The notes beneath the pieces are model-generated. The model saw only the letters and a list, made by a program, of their open reading frames with translations, was not told the origin of the DNA and ran no database searches. Below, in pieces: positions 1-64,000 of a stretch of DNA of 64,000 nucleotides. Source of the DNA: Candidatus Electrothrix rattekaaiensis (GTDB lineage Bacteria; Desulfobacterota; Desulfobulbia; Desulfobulbales; Desulfobulbaceae); NCBI GenBank assembly GCA_032595675.1, contig JAVQMD010000004.1, positions 53,903 to 117,902 on the forward strand. The letters are read 5' to 3'. Positions within the stretch are counted from its first letter, which is position 1. The number at the start of each line of letters is the position of its first letter. Position numbers and translations under genes: made by a program.

Positions 1-48
1 AAACAAAGTACAACATACTGTAATAGTGACTACTAATTTTTTCCTCAC
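1..48 (-). CDS. N-terminus of a probable secreted protein (cut by window edge)
   Basis: A GTG codon at 48-46 lies 7 bases after a strong GGAGG ribosome binding site (minus strand). It opens a frame reading MRKKLVVTITVCCTLF to the window edge. The pattern of a few lysines/arginines and then hydrophobic residues with a CC pair looks like the start of a signal peptide, possibly of a lipoprotein. Only 16 codons are visible, so the function cannot be named. Confidence 0.4.
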   Translation of the reverse strand, partial: MRKKLVVTITVCCTLF

Positions 49-238
49 GATAAATCCTCCTATAAAATTAATCTATGGATGTGTTAGTGTTAGGTCTCAG
101 AATACATGACCATTTGGCTGATTAAAAGTTTTTTATTAGACCGAATGCGTAACATCAGCTCTCAAAATCCCTCTGCATCTCCCCTCGTATCAAGTAACTA
201 CAAGAAGTAATATGGCATTCTGAACGAGTAAACAAGAA

Positions 239-439
239 TTACCCCAGACTGAATCCAATGAGATATCCAGAAATGGGCAGCTCAATCGTACCGGCATCCG
301 CCCCCAAAGCGCGGCCCATAGCGGGCATGGCAGGCAGATAGAGGTCGGTGGGGATTGAGCCTAAGCCCATAAGCAAACTGAAGACACCGAGGATATACCA
401 ACCAAGAGGAGAGCTGATCGTGCTCTCAGCACATCGCAC
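239..439 (-). pseudogene. Fragment of Bcr/CflA-type MFS drug transporter
   Basis: The 66 residues match the first part of Bcr/CflA multidrug transporters: a first hydrophobic helix, the TDLYLPAMPAM signature at the helix 1/loop boundary, then GYLIGFSLG, which normally leads into helix 2. The frame stops right there, where full proteins continue for more than 300 residues. No continuation is seen in the next 190 bases in any frame, so most of the gene has been deleted. It should not make a working transporter. Confidence 0.6.
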
Positions 440-1218
440 TACCGGGGACGTAATGTTCTTTTGTTACCAAGAACATGCAAGAGCCAATTAAATCCGAATT
501 TAAGCAGCTCGGCATCATCTCGTTCAATACGCCTCCGCTGATCACGGTCCAGCCTGTACCGAGCTGTCAGCTTGTTCTCAATGCTGTATGCACGAAAGGC
601 ATCAATATTATAGCAAACCATAAAGGCCAATTGCTGGCGAGGACCGGCATGACCTTCTCCCTGCCAAGGATCGCTGGCAAAGAAAGCATCCACCTCGGCC
701 CACAGATCGTTCATCAGGTTGAAGGAATCCAGGCGTTGCTCACGCTTCCATTGGCGAACCGTGTAGCTGTTCTCTTCATCATGGCCCTTACAGTAAGCAT
801 GACGGACAACAGAGTAATGGCTTTTCAGCTTTGCCCCTATCCCCTCTTTTTCAACCCCTCTCTCCAAAGGGTATGTTCGACAAGCCGACGGGCGATCAGT
901 ATAAACAGAGCAACCCGCTTCTGTAAGAAACGGGCACGCTGCTTGCTCACTCTCCATCATATTCAACATGAGTGCTGGAAAATACGGGTGTACGCCTGCC
1001 CCCAAACGGGTATAACGCTCCAGGAACTCGGTTGAAGTACAGGACAGTTTATTTTTTAAGCAAAGAATATCATAAGGATAAAGTCGCAGTTCCAACTTAT
1101 GACAACAGGTCAGATAGCAACTGACCCCTTGGTGGCAACGAAACTGAAAAGATTCGCCTTGTTGCAAAGGACTTGTTGATTCCTCATGCCCTCTTTCTGT
1201 GGTCATTTCACTGGTCAT
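439..1218 (-). CDS. YkgJ-family cysteine cluster protein
   Basis: The protein has 259 residues. The N-terminal part carries the family cluster C28-x5-C34-x3-CC (38-39), followed by a second set around CPFLTEAGCSVYTDRPSACRTYP. YkgJ/Fli-type cysteine-cluster proteins are thought to bind a metal or Fe-S centre; the reaction is unknown. The ATG at 1218 is preceded by GGAG at 7 bases. The gene lies just downstream of rplQ, but the rplQ terminator (1232-1267) separates them, so it depends on read-through or on a promoter that I cannot see. Family assignment is good; role is open. Confidence 0.8.
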   Translation of the reverse strand: MTSEMTTERGHEESTSPLQQGESFQFRCHQGVSCYLTCCHKLELRLYPYDILCLKNKLSCTSTEFLERYTRLGAGVHPYFPALMLNMMESEQAACPFLTEAGCSVYTDRPSACRTYPLERGVEKEGIGAKLKSHYSVVRHAYCKGHDEENSYTVRQWKREQRLDSFNLMNDLWAEVDAFFASDPWQGEGHAGPRQQLAFMVCYNIDAFRAYSIENKLTARYRLDRDQRRRIERDDAELLKFGFNWLLHVLGNKRTLRPR

Positions 1219-1231
1219 AACCGTTCTCCAT

Positions 1232-1267
1232 AAAAAAAGCCGGAATGATGATAATCATCAAACCGGC
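1232..1267 (-). terminator. Rho-independent terminator after rplQ
   Basis: On the minus strand GCCGG-TT-TGATGAT pairs with ATCATCA-TT-CCGGC, giving a long nearly perfect hairpin followed directly by seven T. It closes the infA-rpmJ-rpsM-rpsK-rpsD-rpoA-rplQ transcript. The start of the YkgJ gene is only 14 bases beyond the U tract. Confidence 0.9.
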
Positions 1268-1365
1268 CTTATACTTCCGTCCGTTACTGTAAGCAACAGA
1301 TCAGTAACACATCAATTACTCAGGGAACCTTGGATCTTATCAACGAAGCTGATCCCCCCTTCTCT

Positions 1366-1752
1366 CTATGCCTCTGCTTCCTGAACAGCTGATTCCTCAT
1401 AGCCAACCAGCTCGATAATGGCCATAGGAGCAGCATCACCGGTGCGAATTCCGGTGCGAATAATCCGTGTATACCCACCCTGACGGTCAGTATACTGCTC
1501 ACTGATCTCAGTGAAAAGTTTTGCCACTATATCCTTTGAACGGATATAGGCCATTGCCTGCCGCCGAGCGTTCAAATCACCACGTTTTCCCAAGGTGATC
1601 ATCTTTTCCGCAACGCGACGGGCCTCTTTGGCCTTGGGCACAGTTGTGGAAATTCTCTCATGCTCAAGAAGCGAAGTTACAATATTCCGCATCATTGCTG
1701 AACGATGTGAGGCACTCCTATTCAGTTTTCTACCGGCTTTTCTATGTCTCAT
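1366..1752 (-). CDS. rplQ: 50S ribosomal protein L17
   Basis: The 128 residues begin [17 protein letters not shown], the hallmark of L17, and continue with the [10 protein letters not shown] and YTRI motifs. L17 binds 23S rRNA domain III and lines the outer exit tunnel region. Length is usual for the family, with a short acidic tail [10 protein letters not shown]. It is the last gene of the alpha operon, following rpoA, and is closed by the terminator at 1232-1267. Confidence 0.97.
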
Positions 1753-1815
1753 TATTCTATCCTCAAAATCGGTAAATCACGTTATCCGATCAATCTGAAG
1801 GTCGCTCTTGACAAA

Positions 1816-2862
1816 TCAACCATCAATATCGGCGTCCTCTCGTTCACAGGGAGATACCCAGCCCTCGTGGGACATATTCAGGGTCAGGTCATGCTGCAAG
1901 AGAAGAGCTTTAATCTCATTCAGTGATTTACGTCCAAAGTTTTTCGTTTTCAGCATTTCAGCATCGGTTTTTTGCACCAGTTGACCAATATACTGTATAT
2001 TGGCATTCTTCAGACAGTTTGCTGAACGGACGGACAACTCAAGATCCTCGACATTTTTATCAAGAAAATCGGGAAAATCCTGACCATCACCATCACCGTC
2101 AGCTCTCTCGGGAGCTATAGCCTCCTGCTCATTGAAATTGATAAAGATCGTCATCTGCTCCTTGAGAATCTTAGCCGCATAGGCAAGAGCATTCTCTGGG
2201 AACACAGACCCGTCAGTTTCAATTTCTATTGTGAGGCGATCATAGTCTGTTCGTTGGCCAACACGGGCTTGGCTCACCACATACTGAATACGACGTACCG
2301 GTGAAAAAGCCGCATCAATAGGAATCACGCCCAGCGGACTATTTTCCTTCTTATTCCAATCGGCAGGAACATAGCCCTTGCCCCACTGCACCTCAAGTTC
2401 CGCCCGGAAGGTGGTGTTTTCTCCGGTCACCGTGCAAATCGGCTGTTCCGGGTTCATAACCTCAACCTTGCCGCCACCGTCAATATCACCGGCTGTGACC
2501 AATCCGGTCTCACTTTTCTCTAAGATAACAGTTCTGGTCTCAGGAGAGTTGAGCTTCAACTGAACCTGCTTCAGGTTCAGAATAATATCAGCAACGTCTT
2601 CATGCACTCCGTCAATTGTGGTAAACTCATGATCAGCTCCCTCAATCCGAACCGATGTAATCGCAGCTCCTCTGATAGAGGAGAGAAGAATCCTGCGTAA
2701 GGAATTACCTATTGTCGCTGCAAAACCGCGCTCTAAAGGCTGGCAGATAAATTTGCCATACCTATTCGTATGGCTGTCCCTGGTAACCTCCAGACGTTCC
2801 GGGTTAACAAGGTCATGCCAGTTCCTGTAAAAGGGATTATCATCCCGAATATCCTGTTCCAT
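1816..2862 (-). CDS. rpoA: DNA-directed RNA polymerase subunit alpha
   Basis: The 348-residue protein holds the alpha N-terminal dimerisation domain (signature LRRILLSSIRGAAITSVRIEG near residues 55-75) and, after an acidic linker rich in D and G, the C-terminal helix-hairpin-helix domain (LELSVRSANCLKNANIQYIG) that contacts UP elements and activators. Alpha nucleates assembly of beta and beta-prime, both also encoded in this window. It sits between rpsD and rplQ as in nearly all bacteria. Confidence 0.98.
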   Translation of the reverse strand: MEQDIRDDNPFYRNWHDLVNPERLEVTRDSHTNRYGKFICQPLERGFAATIGNSLRRILLSSIRGAAITSVRIEGADHEFTTIDGVHEDVADIILNLKQVQLKLNSPETRTVILEKSETGLVTAGDIDGGGKVEVMNPEQPICTVTGENTTFRAELEVQWGKGYVPADWNKKENSPLGVIPIDAAFSPVRRIQYVVSQARVGQRTDYDRLTIEIETDGSVFPENALAYAAKILKEQMTIFINFNEQEAIAPERADGDGDGQDFPDFLDKNVEDLELSVRSANCLKNANIQYIGQLVQKTDAEMLKTKNFGRKSLNEIKALLLQHDLTLNMSHEGWVSPCEREDADIDG

Positions 2863-2880
2863 GAAATACCTGACCTTGTA

Positions 2881-3510
2881 TTACTTGGAGTACAGCTCGA
2901 CTATAAGCTGTTCATTAATCGGCATGGTTATTTCTTCCCGATTAGGCATAGCCTTCACTGTTCCCTGAAAATTACCTTTATCCAATTCCATCCAGCTGGG
3001 CACGCCGCGGCGAGCAACAGCCTCAAGATTTTCAACGATAAAAGCGTTCTTGCGGCTTTTCTCCTTCAGGGTGATAACATCACCCGGTTTCACCTGACAG
3101 GAGGGAATACTTGCTTTTTTACCGTTAATTTGAAAATGACTATGGCGAACAAATTGACGCGCCTGATCTCTTGAGCCAGCAAAGCCTAGGCGATAAACAA
3201 CGTTATCCAAACGGCGTTCCAACATTGACAGAAGGTTCAGACCGGTAACACCTTTGGCGCGGTCTGCCAGATAAAAGTAACGACGAAACTGACTCTCAAG
3301 CATTCCGTACATATGCTTAACTTTCTGCTTTTCACGCAACTGCAATGCATAGTCGGAAACCTTACGAAAACGATTCTGGCCATGCTGTCCGGGCGCATAG
3401 GTACGCCGCTCAAATGAGCACTTATCCGAGTAGCATCGCTCGCCTTTCAAAAACAATTTAAGATTTTCCCGTCTGCATGTTCGGCAGGAAGCTCCTGTAT
3501 ATCTGGCCAC
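2881..3510 (-). CDS. rpsD: 30S ribosomal protein S4 (zinc-ribbon form)
   Basis: The 209 residues are of standard length. S4 is a primary 16S rRNA binder that starts 30S assembly and often represses its own operon. The N-terminus has C9, C12, C26 and C31, the zinc-binding C+ form of S4; the S4 RNA-binding domain ([20 protein letters not shown]) is intact. It is preceded by rpsK and followed after 18 bases by rpoA. No zinc-free paralogue is visible in the window. Confidence 0.98.
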
Positions 3511-3597
3511 TTATTCCTCCATCAATTATTGGTATCGGTTTTACGCTGCGGTCAGCCTTAATACTGGCAGCGACCGTACAAAAAAACTATAGACTGC

Positions 3598-3996
3598 TCA
3601 AACCCGCCTGCGTTTGGGGGGTTTACAGCCATTATGCGGGATCGGAGTTGCATCAACAATCTTTGATACTTCCAAATCAGTGCCAGTGAGAGCGCGAAGA
3701 GCTGCCTCACGACCCGGCCCTGGGCCTTTAACACGAATCTCAACTCGACGAAGACCGTTTTCTTTTGCTTTTGCCACCGCATCACTCAACGCGTTCTGCG
3801 CTGCAAAAGGAGTTGATTTCCGTGACCCCTTAAAGCCGATAACTCCGGCACTGGACCAAGAGACAACGTTGCCCAGCTTATCCGAAATGGTTATTAACGT
3901 ATTATTAAACGTTGAGTAGATAAAAATAATTCCATCAGGAACATTCTTCTTTTCACGACGCTTTGTTCGAACCGCACCTTTTTTACCTTTCGCCAT
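3598..3996 (-). CDS. rpsK: 30S ribosomal protein S11
   Basis: The 132-residue protein contains the S11 core: [18 protein letters not shown], the [12 protein letters not shown] segment, and the basic C-terminus [12 protein letters not shown]11 forms part of the platform near the E site and contacts mRNA. Length is normal. It lies between rpsM and rpsD in the alpha operon. Confidence 0.98.
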
Positions 3997-4061
3997 ATCC
4001 GCTCCGTATAGCTTCCACTATGAATAGCACTTTCACCGGCAGTAAAAGCGTGTTGACAATT

Positions 4062-4430
4062 TTATTTTTTACGTACCGCTGCGCCACGCTTAGGCCCCTT
4101 ACGTGTCCTAGCATTCGTCTTTGTTCGCTGTCCACGACAAGGAAGGCTCATACGATGACGTCGACCTCGGTAGGTACCGAGATCAATGTGACGTTTGATA
4201 TCCATAGCCACTTCACGTCGGCGATCACCCTCGACAACATAATCTGCCTCAATGATCTTCCTGATACGTGTAACATCATCACCGCTCAGATCATCGGAAT
4301 TCATCTGATACGGCAAATCAGCCTTATCCAAAATAGCGCGTGCAGTTGTGAGGCCAATACCATAAATATAGGTAAGCGCCCTGTCCATATGCTTATTGCG
4401 CGGTAAATCTACACCTGATAATCGTGCCAA
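4062..4430 (-). CDS. rpsM: 30S ribosomal protein S13
   Basis: The 122 residues begin MARLSGVDLPRNKH and contain the helix-two-turn-helix YIYGIGLTTARAIL and the C-terminal RGQRTKTNARTRKGP tail that reaches the P-site tRNA. S13 sits in the 30S head and makes bridges to the large subunit. Downstream of rpmJ and upstream of rpsK. Confidence 0.98.
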   Translation of the reverse strand: MARLSGVDLPRNKHMDRALTYIYGIGLTTARAILDKADLPYQMNSDDLSGDDVTRIRKIIEADYVVEGDRRREVAMDIKRHIDLGTYRGRRHRMSLPCRGQRTKTNARTRKGPKRGAAVRKK

Positions 4431-4467
4431 AACTTTACTCCTTTAAAAAAAAGCTACATTATGCAGG

Positions 4468-4581
4468 TTAACCCTGACGCTGCTTATGCTTTGAATTCTT
4501 GCAGTTTACCCGAACCACACCCTTGCGCTTAAGGATCTTACAGTCGCTGCACATTTTCTTAACAGATGATCGTACTTTCAT
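4468..4581 (-). CDS. rpmJ: 50S ribosomal protein L36 (zinc form)
   Basis: A 37-codon gene on the minus strand. It reads [20 protein letters not shown] and ends HKQRQG, matching L36. C11, C14, C27 and H32 form the zinc ribbon of the C+ type. L36 is a late assembly protein near the peptidyl transferase region of 23S rRNA. It lies between infA and rpsM, its usual position. Confidence 0.97.
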
Positions 4582-4610
4582 TGCTCTGTTTCCCTGCTGA
4601 CTTGTTTGGT

Positions 4611-4850
4611 TCAGCGCTTCCCTTTACCGCCGCCTTTTGAACGGAAAGTGACACGCCCTCTTGTCAGGTCATAAGGCGACAACTCGACCGTCACTCTATC
4701 ACCTGGCAGAATTTTAATATAATGCATGCGCATCTTACCGGAAATATGCGCCAAAACCTTATGCCCGTTATCAAGTTCAACACGAAACATCGCGTTGGGT
4801 AAAGGCTCAATTATAGTTCCTTCAACTTCAATGGCTTCTTCTTTGGCCAT
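4611..4850 (-). CDS. infA: Translation initiation factor IF-1
   Basis: From the ATG at 4850 the protein is 79 residues and starts [13 protein letters not shown], the typical IF-1 opening; an upstream in-frame ATG at 4859 adds only MGT and lacks a good ribosome binding site, while the inner ATG is preceded by GGATGGGA. The OB fold that blocks the A site of the 30S subunit is complete. A KGGGKGKR tail extends it slightly beyond the usual 72. It is the first gene after the promoter at 4895-4922. Confidence 0.96.
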
Positions 4851-4894
4851 AGTTCCCATCCAGTTTTATTTTCAATAAAAAATAAAAAAAGGTT

Positions 4895-4922
4895 ATTATA
4901 TATAATAAAGTTTTTTTTGCAA
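4895..4922 (-). promoter_or_regulatory. Sigma-70 promoter for infA-rpmJ-alpha operon
   Basis: On the minus strand TTGCAA (4922-4917) and TATAAT (4900-4895) are separated by 16 bases in very AT-rich DNA. The predicted start lies about 35-40 bases before infA. Together with the terminator just upstream (4945-4968) it makes infA onward a separate transcription unit from secY-map. Confidence 0.7.
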
Positions 4923-4944
4923 CCAATTTTAACTTGATTTGCAT

Positions 4945-4968
4945 AAAAAAAAGAACCCTTAGGGTTCC
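4945..4968 (-). terminator. Rho-independent terminator after map
   Basis: On the minus strand GAACCC-TAA-GGGTTC forms a perfect 6-bp stem followed by eight T. It ends the long str-S10-spc transcript 30 bases after the map stop codon. Confidence 0.85.
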
Positions 4969-4995
4969 ACAAAACTACTTAATATTATCAAGCTA

Positions 4996-5787
4996 TTACA
5001 GCTCTTCTTTTCTTCTGCTCAAAACAAGCGGACCTTCTGGAGCTGCTGCAACTGAGTGCTCAAAATGAGCTGAAGGTTTCTTATCAGCCGTAATCACTGT
5101 CCAGCCGTCCTTCAGAACCTTAACTTTGGCAGTACCGATATTGATCATAGGCTCAATGGCAAGAACCATTCCTTCGATAATCCTCGGTGAAGGCTGATCC
5201 TGCGTGTAATTGGGTACCTCTGGGGCCTCATGGAGACTGGCTCCTATTCCATGCCCAACAAACTGACGAACAACAGAAAACCCGTTGTTCTCAGCATGTT
5301 TCTGGATGGCAGCGGAAACATCGGAAATTCTGTTCCCGATCTTTACCTGCTTGATTCCCCGCTCCAAAGCCTCCTGAGTTACCTGAAGAAGGCGTTCCTT
5401 GCGAGCAGTCAACTTACCCACAGGTATAGTCACTGCGGAATCACCGTAAAAACCGTTATAAATCACACCGAAATCAACAGAAACGATATCTCCCTCTCGA
5501 ACCTTCACCTTTTTCGAGGGAATCCCGTGGACAATCTGCTCATTAATGGAAACACACAGGCTCGCCGGAAAACCTCTATACCCAAGAAAGGCAGGATGTG
5601 CCCCGTGATCTCGGCAAAGATCATGCGCCCAGCGATCCATTTGACGGGTCGTCAGGCCAGGACGCATTTCCTTTTGCAGCATTTCCAACACGGAAGCGAC
5701 TATACAGTTCGCTTGTCGCATCACCTCAATTTCATCTGAGGTTTTAACTATAATATTTTTCTCATTATCAGCAGCCACAAGCCTCAA
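4996..5787 (-). CDS. map: Methionine aminopeptidase, type I
   Basis: The 263-residue enzyme removes the initiator methionine from new proteins. The metal ligands of the pita-bread fold are visible: DFGVIYNGFYGD (two Asp), GHGIG (His), MVLAIEP (Glu) and HFEHSV (Glu). The best-coupled start is a TTG whose last two bases form the secY TGA stop; a GTG three codons on is the alternative, and family members usually begin close to the IIVKTSDEIEVMR stretch. Placement after secY is classic. Confidence 0.96.
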   Translation of the reverse strand: MRLVAADNEKNIIVKTSDEIEVMRQANCIVASVLEMLQKEMRPGLTTRQMDRWAHDLCRDHGAHPAFLGYRGFPASLCVSINEQIVHGIPSKKVKVREGDIVSVDFGVIYNGFYGDSAVTIPVGKLTARKERLLQVTQEALERGIKQVKIGNRISDVSAAIQKHAENNGFSVVRQFVGHGIGASLHEAPEVPNYTQDQPSPRIIEGMVLAIEPMINIGTAKVKVLKDGWTVITADKKPSAHFEHSVAAAPEGPLVLSRRKEEL

Positions 5788-7088
5788 CGCCTGCCTTTGA
5801 CCTTACCGGCTTTCATAAATCCCTCATAATTACGCATAACCAGATGGGATTCAATTTTAGAAATAGTATCAATGGCCACACCGACAACAATCAAGAGCGC
5901 AGTTCCCCCGAAATAAAAGGGTACATTAAAATTACTCACGAGAATTGTTGGCAGCACACAAACAAGAGCTAAATAGATAGCACCAACTACGGTTATCCGG
6001 GTGAGTACCTTATCAATAAATTCAGCTGATCTCTTACCTGGTCTGATACCGGGAACAAAACCACCATTCTTCTTCAGGTTCTCAGCTACCTCATCAGGAT
6101 TAAAAGTCACTGCTGTATAAAAAAAACAGAAGAAGACAATCATCACCACATAGAGCATATAATAAAAGACCGTACCCGGAGAAAGTGAAGCGGCTGCCTT
6201 CTGTACCCAATCTATCTGAATAAACGTCCCGATAGTTGCGGGAAACATCATGATAGAGGAGGCAAAGATAGGCGGAATAACTCCTGCAATATTAATTTTC
6301 AGGGGCAAATGGGATGCTTGGCCACCATAAACTTTTCTTCCCACAACTCGCTTTGCGTACTGAATAGGAATTCTTCGCTGGGCTGTCTCAAAATAGACAA
6401 TCACGGCGATGACTCCAAACATCATAGCAAGCATTACCGGAATAATAATAATAGGGATGTCGCCGGAGGTCACCATCTGCACTGATTTAGCAACAGCTGC
6501 GGGCATCCTTGCTATAATACCAGCATAGATAATAAGAGAAATACCATTCCCTATTCCGCGCTCAGTCATCTGCTCACCGAGCCACATAATAAAAGAAGTA
6601 CCAGCTGTCAATGTGAGGACTGTCATCAGTTTAAACTGGAGCCCGGCGACCAGTACAATCGGTACGCCTGATGGACCGGTCATTGCCTCCAAACCGGAGG
6701 CAATAAAAAAGCCCTGAATCAGAGCAAGTCCTACGGTGCCGTACCGTGTATACTGGGTGATCTTGCGGCGCCCAGCCTCACCCTCTTTATTCAGCTGTTC
6801 CAGCTGTGGTATAACAACTGTCAGGAGCTGAATAATAATGGAGGCTGAAATATAGGGCATAATGCCCAAAGCAAAAATGGAAAAATTTTCCAGAGCACCA
6901 CCGGAGAACATGTTAAACATGCCGAACAGGGTGCCAGAATATTGCTCAAAAAAAGCCGCAAGAGCATCTCCATTGATACCTGGTGTCGGTATCTGAACGC
7001 CCATACGATATACCAAAAGCATTAAAAGGGTAAAAATAACCCTTTTACGAAGCTCCGGTATATTTGCTGCACTGGCAAGACCGCTCAT
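5784..7088 (-). CDS. secY: Protein translocase subunit SecY
   Basis: The 434-residue integral membrane protein has about ten hydrophobic helices. It forms the protein-conducting channel with SecE (encoded at 32432-32689) and SecG. Recognisable segments are the N-terminal LRKRVIFTLLMLLVYRMG, the GIGNGIS loop and the RRIPIQYAKRVVGR cytoplasmic loop that contacts SecA and the ribosome. It starts 3 bases after the rplO stop and overlaps map. Confidence 0.98.
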   Translation of the reverse strand: MSGLASAANIPELRKRVIFTLLMLLVYRMGVQIPTPGINGDALAAFFEQYSGTLFGMFNMFSGGALENFSIFALGIMPYISASIIIQLLTVVIPQLEQLNKEGEAGRRKITQYTRYGTVGLALIQGFFIASGLEAMTGPSGVPIVLVAGLQFKLMTVLTLTAGTSFIMWLGEQMTERGIGNGISLIIYAGIIARMPAAVAKSVQMVTSGDIPIIIIPVMLAMMFGVIAVIVYFETAQRRIPIQYAKRVVGRKVYGGQASHLPLKINIAGVIPPIFASSIMMFPATIGTFIQIDWVQKAAASLSPGTVFYYMLYVVMIVFFCFFYTAVTFNPDEVAENLKKNGGFVPGIRPGKRSAEFIDKVLTRITVVGAIYLALVCVLPTILVSNFNVPFYFGGTALLIVVGVAIDTISKIESHLVMRNYEGFMKAGKVKGRR

Positions 7089-7091
7089 ATC

Positions 7092-7532
7092 TTATTCCTT
7101 TACTGTGCCGCCCGCCGCAATAATCTTTTCTTGGGCTCCCCGGCTAACTTTATCAACTTCGACCTGAACTTTTTTTGAAATCTCACCATTGGCAAGAATC
7201 TTAATCATGGTATCACGCTCCGTGACAAGGCCCGCATCCAGCAGGGCCTGTCTGTCAACAGTGGCACCATCATCAAATGTATCAAGATCAGATAAAGAAA
7301 TAATCTTATAGGTGGTTTTAAAAATATTGGTAAAACCACGTTTCGGCAAACGCCTATGAAGGGGCATCTGACCACCCTCAAAACCTGGTTTTGCGGTATA
7401 TCCAGATCGAGAACGAGCACCCTTATGGCCACGGCCAGCAGTTTTGCCGAGACCACTTCCAGGTCCACGGCCAACTCTTTTCTTTGCTTTTCGGGCACCT
7501 TTATTCGGAGAAAGATTATTCAGGGTCAGCAT
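7092..7532 (-). CDS. rplO: 50S ribosomal protein L15
   Basis: The 146 residues start [15 protein letters not shown] and contain the glycine/arginine-rich extension ([20 protein letters not shown]) that threads into 23S rRNA, then the globular domain ending AAGGTVKE. L15 is a late assembly protein. It lies between rpmD and secY. Confidence 0.98.
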
Positions 7533-7535
7533 TTT

Positions 7536-7715
7536 CTACTCCTCAACCTTTATCAGGTGTTGAACTTTACGAATCATTCCCCTGATTTCAGGAGTGTCTT
7601 TCCTGGTGATAGTCTTATGCATTTTTGTCAGACCCAAGCCGACCAAAGTTGCGCGGATTTTCTTGGTGCTCCCAATACCGCTCTTCACTTGGGATATTGT
7701 CACTGTATCACTCAT
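7536..7715 (-). CDS. rpmD: 50S ribosomal protein L30
   Basis: A 59-codon gene on the minus strand reading [19 protein letters not shown], then [14 protein letters not shown] and a C-terminal [13 protein letters not shown]. This is the small bacterial L30 fold. It fills the gap between rpsE and rplO, exactly where rpmD is expected, with a TAG stop 3 bases before the rplO start. Confidence 0.96.
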
Positions 7716-7794
7716 AATTCAACCAACGTTTGCTAAACTCTCTTTTGAGTCATTATTGATGTAAGACAACGTACACATCAACATACCATCATCT

Positions 7795-8307
7795 TTAGCT
7801 GACAACTTCGTCAACGGCCAGACCACGTAATGCGGCAACCTCATCAGCAGAGCGCAACCGTCGTAAACCGTTCAGCGTTGCCTTTACCAGATTATGAGGA
7901 TTATTCGAGCCCAAACATTTCGTCAAGATATTCTGCACTCCGGCAGCCTCAAGAACGGCACGTACAGCACCACCTGCAATAACTCCGGTACCATCAGAAG
8001 CCGGTTTGAGCATAACTTTACCGGATTTGAATTTACCGTCTATGTGATGCGGAATGGACACATCTGTCAATGCTACTCTCTGCATATCCTTACGTGCCTT
8101 CTCTACACCTTTACGAATAGCCTCAGGAACCTGATTTGCCTTGCCAAGCCCGTAACCGACCTTACCCTGTCCGTCACCGACAACAACTATAGCACTGAAG
8201 CTGAACCGACGTCCACCTTTTACTACTTTAGCAACGCGGTTAATATAGACTATCTTCTCAATGAGTTCGTCCTGATTGCCTTCTTTGGCACGCTTATAAT
8301 CAGCCAA
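7795..8307 (-). CDS. rpsE: 30S ribosomal protein S5
   Basis: The 170-residue protein has the S5 double-stranded RNA-binding domain ([20 protein letters not shown], with the GGRR loop whose mutation gives spectinomycin resistance) and the C-terminal domain with [13 protein letters not shown]5 acts at the mRNA entry channel and in decoding accuracy. It lies between rplR and rpmD. Confidence 0.98.
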
Positions 8308-8376
8308 GTAGCACCCCCAATGGAATTTCCATTACCTGAAATATTTAAAACAATATATGTAAATACGCCCGGCAGG

Positions 8377-8742
8377 TTAAAGTACCAAGCCGCCCTTGCG
8401 TGCCCCTTCCGAGAGGGCCTTCACTCGACCGTGATATAAATTACCACCACGATCAAAAACAACCTTACTAATCCCAGCTTCAATAGCCCGCTGTGCAACA
8501 ATCTCACCGACCTTGGCAGCTTTTTCCGTTTTGCCCTTTATGTCGGAACCGTCAAAGGACTTATCATCCGATGACATTGATACCAAAGTTTTCTGCGTGG
8601 TATCATCAATTATCTGCACATAAATATGTCGATTACTGCGAAAAACACGCATTCTCGGGTGCTCAGGAGTACCGGTGATCTTCTTACGAATTCTTCGGAT
8701 ACGTTTTGAGCGAGCTGATAACTTATCACTTTGCTTTGCCAT
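8377..8742 (-). CDS. rplR: 50S ribosomal protein L18
   Basis: The 121-residue protein begins with a basic arm (SARSKRIRRIRKKI) and contains RMRVFRSNRHIYVQIIDD and the C-terminal FDRGGNLYHGRVKALSEGAR, the L18 signature. L18 binds 5S rRNA with L5 and places it in the central protuberance. It lies between rplF and rpsE. Confidence 0.98.
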   Translation of the reverse strand: MAKQSDKLSARSKRIRRIRKKITGTPEHPRMRVFRSNRHIYVQIIDDTTQKTLVSMSSDDKSFDGSDIKGKTEKAAKVGEIVAQRAIEAGISKVVFDRGGNLYHGRVKALSEGARKGGLVL

Positions 8743-8767
8743 GATGGTTATTTCACCTGATCCTTAA

Positions 8768-9307
8768 CTATTTTGCTCCGGCTTTGCCGACCTTGCGTAC
8801 GATATGCTCATCAATATAACGTATACCTTTACCCTTATAGGGCTCAGGCTTGCGTATATCTCTGATCTTGGCGGCTGTCTGCCCAACCAACTCTTTATCA
8901 ATACCGGCAACGGTAATCTGATTATTTTTATCAACGTCAGCAGAGATGCCCTCCGGCAGCAAAAAATCCACCGGATTAGAATAGCCGACGCTTAAAGTAA
9001 GGGTTTTACCGGACACATTAGCACGGTACCCTACACCTTCAACAGCCAGTTTTTTCTCAAAACCTTCATTAACTCCCAGAACCATATTCCTTATCAGGGT
9101 ACGTGTCATACCCCAAAACGAACGAATACGCTTACTGTTTCCTTTGGGCTTGAAGAAAATCTGGCCTTCTTTCTGCTCTATCTCAATTTCAGGTCGACAA
9201 TCTCGCTCAAGAGCACCCTTTGCGCCTGAAACCTTCACGCGCGTTCCCTCAATTTCAACCGTAACTCCACTGGGGAGTGTGATTGGCTCTTTTCCAATTC
9301 GTGACAT
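8768..9307 (-). CDS. rplF: 50S ribosomal protein L6
   Basis: The 179 residues begin MSRIGKEPITLPSGV and end with the PEPYKGKGIRY motif characteristic of L6. The two duplicated RNA-binding folds sit near the sarcin-ricin loop, where elongation factors dock. Length is normal; neighbours are rpsH and rplR. Confidence 0.98.
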   Translation of the reverse strand: MSRIGKEPITLPSGVTVEIEGTRVKVSGAKGALERDCRPEIEIEQKEGQIFFKPKGNSKRIRSFWGMTRTLIRNMVLGVNEGFEKKLAVEGVGYRANVSGKTLTLSVGYSNPVDFLLPEGISADVDKNNQITVAGIDKELVGQTAAKIRDIRKPEPYKGKGIRYIDEHIVRKVGKAGAK

Positions 9308-9333
9308 TAGTTGTTCCTCCTGAACAAGAGCAG

Positions 9334-9732
9334 TTACCAGACTTCACAGAGAAGTTCACCACCCACGTTCAGCTTCCTCGCTTCACGATCTGAGATCACT
9401 CCTTGAGATGTCGATAAAATAGCGACTCCCAACCCCGTCATAACAGTCGGAATTGCATCGCTTTTTTTATATTGACGAAGGCCCGGCTTGGAAACCCTAC
9501 GAATACCGGTTATTACCTTTTCATTATTCGGACCGTATTTAAGATCTATCGTCAAGGTACCCTGAGCACCCTGCTCATCAACATGATAATCAGTAATATA
9601 TCCTTCTTTTTTTAGGACATCAGCTACTCTGACCTTCAGCTTGGACAAGGGGATATCAACCGATGTAAAGTTGGCTTGAATACCGTTTCTAATACGAGTT
9701 AGAAAATCCGCCAACGGATCACTCATAGACAT
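9334..9732 (-). CDS. rpsH: 30S ribosomal protein S8
   Basis: The 132-residue protein starts MSMSDPLADFLTRIRNG; the first ATG (9732) is chosen because GAGGTG lies 6 bases before it. The C-terminal MTGLGVAILSTSQGVISDREA is the S8 signature. S8 binds helix 21 of 16S rRNA and in many bacteria represses the spc operon by binding its mRNA. It follows rpsN. Confidence 0.98.
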   Translation of the reverse strand: MSMSDPLADFLTRIRNGIQANFTSVDIPLSKLKVRVADVLKKEGYITDYHVDEQGAQGTLTIDLKYGPNNEKVITGIRRVSKPGLRQYKKSDAIPTVMTGLGVAILSTSQGVISDREARKLNVGGELLCEVW

Positions 9733-9781
9733 CTACAACACCTCTGTTAAATAGTCGATTGTGAGACTTTAATTAACCGGA

Positions 9782-9967
9782 TTACCAACTTGACTTTGTC
9801 ACACCGGTAATCTTTCCTTCAGACGCAAGTTTACGAAAACAAAGCCTGCAACACCCGAATTTTCTCAGGTAAGCCCTTGGGCGCCCGCACATTGGACATC
9901 GATTATATGAGCGCACCTTAAATTTCGGTTTACGGCCCGCTTTGGCAATCAGTGATTTTTTTGCCAT
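9782..9967 (-). CDS. rpsN: 30S ribosomal protein S14, type Z
   Basis: The 61-residue length and the zinc motif C24-x2-C27 ... C40-x2-C43 mark the short zinc-binding form of S14, not the long zinc-free form of enterobacteria. C39 is an extra cysteine next to the third ligand. S14 sits in the 30S head. Together with the zinc forms of S4, L33 and L36 it shows a zinc-replete ribosome set. Confidence 0.97.
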
Positions 9968-9993
9968 TGAATGCTCCCTGCTGTGTATAACCC

Positions 9994-10554
9994 TTATTGG
10001 TCAGTGCTTTTTTTATGTTCTTTAAACGGCATACCAAGCGTCTTCAGCAAGGCATGTCCCTCTTCATCAGTCTTGGCATTGGTAACAAAAGAAATGTTCA
10101 AGCCTCTGATTTTGTCAATCTTATCGTAATCAACCTCAGGAAAAATAATGTGCTCTGTTATTCCCATAGAATAATTACCATTGCCGTCAAAACCCTTGGG
10201 AGATATTCCACGAAAATCTCGTACCCGGGGAAGAGCAATATTTATAAGCTTAGACAGAAAATCGTACATTTTTTCATGACGCAGGGTTACACGAGCTCCG
10301 ATCGGCATACCTTCACGTAATTTGAAGGTAGCGATAGATTTTCTGGCTCTCGTGACAACCGCCTTCTGCCCGGCGATCAATGTCAGCTCATGAGCAGCTT
10401 TTTCAACAATTTTTGGATTCTGTACAGCTTCACCCAACCCCATGTTGAGAACTATCTTTTCAACCCTAGGTATTTCATGTTTATTTGAATAGCCGAACTT
10501 TTCCTGGAGCTGTGGTTTACACTCACTCTCATACAGTTCTTTCATTGTCCCCAT
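9994..10554 (-). CDS. rplE: 50S ribosomal protein L5
   Basis: The 186-residue protein has [16 protein letters not shown] and the loop [22 protein letters not shown] that contacts P-site tRNA. L5 binds 5S rRNA with L18. The first ATG (10554) has GGAG 8 bases upstream, so the MGTMKELY start is preferred over the inner ATG. It lies between rplX and rpsN. Confidence 0.98.
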
Positions 10555-10590
10555 ATCATTTTCTCCGTTCCGTAACCAGCAGCAGATTAC

Positions 10591-10929
10591 TTACTTCTTG
10601 GATTTTTCCAGGGTAGCACCACAGCTTTTGCACATCCGCACCTTAACTCCGTCCTCAAGTATCTTCTTACCGATTCGCACTGTTTTTGCGCATTCAGGGC
10701 AGACAAGCATAAGGTTTGAAATATGAATTGAAGCTTCACGCTCAATGATCTCGCCGGGTTGCTGCGCATCAACGGGCTTTTGATGCTTCTTGATCATATT
10801 GATGCGTTCAACAAACGCTCGTTGAGCTGCTCTATCTAGTCTCAGTATCTTACCAACCCGCCCTTTATCTTTACCGGTAATTACCTCTACCTGGTCATTT
10901 ATAAGTAAACTTGTCTGTCCCTGCCGCAT
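10591..10929 (-). CDS. rplX: 50S ribosomal protein L24 with C-terminal zinc-ribbon-like cysteines
   Basis: L24 is an assembly initiator at the tunnel exit. The KOW motif ([16 protein letters not shown]) and MIKKHQKP segment are clear. The ATG at 10929 is chosen because GAGGTAGGAAG precedes it; an ATG nine codons earlier (10956) has a poorly spaced site. The C-terminal extension has C77-x2-C80 and C100-x2-C103, which could bind zinc; this variant is found in several Gram-positive and deltaproteobacterial L24s. Total 112 residues. Confidence 0.96.
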
Positions 10930-10971
10930 CTTCCTACCTCGTGTCGTAATCTGCATCAGTAAGCGTGTTCC

Positions 10972-11340
10972 CTACAGTACTTCCGGTGCAAGAGATATAA
11001 TCTTCATAAATCCAAGTGACCGCAATTCACGGGCAACCGGGCCGAAAATACGTGTCCCTATCGGTTCACCGTTTCCTGAAAGCAGAACTGCCGCATTATC
11101 ATCAAAACGAACAGTGGTATCCTCAGGACGACTGATCGCCTTGGATGTCCGCACTACTACAGCATCAAGCACATCACCCTTCTTGACCTTGGCATGCGGT
11201 ATGGCTTCCTTTACTGTTACTACTATGACATCGCCGATACTCGCATAGCGACGCTTACTCCCTCCAAGAACTCTGATACAGAGAACCTTCTTGGCTCCGG
11301 AGTTGTCTGCGACATTCAGCAGTGTTTCTGTCTGAATCAT
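10972..11340 (-). CDS. rplN: 50S ribosomal protein L14
   Basis: The 122 residues begin [21 protein letters not shown] and contain [13 protein letters not shown], the L14 signatures. L14 forms part of an intersubunit bridge and is the docking site of RsfS. Length is exactly that of the family. It lies between rpsQ and rplX. Confidence 0.98.
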
Positions 11341-11384
11341 GGTATCACCTGATTAAATCGTTCCTGTCAAAGTGGGTCTGCCCA

Positions 11385-11645
11385 TCAGACAGCACGTTGG
11401 ATTATCGTTTTAACAAACCAACGTTTATTCTTTGAAAGTGGACGACATTCTTCTATAAGTACAGTATCTCCAACTTGACATTCATTAACTGCATCATGAG
11501 CCATATATTTCACATGACGGCGAATATATTTCCCATACAGTTTATGACGGACCTTTCGCTCTACAAGAACGACGACCGTTTTATCCATGCTGTTACTTTT
11601 TACATAACCTAACTGTGTCTTTTTAGGCCTGTGCTCTTCAGTCAT
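11385..11645 (-). CDS. rpsQ: 30S ribosomal protein S17
   Basis: The OB-fold protein has [19 protein letters not shown] and [15 protein letters not shown], typical of S17, a primary 16S binder in the 30S body. The ATG at 11645 gives 86 residues; a TTG four codons upstream (11657) is possible but has no ribosome binding site. It follows rpmC. Confidence 0.97.
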
Positions 11646-11682
11646 CTTATGATCCAATGCTGTATTTATTCTGACAGGCTGT

Positions 11683-11874
11683 TCACGCCTGTGCCTGCTC
11701 AGTCAAGACGGTCTGTACCCTTGCTATATCCTTGCGAATCTGGCGTAAACGGGCTGGATTTTCCAACGATCTGATCTTATGCTGAAAGTGAAGTTTAAAG
11801 AGATCTTCACGAAGTTCGAGCTCTTTTGTTCTCAGTTCCTCACCACTCATCTGACGCAATTCACTCGCCTTCAT
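11683..11874 (-). CDS. rpmC: 50S ribosomal protein L29
   Basis: The 63-residue two-helix protein begins [20 protein letters not shown] and has the [19 protein letters not shown] signature. L29 lies at the tunnel exit near the SRP and trigger-factor docking site. Its ATG overlaps the rplP stop codon (ATGA), implying coupled translation. Confidence 0.97.
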
Positions 11875-12287
11875 ATGCTGTCTCTCCTTGTAATAACCTT
11901 CGTAGGAAACGGCAGCTTGTATGCAGCCAGCCTGAGAGCTTCTTTTGCAACGTCCTCAGGTACGCCTTTCAGCTCATAAAGAATTTTACCAGGATGAATA
12001 ACACATACCCAGGAATCCGGAGAACCTTTACCTTTACCCATACGGGTTTCAGCCGGTTTCTTCGTAATGGATTTTGCCGGAAAAACGCGAATCCACATCT
12101 TGCCGCCACGTTTGACCTTTCTGTTAATCGCAATACGTGCTGACTCTATCTGCTGAGCAGTCATACGACCGCAACCTACAGCTTTCAAAGCATAATCACC
12201 AAATGCTATCTGAGACCCGCGCTGAGCCTCTCCCCGCATTCTCCCCTTATGCTGTTTTCTATGTTTTACCTTGCGTGGACTTAACAT
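11871..12287 (-). CDS. rplP: 50S ribosomal protein L16
   Basis: The 138 residues begin [19 protein letters not shown] and contain the conserved [25 protein letters not shown] stretch (interrupted here only for brevity). L16 organises the A site and binds late during 50S assembly. Length is usual. It lies between rpsC and rpmC, overlapping the latter by four bases. Confidence 0.98.
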
Positions 12288-12325
12288 TTTTATAACACCT
12301 GTTAGATATTATCTCCGAACTCTGA

Positions 12326-12973
12326 CTAATCCTGAGATATTTCACTATCCGCTAATACTTCACCTTTAAAAATCCACACTTTTACACCGATTATTCCATA
12401 CGTTGTACTGGCTTCCGCAGTACCGTAATCAATATCCGCACGAAGTGTGTGTAAAGGTACACGTCCTTCCTTAAACCACTCTGTTCTGGACATTTCAGCT
12501 CCGCCAAGACGACCAGCGCATGAAATCTTAATTCCTTTAACTCCAAAGCGAAGGGCTGAACTGATAGCTTTTTTCATTGCCCTTCTAAAAGCGATACGGC
12601 GTTCCAGCTGGGTAGCAATACTTTCTGCAACAAGCTGAGCGTCAGCTTCAGGACGTCGTACTTCCTGAATATCTATCATGCACTCTCGACGGAACTTCTG
12701 CTCAAGATCACGCTTCAGATTTTCAATCTCAGCCCCTTTCTTGCCGATGACTATACCCGGACGTGCCGTATGCAGCTTAACCCGTACCTTCTCACCGGTG
12801 CGCTCAATAACAATGCGCGATATTCCGGCATGATACAATTTTTTCTTCAAATACTTGCGTATCTGCTGATCCTGATACAGGTTGGCGGCATAATCTTTAT
12901 CAGCGTACCAGATCGAATCCCATGTTCTGGTAATATTGAGCCGCAGTCCTATGGGATTGACTTTCTGTCCCAA
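12326..12973 (-). CDS. rpsC: 30S ribosomal protein S3
   Basis: The 215-residue protein begins [12 protein letters not shown], contains a KH domain ([16 protein letters not shown]) and the S3 C-terminal domain ([20 protein letters not shown]). S3 forms part of the mRNA entry tunnel with helicase activity. It lies between rplV and rplP. Confidence 0.98.
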
Positions 12974-13028
12974 GGTATTCCTCCGTTCCCTATACAGTTA
13001 ATCTCAAAGACTCAAGAGCGGCCCTAAA

Positions 13029-13361
13029 TTAGGCCTCATCAACAACCACCGTAATGTGGCTGGTCCGTTTCAATATTCTGGTGGCCCTTCCCATAGCACG
13101 GGGTCGAAACCTTTTAAGCATCGGTCCCCCATTGATCTGAATCTCTTTTACATACAGAGTATCAACATCAATGGTTTCTGTTTGTTCGGCATTCGCAACT
13201 GCGGATTCCAAAACCTTGCGTATGATTTTTGCTGCCTTTTTGGGCATAAATCTCAGGGTAGTGAGCGCAGTATCTACATCTTTGCCCCGCACAACATCAG
13301 CAACAAGCCTCGCCTTTTGCGGAGATATTCGTATATATTTAGCGACGGCTCTCGTTTCCAT
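13029..13361 (-). CDS. rplV: 50S ribosomal protein L22
   Basis: The 110-residue protein has [17 protein letters not shown] and the extended hairpin ([16 protein letters not shown]) that reaches into the exit tunnel, where macrolide-resistance changes occur. No change from the usual motif is evident. It lies between rpsS and rpsC. Confidence 0.98.
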
Positions 13362-13410
13362 CGTCTTACTCCTGATCGTAATCTAGTTTGGAGCTGATAA
13401 GTACAGGCTG

Positions 13411-13689
13411 CTATTTGCGCTTGCCTTTCCTATCTGCTGCATGACCGTAATAGGTTCTGGTAGGGGAAAATTCGCCGAGCTTATGACCGACCATATTCTC
13501 CGAAATATACACCGGAATAAATTTTTTGCCGTTATGTACAGCAAAGGTAAGCCCCACCATATCCGGTATGATGTCAGAGCGCCTAGACCATGTCTTAATG
13601 ACCTTACGAGACCCGGACTCCTGTGCATTTTCCACCTTTTTCATCAGGTGGTCATCAATAAAAGGACCTTTCTTAATTGAACGTGACAT
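13411..13689 (-). CDS. rpsS: 30S ribosomal protein S19
   Basis: The 92-residue protein starts [19 protein letters not shown] and carries [14 protein letters not shown] and the [13 protein letters not shown] signature. S19 pairs with S13 in the 30S head. Length is normal; it lies between rplB and rplV. Confidence 0.98.
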
Positions 13690-13706
13690 TGTGAAATTCT
13701 CCTGAT

Positions 13707-14528
13707 TTACTTGCGTTTGGTCACGATATCTCGATCAGAACCTTTACGCTTACGAGTCTTAAAACCCTTGGTCGGCATACCCCACGGGGTACATGGATGT
13801 CGTCCACCGGAACTTTTTCCTTCACCACCGCCCATAGGATGATCAATCGGGTTCATTGCCACACCGCGAACTGAAGGGCGCCGTCCTTTCCATCGGGAAC
13901 GTCCAGCTTTACCAAGTTTTTGACTTCCGTGCTCTGAGTTTCCTACAGAACCGATGCAGGCTCGGCATTGCTTGTTAAATTTTCGTACTTCACCTGAAGG
14001 TAATTTTACGAGGACATACTCACCTTCTTTTGCCATGAGCTGAGCTGAAGCACCGGCAGAACGCACCATCTGAGCACCTTTGCCGATTTTCATCTCGACA
14101 TTATGAATAATGGTACCTAATGGGATACTGCTCATCGGCATGCAGTTACCGGGCTTAATATCTGCATCACTGCCAGCCATTAAAAAGTCTCCAACCTGAA
14201 TTCCGGCTGGAGCCAATATATACGACTTTTCACCGTCCGTATAGGTTAAAAGCGCAATATTTGCAGATCTATTCGGATCATATTCAATTGCTGTAACCTT
14301 AGCAGCTATATCGGTCTTATTTCTCTTCCAGTCAATGATACGATACCGTCGCTTATGACCACCGCCTCTATGCCTTGAGGTGATTCGGCCATAATTATTT
14401 CTACCGCCTGATTTTTTCAAAGGCGCAAGAAGGCTTTTTTCCGGACCTTTATCAGAGAGATCGGACTGGAGAATCGATACGTGATGCCTTTTGCCCGGTG
14501 ATGTCGGTTTATGGGTCTTGATTGCCAT
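13707..14528 (-). CDS. rplB: 50S ribosomal protein L2
   Basis: The 273 residues include [20 protein letters not shown] near residue 45 and the C-terminal [20 protein letters not shown] with the histidine implicated in peptidyl transferase activity. L2 is essential for subunit association. It lies between rplW and rpsS. Confidence 0.98.
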
Positions 14529-14593
14529 TTTTCTTTCCGTTATCTAAAGCTTTACACTCTTACTCGTCCAAAATAAAAAGGAATCGCTATGGT

Positions 14594-14884
14594 CTACAGC
14601 TCGGCAAGAAAATCAATCTCGCCTTCAGACAAAGTGATATAAGCCTTTTTCCAGTCACTGGTTCGTCCGACAGATTTAAGCCCGACTCTTTTTTTCTTAC
14701 CACGGACCATAGTGGTTCTCACTGCGGCAACTTTTACATCAAATAATTGCTCAACAGCCTGACCAATCTCTATTTTGTTTGCTCTCGGATCAACCCTAAA
14801 GATGATCGCACCGTGAGCTTCCTGCAGGCGATTGGCCTTCTCAGTCAGGCAAGGACTTTTTACAATATTATGGAGTACTTTCAT
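14594..14884 (-). CDS. rplW: 50S ribosomal protein L23
   Basis: The 96-residue protein has IVKSPCLTEKANRLQE and the loop ending VGRTSDWKKAYITLSEGE. L23 is the docking site for trigger factor and SRP at the tunnel exit. Its start overlaps the rplD stop by four bases (ATGA), so translation is likely coupled. Confidence 0.97.
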   Translation of the reverse strand: MKVLHNIVKSPCLTEKANRLQEAHGAIIFRVDPRANKIEIGQAVEQLFDVKVAAVRTTMVRGKKKRVGLKSVGRTSDWKKAYITLSEGEIDFLAEL

Positions 14885-15507
14885 ACCATTAGCCTCGTTT
14901 CAAGCTGTTCCAGACTTGACTGGATTACCATCAATTTCGGATATTTCAGAATATCGTACACATTCAGTCCAGCAACAGGCAACATCTTGAAGCCAACTGC
15001 ATTACGCGCAGAAAGCTGAAGATTTGCTGCATTCCCATCATCTGTCACAATGAGACAACGATCAAAAGCAAAGGTCTTCATCACATCGACAAATTCCTTT
15101 GTCTTAGGCGTATCCATTGCAAACTGATCAAGAATAACCACATTGCCTTCACGCATACGGGCAGAAAGAGCCATCCGCAAAGCCAGCCTGCGAACCTTTT
15201 TCGGCAATGAATAGCTATAATCTCTCGGCTTAGGTCCAAAGGTCGTACCACCACCACGCCAGATCGGGGAATTATTACTTCCTGCTCTGGCCCTACCTGT
15301 TCCTTTCTGTCGCCACGGTTTAGCACCACCGCCGCGAACCTCGCCCCTTGTCTTTGTCGAGGCGGTTCCTTGGCGTCTATTGGCACGCTGCATACAGACT
15401 ACTTCATGCAGTATCCCTGTATCGACCTCGACACCGAACAAATTATCATTTACTTCAATTTCCGCGACCTTTTCAGCCGAGGTATTCACTACATCACAAA
15501 CTGACAT
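14881..15507 (-). CDS. rplD: 50S ribosomal protein L4
   Basis: The 208-residue protein contains the long tunnel loop TRGEVRGGGAKPWRQKGTGR and GPKPRDYSYSLPKKVRRLAL, both L4 signatures. In enterobacteria L4 also represses the S10 operon by attenuation; no such leader is apparent here because rpsJ follows tuf directly. It lies between rplC and rplW. Confidence 0.98.
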   Translation of the reverse strand: MSVCDVVNTSAEKVAEIEVNDNLFGVEVDTGILHEVVCMQRANRRQGTASTKTRGEVRGGGAKPWRQKGTGRARAGSNNSPIWRGGGTTFGPKPRDYSYSLPKKVRRLALRMALSARMREGNVVILDQFAMDTPKTKEFVDVMKTFAFDRCLIVTDDGNAANLQLSARNAVGFKMLPVAGLNVYDILKYPKLMVIQSSLEQLETRLMV

Positions 15508-15536
15508 GAGTATCTCCTTGCAGACACCTTAAGCAC

Positions 15537-16169
15537 TTAGGCCTTGGTATAAATGCTGACCAAACCGTTTTTAGCGCCGGGGACCGCACCCTGAACCAGA
15601 AGGATGTTCTCATCTTCACGAACATCAACAACCGTGAGGTTCTTCACTGTTTGTTTATCAGTCCCCATGTGTCCCGGCATTTTCTTTCCCTTGACCACGC
15701 GTCCAGGATATGCACTACAACCGATTGAACCGGGTGCTCTCTGAAAACCAGAACCATGAGAGGCCTTACCGCCTCCAAAGCCATGTCGTTTCATAACACC
15801 CTGAAAGCCACGACCCTTTGTTTTCCCTGTAATATCGACGTGGTCCCCGATTTTTACAACCTCAGCCAAAGTAATCTCCTGACCGATTTCATAAATATCC
15901 GGCTCTGTTACCCGAAATTCTCGAACGTGATAGTATCCGGTTCCACCTGATCGCTTAAAATGTCCGGCTTCGGGTTTGTTCAATCTGGACTCTTTTTTCT
16001 CCAAAAAACCGACTTGGATGGCATTATAGCCCTCCTTACCGACTGTTTTTTTCTGCAATACCTTACAGGGACCAGCTTCAATCACAGTAACAGAAATAGA
16101 CCTACCCATTTCATTATAGACTCGGGTCATTCCTACTTTCCGCCCCAGTATTCCATTTGTATTCGGCAT
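15537..16169 (-). CDS. rplC: 50S ribosomal protein L3
   Basis: The 210 residues start MPNTNGILGRKVGMTRVYNE and include GRGFQGVMKRHGFGGGKASH and PGRVVKGKKMPGHMG. L3 is a primary 23S binder whose loop touches the peptidyl transferase centre. The glutamine in the GFQG motif is the PrmB methylation site in E. coli. It lies between rpsJ and rplD. Confidence 0.98.
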   Translation of the reverse strand: MPNTNGILGRKVGMTRVYNEMGRSISVTVIEAGPCKVLQKKTVGKEGYNAIQVGFLEKKESRLNKPEAGHFKRSGGTGYYHVREFRVTEPDIYEIGQEITLAEVVKIGDHVDITGKTKGRGFQGVMKRHGFGGGKASHGSGFQRAPGSIGCSAYPGRVVKGKKMPGHMGTDKQTVKNLTVVDVREDENILLVQGAVPGAKNGLVSIYTKA

Positions 16170-16245
16170 TTGTTTACCTGTATGCTAACTCTATTCAAAG
16201 CGATTCACGCTCATCTGATCTTTGGCACGTTGTAACAAAGAGCGG

Positions 16246-16560
16246 CTACGGCAGCTTAATCTCCACATCAACACCGGCTGACAGCTGAAGCTTCATTAAT
16301 GAATCTATTGTCTGCTGGGTCGGCTCAAGAATATCAAGCAACCGCCGGTGAGTTCGCATCTCAAACTGCTCACGTGACTTCTTGTCCACATGCGGTGATC
16401 GTAATACCGTATACTTATTGATACTTGTAGGCAACGGAATCGGACCGGCAACTGTTGCACCGGTTCTTCTGGCTGTCTCAACTATTTCACGAGTCGACTG
16501 ATCAAGTAATTTGTAATCATACGCTTTCAGCCTGATGCGAATTTTATCTGTGGGGATCAT
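16246..16560 (-). CDS. rpsJ: 30S ribosomal protein S10
   Basis: The 104-residue protein has [20 protein letters not shown] and the [19 protein letters not shown] loop. S10 (NusE) acts in the ribosome head and in antitermination with NusB and NusG. It begins only 9 bases after the upstream tuf stop codon, so the S10 cluster is joined to the str cluster with no room for its own leader. Confidence 0.98.
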
Positions 16561-16569
16561 TTTTTCCTC

Positions 16570-17760
16570 TTACTCAATAATTTCGCTGATTACGCCAGCA
16601 CCTACTGTGCGGCCACCTTCACGGATGGCAAAACGAAGGCCATCCTGCATAGCGATAGGTGTTATCAGCTCTCCCGTGATATGGATATTATCTCCGGGCA
16701 TAACCATTTCTACACCATCCTCAAGCGTACAGATCCCTGTCACATCGGTGGTACGGAAATAAAACTGAGGCCGATAGCCATTAAAAAACGGAGTGTGTCG
16801 TCCACCTTCTTCCTTGGTCAGGATATAACACTCAGCCTTGAACTTCTTATGCGGAGTGATAGAACCAGGGGCAGCAAGAACTTGACCGCGAACAACCTCG
16901 TCGCGCTTAGTTCCTCGCAGCAACGCGCCGACATTATCACCGGCCTGACCTTCATCAAGAATCTTGCGAAACATCTCAACACCGGTAATTGTGGTCTTCT
17001 GTGTTTCACGAATACCAACAATCTCAATTTCATCACCGATGTGAATCACACCACTCTCAATACGACCAGTAGCAACTGTACCACGACCTGAGATAGAAAA
17101 AACATCCTCAACCGGCATCAAGAAAGGCTTATCAACATCACGCTCAGGTTCTGGAACCCAAGAATCAACAGATTCGATAAGATCCCAAATACATTTGGCC
17201 TTAACCTCATCCTCAGGATTCTCCAAAGCTTCTAGAGCAGATCCCTGAATAATCGGTGTATCGTCGCCCGGAAAATCGTACTTATCCAGCAGCTCGCGAA
17301 GCTCCATCTCAACCAGCTCAATCAGCTCTTCATCATCAACCTGATCACACTTATTCAGGAAGACAACCATAGCAGGGACACCGACCTGACGCGCCAACAG
17401 GATATGCTCACGGGTCTGCGGCATGGGACCGTCAGTAGCAGCCACAACAAGAATCGCACCGTCCATCTGGGCGGCCCCGGTAATCATGTTCTTGATATAA
17501 TCAGCATGACCGGGACAATCCACATGAGCGTAATGACGCCCTACACTCTCATACTCAACATGAGCGGTGGCAATGGTAATTCCGCGCTCTTTCTCTTCTG
17601 GTGCCTTGTCAATGTCACTGAAATCTGTAAAATCAGCCTGACCCTTTGTTGACAAAACCCGTGTGATAGCCGCTGTCAGGGTAGTCTTGCCATGATCAAT
17701 ATGACCGATGGTTCCAACATTGACATGCGGCTTTGTCCGCTCAAATTTCTCTTTAGCCAT
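16570..17760 (-). CDS. tuf: Elongation factor Tu (copy 1, str-S10 position)
   Basis: The 396-residue GTPase delivers aminoacyl-tRNA to the ribosome. The P-loop [22 protein letters not shown] and the domain 2/3 signatures are present. A second tuf lies at 33103-34293; the proteins differ at a modest number of positions (for example I versus V in the P-loop, SDIDK versus SAIDK, YDFPG versus YEFSG, AMQDG versus AMTEG). It follows fusA and precedes rpsJ. Confidence 0.98.
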
Positions 17761-17783
17761 CTGCCTTACCTCTTGCTCTTAAA

Positions 17784-19862
<2,079 letters not shown>

Positions 19863-19918
19863 CGGTCACCCTACATGTTTTTTCTTAGCCTAACTGCCCA
19901 GCCAAAAGAGAAACAGAT

Positions 19919-20392
19919 TTACCAGCGATAATGAGCAAAGGCTTTATTCGCCTCAGCCATCTTATGCGTATCATCACGCTTCTTCACTGACGAACCCCTA
20001 TTATTATAGGCGTCTATCAATTCTGCCGCGAGCTTTTCTGACATAGAACGACCTGAACGACTCTTGGCAAAACCTATAACCCATCGAATAGCAAGCGCAT
20101 TACGACGATCCGGACGAACCTCAACAGGAACCTGATAGGTCGCGCCACCAACTCGACGACTCTTCACCTCTACTCTCGGACGAACATTCTCCATAGCTGC
20201 CTCAAAAACAGCCAGAGGCTCCTCTTCGGAAAGTTTCTCTTCCACAACAGCCATCGCGTCATAAAACATACGCCGAGCCAGTGACTTCTTTCCGTCCAGC
20301 ATCAGACCGTTCGTAAACCTGGAAACCAAAACAGAGTTATATTTCGGATCGGCCTCAACAGCGCGCTTGTTCTGTAACTTCTTCCTCGGCAT
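19919..20392 (-). CDS. rpsG: 30S ribosomal protein S7
   Basis: The 157-residue protein contains [19 protein letters not shown], the [19 protein letters not shown] beta-hairpin and the C-terminal [22 protein letters not shown]7 initiates assembly of the 30S head and represses the str operon in E. coli. It lies between rpsL and fusA. Confidence 0.98.
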
Positions 20393-20424
20393 ACCTTTAC
20401 ACTCCGATAAATCTTACAATATAA

Positions 20425-20796
20425 CTATTTAGGACGCTTTGCGCCATATTTAGACCGCCCCTGTTTCCTATCACTTACCCCTAAAGCATCCAACGTACCA
20501 CGAACAATATGATATCGGACGCCGGGCAGATCCTTCACACGACCACCGCGAACCAAGACAACGGAGTGCTCCTGCAAATTATGTCCTATTCCAGGTATAT
20601 AAGAAGTGACCTCAAGCCCATTTGTCAATCTCACCCTTGCAACTTTACGCAAAGCAGAGTTAGGCTTCTTAGGGGTCGTTGTATACACACGAACACAGAC
20701 ACCACGTCTCTGCGGACAGTTTTGCAGGGCAGGCGTATCTGAACGCTTAACCTGCTTCTTTCTTCTTTTCCTAACGAGCTGATTAATAGTGGGCAT
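20425..20796 (-). CDS. rpsL: 30S ribosomal protein S12
   Basis: The 123-residue protein has [20 protein letters not shown] and [17 protein letters not shown], with the wild-type lysines at the positions whose change gives streptomycin resistance. S12 monitors decoding. It is the first gene of the str cluster, downstream of rpoC and of the promoter-like site at 20858-20886. Confidence 0.98.
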
Positions 20797-20857
20797 CTTC
20801 CCTTACCTTTTCAATAAAATATACACTCTCTATCTGTGCAAAAAGCAACAGACAGAT

Positions 20858-20886
20858 ACTCTATCATCTTTAAGACCAAGCGTCAA
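20858..20886 (-). promoter_or_regulatory. Possible promoter for rpsL-rpsG-fusA-tuf
   Basis: On the minus strand TTGACG (20886-20881) is followed after 17 bases by TAGAGT (20863-20858), a 5/6 and 4/6 match to sigma-70 elements. It sits in the 108-base gap between rpoC and rpsL; no terminator precedes it, so it would be an internal promoter. Confidence 0.4.
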
Positions 20887-20904
20887 GAAAAAACAATCAC
20901 TATA

Positions 20905-23900
20905 TCATTTAATCTTGTATCTCGACAATCCGGTTCCAGCTGAAATCAATCGGCCCATGATAACGTTTTCCTTCAGACCGTCCAGTGTATCCACCCTTCC
21001 GGCCATTGCCGCATTGGTCAAGACCTTGGTTGTCTCCTGGAACGAAGCCGCTGAAATAAATGAGTCCGTGGATAATGATGCCTTTGTTACCCCTAATAAC
21101 TGGGGCTCAGCAGAGGCGGGCTGCATGCCCTCATCCATGACCCGTCTGTTCTCATCGTAAAACATCCATTTTTCCGTGAGCTGATCAAGCATAAATTTGG
21201 TATCGCCCGGGTCGGTAATCCTTACCCGCTTCAACATCTGGCGAACAATGGTTTCAATATGCTTGTCATTGATTTTAACGCCTTGGAGACGATAAACTTC
21301 CTGGATCTCATCAACAAGAAATTGTGCAAGCTCTTCCTCGCCTTTGATCCGCAGGATGTCGTTAGGAAGAATAGATCCATCCATCAGAGCATCACCGGCC
21401 TTGACATAATCACCCTCATGAACGGTAACATGCTTTGCTTTCGGAACCAGATATTCTCTCTGCTCGCCGGTTTCCGGGGTGACAACAACCCGGCGCTTCC
21501 CTTTGAGTTCTTTCCCAAAGCTGATGCGACCGTCAATTTCCGTAACAATGGCCTGCTCCTTGGGTTTTCTTACCTCAAAGAGTTCCGCAACCCTTGGCAG
21601 ACCGCCTGTAATATCCTTGGTCTTGGTGGTTTCACGCGGAATCTTTGCGACAACAGTACCTGCCGTGACCTCCGCCCCCTCATCCACCGAAATAATTGAT
21701 CCGACCGGCAAGGGATAACGGGCCTCGTGCTCAACCTCAGGCAGCTTAACAGTCCGACCGCGACCGTCCTTCAAAGAAATTCTCGGGCTGGAGTGTTTAG
21801 CGGTTGTGGCGTGAATAATGACCCTGGACACCTTGCCGGTAACCTGATCCACACGCTCCTGCATGGTGTCGCCCTCAATGATATCGCCGTACTTGATCCG
21901 ACCCGGGGCTTCAGCAACAATGGGAATAGCAAAGGCGTCCCAATCGGCAATCACGGTGCCGGGATCAACTTTGGCACCGTCGGCTACGCGTATTTCCGCA
22001 CCGTAAGGAACAGAAAAACGCTCTCGATTCACATCCTGGTCATCAACAACGGTAATTTCCGCATTCCGGTTCATAACCACCTCGAACCCGGCGGCATTGG
22101 TTACCGAATGCAACTCCTTGTAGCGCACGAACCCGCTACGCTGGCTGCGGATTTCAGCCTGTTCAACGGATCGGCTGGCTGTACCGCCGATATGAAAGGT
22201 CCGCATGGTCAGCTGAGTACCGGGTTCACCGATGGACTGGGCAGCGATAATACCGACCGCCTCACCGATATTCACCATATGGCCGCGTCCAAGGTCACGA
22301 CCATAACATTTGGCGCAAACTCCGCGCCGCGATTCGCAGGTCAGTACCGAACGAATTCTCACCCTGTCAATACCGGCGGCTTCAATGGCTTCAACTTTCT
22401 CTTCCGTGATTTCGTCATCCATCTCCACGATAATTTCACCGGATTGCGGATCAACAATGTCGTCACTTGCCACCCGGCCCAGTATGCGCTCACCGATACG
22501 GACAATAACTTCACCGCCGTCCAGCAGAGGCTCTGCAACAGTGTAGCGCATGGTGCCGCAGTCCTTCTCCACAATCGTGGAATCCTGGGCAACATCCACC
22601 AATCGTCTGGTCAGATAACCGGAGTTCGCTGTTTTCAGCGCGGTATCCGCAAGACCTTTCCGAGCACCATGGGTGGAAATAAAATACTCTAGTACGGACA
22701 GACCTTCCCGAAAATTCGCTTTAATCGGCGTTTCAATAATAGCACCGGAAGGTTTCGCCATCAAACCACGCATACCCGCCAGCTGCCTGATCTGATCCTT
22801 TGAACCACGAGCACCGGAGTCAGCCATGATGTAGACCGAGTTGAAGCTCTTGAGCTCCTGAACCTGACCTTTTCCGTCCGGGACATAATCCACAGACATC
22901 TCTTCCATCATTTCCTGGGTAATCTTATCTGTGGCTTTTGACCAGATATCAACAATCTTATTATACTTCTCGCCATCAGTAATCAGGCCGTCCGAATACT
23001 GTTCATCAACCTCAGCCGCCTTGCGCTCGGACTCTTCAACAAATTCCTCTTTGTTGACTGGAATCTTCATATCATTAATGCAGATGGAAATCCCCGCCTG
23101 TGTGGCCTGCTCATAGCCCAAATCTTTCAGACGGTCGGCAAGAATAACCGTATCTTTGGTTCCGGCATGACGGTAGGTATAATCCACCAGGAAACCCAGC
23201 TCTTTCTTGGAGAGTTCTTTATTGACCACAGCAAAAGGAATACTTTCCGGCAGCAACTCACCGACGAGAATTCTCCCGATTGTTGTATCTACCAACGCGC
23301 CCTTTAACCGAACCTTGACTCGGGCTTGAAGATGGGCCGCCCCGTGATCATAGGCCATCCGGGCTTCAGCAGGAGAACCGAAGATCATGCCTTCACCGGC
23401 AACAGCGTAGCGCTCTCTGGTCATATAATAGAGACCGAGGACAATATCCTGACTTGGTATAATGACCGGGCTACCGCTGGCCGGAGACAGGATATTATTG
23501 GTGGACATCATCAGAACCCTAGCCTCAACCTGAGCCTCCACCGACAGGGGGAGATGCACCGCCATCTGATCGCCGTCAAAGTCAGCGTTAAAGGCAGAGC
23601 AGACCAAAGGATGGAGCTGAATAGCCTTGCCTTCTATGAGAACAACCTCAAAGGCTTGCATACCGAGCCTATGCAGAGTCGGTGCGCGGTTCAGAATAAC
23701 AGGGTATTCGCGAACGATGTCATCAAGGACATCCCAAACCTCTTTTGCGCCCTTTTCCACCATCTTACGGGCACTTTTAATAGTTGTTACATACCCTAAC
23801 GTCTCAAGCTTATTATAAATAAAGGGCTTGAACAACTCCTGAGCCATTTTCTTGGGCAGACCGCATTGATGCAGACGCAGATGAGGACCAACCACAATAA

Positions 23901-24960
23901 CGGAACGACCAGAGTAGTCAACACGCTTACCCAACAGGTTCTGGCGAAAACGCCCCTGCTTTCCTTTGAGCATGTCAGACAGCGACTTAAGCGGACGTTT
24001 ATTTGGTCCAGTAATGGTACGACCTCGTCGTCCATTATCGAAAAGGACGTCAACAGCCTCTTGCAGCATCCGTTTTTCATTTCGAATAATGATATCCGGT
24101 GCATCCAGCTCCAGCAAACGCTTCAGGCGGTTATTGCGGTTAATGACCCGACGATACAAATCGTTCAGATCAGAGGTCGCAAATCGACCTCCTTCCAACG
24201 GCACCAGAGGACGCAGATCCGGAGGCAGAACAGGGACCACTTCCAGGATCATCCATTCTGGACGATTACCGGAATCACGAAATGCTTCAGCAACATTCAA
24301 ACGCTTGCCAAGCTTAGTACGTTTGGTAACAGAACCAGTTTCCTTCATCTCCCTGCGCAACTGTGTCGACAGTTCAACAAGATCCAGCTCCTTGAGCATA
24401 TCACGAATTGCTTCGGCACCGATACCGACCTCAAATTCCCCAGGAAATTGCTCCAGTGCCTCCTGATACTGTTCCTCATTGAGCAAAGTTCCAGGCGGGA
24501 TACTCTCCACCTCGGAGCGAACAACCGCATAGGACTCAAAGTACAGTATCCGTTCCATCTCTTTGAGGGTCATATCCAGTATTGACCCGATCTTCGTGGG
24601 CAATGACTTGAGAAACCAGATATGCGCAACAGGAGCGGCTAATTTAATATGACCGAGGCGCTCTCGCCGAACCTTGGACTGAATAACCTCAACACCGCAT
24701 TTTTCACAGACCACTCCCCTGTGCTTCATGCGTTTATACTTTCCGCAATTACACTCGTAATCCTTAACAGGCCCGAATATCTTGGCGCAGAATAATCCGT
24801 CCCGTTCCGGCTTAAAGGTACGGTAGTTAATAGTCTCAGGCTTTTTCACTTCACCATGGGACCACTCAAGTATCTTTGCCGGTGACGCAAGGGAAATTTT
24901 AACCTTGTCAAAAACAAGCGGTCCTTTCGGCTTGTTAAAAAAGCTGAACAGTTCTTCCAC
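20905..24960 (-). CDS. rpoC: DNA-directed RNA polymerase subunit beta-prime
   Basis: The 1351-residue subunit holds the catalytic NADFDGDQ motif at residues 458-465 (Mg-binding D460, D462, D464), the N-terminal zinc site [19 protein letters not shown], and the second zinc site with [16 protein letters not shown]. The bridge and trigger regions ([20 protein letters not shown]) are intact. It is co-oriented with rpoB 100 bases upstream. GC content is above that of the neighbouring ribosomal genes. Confidence 0.98.
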
Positions 24961-25061
24961 GAAGATTACCCTCCCCTGTTAATGCCGCAGCAGTATGCCT
25001 GCCGCTTTCAAAATCATAATCTATAAATGCTCGGTTGCTACGTTACTGCCTGTGCGTTCTG

Positions 25062-28000
25062 TTAATTATCATCCGTCGATAACAGTTCAACATTCAGACA
25101 AAGCCCTTTCAATTCTTTTACCAGAACGTGGAAGGACTCGGGCAAGCCAGCATCAAGGAAATTATTGCCCTTGACAATCTTCTCATACATTGAGGTTCTT
25201 CCTTCAACATCATCAGATTTGACGGTAAGAAATTCCTTCAAGGTATACGCAGCACCATACGACTCCATAGCCCAGACCTCCATCTCTCCGAGTCGCTGCC
25301 CGCCGAACTGAGCCTTTCCGCCCAAAGGCTGCTGCGTGACCAGGGAGTACGGTCCTGTGGAGCGAGCATGAATCTTATTATCTACCAGATGGTGCAACTT
25401 GAGCATATACATAACACCGACTGTCACCTTATTATCAAACTTATCTCCGGTAAGACCATCGTACAAAGTGGATTGTCCTACCTCGTCCACTCCGGCTTCT
25501 ATGAGCATGTTACGTATCTCCGCCTCTGTGGCACCATCAAAGACCGGTGTGGCCATATGAATGCCGTGGCCGTACTTTCGTATCTTATCAATCAGCTCAT
25601 CATCCGAGAGGCCGTCGGTTATTGCGGTATACTCCTCCTCGGAGTAAATTGTCTGGAGGCGATCCTTGACCTGCTCAACCTCAAAAGCAAGGGCCAGCTT
25701 TTGGATCTGCTCCCCTAGGCGTTTAGCCGCAAAACCGAGATGACACTCCAGTACCTGCCCGACGTTCATACGCGAGGGAACACCCAGCGGATTCAGGACC
25801 ACATCAACAGTGGTTCCATCGGCAAAAAAAGGCATATCCTCTTCTGGCAGCAGTCTGGAAACTACACCCTTATTTCCATGCCGTCCGGCCATCTTATCGC
25901 CCACAGCCAACTTACGCTTGGTGGCGACATAGATCTTCACCATCTTGACGACCCCCGGAGGCAGATCATCACCTTTTTCCATCCTCGCGACAATACCTTC
26001 ATAGCGTTCGCGAACGGCTTGAGCTTGACGGGAGTAGTTATTAAAAACATTCTCCAGATCATCCTCGTATTTAGCCCTTTCTGAAAAATCAAGGCCGCGC
26101 AGCTGATCAAACTCCACTGCATCCAGACTTTCTTCAGTTATTTTTTTGCCAAGAGGAAGGATCACATGCCCTTCTGCATCAAGGATGTCCTTTTTCGCTG
26201 TCCGGTTCACTATCAGGTCGCATAATTTTCTCCGAACCCCATTTTTCAGGCTGCTGAGCTCAGCCTCAATATCCCGATTCAGGCGGCTGACTTCCTGTTC
26301 CTCAATCATCAGACTGCGCTCGTCTTTATCTACGCCTTTGCGAGAAAAGACCTTTGCGTCAATAACCACACCCTCTACACCGGGAGGTACTCTCAGCGAC
26401 GTATCCTTTACATCGCCTGCTTTTTCCCCGAAAATAGCCCGTAGAAGTTTTTCCTCAGGTGACAGCATAGTCTCCCCTTTCGGGGTTACCTTACCGACCA
26501 GCATATCGCCAGCATGAATCTCCGCACCGATCTGAATAATTCCCGAGTCGTCAAGATTGCGCAGAGCCTCATCGCCTACATTCGGAATATCACGAGTTAT
26601 GTCTTCCTTGCCCAATTTTGTGTCACGAGCCACCACATCAAATATCTCAATGTGTACCGAGGTAAAGGTATCCTCTTTGAGCAGACGCTCATTAATCAGA
26701 ATGGAGTCCTCAAAGTTGTACCCGCGCCAAGGCATAAAAGCGATGGTCACATTTTTTCCCAGAGCAAGCTCACCCATCTCGGTGGAAGGGCCATCCGCCA
26801 GCACATCGCCTTTTTTCACCCGCGTACCGGGCAAAACCAGCGGCTTCTGGTTAAAACAGGTATTCTGGTTTGTCTTTTTATACTTTGAAAGGCGGTAGAC
26901 ACCGATTCCGGTATCAAATCCGGCTGTGCCTGGCTCATCGTAACGAATCACCACCCGGTTAGCATCAACCTCCTCCACCACGCCGTCACCGCCAGCCAAC
27001 AGACAGGCTCCTGAATCCTGAGCCAAATTTTTCTCAACCCCTGTTCCGACAAGGGGAGAGGCCGGTTTAAGGAGCGGTACGGCCTGACGCTGCATATTGG
27101 ATCCCATCAAGGCCCGGTTGGCATCGTCATTTTCCAAGAAGGGTATCAAGGAAGCTGCAACAGAAACCAGCTGATTCGGGGCAATATCCATCGCCGTTAC
27201 TTCATCAGAAGAAACCGTCACAACCTCGCCGTCCATGCGAGCAATTAATGTGTCGTCAATAATCGTTCCATCTTCACCCACATGGATATTGGCCGGAGCA
27301 ACCACATTGCCCTGCTCCTGAAGAGCAGTGTAATCTCTAATTTCATTTGTGACCTTACGATCCTCAACCACGCGGTAGGGGGACTCAATAAAGCCGTAGG
27401 CATTTACCTTTGCATAGGTTGCCAACGACACTATAAGTCCAATATTCGGCCCTTCCGGTGTCTCAACCGGACAAATACGCCCGTAATGGGTGGGATGGAC
27501 GTCCCGTACCTCAAAACCGGCCCGTTCTCGGGTCAAACCACCCGGTCCCAATGCAGACAGACGCCGCTTATGGGTCACCTCGGAAAGGGGGTTGGTTTGG
27601 TCCATAAACTGAGAGAGCTGCGAGGTGGCAAAAAACTCTTTCACCGCAGAGGTCACCGGCTTAGGATTCACCAAATCATGGGGCATCAGGGTTTCAACTT
27701 CCTGAAGATTCATCCGCTCCTTGATCGCCCGTTCCATACGAACAAGCCCCATCCTATACTGGTTTTCGCAGAGCTCACCGACTGTGCGTACCCGACGATT
27801 ACCGAGATGGTCAATATCATCACCCTCACGCAGCTCATCCTTGAGTCGAACCAGATGCTTCACACCGAGAACGATATCTTCCTTGGTCAAGGTGCGATGC
27901 TCTATCGGCGTATCAAGACCAAGCTTAGAGTTGATCTTGTAACGTCCTACAACGGAAAGATCATAGGTGGCCGGATCATAGAAAAGCTTATTAAAAAACT

Positions 28001-29150
28001 CCTGAGCAATTTCAACAGTGGGAGGACTGGAAGGCCTGAGTCGTCGATAAATCTCAATCAAGGCTTGATCGCCATCCTTAACTTTATCAACGGCTAAGGT
28101 TTTCCTAAAAGCTTCAGAAATGCTTACATTATCTATAAAGAGAACCTCAAAACTGGCGATATTATTCGCCCGTATGGTTTCAATCAGTTCTTCGGTCAGC
28201 CGGTCATTGCATTTGGCCAAAACTTCTCCGGTTTCAGGATGAAGCAGATCAATGACCAATACCCGATCAAGAATTTCTTCAGCAGAAAATTCTACGGACT
28301 CTATACCAGCCTTTACAATTCTTTTCGCTAGGGCCTTAGAAATTTTTCTCCCTTTTTTCCCAAGCACTTCTCCATCTGCCGGATTCACCAAATCCGAGGT
28401 CAGACGCTGACCAATAAAAGTTTCCGGCTGAAACAGAATTCTAAAACCGCTTTCCGTCACTTGAACAGTATCTATGGGATAAAATTCGCGCAGCAACTCC
28501 TCATCTGTGTAACCGAGAGCTCTGAGCAAGGTCGTCACCGGAAGCTTACGCCTTCTGTCGATGCGAACATGCAGAACATCTTTTATATCAAATTCAAAAT
28601 CTAGCCATGAACCACGCACCGGAATAATCCGAGCGGAATACAGGCGTTTATTTGAAATATGGGATTTTCCATTATCATGGGTATAAAAAAGTCCCGGAGA
28701 TCGCTGAAGCTGATTAACAATAACACGCTCTGTTCCGTTTATTATAAACACACCATCATCGGTCATCAGTGGAAGCGAGCCAAGAAAGACTTCCTGCTCC
28801 TTAATGTCGCGGACGGTCTGAACGCCGGTCTCCTCATCAATCTCAAAGGTGATCAGACGGACGGTTATTTTGACAGGGACCTCATAGGTCATCCCTCGTT
28901 CGATACACTCGGAGACAGTATATTTATGCTCTCCAAAGGAATAATTCACAAACTCCAAGGTACAGAGTCCGTTGAAATCGCTAATCGGAAAAATATTTTT
29001 AAAAATCGCCTGCAGACCAATTTCTTCACGCTGAGATGGATCAACATTCATCTGCAGAAAACGGTCATAGGAGTGCCGCTGCATAGCAATAAGATGCGGT
29101 GGTTCTACAAGCTTGCGTGTTTTGGCAAATCCCTTGCGTACTCTTTTCAT
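25062..29150 (-). CDS. rpoB: DNA-directed RNA polymerase subunit beta
   Basis: From the ATG at 29150 (GAGGGG 4-5 bases upstream) the protein is 1362 residues and opens MKRVRKGFAKTRKLVEPPHL. A GTG 24 codons earlier is in frame but has no ribosome binding site. The rifampicin region (SQLSQFMDQTNPLSEVTHKR) carries the usual sensitive residues, and GDKMAGRHGNKGVVS is intact. Beta forms the other half of the active-site cleft with beta-prime. It follows rplL across a hairpin at 29268-29305. Confidence 0.98.
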   Translation of the reverse strand: MKRVRKGFAKTRKLVEPPHLIAMQRHSYDRFLQMNVDPSQREEIGLQAIFKNIFPISDFNGLCTLEFVNYSFGEHKYTVSECIERGMTYEVPVKITVRLITFEIDEETGVQTVRDIKEQEVFLGSLPLMTDDGVFIINGTERVIVNQLQRSPGLFYTHDNGKSHISNKRLYSARIIPVRGSWLDFEFDIKDVLHVRIDRRRKLPVTTLLRALGYTDEELLREFYPIDTVQVTESGFRILFQPETFIGQRLTSDLVNPADGEVLGKKGRKISKALAKRIVKAGIESVEFSAEEILDRVLVIDLLHPETGEVLAKCNDRLTEELIETIRANNIASFEVLFIDNVSISEAFRKTLAVDKVKDGDQALIEIYRRLRPSSPPTVEIAQEFFNKLFYDPATYDLSVVGRYKINSKLGLDTPIEHRTLTKEDIVLGVKHLVRLKDELREGDDIDHLGNRRVRTVGELCENQYRMGLVRMERAIKERMNLQEVETLMPHDLVNPKPVTSAVKEFFATSQLSQFMDQTNPLSEVTHKRRLSALGPGGLTRERAGFEVRDVHPTHYGRICPVETPEGPNIGLIVSLATYAKVNAYGFIESPYRVVEDRKVTNEIRDYTALQEQGNVVAPANIHVGEDGTIIDDTLIARMDGEVVTVSSDEVTAMDIAPNQLVSVAASLIPFLENDDANRALMGSNMQRQAVPLLKPASPLVGTGVEKNLAQDSGACLLAGGDGVVEEVDANRVVIRYDEPGTAGFDTGIGVYRLSKYKKTNQNTCFNQKPLVLPGTRVKKGDVLADGPSTEMGELALGKNVTIAFMPWRGYNFEDSILINERLLKEDTFTSVHIEIFDVVARDTKLGKEDITRDIPNVGDEALRNLDDSGIIQIGAEIHAGDMLVGKVTPKGETMLSPEEKLLRAIFGEKAGDVKDTSLRVPPGVEGVVIDAKVFSRKGVDKDERSLMIEEQEVSRLNRDIEAELSSLKNGVRRKLCDLIVNRTAKKDILDAEGHVILPLGKKITEESLDAVEFDQLRGLDFSERAKYEDDLENVFNNYSRQAQAVRERYEGIVARMEKGDDLPPGVVKMVKIYVATKRKLAVGDKMAGRHGNKGVVSRLLPEEDMPFFADGTTVDVVLNPLGVPSRMNVGQVLECHLGFAAKRLGEQIQKLALAFEVEQVKDRLQTIYSEEEYTAITDGLSDDELIDKIRKYGHGIHMATPVFDGATEAEIRNMLIEAGVDEVGQSTLYDGLTGDKFDNKVTVGVMYMLKLHHLVDNKIHARSTGPYSLVTQQPLGGKAQFGGQRLGEMEVWAMESYGAAYTLKEFLTVKSDDVEGRTSMYEKIVKGNNFLDAGLPESFHVLVKELKGLCLNVELLSTDDN

Positions 29151-29267
29151 GATCCCCTCTTGTATACTATCTGCAAAATTCAGCTTTATCAACGAGTTGA
29201 ATCCTATCCATAACTCTTCCACACCATCGTAGGATACAAATTAAATCGCTGGCCGGTCCACAAACGC

Positions 29268-29305
29268 AGTAACGCCACGAGGGAGACTTCCCCCATAGCG
29301 TTACT
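29268..29305 (-). promoter_or_regulatory. Stem-loop between rplL and rpoB
   Basis: AGTAACGC and GCGTTACT form a perfect 8-bp stem enclosing a smaller GGGAG/CTTCCC-type hairpin. There is no T tract. In E. coli the rplL-rpoB gap holds a partial terminator and an RNase III site that sets the ribosomal protein to polymerase ratio; this hairpin is in the same place, so a like role is inferred. Confidence 0.5.
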
Positions 29306-29360
29306 AAATAACATCCTGACTGACAAATACTCTCAGCCACAAACAGCTGAAGCTGTCCGG

Positions 29361-29744
29361 TTACTTGATTTCCACAGTACCACCTACGGCTTCAATCTTT
29401 GCTTTGATATCTTCGGCTTCTTCCTTGGTTACTCCTTCTTTGATCGGAGCAGGTACAGCTTCTACCAGGGCTTTCGCCTCTTTAAGGCCGAGTGCGGTAA
29501 TCCCGCGCACTTCTTTAATAACCTTGATTTTCTGATCACCGGTAACCGTCAGGACAGCATCAAACTCTGTCTGCTCGGCAGCTGCTCCACCTGCTCCACC
29601 AGCATCACCAGGCATTGCAGCCATGGCAACCGGGGCAGCTGCGGAAACACCGAATTTCTCTTCCAGTCCTTTTACGAGTTCAGCGACCTCAAGAAGGGTC
29701 ATTTTCTCTACAAGTTCTATTACCTGTTCAGTAACTTCAGACAT
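29361..29744 (-). CDS. rplL: 50S ribosomal protein L7/L12
   Basis: The 127-residue acidic protein has the N-terminal dimerisation helices ([20 protein letters not shown]), an Ala/Gly/Pro hinge near residues 38-56, and the C-terminal factor-binding domain ([20 protein letters not shown]). It forms the flexible stalk with L10. It lies between rplJ and rpoB. Confidence 0.98.
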
Positions 29745-29774
29745 TTTTCATTCCTCCAGATATAAAAAAATAGC

Positions 29775-30293
29775 TTAATTTTCTTTCTGATCTTTTATCG
29801 CCTGCAGCGCATAGACCAAATTACTCGGTGCAGCATTCAATGTGCGGACAAGTTTTGTCGGTAGTGCAGCAAGTACGCCGCACAACTGACCAAGCAATTG
29901 CTCTTTACTGGGCAGTTTTGACAGAGCAATCACGTCATCGGCACTCAGCATTTTTCCTTCAAAAATTGCTGAACGCACAACCAGTGCCTCATTTTCCTTT
30001 GAAAAATCAGCTAAGGCTTTCGCTGATCCCACAGGCTCGTCAAAACTCACCGCGACTGCTGTCGTACCAGTGAAGTCCTGCGTTAACCCCTCAAATTCTG
30101 TACCCTGTACAGCCAGTTTAAGAAGGGTATTCTTGGCAACCTGAATCTGCCCTCCCTGCTCACGCAGAGAGACACGAAGTTGCTCAAATTCAGTTACTTT
30201 TAATCCGCGGTAATCAGCTACTACTGCGAACTTGGCATTGGCAAAGGTATCTTTCAGCTCATCTACCTTTTTCGCCTTACTTTCGCGATTCAA
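29775..30293 (-). CDS. rplJ: 50S ribosomal protein L10
   Basis: The 172-residue stalk base protein has VVADYRGLKVTEFEQLR and VAKNTLLKLA, typical of L10. The start is a TTG at 30293, supported by a strong TAGGAGGTG site 6 bases before it; no ATG nearby fits. L10 with L7/L12 represses its own mRNA by binding the leader upstream, and a match to that leader is present at about 30405-30480. Confidence 0.97.
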   Translation of the reverse strand: MNRESKAKKVDELKDTFANAKFAVVADYRGLKVTEFEQLRVSLREQGGQIQVAKNTLLKLAVQGTEFEGLTQDFTGTTAVAVSFDEPVGSAKALADFSKENEALVVRSAIFEGKMLSADDVIALSKLPSKEQLLGQLCGVLAALPTKLVRTLNAAPSNLVYALQAIKDQKEN

Positions 30294-30404
30294 CTGTTAC
30301 ACCTCCTAGAAATTAGGCACGGGATTGTCGCAGAACAACAGGAATGAAATGTGTTATTAATTCTTTCCGAACGCAAAAAGCGAACATAATACGTTTGAAA
30401 GGAA

Positions 30405-30480
30405 TTCACTGGTCTCGGCTGGCAACCTAATGATTATTAAACAGAACTGTACCTGCTATCTTTGACCGTCCCAAGCTATA
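30405..30480 (-). ncRNA. L10 leader (ribosomal protein autoregulatory mRNA structure)
   Basis: On the minus strand the segment AGATAGCAGGTACAG, a short variable loop, then TAGGTTGCCAGCCGAGACC matches the pattern of the bacterial L10 leader, in which the AGCAGGT arm pairs with the CCUGCCGAG-like arm and a kink-turn binds L10(L12)4. It lies 110-190 bases upstream of rplJ, inside the 300-base rplA-rplJ gap. The exact ends are approximate. Confidence 0.6.
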
Positions 30481-30545
30481 AAAACAACCTTACTCTCAAC
30501 TCTTGTTAGGAAAATAATTACTTTCCATCTTCAAAACATAATAAT

Positions 30546-30586
30546 TTCACTCCGCCGCCCCAATTACCTGGAAAAAGAGGAGTGAA
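30546..30586 (-). promoter_or_regulatory. Stem-loop just after rplA
   Basis: TTCACTCC and GGAGTGAA form a perfect 8-bp stem around a 25-base loop, starting 8 bases after the rplA stop codon. It is followed by ATTATTATG, not a clear T tract, so it looks more like a processing or partial termination element than a full terminator. Confidence 0.45.
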
Positions 30587-30593
30587 GAATGAA

Positions 30594-31301
30594 CTAGGCC
30601 TTGATTAAGGCACGAACCTGCATTGTGTCAACCTTAACACTAGGCCCCATAGTACTTGACAGGCTTATTGATCGGAGATATATCCCCTTACTTGTCGAGG
30701 GCTTCAGCTGTATCAATTTATCAACAAAATGTGCAATATTTGCTACCAGCTTGTCAGATCCAAATGAACGCTTACCGATCAAAGCATGAATCACCCCTGC
30801 CTTATCAGACTTAAAATCTACTTTTCCCTTTTTTGTTTCCTGAACAACGCGCTCAATATCAAAGGTAACAGAGCCGAGCTTGGCATTGGGCATCAAGTTT
30901 CTCGGTCCTAAAACACGACCGATCTTGCCCACTTCACCCATCATGTCAGGAGTGGCTATTGTTTTATCAAACTCCAGCCAACCTTCTTTAATTTTGTTCA
31001 CCAAGTCCTCAGAGCCAGCATAATCAGCACCAGCAGCCAAGGCTTCCGCCTCTTTCTCACCTTTAGCAAAAACAAGAACACGCACATCCTTGCCTGTACC
31101 ATTGGGCAGGATCACTGAGGAACGAACCATTTGGTCTGCGTGCCGGGGATCAATGCCCAAGCGAACCGCAACATCAACAGATTCATCAAATTTCGCACAG
31201 CTGTTTGCAAGCAAGAGATTCACTGCCTCTTCCAAAGAGTAGTGCGTTTCTCTATCAATCGCCTCAGCTGCTTTTCGGTACTGCTTACCATGTTTCGGCA
31301 T
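30594..31301 (-). CDS. rplA: 50S ribosomal protein L1
   Basis: The 235-residue protein has the [22 protein letters not shown] stretch (early part), the [16 protein letters not shown] signature near residues 130-145 and [18 protein letters not shown]1 forms the mobile L1 stalk that helps release E-site tRNA and commonly represses rplKA translation. It lies between rplK and the L10 leader. Confidence 0.98.
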
Positions 31302-31392
31302 AATTAACCTCTATTTGTCTCCCACATCTTTCCAAAGGATCTTTCAAAAACAGACGTGGTACAAACGAAAAATATATTCGGTATAAACTGAC

Positions 31393-31818
31393 TCAGTCAA
31401 GAACTGTGATTCCGCAACTCCGAGCAGTTCCTTCAACAATTTTCATTGCCTGCTCGACACTGTATGCGTTTAAATCCGGCATCTTGAGCTCAGCAATTTC
31501 TTTAATCTTATCTCTTCCGATCTCAGCAACACGCTCTTTTTTGGGGTTACTGGACCCTTTCTGCAAGCCAACAGCTTTAAAAAGCAGCACAGATGCAGGC
31601 GGAGTCTTTGTAATAAAACTAAAGGACCGATCATTATAAACTGTAATAACAACAGGAATAATCATATCACCTTCTGACTGGGTCTTCGCATTGAAGGCCT
31701 TACAGAAGTCCATGATATTTACGCCGTGCTGACCTAAAGCAGGTCCTACCGGGGGAGACGGGTTGGCCTTTCCAGCCGGTATTTGCAGCTTTATGTATGA
31801 TTGAATTTTTTTTGCCAT
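31393..31818 (-). CDS. rplK: 50S ribosomal protein L11
   Basis: The 141-residue protein contains [20 protein letters not shown] with the proline-rich thiostrepton-binding face, and the C-terminal domain ending [13 protein letters not shown]11 forms the GTPase-associated region and is needed for RelA activation. It lies between nusG and rplA. Confidence 0.98.
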
Positions 31819-31850
31819 GATTCACTCCTCCACGGACCTACCTGGAGTTT

Positions 31851-32417
31851 TTAATTATTGCTTACCTGCATGTACTCAAGCTCAACCGGAGTTGAACGCC
31901 CAAAGATAGAGACCATAACTCGAACTCTGCCTTTATCAGGAAAAACCTCGTCAACCGTTCCCTCAAAATTTGCAAAAGGACCTTCAGTCACGCGAACTAT
32001 ATCACCAACCTCAAAAACTACCTTGGGTATTGGCTTCTCAGCACCTTCCTCTATGCGCATGATAATTTTATTCGCTTCCTGCTCGGTTAACGAAGGAATC
32101 AGCTTATAAACTTGACCACCAGCAGCTGCTCCCTGACCACTGTTCACACCGACAAAACCGGTAACGCGTTGGGTTTCCATAACCGTGTGCCAGGAATGCT
32201 CATTCATTTCCATTTGCACCAGTATATAGCCGGGAAAAAACTTACGCTCAGAAGTTTTTCGCTCTCCCTTAACCATCTCGACGACCTGTTCAGTGGGAAC
32301 CAGAATGTCACCAAAAAAATCCCCTTGACCAGCCTGCCTGATATTATCTTCAAGCGTCGCTTTAACCTTCACCTCAAAACCGGTATGAGTGTGAACTATA
32401 TACCATTTCTTTGCCAT
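31851..32417 (-). CDS. nusG: Transcription termination/antitermination factor NusG
   Basis: The 188-residue factor has the NGN domain ([20 protein letters not shown]) and the C-terminal KOW domain ([19 protein letters not shown]). NusG binds RNA polymerase and links it to ribosomes through S10 or to Rho. It is slightly longer than E. coli NusG (181). It lies between secE and rplK. Confidence 0.98.
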
Positions 32418-32431
32418 GATACGCCTAATGC

Positions 32432-32689
32432 CTATTGCAGAACCAGCCCTACCAGCTTTCCGAGAAACAAATCTACAGCTCCTAGATACACAGAAAGCAG
32501 CACAGTCAATAAAATGACAAAACCCGACAATCCAAAAGTCATCTTCCGGTCAGGCCAGACAATTTTTTTAAATTCAGCGACTACCTCGTGGTAAAAACGG
32601 CGAATGTTTCCCGGAGCAAGCACGAAGGAAGACGCATTGTCATCCCCTGAACCACCCTTTGCAGTATTTTTATTTTTTTTATTCGACAT
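32432..32689 (-). CDS. secE: Protein translocase subunit SecE
   Basis: The 85-residue protein has a low-complexity N-terminus, the amphipathic helix RRFYHEVVAEFKKIVWPDRK with the conserved VWP, and one membrane helix (GFVILLTVLLSVYLGAVDLF). This is the short single-span type of SecE that clamps SecY. It is followed by nusG after 14 bases. Confidence 0.96.
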   Translation of the reverse strand: MSNKKNKNTAKGGSGDDNASSFVLAPGNIRRFYHEVVAEFKKIVWPDRKMTFGLSGFVILLTVLLSVYLGAVDLFLGKLVGLVLQ

Positions 32690-32718
32690 TTCCTTTCAGC
32701 ACCCAGCAGAAAAAAAAA

Positions 32719-32795
32719 TGGCAGGCCAGGAGGGACTCGAACCCCCAGCCCTCGGATTTGGAGTCCGATGCTCTACCAATTAGAGCTACTGGCCT
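32719..32795 (-). tRNA. tRNA-Trp (CCA)
   Basis: The 77-base gene on the minus strand folds as a normal cloverleaf: acceptor AGGCCAG/CTGGCCT, anticodon loop CTCCAAA (anticodon CCA), T-loop GGTTCGAGTCC, discriminator G and an encoded CCA end. It lies between rpmG and secE, a common position for trpT. Confidence 0.96.
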
Positions 32796-32851
32796 GCACA
32801 ACATTCGCTACGAATTCTATCTACGTAACTAACTTTTACTCGCCACAAAAA

Positions 32852-33001
32852 CTACTTTGTTTCCTTGTGTGCAGTATGTGTTCTGCAAAAAGGACAGTAT
32901 TTTTTCAGCTCAAGCTTATGAGGTATTGTTCTTTTATTTTTTGTCGTTGTATAATTTCTTTGCTTGCACTCCATACAGGCAAGCGTAATTATATCTCTCA
33001 T
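32852..33001 (-). CDS. rpmG: 50S ribosomal protein L33 (zinc form)
   Basis: A 49-codon gene on the minus strand, starting [20 protein letters not shown] and ending [10 protein letters not shown]9, C12, C36 and C39 make the zinc-ribbon C+ form. L33 sits near the E site of the 50S. The TAG stop is 57 bases before tRNA-Trp. The order tuf-rpmG-trpT-secE is seen in many bacteria. Confidence 0.97.
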
Positions 33002-33022
33002 ACCGCAATCCCCTGATATATA

Positions 33023-33101
33023 GACTCCGGCGACCAGAAGGTCAAACCGGAGTCACATTCTTCAAGCATTCTTTTTTTCAGGACCAACATCCTGAAAAAA
33101 A
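33023..33101 (-). promoter_or_regulatory. Two tandem stem-loops between tuf and rpmG
   Basis: GACTCCGG (33023-33030) pairs perfectly with CCGGAGTC (33047-33054). A second hairpin, T7-CAGGA (33072-33083) with TCCTG-A7 (33090-33101), has a 12-bp stem around six bases. The second has T before and A after the stem in both orientations, so it is not a standard terminator. The pair may serve mRNA processing or protect the tuf 3' end. Confidence 0.45.
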
Positions 33102-33102
33102 T

Positions 33103-34293
33103 CTACTCAATAACTTCACTAATTACGCCAGCACCTACAGTACGACCGCCTTCACGAATAGCGAAGCGAAGCCCTTCTGTCATAGCGATAGGCGTTATCA
33201 GCTCTCCCGTGATATGGATATTATCACCAGGCATGACCATCTCCACACCATCCTCAAGCGTACAGACCCCTGTCACATCAGTGGTACGGAAATAAAACTG
33301 AGGCCGGTAGCCGTTAAAAAACGGGGTATGCCGCCCACCCTCTTCCTTTGTCAGGATATAGCACTCAGCTTTAAACTTCTTATGGGGAGTGATAGAACCT
33401 GGCTTAGCCAGCACCTGCCCACGAACGATCTCATCACGCTTGGTTCCACGCAGCAACGCACCAACATTATCACCAGCCTGACCTTCATCAAGAATCTTGC
33501 GGAACATCTCAACACCGGTAATAGTGGTCTTCTGCGTATCGCGGATACCGACGATCTCAATCTCATCACCAACGTGAATCACACCACTCTCAATACGACC
33601 AGTAGCAACTGTACCACGCCCAGAGATAGAAAAAACGTCCTCAACAGGCATAAGAAAAGGCTTATCAACATCTCGCTGAGGCTCTGGAACCCAAGAGTCA
33701 ACAGCCTCAATCAGATCCCAGATACACTTAGCCTTAACCTCATCCTCTGGATTCTCCAGAGCTTCCAAAGCAGACCCCTGAATAATCGGTGTGTCGTCAC
33801 CAGAAAACTCATAGTTATCCAGCAGCTCCCGAAGCTCCATCTCGACCAATTCTATCAGCTCTTCATCATCAACCTGATCACACTTATTCAGAAAGACAAC
33901 CATAGCCGGAACACCGACCTGACGCGCCAGCAGGATATGCTCCCGGGTCTGCGGCATCGGGCCGTCAGTAGCAGCAACAACAAGAATCGCGCCGTCCATC
34001 TGAGCGGCACCGGTAATCATATTCTTAATATAATCAGCATGACCAGGACAGTCCACATGAGCATAGTGACGCCCCACACTCTCATATTCAACGTGAGCAG
34101 TGGCAATAGTAATTCCGCGCTCTTTCTCTTCTGGTGCCTTATCAATAGCACTAAAATCTGTAAACTGAGCCTGCCCTTTTGTTGACAACACACGTGTGAT
34201 AGCCGCTGTCAGGGTAGTTTTACCATGATCAACATGACCAATGGTTCCAACATTGACATGCGGCTTCGTCCGCTCAAACTTCTCTTTTGCCAT
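33103..34293 (-). CDS. tuf: Elongation factor Tu (copy 2, tRNA operon position)
   Basis: The 396-residue GTPase has the usual P-loop [18 protein letters not shown] and NKCD motifs. It stands in the tufB position, downstream of four tRNA genes and upstream of rpmG. It is very similar to the copy at 16570-17760, but with scattered amino acid and silent differences, so gene conversion between the copies has not kept them identical. Confidence 0.98.
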
Positions 34294-34356
34294 TACTATG
34301 TCTCCCCCGACAATTTTTCTTCTCTCTACCGACCATCACTTCCATATCGGCAAACT

Positions 34357-34431
34357 TGGAGCCCACGACCGGACTTGAACCGGTGACTTCCTCCTTACCA
34401 AGGAGGTACTCTACCACTGAGTTACGTGGGC
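34357..34431 (-). tRNA. tRNA-Thr (GGT)
   Basis: 75 bases on the minus strand, acceptor GCCCACG/CGTGGGC, anticodon loop TTGGTAA (anticodon GGT), T-loop GGTTCAAGTCC, discriminator T and an encoded CCA. It is the last of four tRNAs before tuf. Confidence 0.96.
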
Positions 34432-34458
34432 ACAAAAAACTTAAACTAACATTACACA

Positions 34459-34534
34459 TGGAGCGGGAAACGAGACTCGAACTCGCAACCCTCAGCTTGG
34501 AAGGCTGATGCTCTACCAATTGAGCTATTCCCGC
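34459..34534 (-). tRNA. tRNA-Gly (TCC)
   Basis: 76 bases on the minus strand, acceptor GCGGGAA/TTCCCGC, anticodon loop CTTCCAA (anticodon TCC), T-loop AGTTCGAGTCT, discriminator T and an encoded CCA. Third in the tRNA series. Confidence 0.96.
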
Positions 34535-34591
34535 ACATGCACAAAAAAGAACAGGCAGCGCATTCCATGCGCATGCCTGTTACGTACTACA

Positions 34592-34676
34592 TGGTGGAGG
34601 GGGGAGGATTTGAACCTCCGAAGGCACTGCCGACAGATTTACAGTCTGTTCCCTTTGACCACTCGGGAACCCCTCC
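34592..34676 (-). tRNA. tRNA-Tyr (GTA)
   Basis: 85 bases on the minus strand with a long variable arm, acceptor GGAGGGG/CCCCTCC, anticodon GTA in the loop CTGTAAA, discriminator A and an encoded CCA. Second in the tRNA series, as tyrU in E. coli. Confidence 0.96.
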
Positions 34677-34743
34677 AAACTCGAAAAACAATGGACACTT
34701 GTCGAACCTCAAGCTCGACACCTCTCCATCAAGCTCCGAACAC

Positions 34744-34819
<76 letters not shown>

Positions 34820-34838
34820 ACTACGATTTGTGGAGCGA

Positions 34839-34867
34839 ATTATACAGTACCACCAACTCCTTTGCAA
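34839..34867 (-). promoter_or_regulatory. Sigma-70 promoter of the tRNA-tuf operon
   Basis: On the minus strand TTGCAA (34867-34862), 17 bases, then a perfect TATAAT (34844-34839). Transcription would start near 34832, about 13 bases before tRNA-Thr(TGT). This very likely drives the tRNAs, tuf and the genes beyond. Confidence 0.8.
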
Positions 34868-34886
34868 GCTTTTTTTTCCACTCAAA

Positions 34887-34919
34887 CAAAAAAACCAGAC
34901 TTTTAAAGTCTGGTTTTTA
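34887..34919 (-). terminator. Terminator after qmoC
   Basis: CCAGAC and GTCTGG with adjacent A/T pairs form a tight hairpin with a T run in the minus-strand direction (and also A/T runs in the other). It lies 35 bases after the qmoC stop codon and insulates the qmo genes from the tRNA promoter. Confidence 0.85.
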
Positions 34920-34953
34920 AAACACGTCTTAAAACAAAAAGTTACACAGAGAA

Positions 34954-36177
34954 TTACCCGTTATTGACCGGGTTCTTCACATAAGCAGAGTCTCTATATC
35001 TTTCAAAAGTCATCGCGCAGGTTCTGTAAACCAGATGGGCAAACTTAGTGTACGGCATATAGAGGAAAAGCATCATAACGGAAACGAGATGCAGATAATA
35101 TACCAAGTATCCCGGTTTCACCGCACCGAGAAGACGCAGGATTTCCGCTCCCAAACCGGTCACACCAACTCCAGCAATCATCCAGATGAGAAACCAGTCA
35201 TAAAAGGTATTTCCGGCCTGATTGTTCTCCACCATCTGATTCCGGTTTTTCCAGAGAATGGCGATTCCAACCAGCATGGCAATCGCGGAAATATTGGCGA
35301 GAATCTTAAACGGATTAATCATGGACATCGGGCCGTGCAACGACGGTACAAAATACCCGATGATATCCTGAGATATAAATGAATAGGTGGTGACAATGAA
35401 CAAACCGATAAAAGCCCACATCAGCGGCTGATGTCCGCGAACACGATCCTGATTGGTCTCACATTTTTTAAACCGATCATGCTGAACAATCTCGACAAGT
35501 GAAGGCCACAGGAACTCTTTCACAAACTGGGGAACTGAAGGACGGTACAAAGCTTCACCCACCCCGGCATTCTCAGACATTTTTCGCCACATGGCCGTCA
35601 CCCCCTTAAAGGAGGCAAAGGCAGCCAAGGCTGCTGTGGGAATCATGAAGGAGTTGATAAAAAATACATTTCTGCTCAGCAGCTTAATACCAAAAAGAGT
35701 AACATATCCACCGCCAAAAAAATTACTGAAACCGTCATGGAGAAACTCTTCATGGGGCAGAACATTTGATCCAGAAATCAGCCACACCAGAAAAACAACT
35801 AAGGCAGGTATTGCAACAAGAAGGGGTAAATTTTTCCCTGATGATGCCAAGTTAGCCAGCGGTGCTGGCCAGCCGTAAAATTTATAGGCATAGGCACGAA
35901 TCGCCCCCATAACATCGCCGGGCTTGGCACCGCGAGGGCAATAGGCTGTACAATCACCGCAATGATGACAGAGCAGCATATTCGGATCACCGATCAATTT
36001 ATCCTTGAGCCCCCACTGCGAATAAATCATCTGCTGACGGGGAAAAGGATTCTCATCGGTGGAAAGAGGACAAACCACTGAGCAGGTGGCACATTGGAAG
36101 CAATTTTTCAGGGTATCCCCCCCGGCCTCCTTCATGTCCTTAATAAATTCAATATCTGGCTGTACGTTCATAGACAT
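34954..36177 (-). CDS. qmoC: Quinone-interacting membrane-bound oxidoreductase subunit QmoC
   Basis: The 407-residue protein fuses an HdrC-like ferredoxin domain with two clusters (C26, C29, C32, C36 and C70, C73, C76, C80) to an HdrE-like cytochrome b membrane domain of about six helices from residue 118 on. It anchors QmoAB and exchanges electrons with menaquinone. The start has AGGAGG 6 bases upstream. It is the last gene of qmoABC and is closed by the terminator at 34887-34919. Confidence 0.96.
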   Translation of the reverse strand: MSMNVQPDIEFIKDMKEAGGDTLKNCFQCATCSVVCPLSTDENPFPRQQMIYSQWGLKDKLIGDPNMLLCHHCGDCTAYCPRGAKPGDVMGAIRAYAYKFYGWPAPLANLASSGKNLPLLVAIPALVVFLVWLISGSNVLPHEEFLHDGFSNFFGGGYVTLFGIKLLSRNVFFINSFMIPTAALAAFASFKGVTAMWRKMSENAGVGEALYRPSVPQFVKEFLWPSLVEIVQHDRFKKCETNQDRVRGHQPLMWAFIGLFIVTTYSFISQDIIGYFVPSLHGPMSMINPFKILANISAIAMLVGIAILWKNRNQMVENNQAGNTFYDWFLIWMIAGVGVTGLGAEILRLLGAVKPGYLVYYLHLVSVMMLFLYMPYTKFAHLVYRTCAMTFERYRDSAYVKNPVNNG

Positions 36178-36304
36178 TTTCTTCCTCCTGTCCTGAAAGC
36201 TTTTTCAAGATGTCGAAACGATAATTTTTTAACATATGATCCGTACTCGCCCGAATCAATTCAAACACATTCTGGCGAATACGAATTCGACACAAACAAA
36301 GAGG

Positions 36305-38557
36305 TTAGAAGCCCTTAAAGGGGTTCGGCCCCATCTCAATGATCGACTCAACAAACTCGTCGATGATTCCAGGAATCTTGTCGTAATCAGAGATGGCTAT
36401 CTGCTCAACACCGCAACGCTCCGGCTCAAGCCCCAAGGTACCCAGGGTTTCACCGATATTTTCCATACGCTTGCTGGCAATTTCAGAACCTTTGACAAAA
36501 TGGCACTGATAGTCATCACCGTAACGACAGCCGAGGAGGAGCACGCCGTCCATACCTGAGGACATGGCATCCTTGATCCAGACCATATTGACAGAACCGA
36601 GACAGCGGACCGGAATAAAACGAACCAAGGCGTTCATCTTATTGTGGCGCATACCCGACATATCAATGGCCGGATAGGCATCGTTCTCACAGACAAAAAC
36701 GGCGATCCGAAGTTTATCCTCGTCATCGTCCGGCACCTCAATACACTTGACCATAGAACCGATCATATCGACGTTATAATCAGCAAAGCCGATAATGCGC
36801 TCAGGACAGGCACCCATGCAGGTACCGCAACGCCGACAACGGGTCGGATTAGGTAATGGAGTGCCTTTAGCGTCATCATCCAGTGCGCCAAAAGGGCATT
36901 CCTCGGTACAACGCTTACACTGCGTACAACGCTGGAAAAAGAAATCCGGATAGGTCTGATCGCCAGAACGCGGATGAACAGACACACCACGATCAGCAGA
37001 TTCAATACATTGAATAGCCTTGAGTGCTGCACCAGTGGCATCATCAATGGTCTCTTCCATTGTTTCCGCTTTCCGCACACCGCCGCAGGCATAAACACCG
37101 GTACGACGAGTCTCGTAGGGGAAACAGATGAAGTGAGAATCAGCATATCCGTCAAAAAGATCCAGATCCAGGAAGCCAGGCCCCTGACGATAAGCCAGAT
37201 TAATGGTCGATTCATCCACTGTGGTCGGAACCATACCAGCAGCCAGCACAACCATGTCCACGTTGAGTTCCAGATCATCACCCAGCAGGGTGTTCTCCGC
37301 ACTCACTTTTAATCCGCCATCAGCCTCTTCCACCTTGGTGACAGTGGCTTTGGTCATGAACACGCCGTCACGCTGCTGCATTCCTTTATAGAAGAGCTCC
37401 GTGTTACCCGGTGTCCGCATATGTTGATACAGAATATAGGCCTGGGCTGCGTCACCGTTATCGTCACAGACATACTGGGCCTGCTTCAAGGCAACCATAG
37501 AGGTAACAGAGTTACAATACGGGAAGTCACGATCATTATCTGTACTGCCAGGGCTCTGAATAAAAGCAACCTTGGCAGGTACCTTACCCTGCTTGGCCAG
37601 TTTCTCAAACTCGGCATTGGTTACAACATTATTCAGAGTACCGTGACCGAGATGTTCGTACTCAGAGACATCAGCGGGCCGCCAGCCGGTAGCCAGAACA
37701 ACCGCGCCGAACAATTCTGCGTCGGGATTGGCCTCAGTATAGACCCTAAGACCTTTATTGGGATCTTCCATTTCCCCTTTTTCGATCTTATCCCGCTCAT
37801 CAACAGTTACCTTTTCAGGAGCATCCCATTCACTCTCGCTGCCAGTAGCTTTGAGGGTCACCCCAAACTCACCCGGAGCACCGCTGATACGGGCAACTTC
37901 GGTTTCCGTCTTAATGGAAATCTTGTCGTTGCCTGTGACCTCGGCGATCATCTGCTCGATATTAGGCTGCTCAAGCTCGCTATAGGGATAAGCGGTCGGG
38001 AACATTTTACGCCAACCCAGAGCCTTACCGCCCAGTTTATCGGTCTTTTCAACGATGGTTACCTCGTAGCCAGCCTTGGCAGCCTCAGTGGCTGCTGTCA
38101 AACCGGCAATACCGCCGCCCATCACCAATATCTTCTTGGTGATCTGCTCCATCTGATAGGGCTTAGGAACTTCGCTCTTCTGGGCACGAGTCACAGCCAT
38201 GCGGACATAGTCCTCACCTACTTCCTGTAGGTACTCAGCTGCTTCCTCGTCCTCTTCATCAGGCTGTGCGGTCCACGCCACATGTTCACGCAGATTACCG
38301 CGAACAGTGATCGTGCCATCGCCATAGCTGAAGGTGTCCTGCATCACCCGGGGTGAACAGGCACAGACAACCACGGTATTTACGCCTTTTTCTTCGATAT
38401 CTTTTTTGATCAGAGCTTGACCTTCTGCACCGCAGAGACAGGCATGATCCTGCATCTCCATACCGGTTTCAGAGGCAGCTTCTTTCAGACCGTCGACATC
38501 AAGAACATCGCCGATACTGCACCCTGTGCAAAGATACGCACCATATACTTTATCCAT
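36305..38557 (-). CDS. qmoB: Quinone-interacting membrane-bound oxidoreductase subunit QmoB
   Basis: The ATG at 38557, preceded by AGGGGG, gives a 750-residue protein opening MDKVYGAYLCTGCSIGDVLD; an upstream in-frame start would overlap qmoA and is not credible. It is an HdrA-like flavoprotein (VMGGGIAGLTAATEAAKAGY, FAD) with two 4Fe-4S motifs (CTQCKRCTEECP and CRRCGTCMGACP) and a C-terminal MvhD-like domain. It works with QmoA between AprAB and QmoC in the cytoplasm. Confidence 0.95.
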   Translation of the reverse strand: MDKVYGAYLCTGCSIGDVLDVDGLKEAASETGMEMQDHACLCGAEGQALIKKDIEEKGVNTVVVCACSPRVMQDTFSYGDGTITVRGNLREHVAWTAQPDEEDEEAAEYLQEVGEDYVRMAVTRAQKSEVPKPYQMEQITKKILVMGGGIAGLTAATEAAKAGYEVTIVEKTDKLGGKALGWRKMFPTAYPYSELEQPNIEQMIAEVTGNDKISIKTETEVARISGAPGEFGVTLKATGSESEWDAPEKVTVDERDKIEKGEMEDPNKGLRVYTEANPDAELFGAVVLATGWRPADVSEYEHLGHGTLNNVVTNAEFEKLAKQGKVPAKVAFIQSPGSTDNDRDFPYCNSVTSMVALKQAQYVCDDNGDAAQAYILYQHMRTPGNTELFYKGMQQRDGVFMTKATVTKVEEADGGLKVSAENTLLGDDLELNVDMVVLAAGMVPTTVDESTINLAYRQGPGFLDLDLFDGYADSHFICFPYETRRTGVYACGGVRKAETMEETIDDATGAALKAIQCIESADRGVSVHPRSGDQTYPDFFFQRCTQCKRCTEECPFGALDDDAKGTPLPNPTRCRRCGTCMGACPERIIGFADYNVDMIGSMVKCIEVPDDDEDKLRIAVFVCENDAYPAIDMSGMRHNKMNALVRFIPVRCLGSVNMVWIKDAMSSGMDGVLLLGCRYGDDYQCHFVKGSEIASKRMENIGETLGTLGLEPERCGVEQIAISDYDKIPGIIDEFVESIIEMGPNPFKGF

Positions 38558-38567
38558 TGATTTCCCC

Positions 38568-39821
38568 CTACTGTGCGTTCTGGATTGCTTTGAGAGCTGC
38601 GGCTGTAGCAGACTGCGTACTGGTGTACACGTCAGAAGCTGACTTGGCACAACCGGCAGCGATCATCCCTTTCTCCGGCTCGGAAACAATAAAACCGTTG
38701 CCGTCCATGTTCAGCCCAAGAGCCTTGCCCTGCTCACCGAGTGCAGGCTGCATTCCTGTCGCCAAGACACACATGTCTACCTTCTGCTGCACTTTGCCAC
38801 CGCCGACTGCATCTTCGGCCACAACGGTCACACCGCCATCGTCCTCGGCAATAATATCGGCAACCTTTCCTTTGATAAACTGAGCATTTTCATCAGTCCT
38901 GAGTTTCTCGCGGAAATGCTCATATTTACCCGGTGTCCGCAAATCAATATAAAAGACATAAATCTTGGCTTCAGGGTAACGCTCACGAATATAGGTCATC
39001 TGCTTAAAGGTCGCCATGCAGCAGATATAGGAGCAATGCTCCAGATGATTCTCATCACGGGAACCTGCACACTGAACAAAAGCGATAGACTCAATCTCTT
39101 TATCATCGCCGGGACGGAGGATCTTACCGCCGGTTGGTCCATTAGGCGCAGCCATCCGTTCCATCATCATATTGCTGATAATAGCTCGTGAAGACTCCGG
39201 TTTCAAATTTTCCAATTTTGACCGGTCATACGGATTCCAGCCAGTTGCCCAGACAATGGAGCTGACATTCACGGTAAAGGTCTCAACCGCCATCTCGGTA
39301 TCAATGGCATTGTATTTACAGGCACCTTTAACAGCCTCCAGACAATCAGGGGAGCAAGCATCTACATCCAACACATAGCGACGCGGAAAAGCCATCTCAT
39401 GCGGCAGATAGATCGCCTTGCTCTTGTTCATGCCGAAGTTGAAGGCATTATCAATCTCATCAGTACAGGCTTCGGAACAATCACCGCAAGCTGTACAGTT
39501 GGAGTTCACATAACGGGGTGCGGTCTCTAGCTCCACCTCGTAATTACCCGGACCTCCTGATACCGATTTGACCGTGGTCATGGTATATGATCGGATTTTC
39601 CGGTTATTCTTTACCCGCTTGAAGTTAATCTCCAATCCACAGGTGGGGGGACAAAGTTTCGGGAAATACTGATTCAGCTGGGCCACACGGCCGCCGAAGT
39701 ACGGATTTTTTTCGATAATGTAAACATCATTACCAACTTCCGCAGCTTCCAGCGCAGCGGTCAAACCGCTGATACCGCCGCCAACAACCAGTACCGCACC
39801 AGTTTTCGTAGCATCACTCAT
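38568..39821 (-). CDS. qmoA: Quinone-interacting membrane-bound oxidoreductase subunit QmoA
   Basis: The ATG at 39821 has GGAGG 8 bases upstream and gives a 417-residue HdrA-like flavoprotein opening MSDATKTGAVLVVGGGISG. The FAD motif is at the N-terminus and CTACGDCSEAC marks a 4Fe-4S region. QmoA is thought to receive electrons from, or give them to, AprAB. First gene of qmoABC, 10 bases before qmoB, and about 270 bases downstream of aprA. Confidence 0.95.
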   Translation of the reverse strand: MSDATKTGAVLVVGGGISGLTAALEAAEVGNDVYIIEKNPYFGGRVAQLNQYFPKLCPPTCGLEINFKRVKNNRKIRSYTMTTVKSVSGGPGNYEVELETAPRYVNSNCTACGDCSEACTDEIDNAFNFGMNKSKAIYLPHEMAFPRRYVLDVDACSPDCLEAVKGACKYNAIDTEMAVETFTVNVSSIVWATGWNPYDRSKLENLKPESSRAIISNMMMERMAAPNGPTGGKILRPGDDKEIESIAFVQCAGSRDENHLEHCSYICCMATFKQMTYIRERYPEAKIYVFYIDLRTPGKYEHFREKLRTDENAQFIKGKVADIIAEDDGGVTVVAEDAVGGGKVQQKVDMCVLATGMQPALGEQGKALGLNMDGNGFIVSEPEKGMIAAGCAKSASDVYTSTQSATAAALKAIQNAQ

Positions 39822-39959
39822 ATGCCAAACCTCCATAAAAACTGCTGGTATTGATAAATTGGTTATTTCTGGTTCAAATGAAAAGCAGGCCAAAACAGCA
39901 TGCTGCTCAATTCAAACAAAAATAACCTGTACAACCTTTACGTTCTTTTCATAGGACAT

Positions 39960-39993
39960 AAAAAACTCCAGACCTCGTAAACGGGGCCTGGAG
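39960..39993 (-). terminator. Terminator between aprA and qmoA
   Basis: On the minus strand CTCCAG-G-CCCC pairs imperfectly with GAGG-T-CTGGAG, followed by six T. It lies about 100 bases after the aprA stop. The apr and qmo genes could therefore be made at different levels, with qmoABC depending on read-through or its own promoter in 39822-39960. Confidence 0.8.
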
Positions 39994-40095
39994 ATTTAAT
40001 CTGACGGTGACGGTTAAGTTCTTACTGTTCATAATCCACTTAACCGGGCAGAAGAAAAAATATCCTCTGCCCGTCATATTACCGCCCCTGTATCC

Positions 40096-42111
40096 TTAGA
40101 TCCACGGGTCAGTTTCTACGATGTTGATGCACTCAACTTTCTCGCACTTCCACTCTTGGGTCTTAGGATCGAAGGTGGAGTTAACAAATGCTTTCCAGTT
40201 TTCTTCATCAACGGTGGGGAAGTCTGAGCGGTAGTAGAAGCCCGGGTAGCGGGACTCTTTACGGAACTCAATGTGACGGATATGGGTCTCAACACACCAA
40301 ATACGGTGGTAGTTTTCCCAAGCACGCATCAGCTCATGCAAGTCGCCAGCAGCCATCTTCTCCGCATCTTCACGCAGCATGCGCAGGAGATCCAAACAGA
40401 TGTTGAGCAGCTTACCAGAGGTCATGTAGTAGGTAGCAACACCACCACCGTACTCATCAGTGGCCTTCATCAGGCGCATCATCAGACCGTGCGGCTTGCA
40501 GTAGTTAGGATTAACATCCTGATGGGTGGTTGCACCTACATGCTCCAGATAACGGGTTACCGGGGCGTAGATCTCAGCAGCCAGTTCCGCAGCAGTCTGA
40601 GCGAGCTCAGGCTGGAAGTCAGCGTTGTCGCGACAGTATTTAACCATCTGCTTACCAACAATACGTCCTTCGGTGTGCGAACCTGAGGAGAACTTATGAC
40701 CGGAAGCACCAACACCGTCACCGGCAGTGAACAGACCGTCAACAGTGGTCATACGGTTGTAGCCCCACTTGTACTGATGCGAACGCGGGCCATCAACGGT
40801 CGGAACCCAATCTTCGTCCGGCCCAGAGGTCCAGATACCGCAACAACCGGAATGTGATCCCAGCATGTACGGTTCGGTCGGCATGATTTCAGAACCAACT
40901 TTCTCCGGCTCAATGTTCATACCGGCCCACAGACCAGCCTGACCAATGGACATATCCAAGAAATCTTCCCAAGCCTCTGACTCAAGATGTTTCCAGATCT
41001 TCTTCACTTCCTTCTCGTTCTTACCAGCTTCACGAGCTTCATCCAGGAAGGAGTTCAGCGCAACGTCAGTAGCCATGTATACCGGTCCACGTCCAGCCTT
41101 GAACTCGTTAACCATCAGATGGTTACGCAGACAAGTCGGGGTTACCGCAGACTCACCGTAAGGCATGAACTGCTTGAGCTCTTCCTTAGCAGCATCGCCC
41201 ATAGCGTAGAACTCACCGTTACCGTTGGACACTTTGGCCTTGAACAGGAGGAACCACGCACCAACAGGACCGTAACCATCTTTGAAACGAGCCGGGGTGA
41301 AACGGTTTTCCATCATGGTCAGGGTAGCACCAACCTGAGCACACATGGTGTAGGTGGAACCAGCATTCCATACTGGGTACCATGCACGACCTTTACCTTC
41401 ACCTGTAGAACGCGGACGGAAAATATTTACCGCACCACCACAAGCGACCATAGCGGTCTTACATTTGAAAACGTGTACTTTGTTTTCACGGGTAGAGAAA
41501 CCAACTGCACCAGCAATGTGGTTTTCTTTGTTTTTGTCCAACAGCATCTTTACGATGAAAACACGCTCCATGATGTTTTCTTCGCCCAAAGCTTTTTTAG
41601 CAGCTTCGGCAACGATGCACTTATAGGACTCACCGTTGATCATGATCTGCCATTTACCGGTACGTACCGGTGTACCGCCTTCACGCAGTGAAGGAGCAGG
41701 CTTAGCACCGTCCAGGTTGGTTCCGTCTTCAGCTTTCTTCCAAATGGGCAGTCCCCATTCTTCGAACAGCTTAACAGACTCATCAACGTGACGACCGAGA
41801 TCGTAGATAAGATCTTCACGAACAACGCCCATCAGGTCATTACGAACCATCTTGACGTAATTTTCAATCTCGTTCTCGCCGATATAGGTATTGATAGCGG
41901 ACAGACCCTGAGCAACAGCACCAGAACGCTCCATAGCAGCCTTATCAACCAACTGAATTTTCAGGTCGGCAGGTGCCCATTTCTTGATCTCAAAAGCTGC
42001 ACCACAAGCTCCCATACCACCACCAACGATCAATACGTCGGTTTCATGCTCTACAATCTCCGGGTTGGCAATAGCAGGCAACTCACCTTTCGGCTTATTT
42101 GGTAACGCCAT
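40096..42111 (-). CDS. aprA: Adenylylsulfate (APS) reductase subunit alpha
   Basis: The ATG at 42111 (AAGGAG 8 bases upstream) gives 671 residues opening MALPNKPKGELPAIANPEI; a TTG two codons earlier is less likely. The FAD-binding ETDVLIVGGGMGACGAAFEI and GEGKGRAWYPVWNAG segments are typical of AprA. It interconverts APS and sulfite plus AMP in the cytoplasm. In sulfate reducers it runs reductively; with this context a reverse, sulfur-oxidising or disproportionating role is also possible. It follows aprB by about 50 bases. Confidence 0.97.
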   Translation of the reverse strand: MALPNKPKGELPAIANPEIVEHETDVLIVGGGMGACGAAFEIKKWAPADLKIQLVDKAAMERSGAVAQGLSAINTYIGENEIENYVKMVRNDLMGVVREDLIYDLGRHVDESVKLFEEWGLPIWKKAEDGTNLDGAKPAPSLREGGTPVRTGKWQIMINGESYKCIVAEAAKKALGEENIMERVFIVKMLLDKNKENHIAGAVGFSTRENKVHVFKCKTAMVACGGAVNIFRPRSTGEGKGRAWYPVWNAGSTYTMCAQVGATLTMMENRFTPARFKDGYGPVGAWFLLFKAKVSNGNGEFYAMGDAAKEELKQFMPYGESAVTPTCLRNHLMVNEFKAGRGPVYMATDVALNSFLDEAREAGKNEKEVKKIWKHLESEAWEDFLDMSIGQAGLWAGMNIEPEKVGSEIMPTEPYMLGSHSGCCGIWTSGPDEDWVPTVDGPRSHQYKWGYNRMTTVDGLFTAGDGVGASGHKFSSGSHTEGRIVGKQMVKYCRDNADFQPELAQTAAELAAEIYAPVTRYLEHVGATTHQDVNPNYCKPHGLMMRLMKATDEYGGGVATYYMTSGKLLNICLDLLRMLREDAEKMAAGDLHELMRAWENYHRIWCVETHIRHIEFRKESRYPGFYYRSDFPTVDEENWKAFVNSTFDPKTQEWKCEKVECINIVETDPWI

Positions 42112-42162
42112 ATTCAAATCTCCTTATATATGAAATATTAGAAATATTATATTTATTCAGCA

Positions 42163-42588
42163 CTAAGCAAGCATGGTGGGTTTCTTCAGCTCACTCTCAA
42201 GCGCCAGACACTCGTCATCAAGGTTTGTGCCCTTGGTGTCGGCGTACTCATTGGCGGAACCCTCAGCGGTTGTCCGGATTGGGAACTTAAAACGCTTGAT
42301 ATTGCCGTTACGGAATTTGATGGTCCACATAATGGAATCAGAAGAACGCATGGGATGTACCTGACCACCCATGGGTACGAAGTCATCATAACCGCGAACA
42401 GCGATAGCACCCTGCGGACAGATCTTAACACAGGAGTAACACTCCCAGCATGCATCCGGCTCTTGGTTGTATGCCTTCATCTCTTCGGTGTTCAAGACCA
42501 TCAGGTCGTTGGGGCAGATGTACATACAAGCGGTTTTATCACCACCCTTGCAACCATCACATTTCTCTGGATTTACGTAACTTGGCAT
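42163..42588 (-). CDS. aprB: Adenylylsulfate (APS) reductase subunit beta
   Basis: The 141-residue ferredoxin-like subunit carries two 4Fe-4S motifs: C10, C13, C21, C25 with the long AprB insert, and C47, C50, C53, C57. The C-terminal tail wraps round AprA. The ATG at 42588 has a strong GAGGAGG site. It passes electrons between the AprA flavin and the Qmo complex. First gene of the apr unit. Confidence 0.97.
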   Translation of the reverse strand: MPSYVNPEKCDGCKGGDKTACMYICPNDLMVLNTEEMKAYNQEPDACWECYSCVKICPQGAIAVRGYDDFVPMGGQVHPMRSSDSIMWTIKFRNGNIKRFKFPIRTTAEGSANEYADTKGTNLDDECLALESELKKPTMLA

Positions 42589-42951
42589 TTAACTACCTCC
42601 TCATAGGATTTTCATTATGACAGCGTTCATCCGCCATCACATTAAGATCTACCACTAAAATTAATTTCAAAAATTACCAGCACTCAATCAGCATCTCCGC
42701 TTGAGCAGATCAACTTTTTTCCGGCTGCTATCTTTGTATTTCGTCCTAAAAATTTCATCATCGCCCTCTCGACAATCATCAGTTTATCTTGAGAGTGTGT
42801 CACTTAATAATTTGTTGTTTGACGAATGTCAAGGAAAAATCTACCATGGGGTACTGCAACTGCCTGTTATGCTTCTTATCAAAAAAACTCATGAATTCCA
42901 TCAACAAACCATCAATAATACTTCATCATGGGCTAATCTTAAAAGAGATCG
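42589..42951. other. Non-coding region upstream of aprBA
   Basis: This 363-base AT-rich stretch separates the divergent apr and nqr units. No convincing gene is seen in either direction. It contains the predicted aprBA promoter (42804-42832), which would give a roughly 210-base 5' leader before aprB; I see no known riboswitch or strong hairpin in that leader. Confidence 0.5.
42804..42832 (-). promoter_or_regulatory. Sigma-70-like promoter of aprBA
   Basis: On the minus strand a perfect TTGACA (42832-42827) is followed after 17 bases by TATTAA (42809-42804). The predicted transcript starts near 42797. The long leader fits a gene pair that is expressed at high level and perhaps regulated post-transcriptionally. 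Confidence 0.6.
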
Positions 42952-43128
42952 GTGAGTCAGGCACTCTTGAGTGACATTGAGCGACGTTGGACAAAATATC
43001 AAGCCAACTCCGACGGCACCTTCCAGTACCCTCGTACATCCTCCATGCGCATCCAAGAGTTTGCATGCAGAGATTGCAGGGCTGCCGTGCTCAAGCTTTT
43101 GCCGGGATCATTATCAAATCTACCTTGA
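42952..43128 (+). CDS. Small unrecognised ORF between aprB and apbE
   Basis: A GTG-started frame of 58 codons reads VSQALLSDIERRWTKYQANS at its N-terminus and contains a CRDC motif (residues 39-42). Its base composition is richer in GC than the flanking AT-rich DNA and looks coding, with a weak GAGA site before the GTG. I do not recognise a family. It could be a genuine small protein or a gene remnant. Confidence 0.3.
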   Translation: MSQALLSDIERRWTKYQANSDGTFQYPRTSSMRIQEFACRDCRAAVLKLLPGSLSNLP

Positions 43129-43283
43129 CAGAATAAATGGAAAGGAGTAGGAGTGTAATTCTTTGGTTACTTTTGGTTACGTCGCACCTTATAGAGTATT
43201 TTTCCTTTGTTGCACTCTGCTTGTTATACCCTCATAACGTTCTTTTTAAGCCTTGTGAGAGAATAAAAAAACTTCCTCTTACC

Positions 43284-44330
43284 ATGAACGACAACTCAAT
43301 AAACCCGCGAAACGGCCTGACCCGTCGATCCTTCCTCCATATTGCAGCCCTTACCGGTTTTGCTGGCGTTGCCGGAGCTGCCCGCTTTTTTCCTTTTTCC
43401 CCCGAAGATCCGCGCGTCTTCACTGTCCGCAAATCCTTTCCTCTGATGGGCACCCAGCTTAATCTCACGGTATACAGCCCGGACCGGGATCAGGCCGAGG
43501 CGGCAATCACGGCCATGATTTCTCGCATGCAGGGCCTTGAGGGAAAACTTTCCCGTCATCAGCAGACAAGCGAGGTCGCGGTGCTGAACCGCACCGGTTC
43601 GCTGAACCAACCGAGCAAGGAACTTCTTGCAGTCCTTGAACTGGCTGATACTGTTCATAAGAAAACCGCAGGTGCCTTTGATATCACGGTCCTGCCCCTG
43701 CTGACCCTGTACCAGCAACAAAAAGAACACCTCCGCAGTCAACCGGCTCTTATCAAAAGCCTTGTCCGCAATATCGGTCAGGAACAGCTTCAGCTCACCT
43801 CCTCTCAGGTTCGCTTAGACAGTAAGGAGACAGCAGGGAACCTCGGCATAACCTTGGACGGCATCGGTAAGGGCTACATAGTAGATCAGGGTGTTGCCAC
43901 TCTGAAATCTTTTGGTTTCCAGCAGGTATTAGTGGAAGCGGGTGGCGACCTGTTAGTCAGCGGCAGCAAACCCCAAGGAGATCCGTGGCGAATCGGCATC
44001 AGAAATCCTCGGCCCGAGATTCCCAGAGAGCTGCTCACCGTGCAGGCAGAAAATATGGCTGTGGCGACCTCAGGTGATTATTTTCAGCCGTTCAGCCCGG
44101 ACCTGCTTTCTCACCATATCATCAATCCCAAGACCGGTTTTTCCCCGCCCGAGCTGGCAAGCTGCACCATAACGGCACCCAATGCGGCCTTGGCTGATGC
44201 TCTCGCCACCGGCTGCATGGTTCTGGGCAAAGCAGACAGTATGGATCTGCTGGCGGATATGCCGGGTTGTGAGGGTCTGCTCATAGGCAAGGATCTGAAG
44301 GTTCAAAAAACTGACGGCTTTGCCAGCTGA
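43284..44330 (+). CDS. apbE: FAD:protein FMN transferase (ApbE), Tat-exported
   Basis: From the ATG at 43284 the protein is 348 residues with a twin-arginine signal (TRRSFLHIAALTGFAGVAGA). ApbE moves FMN from FAD onto threonine in target proteins, here the NQR subunits NqrB and NqrC whose acceptor motifs lie downstream. Family motifs include GTQLNLTVYS, LDGIGKGYIVD, EAGGDLLVSG and the metal-binding ALADALAT region. An upstream in-frame ATG (43137) would add 49 residues and bury the Tat signal, so it is not favoured. It opens the nqr cluster. Confidence 0.94.
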   Translation: MNDNSINPRNGLTRRSFLHIAALTGFAGVAGAARFFPFSPEDPRVFTVRKSFPLMGTQLNLTVYSPDRDQAEAAITAMISRMQGLEGKLSRHQQTSEVAVLNRTGSLNQPSKELLAVLELADTVHKKTAGAFDITVLPLLTLYQQQKEHLRSQPALIKSLVRNIGQEQLQLTSSQVRLDSKETAGNLGITLDGIGKGYIVDQGVATLKSFGFQQVLVEAGGDLLVSGSKPQGDPWRIGIRNPRPEIPRELLTVQAENMAVATSGDYFQPFSPDLLSHHIINPKTGFSPPELASCTITAPNAALADALATGCMVLGKADSMDLLADMPGCEGLLIGKDLKVQKTDGFAS

Positions 44331-44346
44331 AATGGATTCCACTCTT

Positions 44347-45702
44347 ATGGATTTCACCATCACCAAGGGGCTTGATATCCCCATCAGCGGTACACCGGAA
44401 CAGACCATCCAGGAGGGCAATCCGGTCACCGAGGTGGCCCTGCTCGGCTTTGATTATGTCGGACTCAAACCGACCATGAAGGTTCGGATGGACGATCAGG
44501 TGGCAACAGGACAGCTCCTGTTTACGGATAAGAAAAATCCAGGTGTCCGTTTTACCGCCCCTGCTCCGGGTAAAGTTATTGCTATTCACCGAGGACCGCG
44601 CCGCCGCTTTGAATCCCTGGTGATCCGGTTAGAAGGCGAGGAACGGCTTTTCTTTACCTCGCCCTGCCCTGCTCCTGAACTATTCCCTGATGCTGGCACC
44701 ATCAAGGATATTCTGATCGAATCCGGGCAATGGACAAGCCTGCGAGCACGACCCTATGGTAAGGTCCCCTCTCCTGAGGCGAAAGCGGCCTCCCTCTTTA
44801 TCACGGCTATTGATACTCAGCCCTTAGCAGCAGATCCATCAATCATCATTAACGAGTACCGGCGTGATTTCATCTTAGGGCTGAACGCTCTCCAAGCCCT
44901 GACCGCCAAAACCTTTCTCTGTTGTGCTCAGGGCATAAATATACGAAGGTCCGACCTCCCGAATATCGAGGTGGCTTATTTTTCCGGTCCCCACCCTGCC
45001 GGCCTGGCTTCAACCCATATCCATCTTCTCGATCCGGTTCATTCCGGCAAGGAAGTCTGGCAGATCGGGTACCAGGATGTGATTGCAATCGGTCACCTCT
45101 TCCGTACCGGCAAACTCTGGGAGGAACGGGTTGTCGCCCTGACAGGGCCGTCCATGCAGCGTCCGCGTTTAATAAAAACCTTGGCCGGGGCCTCTGTTCT
45201 CGAACTATGCCAGGACGAGATAACTGATCCCCAGGCCCGCCTGATTGTAGGCTCGGTCTTGAACGGGCATCGGATGGGCGAAGAAAACGTTCACGGTTAT
45301 CTGGGCCGCTACCAGCAACAGGTCTGCGCCTTGCCAGAAAAGGACGGGAGCGGCCTGCTCAACTGGTTGCGTCCGGGGGGCGACCGCTATTCCTCCCTGC
45401 CCATCTTCCTGTCCGCCTTCACGAAAAAATCCGGAACCAAATTTCCTCTGACCACAGCGAGCTGGGGAGGCGAACGAGCCATCCTGCCTATGGGAACCTA
45501 TGAAAAGGTTATGCCACTGAACCTGATTGCCACGTCCCTGCTCAAGGCCATTGCCACCGGCAATACGGAAAAAGCCGCTGCCTTGGGTTGCCTTGAACTA
45601 ATTGAAGAGGATTTGGCTCTGTGCAGTTTTGTTTGTCCTGGGAAGAATAATTTTGGGCCTATGTTGCGGGAGGTTTTAACGAAGATTGAAGAGGATGGGT
45701 AG
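44347..45702 (+). CDS. nqrA: Na+-translocating NADH:quinone reductase subunit A
   Basis: The 451-residue subunit opens MDFTITKGLDIPISGTPEQ, aligning with the start of known NqrA; an in-frame ATG at 44332 and a TTG at 44320 overlap the apbE end and are alternatives. Family stretches include VGLKPTMKVRMDDQV and KNPGVRFTAPAPGKVIAI. NqrA is a peripheral cytoplasmic subunit near the quinone site. It follows apbE almost without a gap. Confidence 0.94.
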   Translation: MDFTITKGLDIPISGTPEQTIQEGNPVTEVALLGFDYVGLKPTMKVRMDDQVATGQLLFTDKKNPGVRFTAPAPGKVIAIHRGPRRRFESLVIRLEGEERLFFTSPCPAPELFPDAGTIKDILIESGQWTSLRARPYGKVPSPEAKAASLFITAIDTQPLAADPSIIINEYRRDFILGLNALQALTAKTFLCCAQGINIRRSDLPNIEVAYFSGPHPAGLASTHIHLLDPVHSGKEVWQIGYQDVIAIGHLFRTGKLWEERVVALTGPSMQRPRLIKTLAGASVLELCQDEITDPQARLIVGSVLNGHRMGEENVHGYLGRYQQQVCALPEKDGSGLLNWLRPGGDRYSSLPIFLSAFTKKSGTKFPLTTASWGGERAILPMGTYEKVMPLNLIATSLLKAIATGNTEKAAALGCLELIEEDLALCSFVCPGKNNFGPMLREVLTKIEEDG

Positions 45703-45834
45703 GGGAACGAAAGCGGACAGTTGATTTCCCGAATCCTGAATTGTCTGATTTCGTTGCACTCAATCAGACCTACGGACTCTATGCGCAGATGGTGGAATAG
45801 AGGGACAGCATGTCTCCCTTATTAAAGGGAGAGC

Positions 45835-46176
45835 ATGGAAGACTTCCCTCAAAACTATAAGGAAAAAATGAAAAGAAAAGATAAAAAATTAACTCTTGAT
45901 GAGCATATGGAAGTTGCTGATGATCTGGCTATTGCATTTCATCACTTAAAAAAAGCTTTCGATAAATGCGAAGAACACTATCCGATAAGTAGCAAGTTGA
46001 TGAATTTTTTTTATCAACTTCATCCCGGAAACGTGAAAAGTAAATTCTGTAATCTAAAGGATCAACTTGATGAGGAATATCACAAGTTAATAACCGAGGA
46101 AGAATTTAAGGTACATGGTCATATTTACTACAAACTTAACGAGCGTTATAAAAAGATCCAAAGGGATAATAAGTAA
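45835..46176 (+). CDS. Unrecognised 113-residue protein inserted in the nqr operon
   Basis: The protein is charged (rich in K, E, D) and predicted helical, with no signal peptide, membrane helix or known motif. Its ATG follows GGGAGAGC closely, within a small TCTCCCTT/AAGGGAGA hairpin. Its DNA is markedly AT-richer than nqrA and nqrB on either side, which suggests later arrival. It splits the normally tight nqrA-nqrB junction. No function can be given. Confidence 0.55.
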   Translation: MEDFPQNYKEKMKRKDKKLTLDEHMEVADDLAIAFHHLKKAFDKCEEHYPISSKLMNFFYQLHPGNVKSKFCNLKDQLDEEYHKLITEEEFKVHGHIYYKLNERYKKIQRDNK

Positions 46177-46406
46177 TCTGACAAATTGCGCAACTGGACA
46201 CAATGAACCTTTCTAGCGAGAGGGAAAAACATACTTGGAATACCTTTTTCTATCCCACGACAGGTCGAAGCATACCGGGCAATAAGTTTTACCTCTCCGC
46301 TGATACCCTGAACCATACCAAAGGATAGGTTCAATACCCGACTATAGGTTCTTCCCCTCCCTGGAGCCGAAAAACCGCTCACAATCAGCTTGACTGTTTT
46401 TTCGAC

Positions 46407-47613
<1,207 letters not shown>

Positions 47614-47621
<8 letters not shown>

Positions 47622-48378
47622 GGAAACTTCAGCTGGTGCCTTTCGCGCCGTCATGGTCCTCGCCCTGATCTGCTCGGTCCTGGTTGCCGGGGCTGCTGTG
47701 GGACTCAGGCCGCTCCAGGAGGCCAACCGCAAACTGGATCGGAAAAAGAACATCCTCCGCGCCGCCGGTCTTTATCAGGGCAAAGGTGATGTGGAGGAAC
47801 TGTTTCAACAGGTGGAGACCAAGGTCGTTCGCTTGGCAGATGGCACCTTTGTTCCGCCCGAGGAGATTGATCCTGCGGAATTTGACCAACTCGGCTCTCT
47901 CCAGAGCAAGGAGACCAGCAGAAAGTTGGGCAAGGAAGAGGATACGGCGGGACTGAATCGCCTGGAAAAATATTCCCTGGTCTATCTGGTCAAGAAAGAA
48001 GGACAGCTGGACAAGGTAATCCTGCCCATTCGCGGCAAGGGCCTCTGGTCCACTCTGTACGGTTATCTGGCACTGTCAGCGGATCTCTCCACCATCAGCG
48101 GTATCACCTTTTATGAACACGGCGAAACCCCCGGCTTGGGCGGCGAGATTGATAATCCTGACTGGCAGGCTGGTTGGGTTGGAAAGCAGCTCTATGATCA
48201 ACAGGGAACGGCTCGTATCCAGGTTGTGAAGGGCCAAGGACAAGGGCCATATCAGGTGGACGGGGTCTCCGGGGCCACCCTGACCATGAAGGGTGTTAAC
48301 AACCTGATGCATTTCTGGTTCGGCGAGCACGGGTTCGGCCCGTTTCTGGAACGTTATAAGGGATCTGTCAAAATGTAG
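47614..48378 (+). CDS. nqrC: Na+-translocating NADH:quinone reductase subunit C
   Basis: The ATG at 47614, with AGGAGG upstream, gives 254 residues: one N-terminal membrane helix (VMVLALICSVLVAGAAVGL) and a periplasmic FMN-binding domain. VDGVSGATLT carries the acceptor T222, equivalent to T225 in V. cholerae, to be flavinylated by ApbE. It overlaps nqrB by 8 bases. Confidence 0.96.
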
Positions 48379-48631
48379 GGGCAGGTCCCTGTGCCTGCCC
48401 GTTTATATACCACACAGAATGTTCAGGGCAAACACAGGGGTTTGCCCCTACGAGGGTCACATACCCCGAAGGGGTTATATTTATCCAGCTCGGGGTAACA
48501 CCCCGAGCAACCAACCCAAATGCGTTCCGTGCCCTATATACCCAGGGTGTTACCCTGGGCTGATTAACGCGCAGCGTTGGGGCATGGTGGTATCATTATT
48601 ATTGTAGGGACACGGCATGCCGTGTCCCTAC
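48376..48631. repeat. Array of short palindromes between nqrC and nqrD
   Basis: At least five separate hairpins are packed into about 255 bases: GGGCAGG/CCTGCCC (48379-48400), GGGCAAAC/GTTTGCCC (48426-48447), GCTCGGGGT/ACCCCGAGC (48488-48508), CCCAGGGT/ACCCTGGG (48541-48559) and a perfect 28-base palindrome at 48604-48631. Smaller ones (CCCC-GAA-GGGG at 48464; AACGC-GCA-GCGTT at 48566) lie between. No gene is credible here. They resemble REP-like intergenic repeats inserted into the operon. Confidence 0.75.
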
Positions 48632-48675
48632 CGGATTACAAAACCTTCGGACAAACCAAAAAGGGATCAACAACG

Positions 48676-49299
48676 ATGCCTGAACAGAAAAAAGAACTGC
48701 TCCTCAACCCATTTTTCCAACGCAATCCCATTGCCCTGCTGGTGCTGGGGATCTGCTCGGCACTGGCCGTAACCGGCAACATGGCCACTGCCTTGGTCAT
48801 GTCGGTCTGTCTTTCCCTAGTGGTGGCCTTTTCCAGCCTGATCATCAGCCTGATCCGCCAGCAGATCCCCAATACCGTACGGATCGGCATCCAGATCACG
48901 GTGATCGCCACCCTAGTTATCCTGGTGGACCAGATCCTCAAGGCCTTTTTCTATGATCTGGCCAAGCAGCTTTCCGTCTATGTGGGCCTGATCATCACCA
49001 ACTGCATTGTGATGGGCCGGGCCGAAGGCTTTGCCATGAGCCATACGCCGCTCAAGTCATTTATTGATGGACTGGGGAACGGCATGGGCTACGCCTTTGT
49101 CCTGATGACCGTGTCCTTTTGCCGGGAGTTGCTGGGCAGCGGCACCGTCTTCGGCCATGAAGTGCTGCCTCTGGTTGCCGATGACGGCTGGTATCAGGGC
49201 AACGGGCTGATGCTTCTGCCGAGCGGGGCCTTCTTCCTCATCGCCTTGGTTATCTGGGCGTTGCGCACGGTCTACCCCAACCAACAGGAGAAGGATTAA
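48676..49299 (+). CDS. nqrD: Na+-translocating NADH:quinone reductase subunit D
   Basis: From the ATG at 48676 the protein is 207 residues with about six helices; an in-frame start 33 codons earlier would read through the palindrome array. It has the two conserved cysteines, in [12 protein letters not shown] and in [15 protein letters not shown], that with NqrE hold an intramembrane Fe or 2Fe-2S centre. Its TAA stop overlaps the nqrE ATG by one base. Confidence 0.95.
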
Positions 49300-49907
49300 T
49301 GCTCCATTATATGGAAATCATCTTTACCGCCCTGTTTATGGAGAACATGGTGCTCTCCTTTTTTCTGGGGATGTGTACCTTTCTGGCGATCTCCAAGCAG
49401 ATCAATGCCGCTGCCGGTCTGGGTTGTGCGGTTCTGCTTATTCAGGTTATCACTGTTCCCATCAACAACCTGATCTATCATCATCTGCTCAAGCCGGATG
49501 CCCTGTCCTGGGCCGGTTTTCCCGGCCTGGATTTGACCTTTCTCGGGCTGCTGATCTATATCGGAGTGATTGCTGCGGTGGTTCAGATCCTGGAAATGGT
49601 CCTTGATCGCTTTTTCCCGGCCCTGTACAACACGCTGGGGATTTACCTGCCCCTGCTCACAGTGAACTGCGCTATTCTGGGAGGCAGCCTCTTTATGGTG
49701 GAACGGGAATACACCTTCGGGGAAAGCGTGTTCTACGGCATCGGGTCTGGTGGCGGTTTTCTGCTGGCCGTGGTTGCCCTGGCCGGAATCCGGGAAAAAC
49801 TGGAATATGCTGATCCGCCAGCTGGCCTCCAAGGCCTTGGCCTGACTTTTATTACTACCGGCCTGATGGCCCTAGCCTTTATGGGGCTGGCCGGAATTTC
49901 ATTTTAG
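49299..49907 (+). CDS. nqrE: Na+-translocating NADH:quinone reductase subunit E
   Basis: The 202-residue membrane protein is inverted in topology relative to NqrD and has the matching cysteines in [12 protein letters not shown] and [12 protein letters not shown]. With NqrD it carries electrons across the membrane during sodium pumping. It starts in the nqrD stop codon (TAATG) and ends 12 bases before nqrF. Confidence 0.96.
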
Positions 49908-49919
49908 GGATATCGCGAC

Positions 49920-51143
49920 ATGCAGGAAATTATTGCTGCCGTTCTTACCTTTCTCGCTCTCCAGTTCCTCCTGGTCTGCCTGATTGTCCTAGCAAAGAAG
50001 AAACTCCAACCGGGCGGAGAGATCACTATTGATATCAACGACAAAAAGAAACTCCAGGTCAAACCAGGGAGTCGTTTGCTCACCACTCTGGCAAATGAGG
50101 AGATCTTTCTTTCCTCGGCCTGCGGCGGAGGGGGCAGTTGCGGGCAATGCCGGGTCACGGTCAAGGAAGGCGGAGGCAGCATCCTGCCCACTGAGCGGGG
50201 CTATATCTCCCGGCGGGAGGCCAAACAGGGTATGCGGCTGGCCTGTCAGGTCCAGGTCAAGCGGGACATGCAGATCGAAGTGCCCCCGGAGATGCTGGAA
50301 ACCCGGAAATGGCAATGCACAGTGGTCTCCAACGAGAATATCGCCACCTTTATCAAGGAGTTGGTGCTCAAGCTGCCCGAGGGCGAGGAGATGGATTTTC
50401 AACCAGGCGGCTTTATCCAGGTTGATATCCCACCCCATGCCCTGTCCTTTAAGAGCTTTGATATTAATAAAAAATTCTTATCCGACTGGAGCAAGTTCCG
50501 CCTTTTTCAGTATAAATCCAATGTGACCATGCCCATCACCCGTGCCTATTCTATGGCGAATTATCCTGGAGAAAAGGGGTTGCTCAAGCTGGATGTCAAG
50601 ATCGCCTGTCCACCTGGCGGCTGCGAAGAGCCACCGCCGCCGGGCAAGGCATCGTCCTATATCTTTAATCTGAAACCGGGCGATGAAGTGACCATCTCCG
50701 GCCCCTATGGTGATTTCTACATCCACGAAGGCAAGCAGGAAATGATCTACGTGGGTGCTGGCGCAGGCATGGCCCCGTTGCGCAGCCAAATCCTGGAATT
50801 GATGAAGGGTCGACATTCCAGCCGCAAGATATCCTACTGGTACGGTAGCCGTACTTTGCTGGAAGTGCCGTATCTGGACGACTTTACTTCGCTCTCTGAA
50901 AAATATCCCAATTTCACCTTTCACCTCTGCCTGTCCCGGCCCAAGGAGGAGGATAACTGGACCGGCCCGGTGGGGCATGTCCATAATGTCCTGTATGAGG
51001 AGTATCTCAAGGAGCACGAGGCACCCGAGGATATTCAATACTACACCTGCGGTCCGCCGATGATGACCCGCTCCCTGGTCAAAATGCTGATTGATCTAGG
51101 AGTGGAAGAGGATAATATCTATAAGGATGAGTTCGGGGGATGA
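49920..51143 (+). CDS. nqrF: Na+-translocating NADH:quinone reductase subunit F
   Basis: The 407-residue NADH-oxidising subunit has an N-terminal helix, a 2Fe-2S ferredoxin domain with C68, C74, C77 and C109, an FAD domain (RAYSMANYP) and a C-terminal NADH domain ([21 protein letters not shown]). Electrons enter the pump here. Its TGA overlaps the small gene that follows. A diverged copy of its last 85 or so bases recurs near 52870-52957. Confidence 0.97.
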
Positions 51144-51313
51144 TGAAGATTTTCTTGCTTACTTTCGAGCTTAGCTTTGTGGTTATTGTTGTTGCTGCTT
51201 TGATTATTAATTTTAGTAAACGGCGGCAGCGGAAATCTCCGCATGGGTTGACTGGGATGTGTCATCGGACTGGGGGGGTGGTTTGTGGGAAGTGTAGTGA
51301 GAGAGAGCATTAA
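51140..51313 (+). CDS. nqrM: Candidate NqrM, small membrane assembly factor for Na+-NQR
   Basis: A 57-codon gene overlaps the nqrF stop (ATGA). It has one N-terminal membrane helix (IFLLTFELSFVVIVVAALII), a basic stretch SKRRQRKS and a short cysteine-bearing tail with C41, C49 and C52. Size, topology, cysteines and the position right after nqrF match NqrM, which is needed to build the iron centre in NqrDE. The usual SCGGL motif is not present, so the name is a candidate. A second, broken copy lies at 52955-53136. Confidence 0.6.
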   Translation: MMKIFLLTFELSFVVIVVAALIINFSKRRQRKSPHGLTGMCHRTGGVVCGKCSEREH

Positions 51314-51317
51314 CAGT

Positions 51318-52877
51318 ATGAAAAAATTAGGTTTGGGAATACAGGCATTATCAGAATTTAAAGATAATAACTTCATCTATGTGGATAAGACGGAGCATAT
51401 TCACAGGTTAATAGACGATGGAAAATACTATTTTCTTTCCCGTCCCCGGCGGTTCGGCAAATCGCTGCTGATCAATACGCTTAAAGAGCTGTTTGAAGGC
51501 AACCGCAGGGTCTTTCATGGCTGTTGGATTGAGGAGAGGTGGCATTGGCAGCAAAAAAATCCGGTCATAAAAATAGATTTTACCCAGGTCGAATACCGGG
51601 AACTGGGCTTGAAAAAGGCCTTGGATCAATATTTGCTCCGAACGGCGGAGCAGCACAAGATCATCTTGCAGGCGGAAACCTATGCAGGGAAATTCCTGGA
51701 ACTGATCAAAACATTGGGCCAGAAATCAGGGACGGTTATCTTGATTGATGAGTATGACAAGCCCATTATTGATTATCTGGAGGCATCAAACATACAGCAG
51801 GCCGAAGAAAATCGGGAAATCCTGAAAACCTTTTACGCCGGGGTAAAGGGGCTGGATGAGCATATCCGTTTTCTTCTGCTCACCGGTGTTTCCAAGTTCA
51901 GCCGCGTTTCGATTTTCAGCGATCTCAATCACCTCAGAGACCTGAGTATTTCAGAAAGCGGTGCTGGCTTGCTCGGCTATACTGAGCAGGAAATTAGGGA
52001 AAATTATCGACCCTATATCAAGAAGCTGGCTGACTGCTTCGGCACCACGGAAGACAAGATCATGGAGCAGGTCAAGACCTGGTATAACGGTTACTCCTGG
52101 GACGGCAGAACCTTTGTTTATAATCCCTATTCAACCCTGAGCCTTCTCTCCTCAAGGGCCTTTAAAAACTTCTGGTTCGAAACCGGTACCCCGACCTTTC
52201 TGATCCAACATATCAAGGAATCCGGGGTAAAGATCAATGAATCGTTGAATAAACCAGTGAAAGAAAATGCCTTTAACGCCTATGATATTGATAATCTCAA
52301 CACCACTGCTATTCTGTTTCAGACCGGTTATCTGACCGTCAAGCAATGGGACCGGCTGGAAAACACCTATGTGCTAGATTTCCCCAACCGGGAAGTGAAG
52401 GAGTCGTTCCTTGATTTTATGGTGAAAAACTACGCTGACAGCTCTGCCGAAGAGATGGGGCATATTGTCGCGGTGCTGACCGAGGCCTTGCGGATAAACG
52501 ATATCCGGCGGTTTTTTGAGGCCATGCAGGCCCTGTTCAGCTCCATCACGGCAAAACAGCTGGAAAAAGTAAAGGCGTACGAAGGGTTTTATCATTCGAT
52601 CATCTATATCACCCTGAAGATGCTCGGGGTTCGGATCGACTGCGAGGTACAGTCCAGCTTTGGGGCCACTGATGCGGTGATCAAGAACGAGGAGTATATT
52701 TACGTTATTGAATTCAAAATGGGAACCGCTGAGGAGGCCCTGCGCCAGATCAAAGAAAAACGATATTGCGCTCCGTTTGCCGCTGACGGGCGGGCGGTTA
52801 TCATGGTTGGGATCGGGATTAATAAAGGGGTGCGGAACTTGACGGATTTTGTGACGGGGCCTGCGGATTGCCGATGA
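51318..52877 (+). CDS. P-loop ATPase-like protein with C-terminal PD-(D/E)XK nuclease domain
   Basis: The ATG at 51318 gives 519 residues. The N-terminal AAA-ATPase-like domain has RPRRFGKS at 42-49 (Walker A) and ILIDEYDKP with D144/E145 (Walker B). The C-terminal domain has D452 and E465-F-K467, the PD-(D/E)XK nuclease core. Such proteins occur in many copies in some bacteria, and their role is unknown; a mobile or defence link is often suspected. The last codons (PADCR, stop) lie in the repeated nqrF tail, so the natural C-terminus may have been cut or altered. Confidence 0.85.
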   Translation: MKKLGLGIQALSEFKDNNFIYVDKTEHIHRLIDDGKYYFLSRPRRFGKSLLINTLKELFEGNRRVFHGCWIEERWHWQQKNPVIKIDFTQVEYRELGLKKALDQYLLRTAEQHKIILQAETYAGKFLELIKTLGQKSGTVILIDEYDKPIIDYLEASNIQQAEENREILKTFYAGVKGLDEHIRFLLLTGVSKFSRVSIFSDLNHLRDLSISESGAGLLGYTEQEIRENYRPYIKKLADCFGTTEDKIMEQVKTWYNGYSWDGRTFVYNPYSTLSLLSSRAFKNFWFETGTPTFLIQHIKESGVKINESLNKPVKENAFNAYDIDNLNTTAILFQTGYLTVKQWDRLENTYVLDFPNREVKESFLDFMVKNYADSSAEEMGHIVAVLTEALRINDIRRFFEAMQALFSSITAKQLEKVKAYEGFYHSIIYITLKMLGVRIDCEVQSSFGATDAVIKNEEYIYVIEFKMGTAEEALRQIKEKRYCAPFAADGRAVIMVGIGINKGVRNLTDFVTGPADCR

Positions 52878-52957
52878 TGCCCCCCGTCTCTGGTCAAGAT
52901 GCTGATTGATCTGGGGGTGGAAGAGGACAGCATTTATATGGATGACTTCGGGGGATG
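52862..52957 (+). pseudogene. Second, diverged copy of the 3' end of nqrF
   Basis: The stretch matches the end of nqrF (about 51050-51143) with scattered substitutions: CTGGTCAA(G/A)ATGCTGATTG, then GTGGAAGAGGA and ACTTCGGGGGATGATGA. It encodes the same closing residues ([13 protein letters not shown], then DDFGG) but has no front part. It marks a duplicated boundary around the ATPase/nuclease gene. Confidence 0.75.
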
Positions 52958-53136
52958 ATGAGGATTTTCTTGCTTACTGCCGGGTTTAGTTTTATTGTTA
53001 TTCTTGTTGCTGCTTTGATTATTAATTTTAGTAAACGGCGGCAGCGTAAATCTCCGCATGAGTTGACTGGGATGTGTCATCGGAGTGGGGGGTGGTTTGT
53101 TCTTCTTGTGGGGAGGAGGAGCCAAATTCCCTGTGA
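52955..53136 (+). pseudogene. nqrM: Second nqrM-like copy, frameshifted in a G run
   Basis: The frame starts MMRIFLLTAGFSFIVILVAA and keeps the membrane helix and SKRRQRKSPHELTGMCHRSGG of the first copy. At 53087-53092 it has six G where the first copy has seven. Reading with seven G gives GGVVCSSCGEEEPNSL and a TGA at 53134-53136, a 60-residue protein with a CxxC tail closer to a metal-binding end; as it stands the frame runs on to 53164. It is a frameshift or a homopolymer sequencing error. Confidence 0.65.
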
Positions 53137-53160
53137 TCAATTACATTTAACAGCAGAAAT

Positions 53161-54219
53161 ATGAATAAAAAAACAACAGTACTGTTTATTATTGTCATTT
53201 TAGCAATATCTGGATGCGGAATGATCGCTGGAGGAATAGTAACATTAAACCTGCCATCATCAAAATATTCAAGAATAGATAAAGGAATTGATGAATATTA
53301 TTCAACAATAAACGATATAGATGGCGTTGTTGTTAAAGACAAATTAGGTACTTACTACCATAAAAAAATAGATCGGAATTTATTCCTTAAGTTTGTAATG
53401 TTAAATGAAGACTTTACAGCACTAAGACACATATTATCTAGCTCATACGGGATAATGGAGCCCGTATATTCATATGATGAAAACGTTAATCTATACCTTA
53501 ATTGGAAAGAAACTGAAAGAAGATACAAATATTTTACAAATGAATTGGGACTTAAACTTTCTCCATTAAATAATTCTATGGAATACCATAAATTAATCAT
53601 AGCGTCAGCAAAAGACATGCTTGATATTCACAGGAAATCAGGAGGGTTTGCTATAGGATTTGCTTCATTTTCTGGGGAAAATGGCTTGTATAATCCAAAA
53701 TATTTTGAAAAAATTATATCAAAAATAATTAAAAATGAGACTTATATTATAAGCAACACAAACACACCAGCATATTATTTTCAAGTCATAGATAATGATG
53801 GGGCTGAAAAAGCCCTACATAAGAGAACAAGCGCAGCTACATTTAATGCTATAGCAAATGACTTAATGCTACCTAATCATTATTCAATAAACTTTGTGCC
53901 GATTGATTATTTTATGCATCTAAGCAAAGGTGGCGGAAGTCGTTCGTACTCAGGATGCTCCTTTACCTCTAAGGAGGCAGAGACAAAACAAGCTGAATTC
54001 TTTACAGATTACACAGCGATACCTTACATTAGCGCAATAAATATGGTGATAAAAGAGAAAAATATGGCATACCAAAAAAAGTCCAAACAAAGGTATTTAC
54101 ATGAGTTAAATAAATATAAGAGCAGGCAGGGGCTAGCAGAAGAGGCATGCAAGATCGGATTCAAAGAAATAGGCCTCTCAGGTTTCATCGAGTCTCAAAG
54201 ATTACAGGTTAACAAGTGA
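53161..54219 (+). CDS. Unrecognised lipoprotein of the caspase/CHAT cluster
   Basis: The 352-residue protein opens with a lipoprotein signal (VLFIIVILAISGC, lipid cysteine at 19), so it should be held in the membrane facing the periplasm. The rest is mainly polar and helical with no motif I recognise. Its DNA is strongly AT-rich compared with nqr and the ribosomal genes. The TGA overlaps the GTG of the next gene (GTGA), so the two are translationally coupled and probably work together. Confidence 0.75.
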   Translation: MNKKTTVLFIIVILAISGCGMIAGGIVTLNLPSSKYSRIDKGIDEYYSTINDIDGVVVKDKLGTYYHKKIDRNLFLKFVMLNEDFTALRHILSSSYGIMEPVYSYDENVNLYLNWKETERRYKYFTNELGLKLSPLNNSMEYHKLIIASAKDMLDIHRKSGGFAIGFASFSGENGLYNPKYFEKIISKIIKNETYIISNTNTPAYYFQVIDNDGAEKALHKRTSAATFNAIANDLMLPNHYSINFVPIDYFMHLSKGGGSRSYSGCSFTSKEAETKQAEFFTDYTAIPYISAINMVIKEKNMAYQKKSKQRYLHELNKYKSRQGLAEEACKIGFKEIGLSGFIESQRLQVNK

Positions 54220-56369
54220 GAACCATTAAACTTTTATGCTATTTTTTTGTATTGTTTACTACTTTATTAAAATCTGGTTGCGCCAACACTCCAACGTATG
54301 GTGTACAAGACAACGATACAGAAAAACAAATAAATCGTATTAACAAAATAATAGATCTTCGCGAAACATCACATGATTACGATGCGTTAGAAAAGTATTT
54401 ACTAGAAAATCTTGTTGCTTTTTCAGACGATAAATACGCAAAACCAAGAATATTATTTGAATTAGCTGACATATATAGTTATCAATTGTTAGATATAGAA
54501 AAGGCTATTAAGCTTGATGAAGAATTACTCAAACAAACAATAGAAGATATTGATACCAAAAAAGGATATGCTCCTACATATAAAGTAGCAAACGAAACTA
54601 TACTAGGAGAAAATCCATACATCGAAAATTATGTAAAAATAAAAAAAGAAAACATAGTGAAAATTGTAAAAAAAAGACTATCTAAAAATAAAAAACTTCT
54701 CAAAGGAGATAGAACATTATCATATAAATACAGTCTATCAGATTTGAAAAGTCATATCTCGACAGTGAGAAATGACTTATCAAAGCAATCTATCAGTAAC
54801 ATCGATAGAAAAATGCTAATCTCAAGACTTATTAAGGCTGAATATGAAATAAAGAAACTTAGTCCAACATTCGAATATGATGCATATTCATACCTTATGA
54901 ATGGAGGCTTATCAAACAAAGATGTCGACCTAAGAGAAATAGATTTCTTAAGTCTTTCTGATTATCTAATTGGTACATATAAACAAACTAATAATATAAA
55001 TTTTGCAGAATCGGCATTAAATGTTATCTACCTCCCGTATAGCAACCTAAAAAAATCTGAATATAGATGGAGATATAACTCTATAGTAAATGAATACATT
55101 TCTATCTTAATAGATGCTAATTATGCTAAGAAAAACTATGAAGATATGCTTTACTATATCTCCCTTAATAAATCAAGAATGATTCTTGAAGAGCAGCTAT
55201 CGATCAATGATAATGAAGATGGTTTTATAAAAAGCCTCTTTTTTAGTACAAAAGTAGAAAAAAAGAATAATCAAAATTACCCTACAAAACAATTCTTCAG
55301 ACAGAAACTATCGAGTATTGATAACTACCTGGATTTCTATATTAACGGTACATATTCTAAGAAAAAGGTAACGTTCTCTAGCTTGGGGGGAGCATTTAAG
55401 AGTCAACGAACAATTCGGGATTTTAGCATAAAATCAAATGATGCGTACCGTGATGGATTTACAGAATCCTTTGCTCTCGCGACCTATATAAGGAGAGGAA
55501 AAATCTTTGCTGTTGAAAAGATTTCAGAAAAAAAACTTAAGAAATTAAAACAGCAAGTAAACTCTTCTCTGCGTGACATCGTCTCGCACAAAAAAGACGT
55601 TCAGCCCTCCCCAATACTAAGAGAGTTAAGTTATAATTTTTCATTACCCTCTTTTACAAAGGTAAGTCCAGACAAATGGTTAGCTCGCCATCCTCTTACG
55701 TTTCATCTAAATACAAACGTGGTTCGCTCGGTAAATATCATAATGAATAGTGAAGACACTTATGTTAACGATATAAATGTACTTGGTTTTTTCAATCCAA
55801 CACTGGACTTAACAGGAGCAGAGGAAGAAGCGGAGGCTATTCAGGAACATATACCAAATGCTCAATTATTTATGCGTGAAAACGCTACACTCAACAGATT
55901 AAACACAGAAAAAAACTTCAATATTATTCACTTATCTATGCACGGCAAATTTAATGCCCAGCAGCCTCAATTTTCGAAATTATTTTTTGCTGGTTCTAAA
56001 CCGGGGGAAGCCACTAATGATCCTAACGCATTATATGCAAGGGATATGAACAACCTACCCTCTTTAAGAAATAAAAAATTGATCTTTGCTGCTGCTTGTG
56101 AAACGGGAATAATATCTGCTGATAAAAACAACGAAAGTGAGTTAATGGGAATATTGCGCCCCCTCACAGCTTCACATAACAAAAATATCATATTATCACT
56201 GTGGAAAGTTGATGATGAAGCAACTAAAGACTTTGTATCTGTATTTTACAGCCAATTAGAAAAAAAACATAACATCCTAGAATCCTTTATCTTTTCTCAA
56301 AATAAAATACGGTCGGCATATCCGCACCCTTACTATTGGGCAGCATTCTACTTATCTCAATCTAATTAA
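54216..56369 (+). CDS. CHAT-domain protease, probable lipoprotein
   Basis: The 717-residue protein starts at a GTG overlapping the previous stop. It has an export signal ending LLKSGC (a lipobox with an unusual lysine at -3), a helical, repeat-like middle region, and a C-terminal CHAT (caspase-like) domain from about residue 500. The predicted catalytic pair is H576 in IIHLSMHGKF and C628 in IFAAACETG, both present. The end YYWAAFYLSQ is typical for CHAT. An exported CHAT protease next to a caspase is unusual. Substrate unknown; the lipoprotein before it is a candidate partner. Confidence 0.85.
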   Translation: MRTIKLLCYFFVLFTTLLKSGCANTPTYGVQDNDTEKQINRINKIIDLRETSHDYDALEKYLLENLVAFSDDKYAKPRILFELADIYSYQLLDIEKAIKLDEELLKQTIEDIDTKKGYAPTYKVANETILGENPYIENYVKIKKENIVKIVKKRLSKNKKLLKGDRTLSYKYSLSDLKSHISTVRNDLSKQSISNIDRKMLISRLIKAEYEIKKLSPTFEYDAYSYLMNGGLSNKDVDLREIDFLSLSDYLIGTYKQTNNINFAESALNVIYLPYSNLKKSEYRWRYNSIVNEYISILIDANYAKKNYEDMLYYISLNKSRMILEEQLSINDNEDGFIKSLFFSTKVEKKNNQNYPTKQFFRQKLSSIDNYLDFYINGTYSKKKVTFSSLGGAFKSQRTIRDFSIKSNDAYRDGFTESFALATYIRRGKIFAVEKISEKKLKKLKQQVNSSLRDIVSHKKDVQPSPILRELSYNFSLPSFTKVSPDKWLARHPLTFHLNTNVVRSVNIIMNSEDTYVNDINVLGFFNPTLDLTGAEEEAEAIQEHIPNAQLFMRENATLNRLNTEKNFNIIHLSMHGKFNAQQPQFSKLFFAGSKPGEATNDPNALYARDMNNLPSLRNKKLIFAAACETGIISADKNNESELMGILRPLTASHNKNIILSLWKVDDEATKDFVSVFYSQLEKKHNILESFIFSQNKIRSAYPHPYYWAAFYLSQSN

Positions 56370-56610
56370 TTAGTTATTTAAAAAAATAGTAACTTCTCAA
56401 TAAATGGTGGTAATTAATAAAATCAGGGGTTTATAGCAGGGAAAATATTAAGCCATGCAGAATACATACTAATATTCAAAGCTCGATATATCAACGAGTT
56501 AAATATTTACGCCGCATAACAACGTATAATATTGCCCATAAATTATGGCATATACCCGTTGAAATCGTTCACAGCCACCACTTATTGATAAGTTACAAAA
56601 AATATTACTT
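56370..56610 (+). other. Gap before the caspase gene
   Basis: These 241 AT-rich bases hold no gene. A short palindrome CCATAA-A-TTATGG (near 56536-56548) and a TATAAT (56528 region) are present, but no matching -35 element is clear. The caspase gene may have its own promoter here. Confidence 0.35.
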
Positions 56611-58089
56611 ATGAAGAACAAATATATTTTTCAACTCGCTCTTTTTATATCAATATTACCATCTCTTGTATTCGCTAAAAACTACGCTCTGATAATGGGG
56701 ATATCAAATTATCCTGTTCAACCATTACCAGGTGTAAAGAAAGACATAATTAGTGCTTCACATATATCAAAAATATTTGGGATAGATCCTGAAAATATCA
56801 CAACGAAAAAAGACAACGAATTAACCCTTAATGGAATGTACAGTACACTCCTTGAATTCGAAAATAAAATAACCAACGCCGATAAAGTCTTTATTTATTT
56901 TTCCGGACATGGAACCCGCTACAGTGATCCTTCGACTAATCTAGGTTGCGAACAAGCAATTGTTACCCAAGACATGAAATATATTAATAAAAATGAGCTG
57001 CTCGACAGGCTAACAAGAATATCAGCAAAGTCAAAGAAAACTTTCGTCTTTTTAGATAGTTGTTTTTCAGGAGGAATGGCTACAAGAGGCAAAGGCCTTC
57101 TTAGAAGAGGAGTGCCAACTATTAAGTTTTTTGCCCTAGGTCAAGACGCTGCTTGCTCATCTATAACAAATTTAAGGTCACGACCTACTCGTGATTTTGG
57201 TATAAAAAAATCTCAAGCTACCCCAAATTATTATTTATTACTTTCTGCCGCATCGGATGAGATTGCTATCGACGGAGGAGCTACTTATGGTGGGGTAGCT
57301 ACTTCCGCCTTTTACAAGTGTGTAAGTCAGCAGATAACACGAGACTTAAACAATGATACTATTATTACTTTGCGAGAAACAAAAAAATGCGCGCAAGAGC
57401 AGGTTAATAAATTAATAAGCAAATTTAAAATGGATGATAATAATTTTCCTTATACAAAACAGACTCTATTTGATAGCAGTGGCCCTGGGGGGAATATACC
57501 AATTGCGTTTAAAGCACAAAATACGACTCATTCATTCAAAACAGACTCGTTAGGAACTTCCAATTCGTTAAATTCATTTGAACTACTCAACAGTATTCAA
57601 CAAGGTGCCGATGCCACTCACTTAGTGACTATCGATCCTTCCAGAAAAAAATTTAGAATCGGTCGTGATGGCTTAAGAATGACAATCAAAACAAATAAGG
57701 ATGGTTATCTTACAATTCTATCTGCAGGATCAAGTGGAAAAATATTTAGGCTATTTCCAAACGAACTTGACTCACAGAATCAGATTACAGCGAATAGAGA
57801 ATGTGTTCTCCCTCGGAGTAACTGGGAAATACCCGCAAATGGCCCTGAGGGGACAGATCGTTTTTTAGCAATTGTTTCGGATAACCCCTATTTATTTGGA
57901 GACATTGGAAGCCCAGCTGGTCCCTTTTCAAGGCTTGAAAATACTCCTCATGGAGCGAAAATGCTCGTTGACAAGCTCTTAAATATATCTGGGCATTACA
58001 AATTCACGACGAGAGATTTTGTCATAAAAAAGAATTCGTACGTTGATAATTACGGAGCGGGAGTAATGGATGTCGAAGAGGTATTCTAA
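56611..58089 (+). CDS. Exported caspase-family (C14) protease with DUF4384-like C-terminal region
   Basis: The 492-residue protein has a signal peptide (MKNKYIFQLALFISILPSLVFA), then a caspase fold: YALIMGISNYP, the catalytic H100 in YFSGHGTR and C151 in FLDSCFSGG. From about residue 350 a beta-rich region (IKTNKDGYLTILSAGSSGKI, then RLFPNE) resembles DUF4384, often found fused to caspases. The family cleaves after basic residues in known prokaryotic members; the target here is unknown. It would act in the periplasm. No clear ribosome binding site precedes the ATG. Confidence 0.88.
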   Translation: MKNKYIFQLALFISILPSLVFAKNYALIMGISNYPVQPLPGVKKDIISASHISKIFGIDPENITTKKDNELTLNGMYSTLLEFENKITNADKVFIYFSGHGTRYSDPSTNLGCEQAIVTQDMKYINKNELLDRLTRISAKSKKTFVFLDSCFSGGMATRGKGLLRRGVPTIKFFALGQDAACSSITNLRSRPTRDFGIKKSQATPNYYLLLSAASDEIAIDGGATYGGVATSAFYKCVSQQITRDLNNDTIITLRETKKCAQEQVNKLISKFKMDDNNFPYTKQTLFDSSGPGGNIPIAFKAQNTTHSFKTDSLGTSNSLNSFELLNSIQQGADATHLVTIDPSRKKFRIGRDGLRMTIKTNKDGYLTILSAGSSGKIFRLFPNELDSQNQITANRECVLPRSNWEIPANGPEGTDRFLAIVSDNPYLFGDIGSPAGPFSRLENTPHGAKMLVDKLLNISGHYKFTTRDFVIKKNSYVDNYGAGVMDVEEVF

Positions 58090-58152
58090 CCCTGCACTCT
58101 AAGAATATTATTTTTACAAAGCAATTACTAAAATCACTACCAATCTCAGTAA

Positions 58153-58848
58153 ATGAATAAAGATCTTTATCCTGTAATAATGGCATTAATAGCCGGAGGT
58201 TCTGCGATAGCAGGTAGTTTAGGTGGAGTAATGCTCCAAAACAGAAATACAGAAAATTCGGAGCTAGAAAAGCGTAAGACAATTACCTTCAATAAAGTAA
58301 TAAACAGCGACGAAAAAGGTGGTCTTGCAGAACAAATTGAAAAGGCGATTAATTCTGGATTACTTCCTGACCCTGATAATAAAATTTTATCCGCAATTAA
58401 AGAAAAATCTTCCAAGATAGATTGTGGACTTTCAGTAGAGTTATCCAAATTTACTTATCCGTTCGGTGAAAAAATAGACTTGCAAGTTAGTACCAAGCAA
58501 TCATGTTATCTTTTGATCATTTCTATGGACACAAAAGGAGAAATATCAAAACTATATCCTTCTTCTTATGAAGAAAGCAAAAAGAAGGTACATAATATTA
58601 ACTTTCTTAATGATAGCTCTCCAATTATTGCTTCTCCACCTGAAGGGGCTAACATCATTTTTTTTATGGCATCAGCACAAAAAATTACTCTAACATCTAA
58701 TGAGCCCATCCCCATGTCACGAGGAGTGATAAGAACAAACGCTACTTCACCCGCCGAGGGAGCAGTGGATATCTTAAAAATGACCCAAGAAAATAAAGCA
58801 TTAAATGCTTTAGTAAGGGTTGTGCATACATACAACCTGAATCCGTGA
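58153..58848 (+). CDS. Membrane-anchored DUF4384-like protein
   Basis: The 231-residue protein has an N-terminal glycine-rich membrane helix (VIMALIAGGSAIAGSLGGVM) and a C-terminal domain with FGEKIDLQVSTKQSCYLLII and ISKLYPSS, similar to the beta region at the end of the caspase before it. It could anchor or regulate the caspase through related domains; this is inference. Same AT-rich composition and strand as the three genes upstream, 63 bases after the caspase. Confidence 0.7.
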   Translation: MNKDLYPVIMALIAGGSAIAGSLGGVMLQNRNTENSELEKRKTITFNKVINSDEKGGLAEQIEKAINSGLLPDPDNKILSAIKEKSSKIDCGLSVELSKFTYPFGEKIDLQVSTKQSCYLLIISMDTKGEISKLYPSSYEESKKKVHNINFLNDSSPIIASPPEGANIIFFMASAQKITLTSNEPIPMSRGVIRTNATSPAEGAVDILKMTQENKALNALVRVVHTYNLNP

Positions 58849-58865
58849 CGCTGTAAGTCGCACTT

Positions 58866-58895
58866 TCCCTCTCGGAGGGATAACCGGTTTTTTTT
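58866..58895 (+). terminator. Weak terminator after the caspase cluster
   Basis: TCCCTC-TCG-GAGGGA forms a 6-bp stem, followed after seven bases (TAACCGG) by eight T. The gap between stem and T run makes it imperfect. It lies 18 bases after the DUF4384-like gene and 15 bases before the 3' end of the group II intron on the other strand. Confidence 0.45.
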
Positions 58896-59017
58896 GCAAG
58901 AATAAATAAGGTAGAGTAGAGCACTGATCCAGCAGTTATCTTCGCCCTTCTAAAGACGCCTCGCCGCACGCGGCTACTACGTGTACCAAGAACTTACTTC
59001 CTCAATGCTCCCTCATC

Positions 59018-59051
59018 AAACCGTGCGTGCGGTTTTCCCGCACACGGCTTT
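59018..59051 (-). ncRNA. Group II intron domain V
   Basis: The 34-base hairpin has the AGC catalytic triad (AAAGCCGTGTGCGG), a GAAA-type loop and the return arm CCGCACGCACGGTTT with the usual two-base bulge. This is the most conserved group II intron element and lies 10 bases after the reverse transcriptase stop. Confidence 0.9.
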
Positions 59052-59061
59052 CCGATGCTCT

Positions 59062-60399
59062 TCATACCGAGGCATGCGCCGAACTCCAGCCCGCTTTTCC
59101 AGAAACCTTGTACAGCCCGTAACGCTCATAGAGGTCACGGCGAGGAAATCGACATAAAGCCGCTTTCCTATCCCTGACCTTATGGCGCTTCATCAGGTGT
59201 ATTCTCAGTCGGTCTTCCGCATGTTGCCTCGCCTTGCTCATCGCCATACTTGAGTTCCGAAAGTGAAAATAGTTCACCCAGCCACGAAGACCACGGTTTA
59301 CGTTATTCACCACATCACTCAGAGGGATGCAGGTCAGCTTCCTGTCTGTCAGTTCCGTCAGCCTCGCCTTAACTTTCTTCAGCGACTTATCCGACGGTCG
59401 TACATTGGGATACGGTTTACCGCTTCGAGCACCCCGACTCATCTGAATTGTAAAACCAAGAAAATCGAAACCTGTTGCAGCGGCGTCCACGACGTGCGTC
59501 TTGTCCTCATTGAGTTTAAGATCAAGCCGTTTCAACACATTATGCACCACTTCCATTGGTTTCTCTACATCGCCTCGACACATTACCACAAAATCATCCG
59601 CATAACGGACAATATGCGCCCCCAACTTGAACTTGAGGTTGCGTCGTTGCCATACACGATCCAGAATATGCAGGTAGCAGTTAGCCAACAACGGTGAGAT
59701 CACACCACCTTGCGGTGTACCTTTCCGATTGCCTTTCCCGCCTCCTACAGTTTTCTTCTTTCCACAATCATTTTCTCCAATCACAGGTGCCTTAAGCCAC
59801 TGCTTAATGAGGTGCAGGACACTCCCATCAACAATGCGTTCAGCCACTACGATCAGTAGTTTATTATGTGGTATCGTGTCAAAGTACTTCGACAAATCAG
59901 CGTCTATGACTTTCGTGTAGCCAGCCCAGAGCGTATTGGCAATATCATCCACGGCATTGTGGGCCGACCTTTTAGGACGAAATCCGTATGAGTGCTCACA
60001 GAAATCCGCCTCAAAAATCGGCTCAATAACCAGTTTCACTGCCATTTGCACAACCCGATCCCGAATAGTCGGAATACCCAGCGGACGAAACTCTCCGTTA
60101 CCTTTGGGTATCATGACACGGCGAACAGGCTGGGCCTGGTATTTTCTTTCCTTCAGATCATGGGCAAGCTCCCGAAGAAACGTCCCTACCCCTACCCCGC
60201 CCTCTATGGCCTTGAAGCTCACCCCGTCTACTCCAGGGCTTCCTCCATTGGCACGAACAAGCCTCCAGGCGTGATTGAGAACATCAGCCCGAAAAATCTT
60301 GTCGTAAAGTGCGTAGAAGCGATAGGCCGGTTCCTGCTTGGCCTTGATATACAGCTTCCTCTGTAGCGTCCTGATCTTTTCCGGGGTGACTAGCGACAT
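59062..60399 (-). CDS. ltrA: Group II intron reverse transcriptase/maturase
   Basis: The ATG at 60399 gives 445 residues opening MSLVTPEKIRTLQRKLY. The reverse transcriptase fingers and palm are complete: GVDGVS, RPLGIPTIRDRVVQ, YGFRPKRSAH, GTPQGGVISPLLAN and the active-site YADD at 266-269. The maturase X/thumb region (NRGLRGWVNYFHF) follows. There is no HNH endonuclease domain at the C-terminus, as in several bacterial intron classes. It should promote splicing and retrohoming. Confidence 0.95.
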   Translation of the reverse strand: MSLVTPEKIRTLQRKLYIKAKQEPAYRFYALYDKIFRADVLNHAWRLVRANGGSPGVDGVSFKAIEGGVGVGTFLRELAHDLKERKYQAQPVRRVMIPKGNGEFRPLGIPTIRDRVVQMAVKLVIEPIFEADFCEHSYGFRPKRSAHNAVDDIANTLWAGYTKVIDADLSKYFDTIPHNKLLIVVAERIVDGSVLHLIKQWLKAPVIGENDCGKKKTVGGGKGNRKGTPQGGVISPLLANCYLHILDRVWQRRNLKFKLGAHIVRYADDFVVMCRGDVEKPMEVVHNVLKRLDLKLNEDKTHVVDAAATGFDFLGFTIQMSRGARSGKPYPNVRPSDKSLKKVKARLTELTDRKLTCIPLSDVVNNVNRGLRGWVNYFHFRNSSMAMSKARQHAEDRLRIHLMKRHKVRDRKAALCRFPRRDLYERYGLYKVSGKAGWSSAHASV

Positions 60400-60913
60400 G
60401 GCAATCCCCTGACCCTCCACTCTTTGGTTGCATGAACAAAGTAGGGTTCCTTTCCTTGACTAGGGTTATGTTGTCCCTTGGTCTCAAACAGTACTATGAA
60501 CCCCTCCGACTCCCGCTCCGGGCCTCTGCGATTTCGTTTCCTTATACGCATCGGTTGGTGCTCTCACCACCCCCGGAGACGGGTCTCCAGCACTGGTCTG
60601 TAAATCTTCAAAAACATGCCATCCCTGCTACCCCGGGAGTCAACGTGTGCCACTTCCGTTATTCCGGCACCCATCCAACGGCCTTCCCCTTCCGTCCACA
60701 GGGTCGGCTCCTCCAATTGGTTTACGAGGCTACTCATAGGTTCACTTGCGTTACGGCCTGCTTTATTGTTGGGGGGAAACTCACGACCCTGTATCTCTAC
60801 AACGCCGCTTCCTCATACTACCGGGGCGTACGGACAATTCCCCGGACAGGACTTTAACCTTCTAGATTTACAAATATTACTGCGAACGGACAGACCACCT
60901 TTTCCTTCCCTAT

Positions 60914-60941
60914 TTGCCATTTCATCACAATAGGGTATAGT
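60914..60941 (+). promoter_or_regulatory. Possible promoter of the Rpn-family gene
   Basis: TTGCCA (60914-60919), 16 bases, TATAGT (60936-60941): a fair sigma-70 match about 60 bases before the Rpn gene and beyond the probable 5' end of the intron. Confidence 0.45.
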
Positions 60942-61003
60942 AATCTCATACTAAACAAACCGCCCGAAACTTCCTGCAACAGGATAACAGAGCCGATAAC
61001 CCT

Positions 61004-61921
61004 ATGTCCACCAAAGAACGCTACATCAACCTCTTCACCGATTACGGATTCAAAAAAATCTTCGGCGAAGAACCCAACAAGAACCTGCTTCTCGACTTTC
61101 TCAACGAGCTACTCAGGGAGGAACAGGGAGAAATCAAGGAGCTGACCTACCTAAAAACCGAGCAACTCGGCGACACCGACATTGATCGCAAGGCTATCTT
61201 CGACCTCTACTGCGAGAATGAGCAAGGCGAGAAATTCATTGTCGAGCTCCAGAAGAGCAAACAAAATTTCTTCAAAGATCGCGCCCTCTACTACTCCACC
61301 TTCCCCATCCGCGAACAGGCGGAACGGGGCGACTGGAATTTCAAACTTAAGGCCGTCTATACCGTGGCAATTCTGGATTTCGTCTTTGATGAGGACAAGA
61401 ACACACCAGAAAAATACCGCTATGATGTTAAGTTGACAGATACTGACACCAACCGGGTGTTTTATGATAAACTAACCTTCATCTACCTGGAAATGCCCAA
61501 GTTCACCAAGAGCTTGGACGAGTTGGAAAGCCGGTTTGACAAATGGCTCTATGTTATCAGAAACCTGAACCGACTGGAACGGTTACCAGACACCCTACGG
61601 GAACAGGTTTTTGAGCAGCTTTTTGATACAGCGGAGATTGCCCGTTTTACCCCGGATCAAGTGCGCTCCTATGAAAAAAGCCTGAAGTATTATCGCGATA
61701 TGAAAAACTCGCTGGATACGGCCTTTGATGACGGTAAAGAGGAAGGGAGAGCAGAAGGGAAAGAAGAAGGAAGAACAGAAGAAAAAAGGCAGGTCGTCAT
61801 CAACGGGCTGCAACAGGGACTTGAGATAAAAGTGATCGCTACCTTGACGGGATTATCTGTTAAAATTATTGAGAAAATATCCAGGGAACTCTCAGAGGAA
61901 GAATCAAAAGGGTCAGGGTAA
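61004..61921 (+). CDS. Rpn family recombination-promoting nuclease/putative transposase
   Basis: The 305-residue protein opens with the family signature (YINLFTDYGFKKIFGEEPNK) and has the PD-(D/E)XK core FDLYCENEQGEKFIVELQKS with acidic and E-x-Q residues. The C-terminal third has a repeated EEGRAEGKEEGRTEE stretch, common in this family, before a short helical end. Rpn proteins are DNA endonucleases linked to RecA-independent recombination and have been proposed to act against phage. It looks intact. Confidence 0.85.
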   Translation: MSTKERYINLFTDYGFKKIFGEEPNKNLLLDFLNELLREEQGEIKELTYLKTEQLGDTDIDRKAIFDLYCENEQGEKFIVELQKSKQNFFKDRALYYSTFPIREQAERGDWNFKLKAVYTVAILDFVFDEDKNTPEKYRYDVKLTDTDTNRVFYDKLTFIYLEMPKFTKSLDELESRFDKWLYVIRNLNRLERLPDTLREQVFEQLFDTAEIARFTPDQVRSYEKSLKYYRDMKNSLDTAFDDGKEEGRAEGKEEGRTEEKRQVVINGLQQGLEIKVIATLTGLSVKIIEKISRELSEEESKGSG

Positions 61922-61977
61922 AATGGGGGTCAAACCATTCTCGTAGAGGTCACAGAGGTGTTGGGCACTTAACGATC

Positions 61978-62188
61978 TACTTTTTATAAATAACTCCTGA
62001 AACCATATCGATAAAAACCCTAACCTTATCTATCCAAGGCTCAACATCCTCAGCAACATAGCGGACAAAATCAATATAGTCCCCCTCCTGTCTGGCATCA
62101 AACAACCTGCTGTATAATCGCCCGAATTCCTTATCAAGACTTCAGCGCGTTCAAGCCGGTAGCGAACTATATCTTCCTTGTAGTTCAC
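61978..62188 (-). pseudogene. HEPN-domain toxin gene with internal deletion and frameshift
   Basis: A GTG at 62188 overlaps the stop of the nucleotidyltransferase gene and starts VNYKEDIVRYRLERAEVL, the first helix of a HEPN (HepT-like) protein. Another frame then gives FGRLYSRLFDARQEGDYIDF and FIDMVSGVIYKK, the end of the same family. About 60-70 central residues, including the RX4-6H RNase motif, are missing and the two ends are out of frame. The toxin must be inactive. Confidence 0.7.
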
Positions 62189-62532
62189 AGCTCTATCCCC
62201 TCTTTCTCCACTGCTTTCTTAAAGGGTAACGCATCATATTCAGGCGAAGACCACTCCTGACTGCTCCGTATAATGCTACTCACCACCTCATCATTTTCCA
62301 ATTCAACATCATACAGACTATCCTTCAGCTTTATTATCATCTCTTTTTCCAACGGATGATCAGCGATAATCAAAAAATCCCAGTCAGAGTCATGGCGGGC
62401 TTCATTGCGAACACGAGAACCGTGTAGAATGACTTTCGCATCAGGAAGTAAACGACGAACCTCTTTCCTCACCTGATGCAAAAAGTGCTGGGCATACGAT
62501 GAGTTGTTTCCCCATTGCTGAACCGGCTTCAT
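62185..62532 (-). CDS. MNT-family nucleotidyltransferase antitoxin
   Basis: The ATG at 62532 (GGGAGG upstream) gives 115 residues. The minimal nucleotidyltransferase motif HGSRVRNEARHDSDWDFLI has G38-S39 and D50-x-D52. In HEPN/MNT modules this protein AMPylates or binds and silences the HEPN RNase. Its stop overlaps the HEPN start (GTGA). Since the HEPN partner is broken, this is an orphan antitoxin. Confidence 0.85.
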   Translation of the reverse strand: MKPVQQWGNNSSYAQHFLHQVRKEVRRLLPDAKVILHGSRVRNEARHDSDWDFLIIADHPLEKEMIIKLKDSLYDVELENDEVVSSIIRSSQEWSSPEYDALPFKKAVEKEGIEL

Positions 62533-62728
62533 GCTTTTTCCTCCCAAGCAGCATTACAAAGCTTCCGTATTGAACTGCATAACTGAGCTCCAATTTTCTT
62601 TTTTATCAATCCAACATTCTTTATTCTACTCGCTTTCCGCCGCCACCTCAATCTTCTCCTGAAAGAGTGGTAAATCAAGGGCAAGCACCTTTGCTGTGCC
62701 AACAGAATTGACCTCTGAAACCTGCTGC

Positions 62729-62757
62729 TTGCATGCAATGCATGCATTGTCTATAAT
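62729..62757 (+). promoter_or_regulatory. fitA-like promoter with an embedded operator
   Basis: TTGCAT (62729-62734), 17 bases, perfect TATAAT (62752-62757). The spacer contains TGCATGCA-A-TGCATGCA (62730-62746), two copies of an 8-base palindrome. Antitoxins of the ribbon-helix-helix class bind such repeats, so this is a probable autorepression site. Confidence 0.7.
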
Positions 62758-62807
62758 GATTGCAACCTTCACACCTTTCCAACAACACCAACCAATGGAG
62801 TATGCTC

Positions 62808-63056
62808 ATGCCAAGTCTTACCATTCGAAACCTTGACCCTACCGTAAAAAAAGGCCTGCGAATACAAGCAGCCCGCCATTCCTGCTCAATGGAAGAGGAA
62901 GCCAGAAGAATTTTACGGGCCGAAACCCTCCAACCTGTTGTAAAAAAAGGATTAAGCTCCCTTGTTCAGCAAAAATTTGAGCCAATCGGCGGAATTGATA
63001 TAGAGCCTGTTCGTTCTGCTCCCCGTTCCCCTAACATGCTGGCTGATGAAGAATGA
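62808..63056 (+). CDS. FitA-like ribbon-helix-helix antitoxin
   Basis: The ATG at 62808 (GGAG 9 bases upstream) gives 82 residues opening MPSLTIRNLDPTVKKGLRIQ, the ribbon-helix-helix DNA-binding domain typical of FitA/VapB antitoxins; the rest would wrap round a PIN toxin. Its stop overlaps the next start (ATGA). The toxin that follows is truncated, so it is now an orphan, perhaps still repressing its own promoter. Confidence 0.85.
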   Translation: MPSLTIRNLDPTVKKGLRIQAARHSCSMEEEARRILRAETLQPVVKKGLSSLVQQKFEPIGGIDIEPVRSAPRSPNMLADEE

Positions 63057-63154
63057 TTCTTCTTGACACCAATATCCTCTCGGAGCCCATGCGTCCGTCT
63101 CCGAATGAACGGGTTATCTTCTGGCTGGATCAGCAAATCGTAAATAGTAAATAG
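63053..63154 (+). pseudogene. PIN-domain toxin (FitB/VapC-like), truncated
   Basis: The frame reads MILLDTNILSEPMRPSPNER and then VIFWLDQQ, a clear PIN-domain start with the first catalytic aspartate (D5) and E11. After residue 28 homology ends and a TAG follows five codons later, where a full toxin has about 130-140 residues. The break coincides with a repeated AAATAGGGGTCA sequence. The other catalytic residues are gone. Confidence 0.75.
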
Positions 63155-63182
63155 GGGTCATAAATAGGGGTCAGACCACTAA
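63145..63182. repeat. Short repeat at the toxin breakpoint
   Basis: TAAATAGGGGTCA occurs twice in tandem and the second copy extends to AGACCACT. A similar sequence, AAAATGGGGGTCAAACCATT, lies at 61921-61940 right after the Rpn gene. The two flank the MNT/HEPN and FitA remnants. Confidence 0.45.
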
Positions 63183-63629
63183 TCACCAAAAAAGGGTAAC
63201 ATATTAAAAAACACTCAACAAGTTCACGAAAAGTATTCCTAACCCATTGATTTTACAGCACTAGTCATTTTTACCCTTTTTCTATATAATCAATATGTTA
63301 CAAAGTGCTTTCGTAAACTATTCTGTAACACTTTTAATCATTACAAATGATTAGAATGTTTCGGTCCGGAAATAGCTGGAGTCTGTTTGAAAATTCAGAG
63401 CGTCAGCTGTCTCCCTCCCGATAGCTTCTCAAGTCTCGTCGAAAAGGGAGACAACTCAAAAAAACAGCTCCTGTCCGGTGTAGCGGCTTGCAAACAATAC
63501 CCTCTAGATATTTAAGTCACTGTCCTTTAACGAGGCACTATCAGGAAATCAGCAGCCTCTCCAGCCTATGCAGGCAACTGCCGCAGACTTTTCGGACAGC
63601 TTCTTATTGTCATGCGTCAGCACCTTTCA
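63183..63629. other. Non-coding stretch with one inverted repeat
   Basis: No convincing gene in either direction in these about 450 bases. TGTCTCCCT (63408-63416) and AGGGAGACA (63445-63453) form a perfect 9-bp inverted repeat with a 28-base loop. The part near 63300 is AT-rich. It lies downstream of the Gly/Tyr-rich gene and may hold its 3' UTR. Confidence 0.35.
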
Positions 63630-63914
63630 TCATCGGCCTCTGTATTCATACCGATCATCACCGTAGTAACGCCCGCCATAATTACCACGATATTCATAGC
63701 GGCTACCACGCTCATTTCCGCGATATTCGTAGCGGCTACCGCGCTCATTTCCGCGATATTCGTATCTGCTGCCGTATCCATTGCCGTAGCCGCCGCCGTA
63801 GTATCCGCTGCCACGCTCGTAACCACTACCGTATCCGCTACCGTGGGCAGTTGCGAATAATCCAAGTACGAAAAACGAACCGATCAGGGTCAGGGCTGCT
63901 GTTGTCTTTTTCAT
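63630..63914 (-). CDS. Secreted Gly/Tyr/Arg-rich repeat protein
   Basis: The 94-residue protein has a signal peptide (KKTTAALTLIGSFFVLGLFA, cut near AHG) and a mature part made almost only of G, Y, S, R, N and E. An 11-residue unit, GSRYEYRGNER, is repeated two to three times. The ATG has GGAG 8 bases upstream. Low-complexity proteins like this may form extracellular or periplasmic fibres, or bind RNA or metal; none can be chosen from sequence alone. Confidence 0.7.
   Translation of the reverse strand: MKKTTAALTLIGSFFVLGLFATAHGSGYGSGYERGSGYYGGGYGNGYGSRYEYRGNERGSRYEYRGNERGSRYEYRGNYGGRYYGDDRYEYRGR
63688..63774 (-). repeat. 33-base tandem repeat in the Gly/Tyr-rich gene
   Basis: Two almost identical 33-base units (63688-63720, 63721-63753; three differences at most) are followed by a partial third. 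Each codes for the GSRYEYRGNER unit. The near identity at DNA level points to recent slippage or unequal crossing over. Confidence 0.8.
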
Positions 63915-64000
63915 GGGTAAATCTCCGTCTGTGATAATGATTAAAGTAATTTGCTCTTGTTTATAATTCTACAATAACAAAGAAAAGGTTAACGGAAGAT

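What the first reader, a model, noticed from the sequence alone, without database searches (positions are those of the whole stretch)
53161..58848. Candidate new system: exported CHAT protease, caspase, lipoprotein and DUF4384-like anchor
Four consecutive plus-strand genes share a strongly AT-rich composition unlike the flanking nqr and ribosomal DNA. All four carry export or membrane signals: lipoprotein, CHAT lipoprotein (H576/C628), caspase with signal peptide (H100/C151), and a glycine-rich membrane anchor whose domain resembles the caspase C-terminus. The first two are coupled by a GTGA overlap. Known bacterial CHAT/caspase systems (for example with CRISPR or gasdermins) are mostly cytoplasmic; two caspase-fold proteases facing the periplasm with their own tether suggest an envelope protease cascade, perhaps for defence, self/non-self recognition or cell-envelope remodelling.
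Basis: partly seen in the sequence, partly recalled or inferred. Interest (0 to 1): 0.72.

Follow-up and report, generated by a model that had tools for sequence, protein, structure and literature searches.

The report
Mobile operon of exported caspase-like proteases
A horizontally acquired four-gene operon in a probable cable bacterium encodes two caspase-fold proteases that carry export signals, a membrane-anchored partner and an orphan lipoprotein; exported caspases with this partner domain recur in related bacteria, but this exact four-gene combination was seen only here.

Summary
A (352 aa) is a predicted lipoprotein with no relative found. B (717 aa) is a CHAT protease (H576/C628) with an export-type N-terminus. 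C (492 aa) has a signal peptide, a caspase domain (H100/C151) and a C-terminal DUF4384. D (231 aa) has an N-terminal membrane helix and a DUF4384.

New here: the 241-nt B-C gap holds a 208-nt inverted-repeat element with an exact 8-bp target duplication. Without it B and C are 25 nt apart, so A-B-C-D was one tight operon. It sits in a hotspot behind nqrF where relatives carry other cargo.

Caspase-DUF4384 linkage recurs: 39 pairs against 0.7 expected in 193 genomes, 20 of them from one genome. About half of the C14-only caspases checked look exported. An exported CHAT beside an exported caspase was seen once more (G078); gene A never. B's lipobox is abnormal.

Verdict: a new variant of a known kind, the exported caspase-DUF4384 locus. 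The protease relay is plausible and untested; a defence role has no direct support.

The parts
53161..54219 (+). Gene A: 352-aa predicted outer-membrane lipoprotein (ISGC lipobox, Gly at +2), orphan
   Evidence: no family in Pfam, NCBIfam or PHROGs and one weak PADLOC hit, E 0.022; no homologue
54216..56369 (+). Gene B: 717-aa CHAT-domain protease, GTG start, export-type N-terminus with degenerate lipobox (LLKSGC); no TPRs detected in its N-terminal part
   Evidence: PF12770 residues 530-714, E 8e-27; hhalign to TPR-CHAT profile A3, probability 99.4, residues 520-715 only
55941..55943 (+). B catalytic His576 codon (LSMHG)
56097..56099 (+). B catalytic Cys628 codon (AACETG)
56389..56596 (.). 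208-nt MITE-like element in the B-C gap; 22-nt terminal inverted repeats, 91% complementary
   Evidence: relatives in the genus; 10 distinct copies, 8 with exact 8-bp duplications
56381..56388 (+). Left copy of the 8-bp target duplication AAAAAATA
56597..56604 (+). Right copy of the 8-bp target duplication AAAAAATA
56611..58089 (+). Gene C: 492-aa secreted caspase (C14) with C-terminal DUF4384; signal peptide ending LVFA just before the caspase core
   Evidence: PF00656 24-245, PF14326 348-426; AF2 model pLDDT 72.5, caspase part matches metacaspase-4, Z 25.6, rmsd 3.4, 244 aligned
56908..56910 (+). C catalytic His100 codon (SGHG)
57061..57063 (+). C catalytic Cys151 codon (DSCFSG)
58153..58848 (+). 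Gene D: 231-aa single-helix anchored DUF4384 protein (helix about residues 6-28, by eye)
   Evidence: PF14326 101-176, E 6e-9; hydrophobicity
52882..53116 (+). Left border: second, diverged copy of the nqrF 3' end and following sequence
   Evidence: 211-nt direct repeat, 89%; best outside match G006, 90.5% over 220 nt, and same coded end EEDSIYMDDFGG as G006
58911..60855 (-). Group II intron with reverse transcriptase/maturase at the right border, outside the operon
   Evidence: RF00029, RF02005; TIGR04416

Best explanation
Genes A-D are one horizontally acquired operon for a cell-envelope protease module. Shown by sequence: two caspase-fold proteases with intact catalytic dyads and export-type N-termini; a shared DUF4384 domain, fused to the caspase C and separately membrane-anchored in D; a lipoprotein A; ancestral gaps of -4, 25 and 63 nt; location in a cargo hotspot behind nqrF. 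Inferred: C and B act in the periplasm or at the outer membrane; DUF4384 is a docking or regulatory domain, so that D holds or gates C at the membrane by competing with or binding C's own DUF4384; B cleaves or activates a partner (C, or A as substrate or sensor) when an envelope signal is sensed; the result is limited proteolysis that remodels or damages the cell's own envelope. Whether the trigger is a phage, a neighbour or envelope stress is open.
For: Domains and dyads; export-type N-termini; all 7 distinct fused C14-DUF4384 proteins checked, gene C included, are export-like; 4 of 5 CHAT relatives with complete frames are export-like, three with a lipobox, and the one of G045 has a peptidoglycan-binding domain (PF01471, E 3e-17); DUF4384-C14 co-location 39 pairs against 0.7 expected in 193 genomes, 20 of the 39 from G008 and 2 from the window's own genome; operon spacing restored by removing the inserted element; A-D absent from the nqrF locus of G007, G004, G006 and G001, which hold other cargo; G078 places an exported TPR-CHAT gene before a caspase lipoprotein gene on one strand; the relative of C on a Deinococcus plasmid is export-like and clustered with SLH, PKD and a second caspase gene.
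Against: No homologue of A, so the four-gene set cannot be tested by conservation. CHAT-C14 neighbourhood is weak: 6 pairs against 1.0 expected, of which one is a cross-hit on a caspase gene and three look cytoplasmic. B's lipobox is abnormal and B could stay inside. D's topology is unknown. Nothing here tests contact, cleavage or a trigger. PADLOC gives no system.
Confidence: 0.4

Rival explanations
1. Two independent envelope units, A-B (lipoprotein and CHAT) and C-D (caspase-DUF4384 pair), were brought together by the hotspot and do not work together.
For: C-D type loci recur without CHAT (only the window, plus a G006 cross-hit, has CHAT and DUF4384 within 8 kb among 193 genomes); the exported CHAT genes of G066, G094 and G045 have no C14 match within 6 kb, though the contigs that hold them are short (12.1, 4.8 and 10.3 kb); no homologue of A; today a 241-nt gap separates B and C.
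Against: The gap is an insertion; the older spacing was 25 nt. GC is similar across all four (0.32-0.37). G078 has the CHAT-caspase pair in one run.
Confidence: 0.25
2. Envelope upkeep rather than conflict: C and B are periplasmic quality-control or maturation proteases, as the OmpA, TPR-protein and CsgG-like neighbours of related loci suggest.
For: Neighbours in G006 (OmpA, a TPR protein); a weak CsgG match, below cut-off, fused to DUF4384 in G195 (E 0.004); SLH and PKD genes in Deinococcus; peptidoglycan-binding domain on the G045 CHAT lipoprotein.
Against: Patchy distribution in a hotspot with an orphan lipoprotein is unlike a core upkeep function.
Confidence: 0.2
3. Secreted weapon or kin-recognition cassette: the proteases act on neighbours or on the shared periplasm of a filament and A is an immunity or recognition lipoprotein.
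For: Orphan lipoprotein coupled to the protease gene; accessory island; export-type signals. PMC3501461 raises a fratricide role for extracellular metacaspases (passage read).
Against: Only Sec-type signals were seen, nothing points to release from the cell, and no immunity relation is shown.
Confidence: 0.1
4. Accidental or decaying cargo without present function.
For: Element and intron insertions around it; single genome.
Against: All four frames are intact, both dyads kept, and both insertions miss the genes.
Confidence: 0.05

Closest known systems
Exported caspase (C14)-DUF4384 proteins and loci of Desulfobacterota, cyanobacteria and Deinococcus
   Same: Signal peptide, then caspase, then DUF4384; separate DUF4384 genes beside the caspase. 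DUF4384 is counted in 23 of 473 cyanobacterial orthocaspases (PMC8283722, table passage read; export not stated there).
   Different: Here the caspase is joined to a CHAT protease and an orphan lipoprotein; about 25% identity to the nearest relative found.
Exported CHAT proteins of Desulfobulbales relatives (G078, G066, G094, G045)
   Same: CHAT domain 29-39% identical to B for G094, G066 and G078, 30% for G045; export-like N-termini.
   Different: B lacks Pfam-detectable TPRs and a normal lipobox; its N-terminal part, about 520 residues, did not align.
Type III-E Craspase (TPR-CHAT with Cas7-11)
   Same: CHAT protease (PMC9729208, PMC9935389: starts of abstracts in a search listing).
   Different: Craspase is RNA-guided; no gRAMP/Cas7-11-like gene among the seven proteins scanned at 51-62 kb; B has no NCBIfam match at E up to 0.1, Csx29 included.
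Metacaspases (Arabidopsis MC4/MC9, GSU0716)
   Same: Caspase core of C superposes, Z 25.6 to 6w8r_B, 22.3 to 3bij_B.
   Different: Those lack a signal peptide and DUF4384 (recalled).

Membership tests
Peptidase C14 (caspase/orthocaspase), gene C | Family profile above curated cut-off | tested here: met
   PF00656 54 bits against 21.4
Peptidase C14 (caspase/orthocaspase), gene C | His-Cys catalytic dyad | tested here: met
   H100, C151, aligned with relatives
Peptidase C14 (caspase/orthocaspase), gene C | Caspase fold | tested here: met
   Model residues 23-304 to 6w8r_B, Z 25.6, rmsd 3.4, 244 aligned
Peptidase C14 (caspase/orthocaspase), gene C | Arg/Lys-directed proteolytic activity | not testable with these tools
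   needs enzyme assay
CHAT protease (TPR-CHAT), gene B | CHAT profile and His-Cys dyad | tested here: met
   PF12770 94.8 bits against 24; H576, C628
CHAT protease (TPR-CHAT), gene B | N-terminal TPR repeats | tested here: inconclusive
   No TPR family at E up to 1; hhalign aligned only the CHAT part; not folded
Bacterial lipoprotein, gene A | Lipobox by PS51257-like rule | tested here: met
   C19, ISGC
Bacterial lipoprotein, gene B | Lipobox by PS51257-like rule | tested here: not met
   Lys at -3
DUF4384 proteins, genes C and D | Family profile above curated cut-off | tested here: met
   66.7 and 36.3 bits against 27
Type III-E CRISPR Craspase | Adjacent gRAMP/Cas7-11 | tested here: not met
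   None among the seven proteins scanned at 51-62 kb; the rest of the genome was not searched
Known anti-phage defence system (PADLOC) | A complete system model | tested here: not met
   One caspase protein model hits C (E 7e-12); the only other hits (A, C and the AAA gene) are weak, E 0.0086 or worse; B and D have none
MITE, 56389-56596 | Terminal inverted repeats, target duplication, several copies, no gene | tested here: met
   no ORF of 80 aa there

The most novel reading that the evidence does not exclude
An extracytoplasmic caspase relay: a CHAT protease, a secreted caspase and a DUF4384 membrane anchor form an envelope-side counterpart of cytoplasmic caspase immunity, sensing envelope attack or non-self through lipoprotein A. 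In a filament whose cells share one periplasm (recalled for cable bacteria) it could act on many cells at once.
Probability: 0.12. Interest if true: 0.82.

Novelty: new variant of a known kind. Interest (0 to 1): 0.46.

Why it matters
Bacterial caspase-fold proteases are best known as cytoplasmic effectors (recalled). Here two of them carry export signals and were once packed in a single operon with a DUF4384 anchor, and DUF4384, still a domain of unknown function, is tied statistically to caspases across the order, with all fused forms checked export-like. That turns DUF4384 into a testable caspase docking or regulatory domain and gives a compact four-gene set to test for an envelope protease relay, in bacteria that probably live as long filaments.

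Tried and rejected
Gene A: sought with single-sequence searches in 96 relatives, 297 phylum and 257 order genomes (sets overlap), genome contigs, plasmids, viral contigs, PHROGs and PDB (one meaningless hit, E 0.47). No relative. Its AlphaFold2 model without an alignment is useless (pLDDT 33), so its fold is unknown.

A structured RNA in the B-C gap was considered because it folds far better than shuffles (z -4.5) and rejected: the structure follows the inverted-repeat element; Rfam gives six hits, all far below their gathering scores. An integron attC site was considered and dropped by eye. Promoter-like and terminator-like sites are not above shuffles.

Defence-island reading of the hotspot: PADLOC on 9 cargo proteins of relatives (not all of the cargo) gave hits for 3 of 9, weak or generic (TPR, viperin-like, a weak candidate); not used.

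CHAT-C14 pairs at G193, G157 and G114 were set aside as cytoplasmic by eye; the G006 pair is a cross-hit on a caspase gene. DUF4384 fold: the list is filled by the caspase domain, so DUF4384 was barely tested; two MALT1 rows span 22-458 but I draw nothing from that. Close-relative scan of C in genome contigs found none. A viral-contig scan with B gave two remote CHAT loci (22 and 27%), not pursued.

The export rule is a home-made hydrophobicity and lipobox rule, not SignalP; it accepts some internal starts (for example L066, start at residue 122, and L015, start at 149), so 30 of 61 and 9 of 12 are approximate; L010 and L037 are one protein. G306 and G578 also show both domains in one frame but were not fetched.

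The claim that the left border came from a G006-like strain is modest: 90.5% to G006 against 89.1% to the resident copy over 220 nt, plus the shared coded end and the 98.7% right flank.
Full report
What is there. Four intact + strand ORFs fill 53161-58848. A (53161-54219) has a standard lipobox (ISGC) with Gly at +2. B (54216-56369, GTG start, GTGA overlap with A) has a CHAT domain at 530-714 with H576 and C628. C (56611-58089) has a signal peptide ending LVFA, then directly a caspase domain with H100 and C151, then DUF4384. D (58153-58848) has an N-terminal glycine-rich helix and DUF4384. B's Cys is preceded by LLKSG; Lys at -3 breaks the lipobox rule, so 'CHAT lipoprotein' should read 'CHAT protein with an export-type N-terminus'. 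The stretch 53117-58898 has GC 0.339 against 0.481 on average elsewhere in the window.

One operon, interrupted. The 241-nt B-C gap folds strongly (z -4.5) because it contains an element of 208 nt, 56389-56596, with 22-nt inverted ends. Matches to it, mostly to its ends, occur in 7 of 8 genomes of the genus at E up to 0.01, the window's genome included. Among the 20 loci that call returned, a script found 10 distinct end-to-end copies of 208-254 nt, 8 of which, the window's included, are flanked by an exact 8-bp duplication. Taking element and one duplication away leaves 25 nt between the stop of B and the start of C. The gaps A/B -4, B/C 25, C/D 63 nt describe one operon. The element has a single match in the window's own genome, so it may have been in the island before transfer (inference).

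An island in a hotspot. nqrF is confirmed (TIGR01941). Left of gene A lies a second copy of the nqrF 3' end (52882-53092, 89% to the resident copy). Its coded end EEDSIYMDDFGG differs from the resident [12 protein letters not shown] and equals that of G006; G006 is also its best outside DNA match (90.5%, 220 nt), only slightly better than the resident copy (89.1%). On the right, 60885-61924 (PDDEXK_2 gene) is 98.7% identical to G006 over most of its length but 81-83% to G007 and G004, whereas the nqrF stretch is 87% to G006. In G007, G004 and G006 the space between nqrF and that gene holds other genes; G001 also has other genes after nqrF; tblastn of A-D against these loci and L079 (G002) finds nothing. 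A simple reading is transfer from a G006-like strain by recombination at nqrF (inference). A group II intron (58911-60855, minus) sits beside the operon and does not cut it.

Relatives. C: best match found is a Deinococcus sp. NW-56 plasmid protein, 25% over residues 22-429, 115 bits, against 75 bits for G008 and 71 for G006; it has both domains, an export-like N-terminus and lies with genes annotated NACHT, SLH, PKD, TPR and caspase. Fused caspase-DUF4384 proteins were seen in G006, G008 (two, one with swapped order), G548, G309 and G423, and partly in G283. B: nearest are CHAT proteins of G094, G066 and G078 (29-39%). Of five such CHAT proteins with complete frames (two of G066, one each of G078, G094, G045), four are export-like and one is not (G066, 482 aa); three have a lipobox, and that of G045 carries a peptidoglycan-binding domain (PF01471, E 3e-17), which fits a periplasmic place for this class. 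G078 has a TPR-CHAT gene followed by a caspase lipoprotein gene on the same strand. A: none anywhere searched.

Statistics. In 193 genomes of the order, DUF4384 (61 places in 33 genomes) and C14 (146 places in 55 genomes) lie within 6 kb in 39 pairs, 24 of 61 DUF4384 places, 16 of 33 genomes, against 0.7 pairs expected for random placement in 3.5-Mb genomes; fused genes count as pairs, 20 pairs come from G008 and 2 from the window's genome. CHAT (89 places, 45 genomes) with C14 gives 6 pairs against 1.0 expected; one is a cross-hit, three look cytoplasmic by eye, leaving the window and G078. Export-like N-termini: 7 of 7 distinct fused proteins, 30 of 61 C14-only rows, 9 of 12 DUF4384-only rows (gene D included), 5'-cut rows dropped. 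These rows are the loci I had fetched, not a random sample.

Structure. The model of C on a 34-row alignment has mean pLDDT 72.5; residues 23-304 match metacaspase-4 with Z 25.6, rmsd 3.4, 244 aligned. DUF4384's fold was not tested on its own.

Mechanism. Most likely an envelope protease module in which DUF4384 serves docking or regulation and D ties the caspase to the membrane, with B upstream or parallel and A as sensor, substrate or inhibitor. Only anatomy, linkage and location signals are shown. Defence, kin recognition and envelope upkeep remain open.

Literature. DUF4384 occurs in 5 papers of the held library; passages of PMC7475262, PMC8283722 and PMC6426788 mention it as an accessory domain of orthocaspases or their pseudo-variants. 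PMC3501461 (passages) reports possible signal peptides and operons with several metacaspases in four groups including Deltaproteobacteria. 'Cable bacteria' with 'caspase' gave 0 papers. Searches combining CHAT domain, caspase and lipoprotein or signal peptide gave 2 and 1 papers; passages of one, PMC10907252, were read and concern DGR target proteins; the other, PMC6722718, was seen in the listing only. So I found no description of this operon, within those searches.

Host. Unnamed. G007 is one contig of 5,089,909 nt; PMC10926707 (passages) reports a closed 5.09-Mbp genome of Candidatus Electrothrix scaldis, and PMC12093952 (passages) says that members of that genus other than strain YB6 encode NQR. 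I infer a Candidatus Electrothrix-like cable bacterium.

Noticed in passing
56389-56596; L122, L127, L129, L131, L133, L137, L140: A MITE family of 208-254 nt with 22-nt inverted ends and 8-bp target duplications is spread through the genus; a paper search for 'cable bacteria' with 'miniature inverted-repeat' gave 0.
   Followed up: partly
51285-52877, repeats 51067-51277 and 52882-53092: An AAA-ATPase_like/PDDEXK_9 gene sits between two diverged copies of the nqrF end; in relatives copies of this gene lie at or near the same place, sometimes split.
   Followed up: partly
51143-51300 and 52955-53164: The small ORF after nqrF runs on into foreign sequence in both copies; the 69-aa frame at 52955 has no Pfam match at E up to 0.001, so whether it is a broken nqrM is open.
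   Followed up: partly
61004-61921: PDDEXK_2 transposase-type gene 98.7% identical to G006 while the nqrF stretch is 87%, marking recent exchange.
   Followed up: partly
L054:3903-11683 (G008): Cluster of three export-like caspase genes and seven DUF4384 matches, followed by a sigma-70 family gene (Sigma70_r2 E 4e-6); the densest caspase-DUF4384 locus met.
   Followed up: partly
L073:5160-8582 (G045): CHAT lipoprotein with a peptidoglycan-binding domain and nine TPR_12 stretches, a likely cell-wall-bound CHAT protease.
   Followed up: partly
L071:1170-4256 (G094): CHAT lipoprotein that also carries ankyrin repeats (Ank_2 E 1e-21), with a second CHAT gene upstream on the same short contig.
   Followed up: no
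L069:3621-4454 (G195): DUF4384 fused to a weak CsgG-like part (E 0.004, below cut-off), a hint of an outer-membrane link for DUF4384.
   Followed up: no
G000 whole genome: The window's genome has 9 C14 and 5 CHAT places in all, four of the C14 within 15 kb on C1.
   Followed up: no
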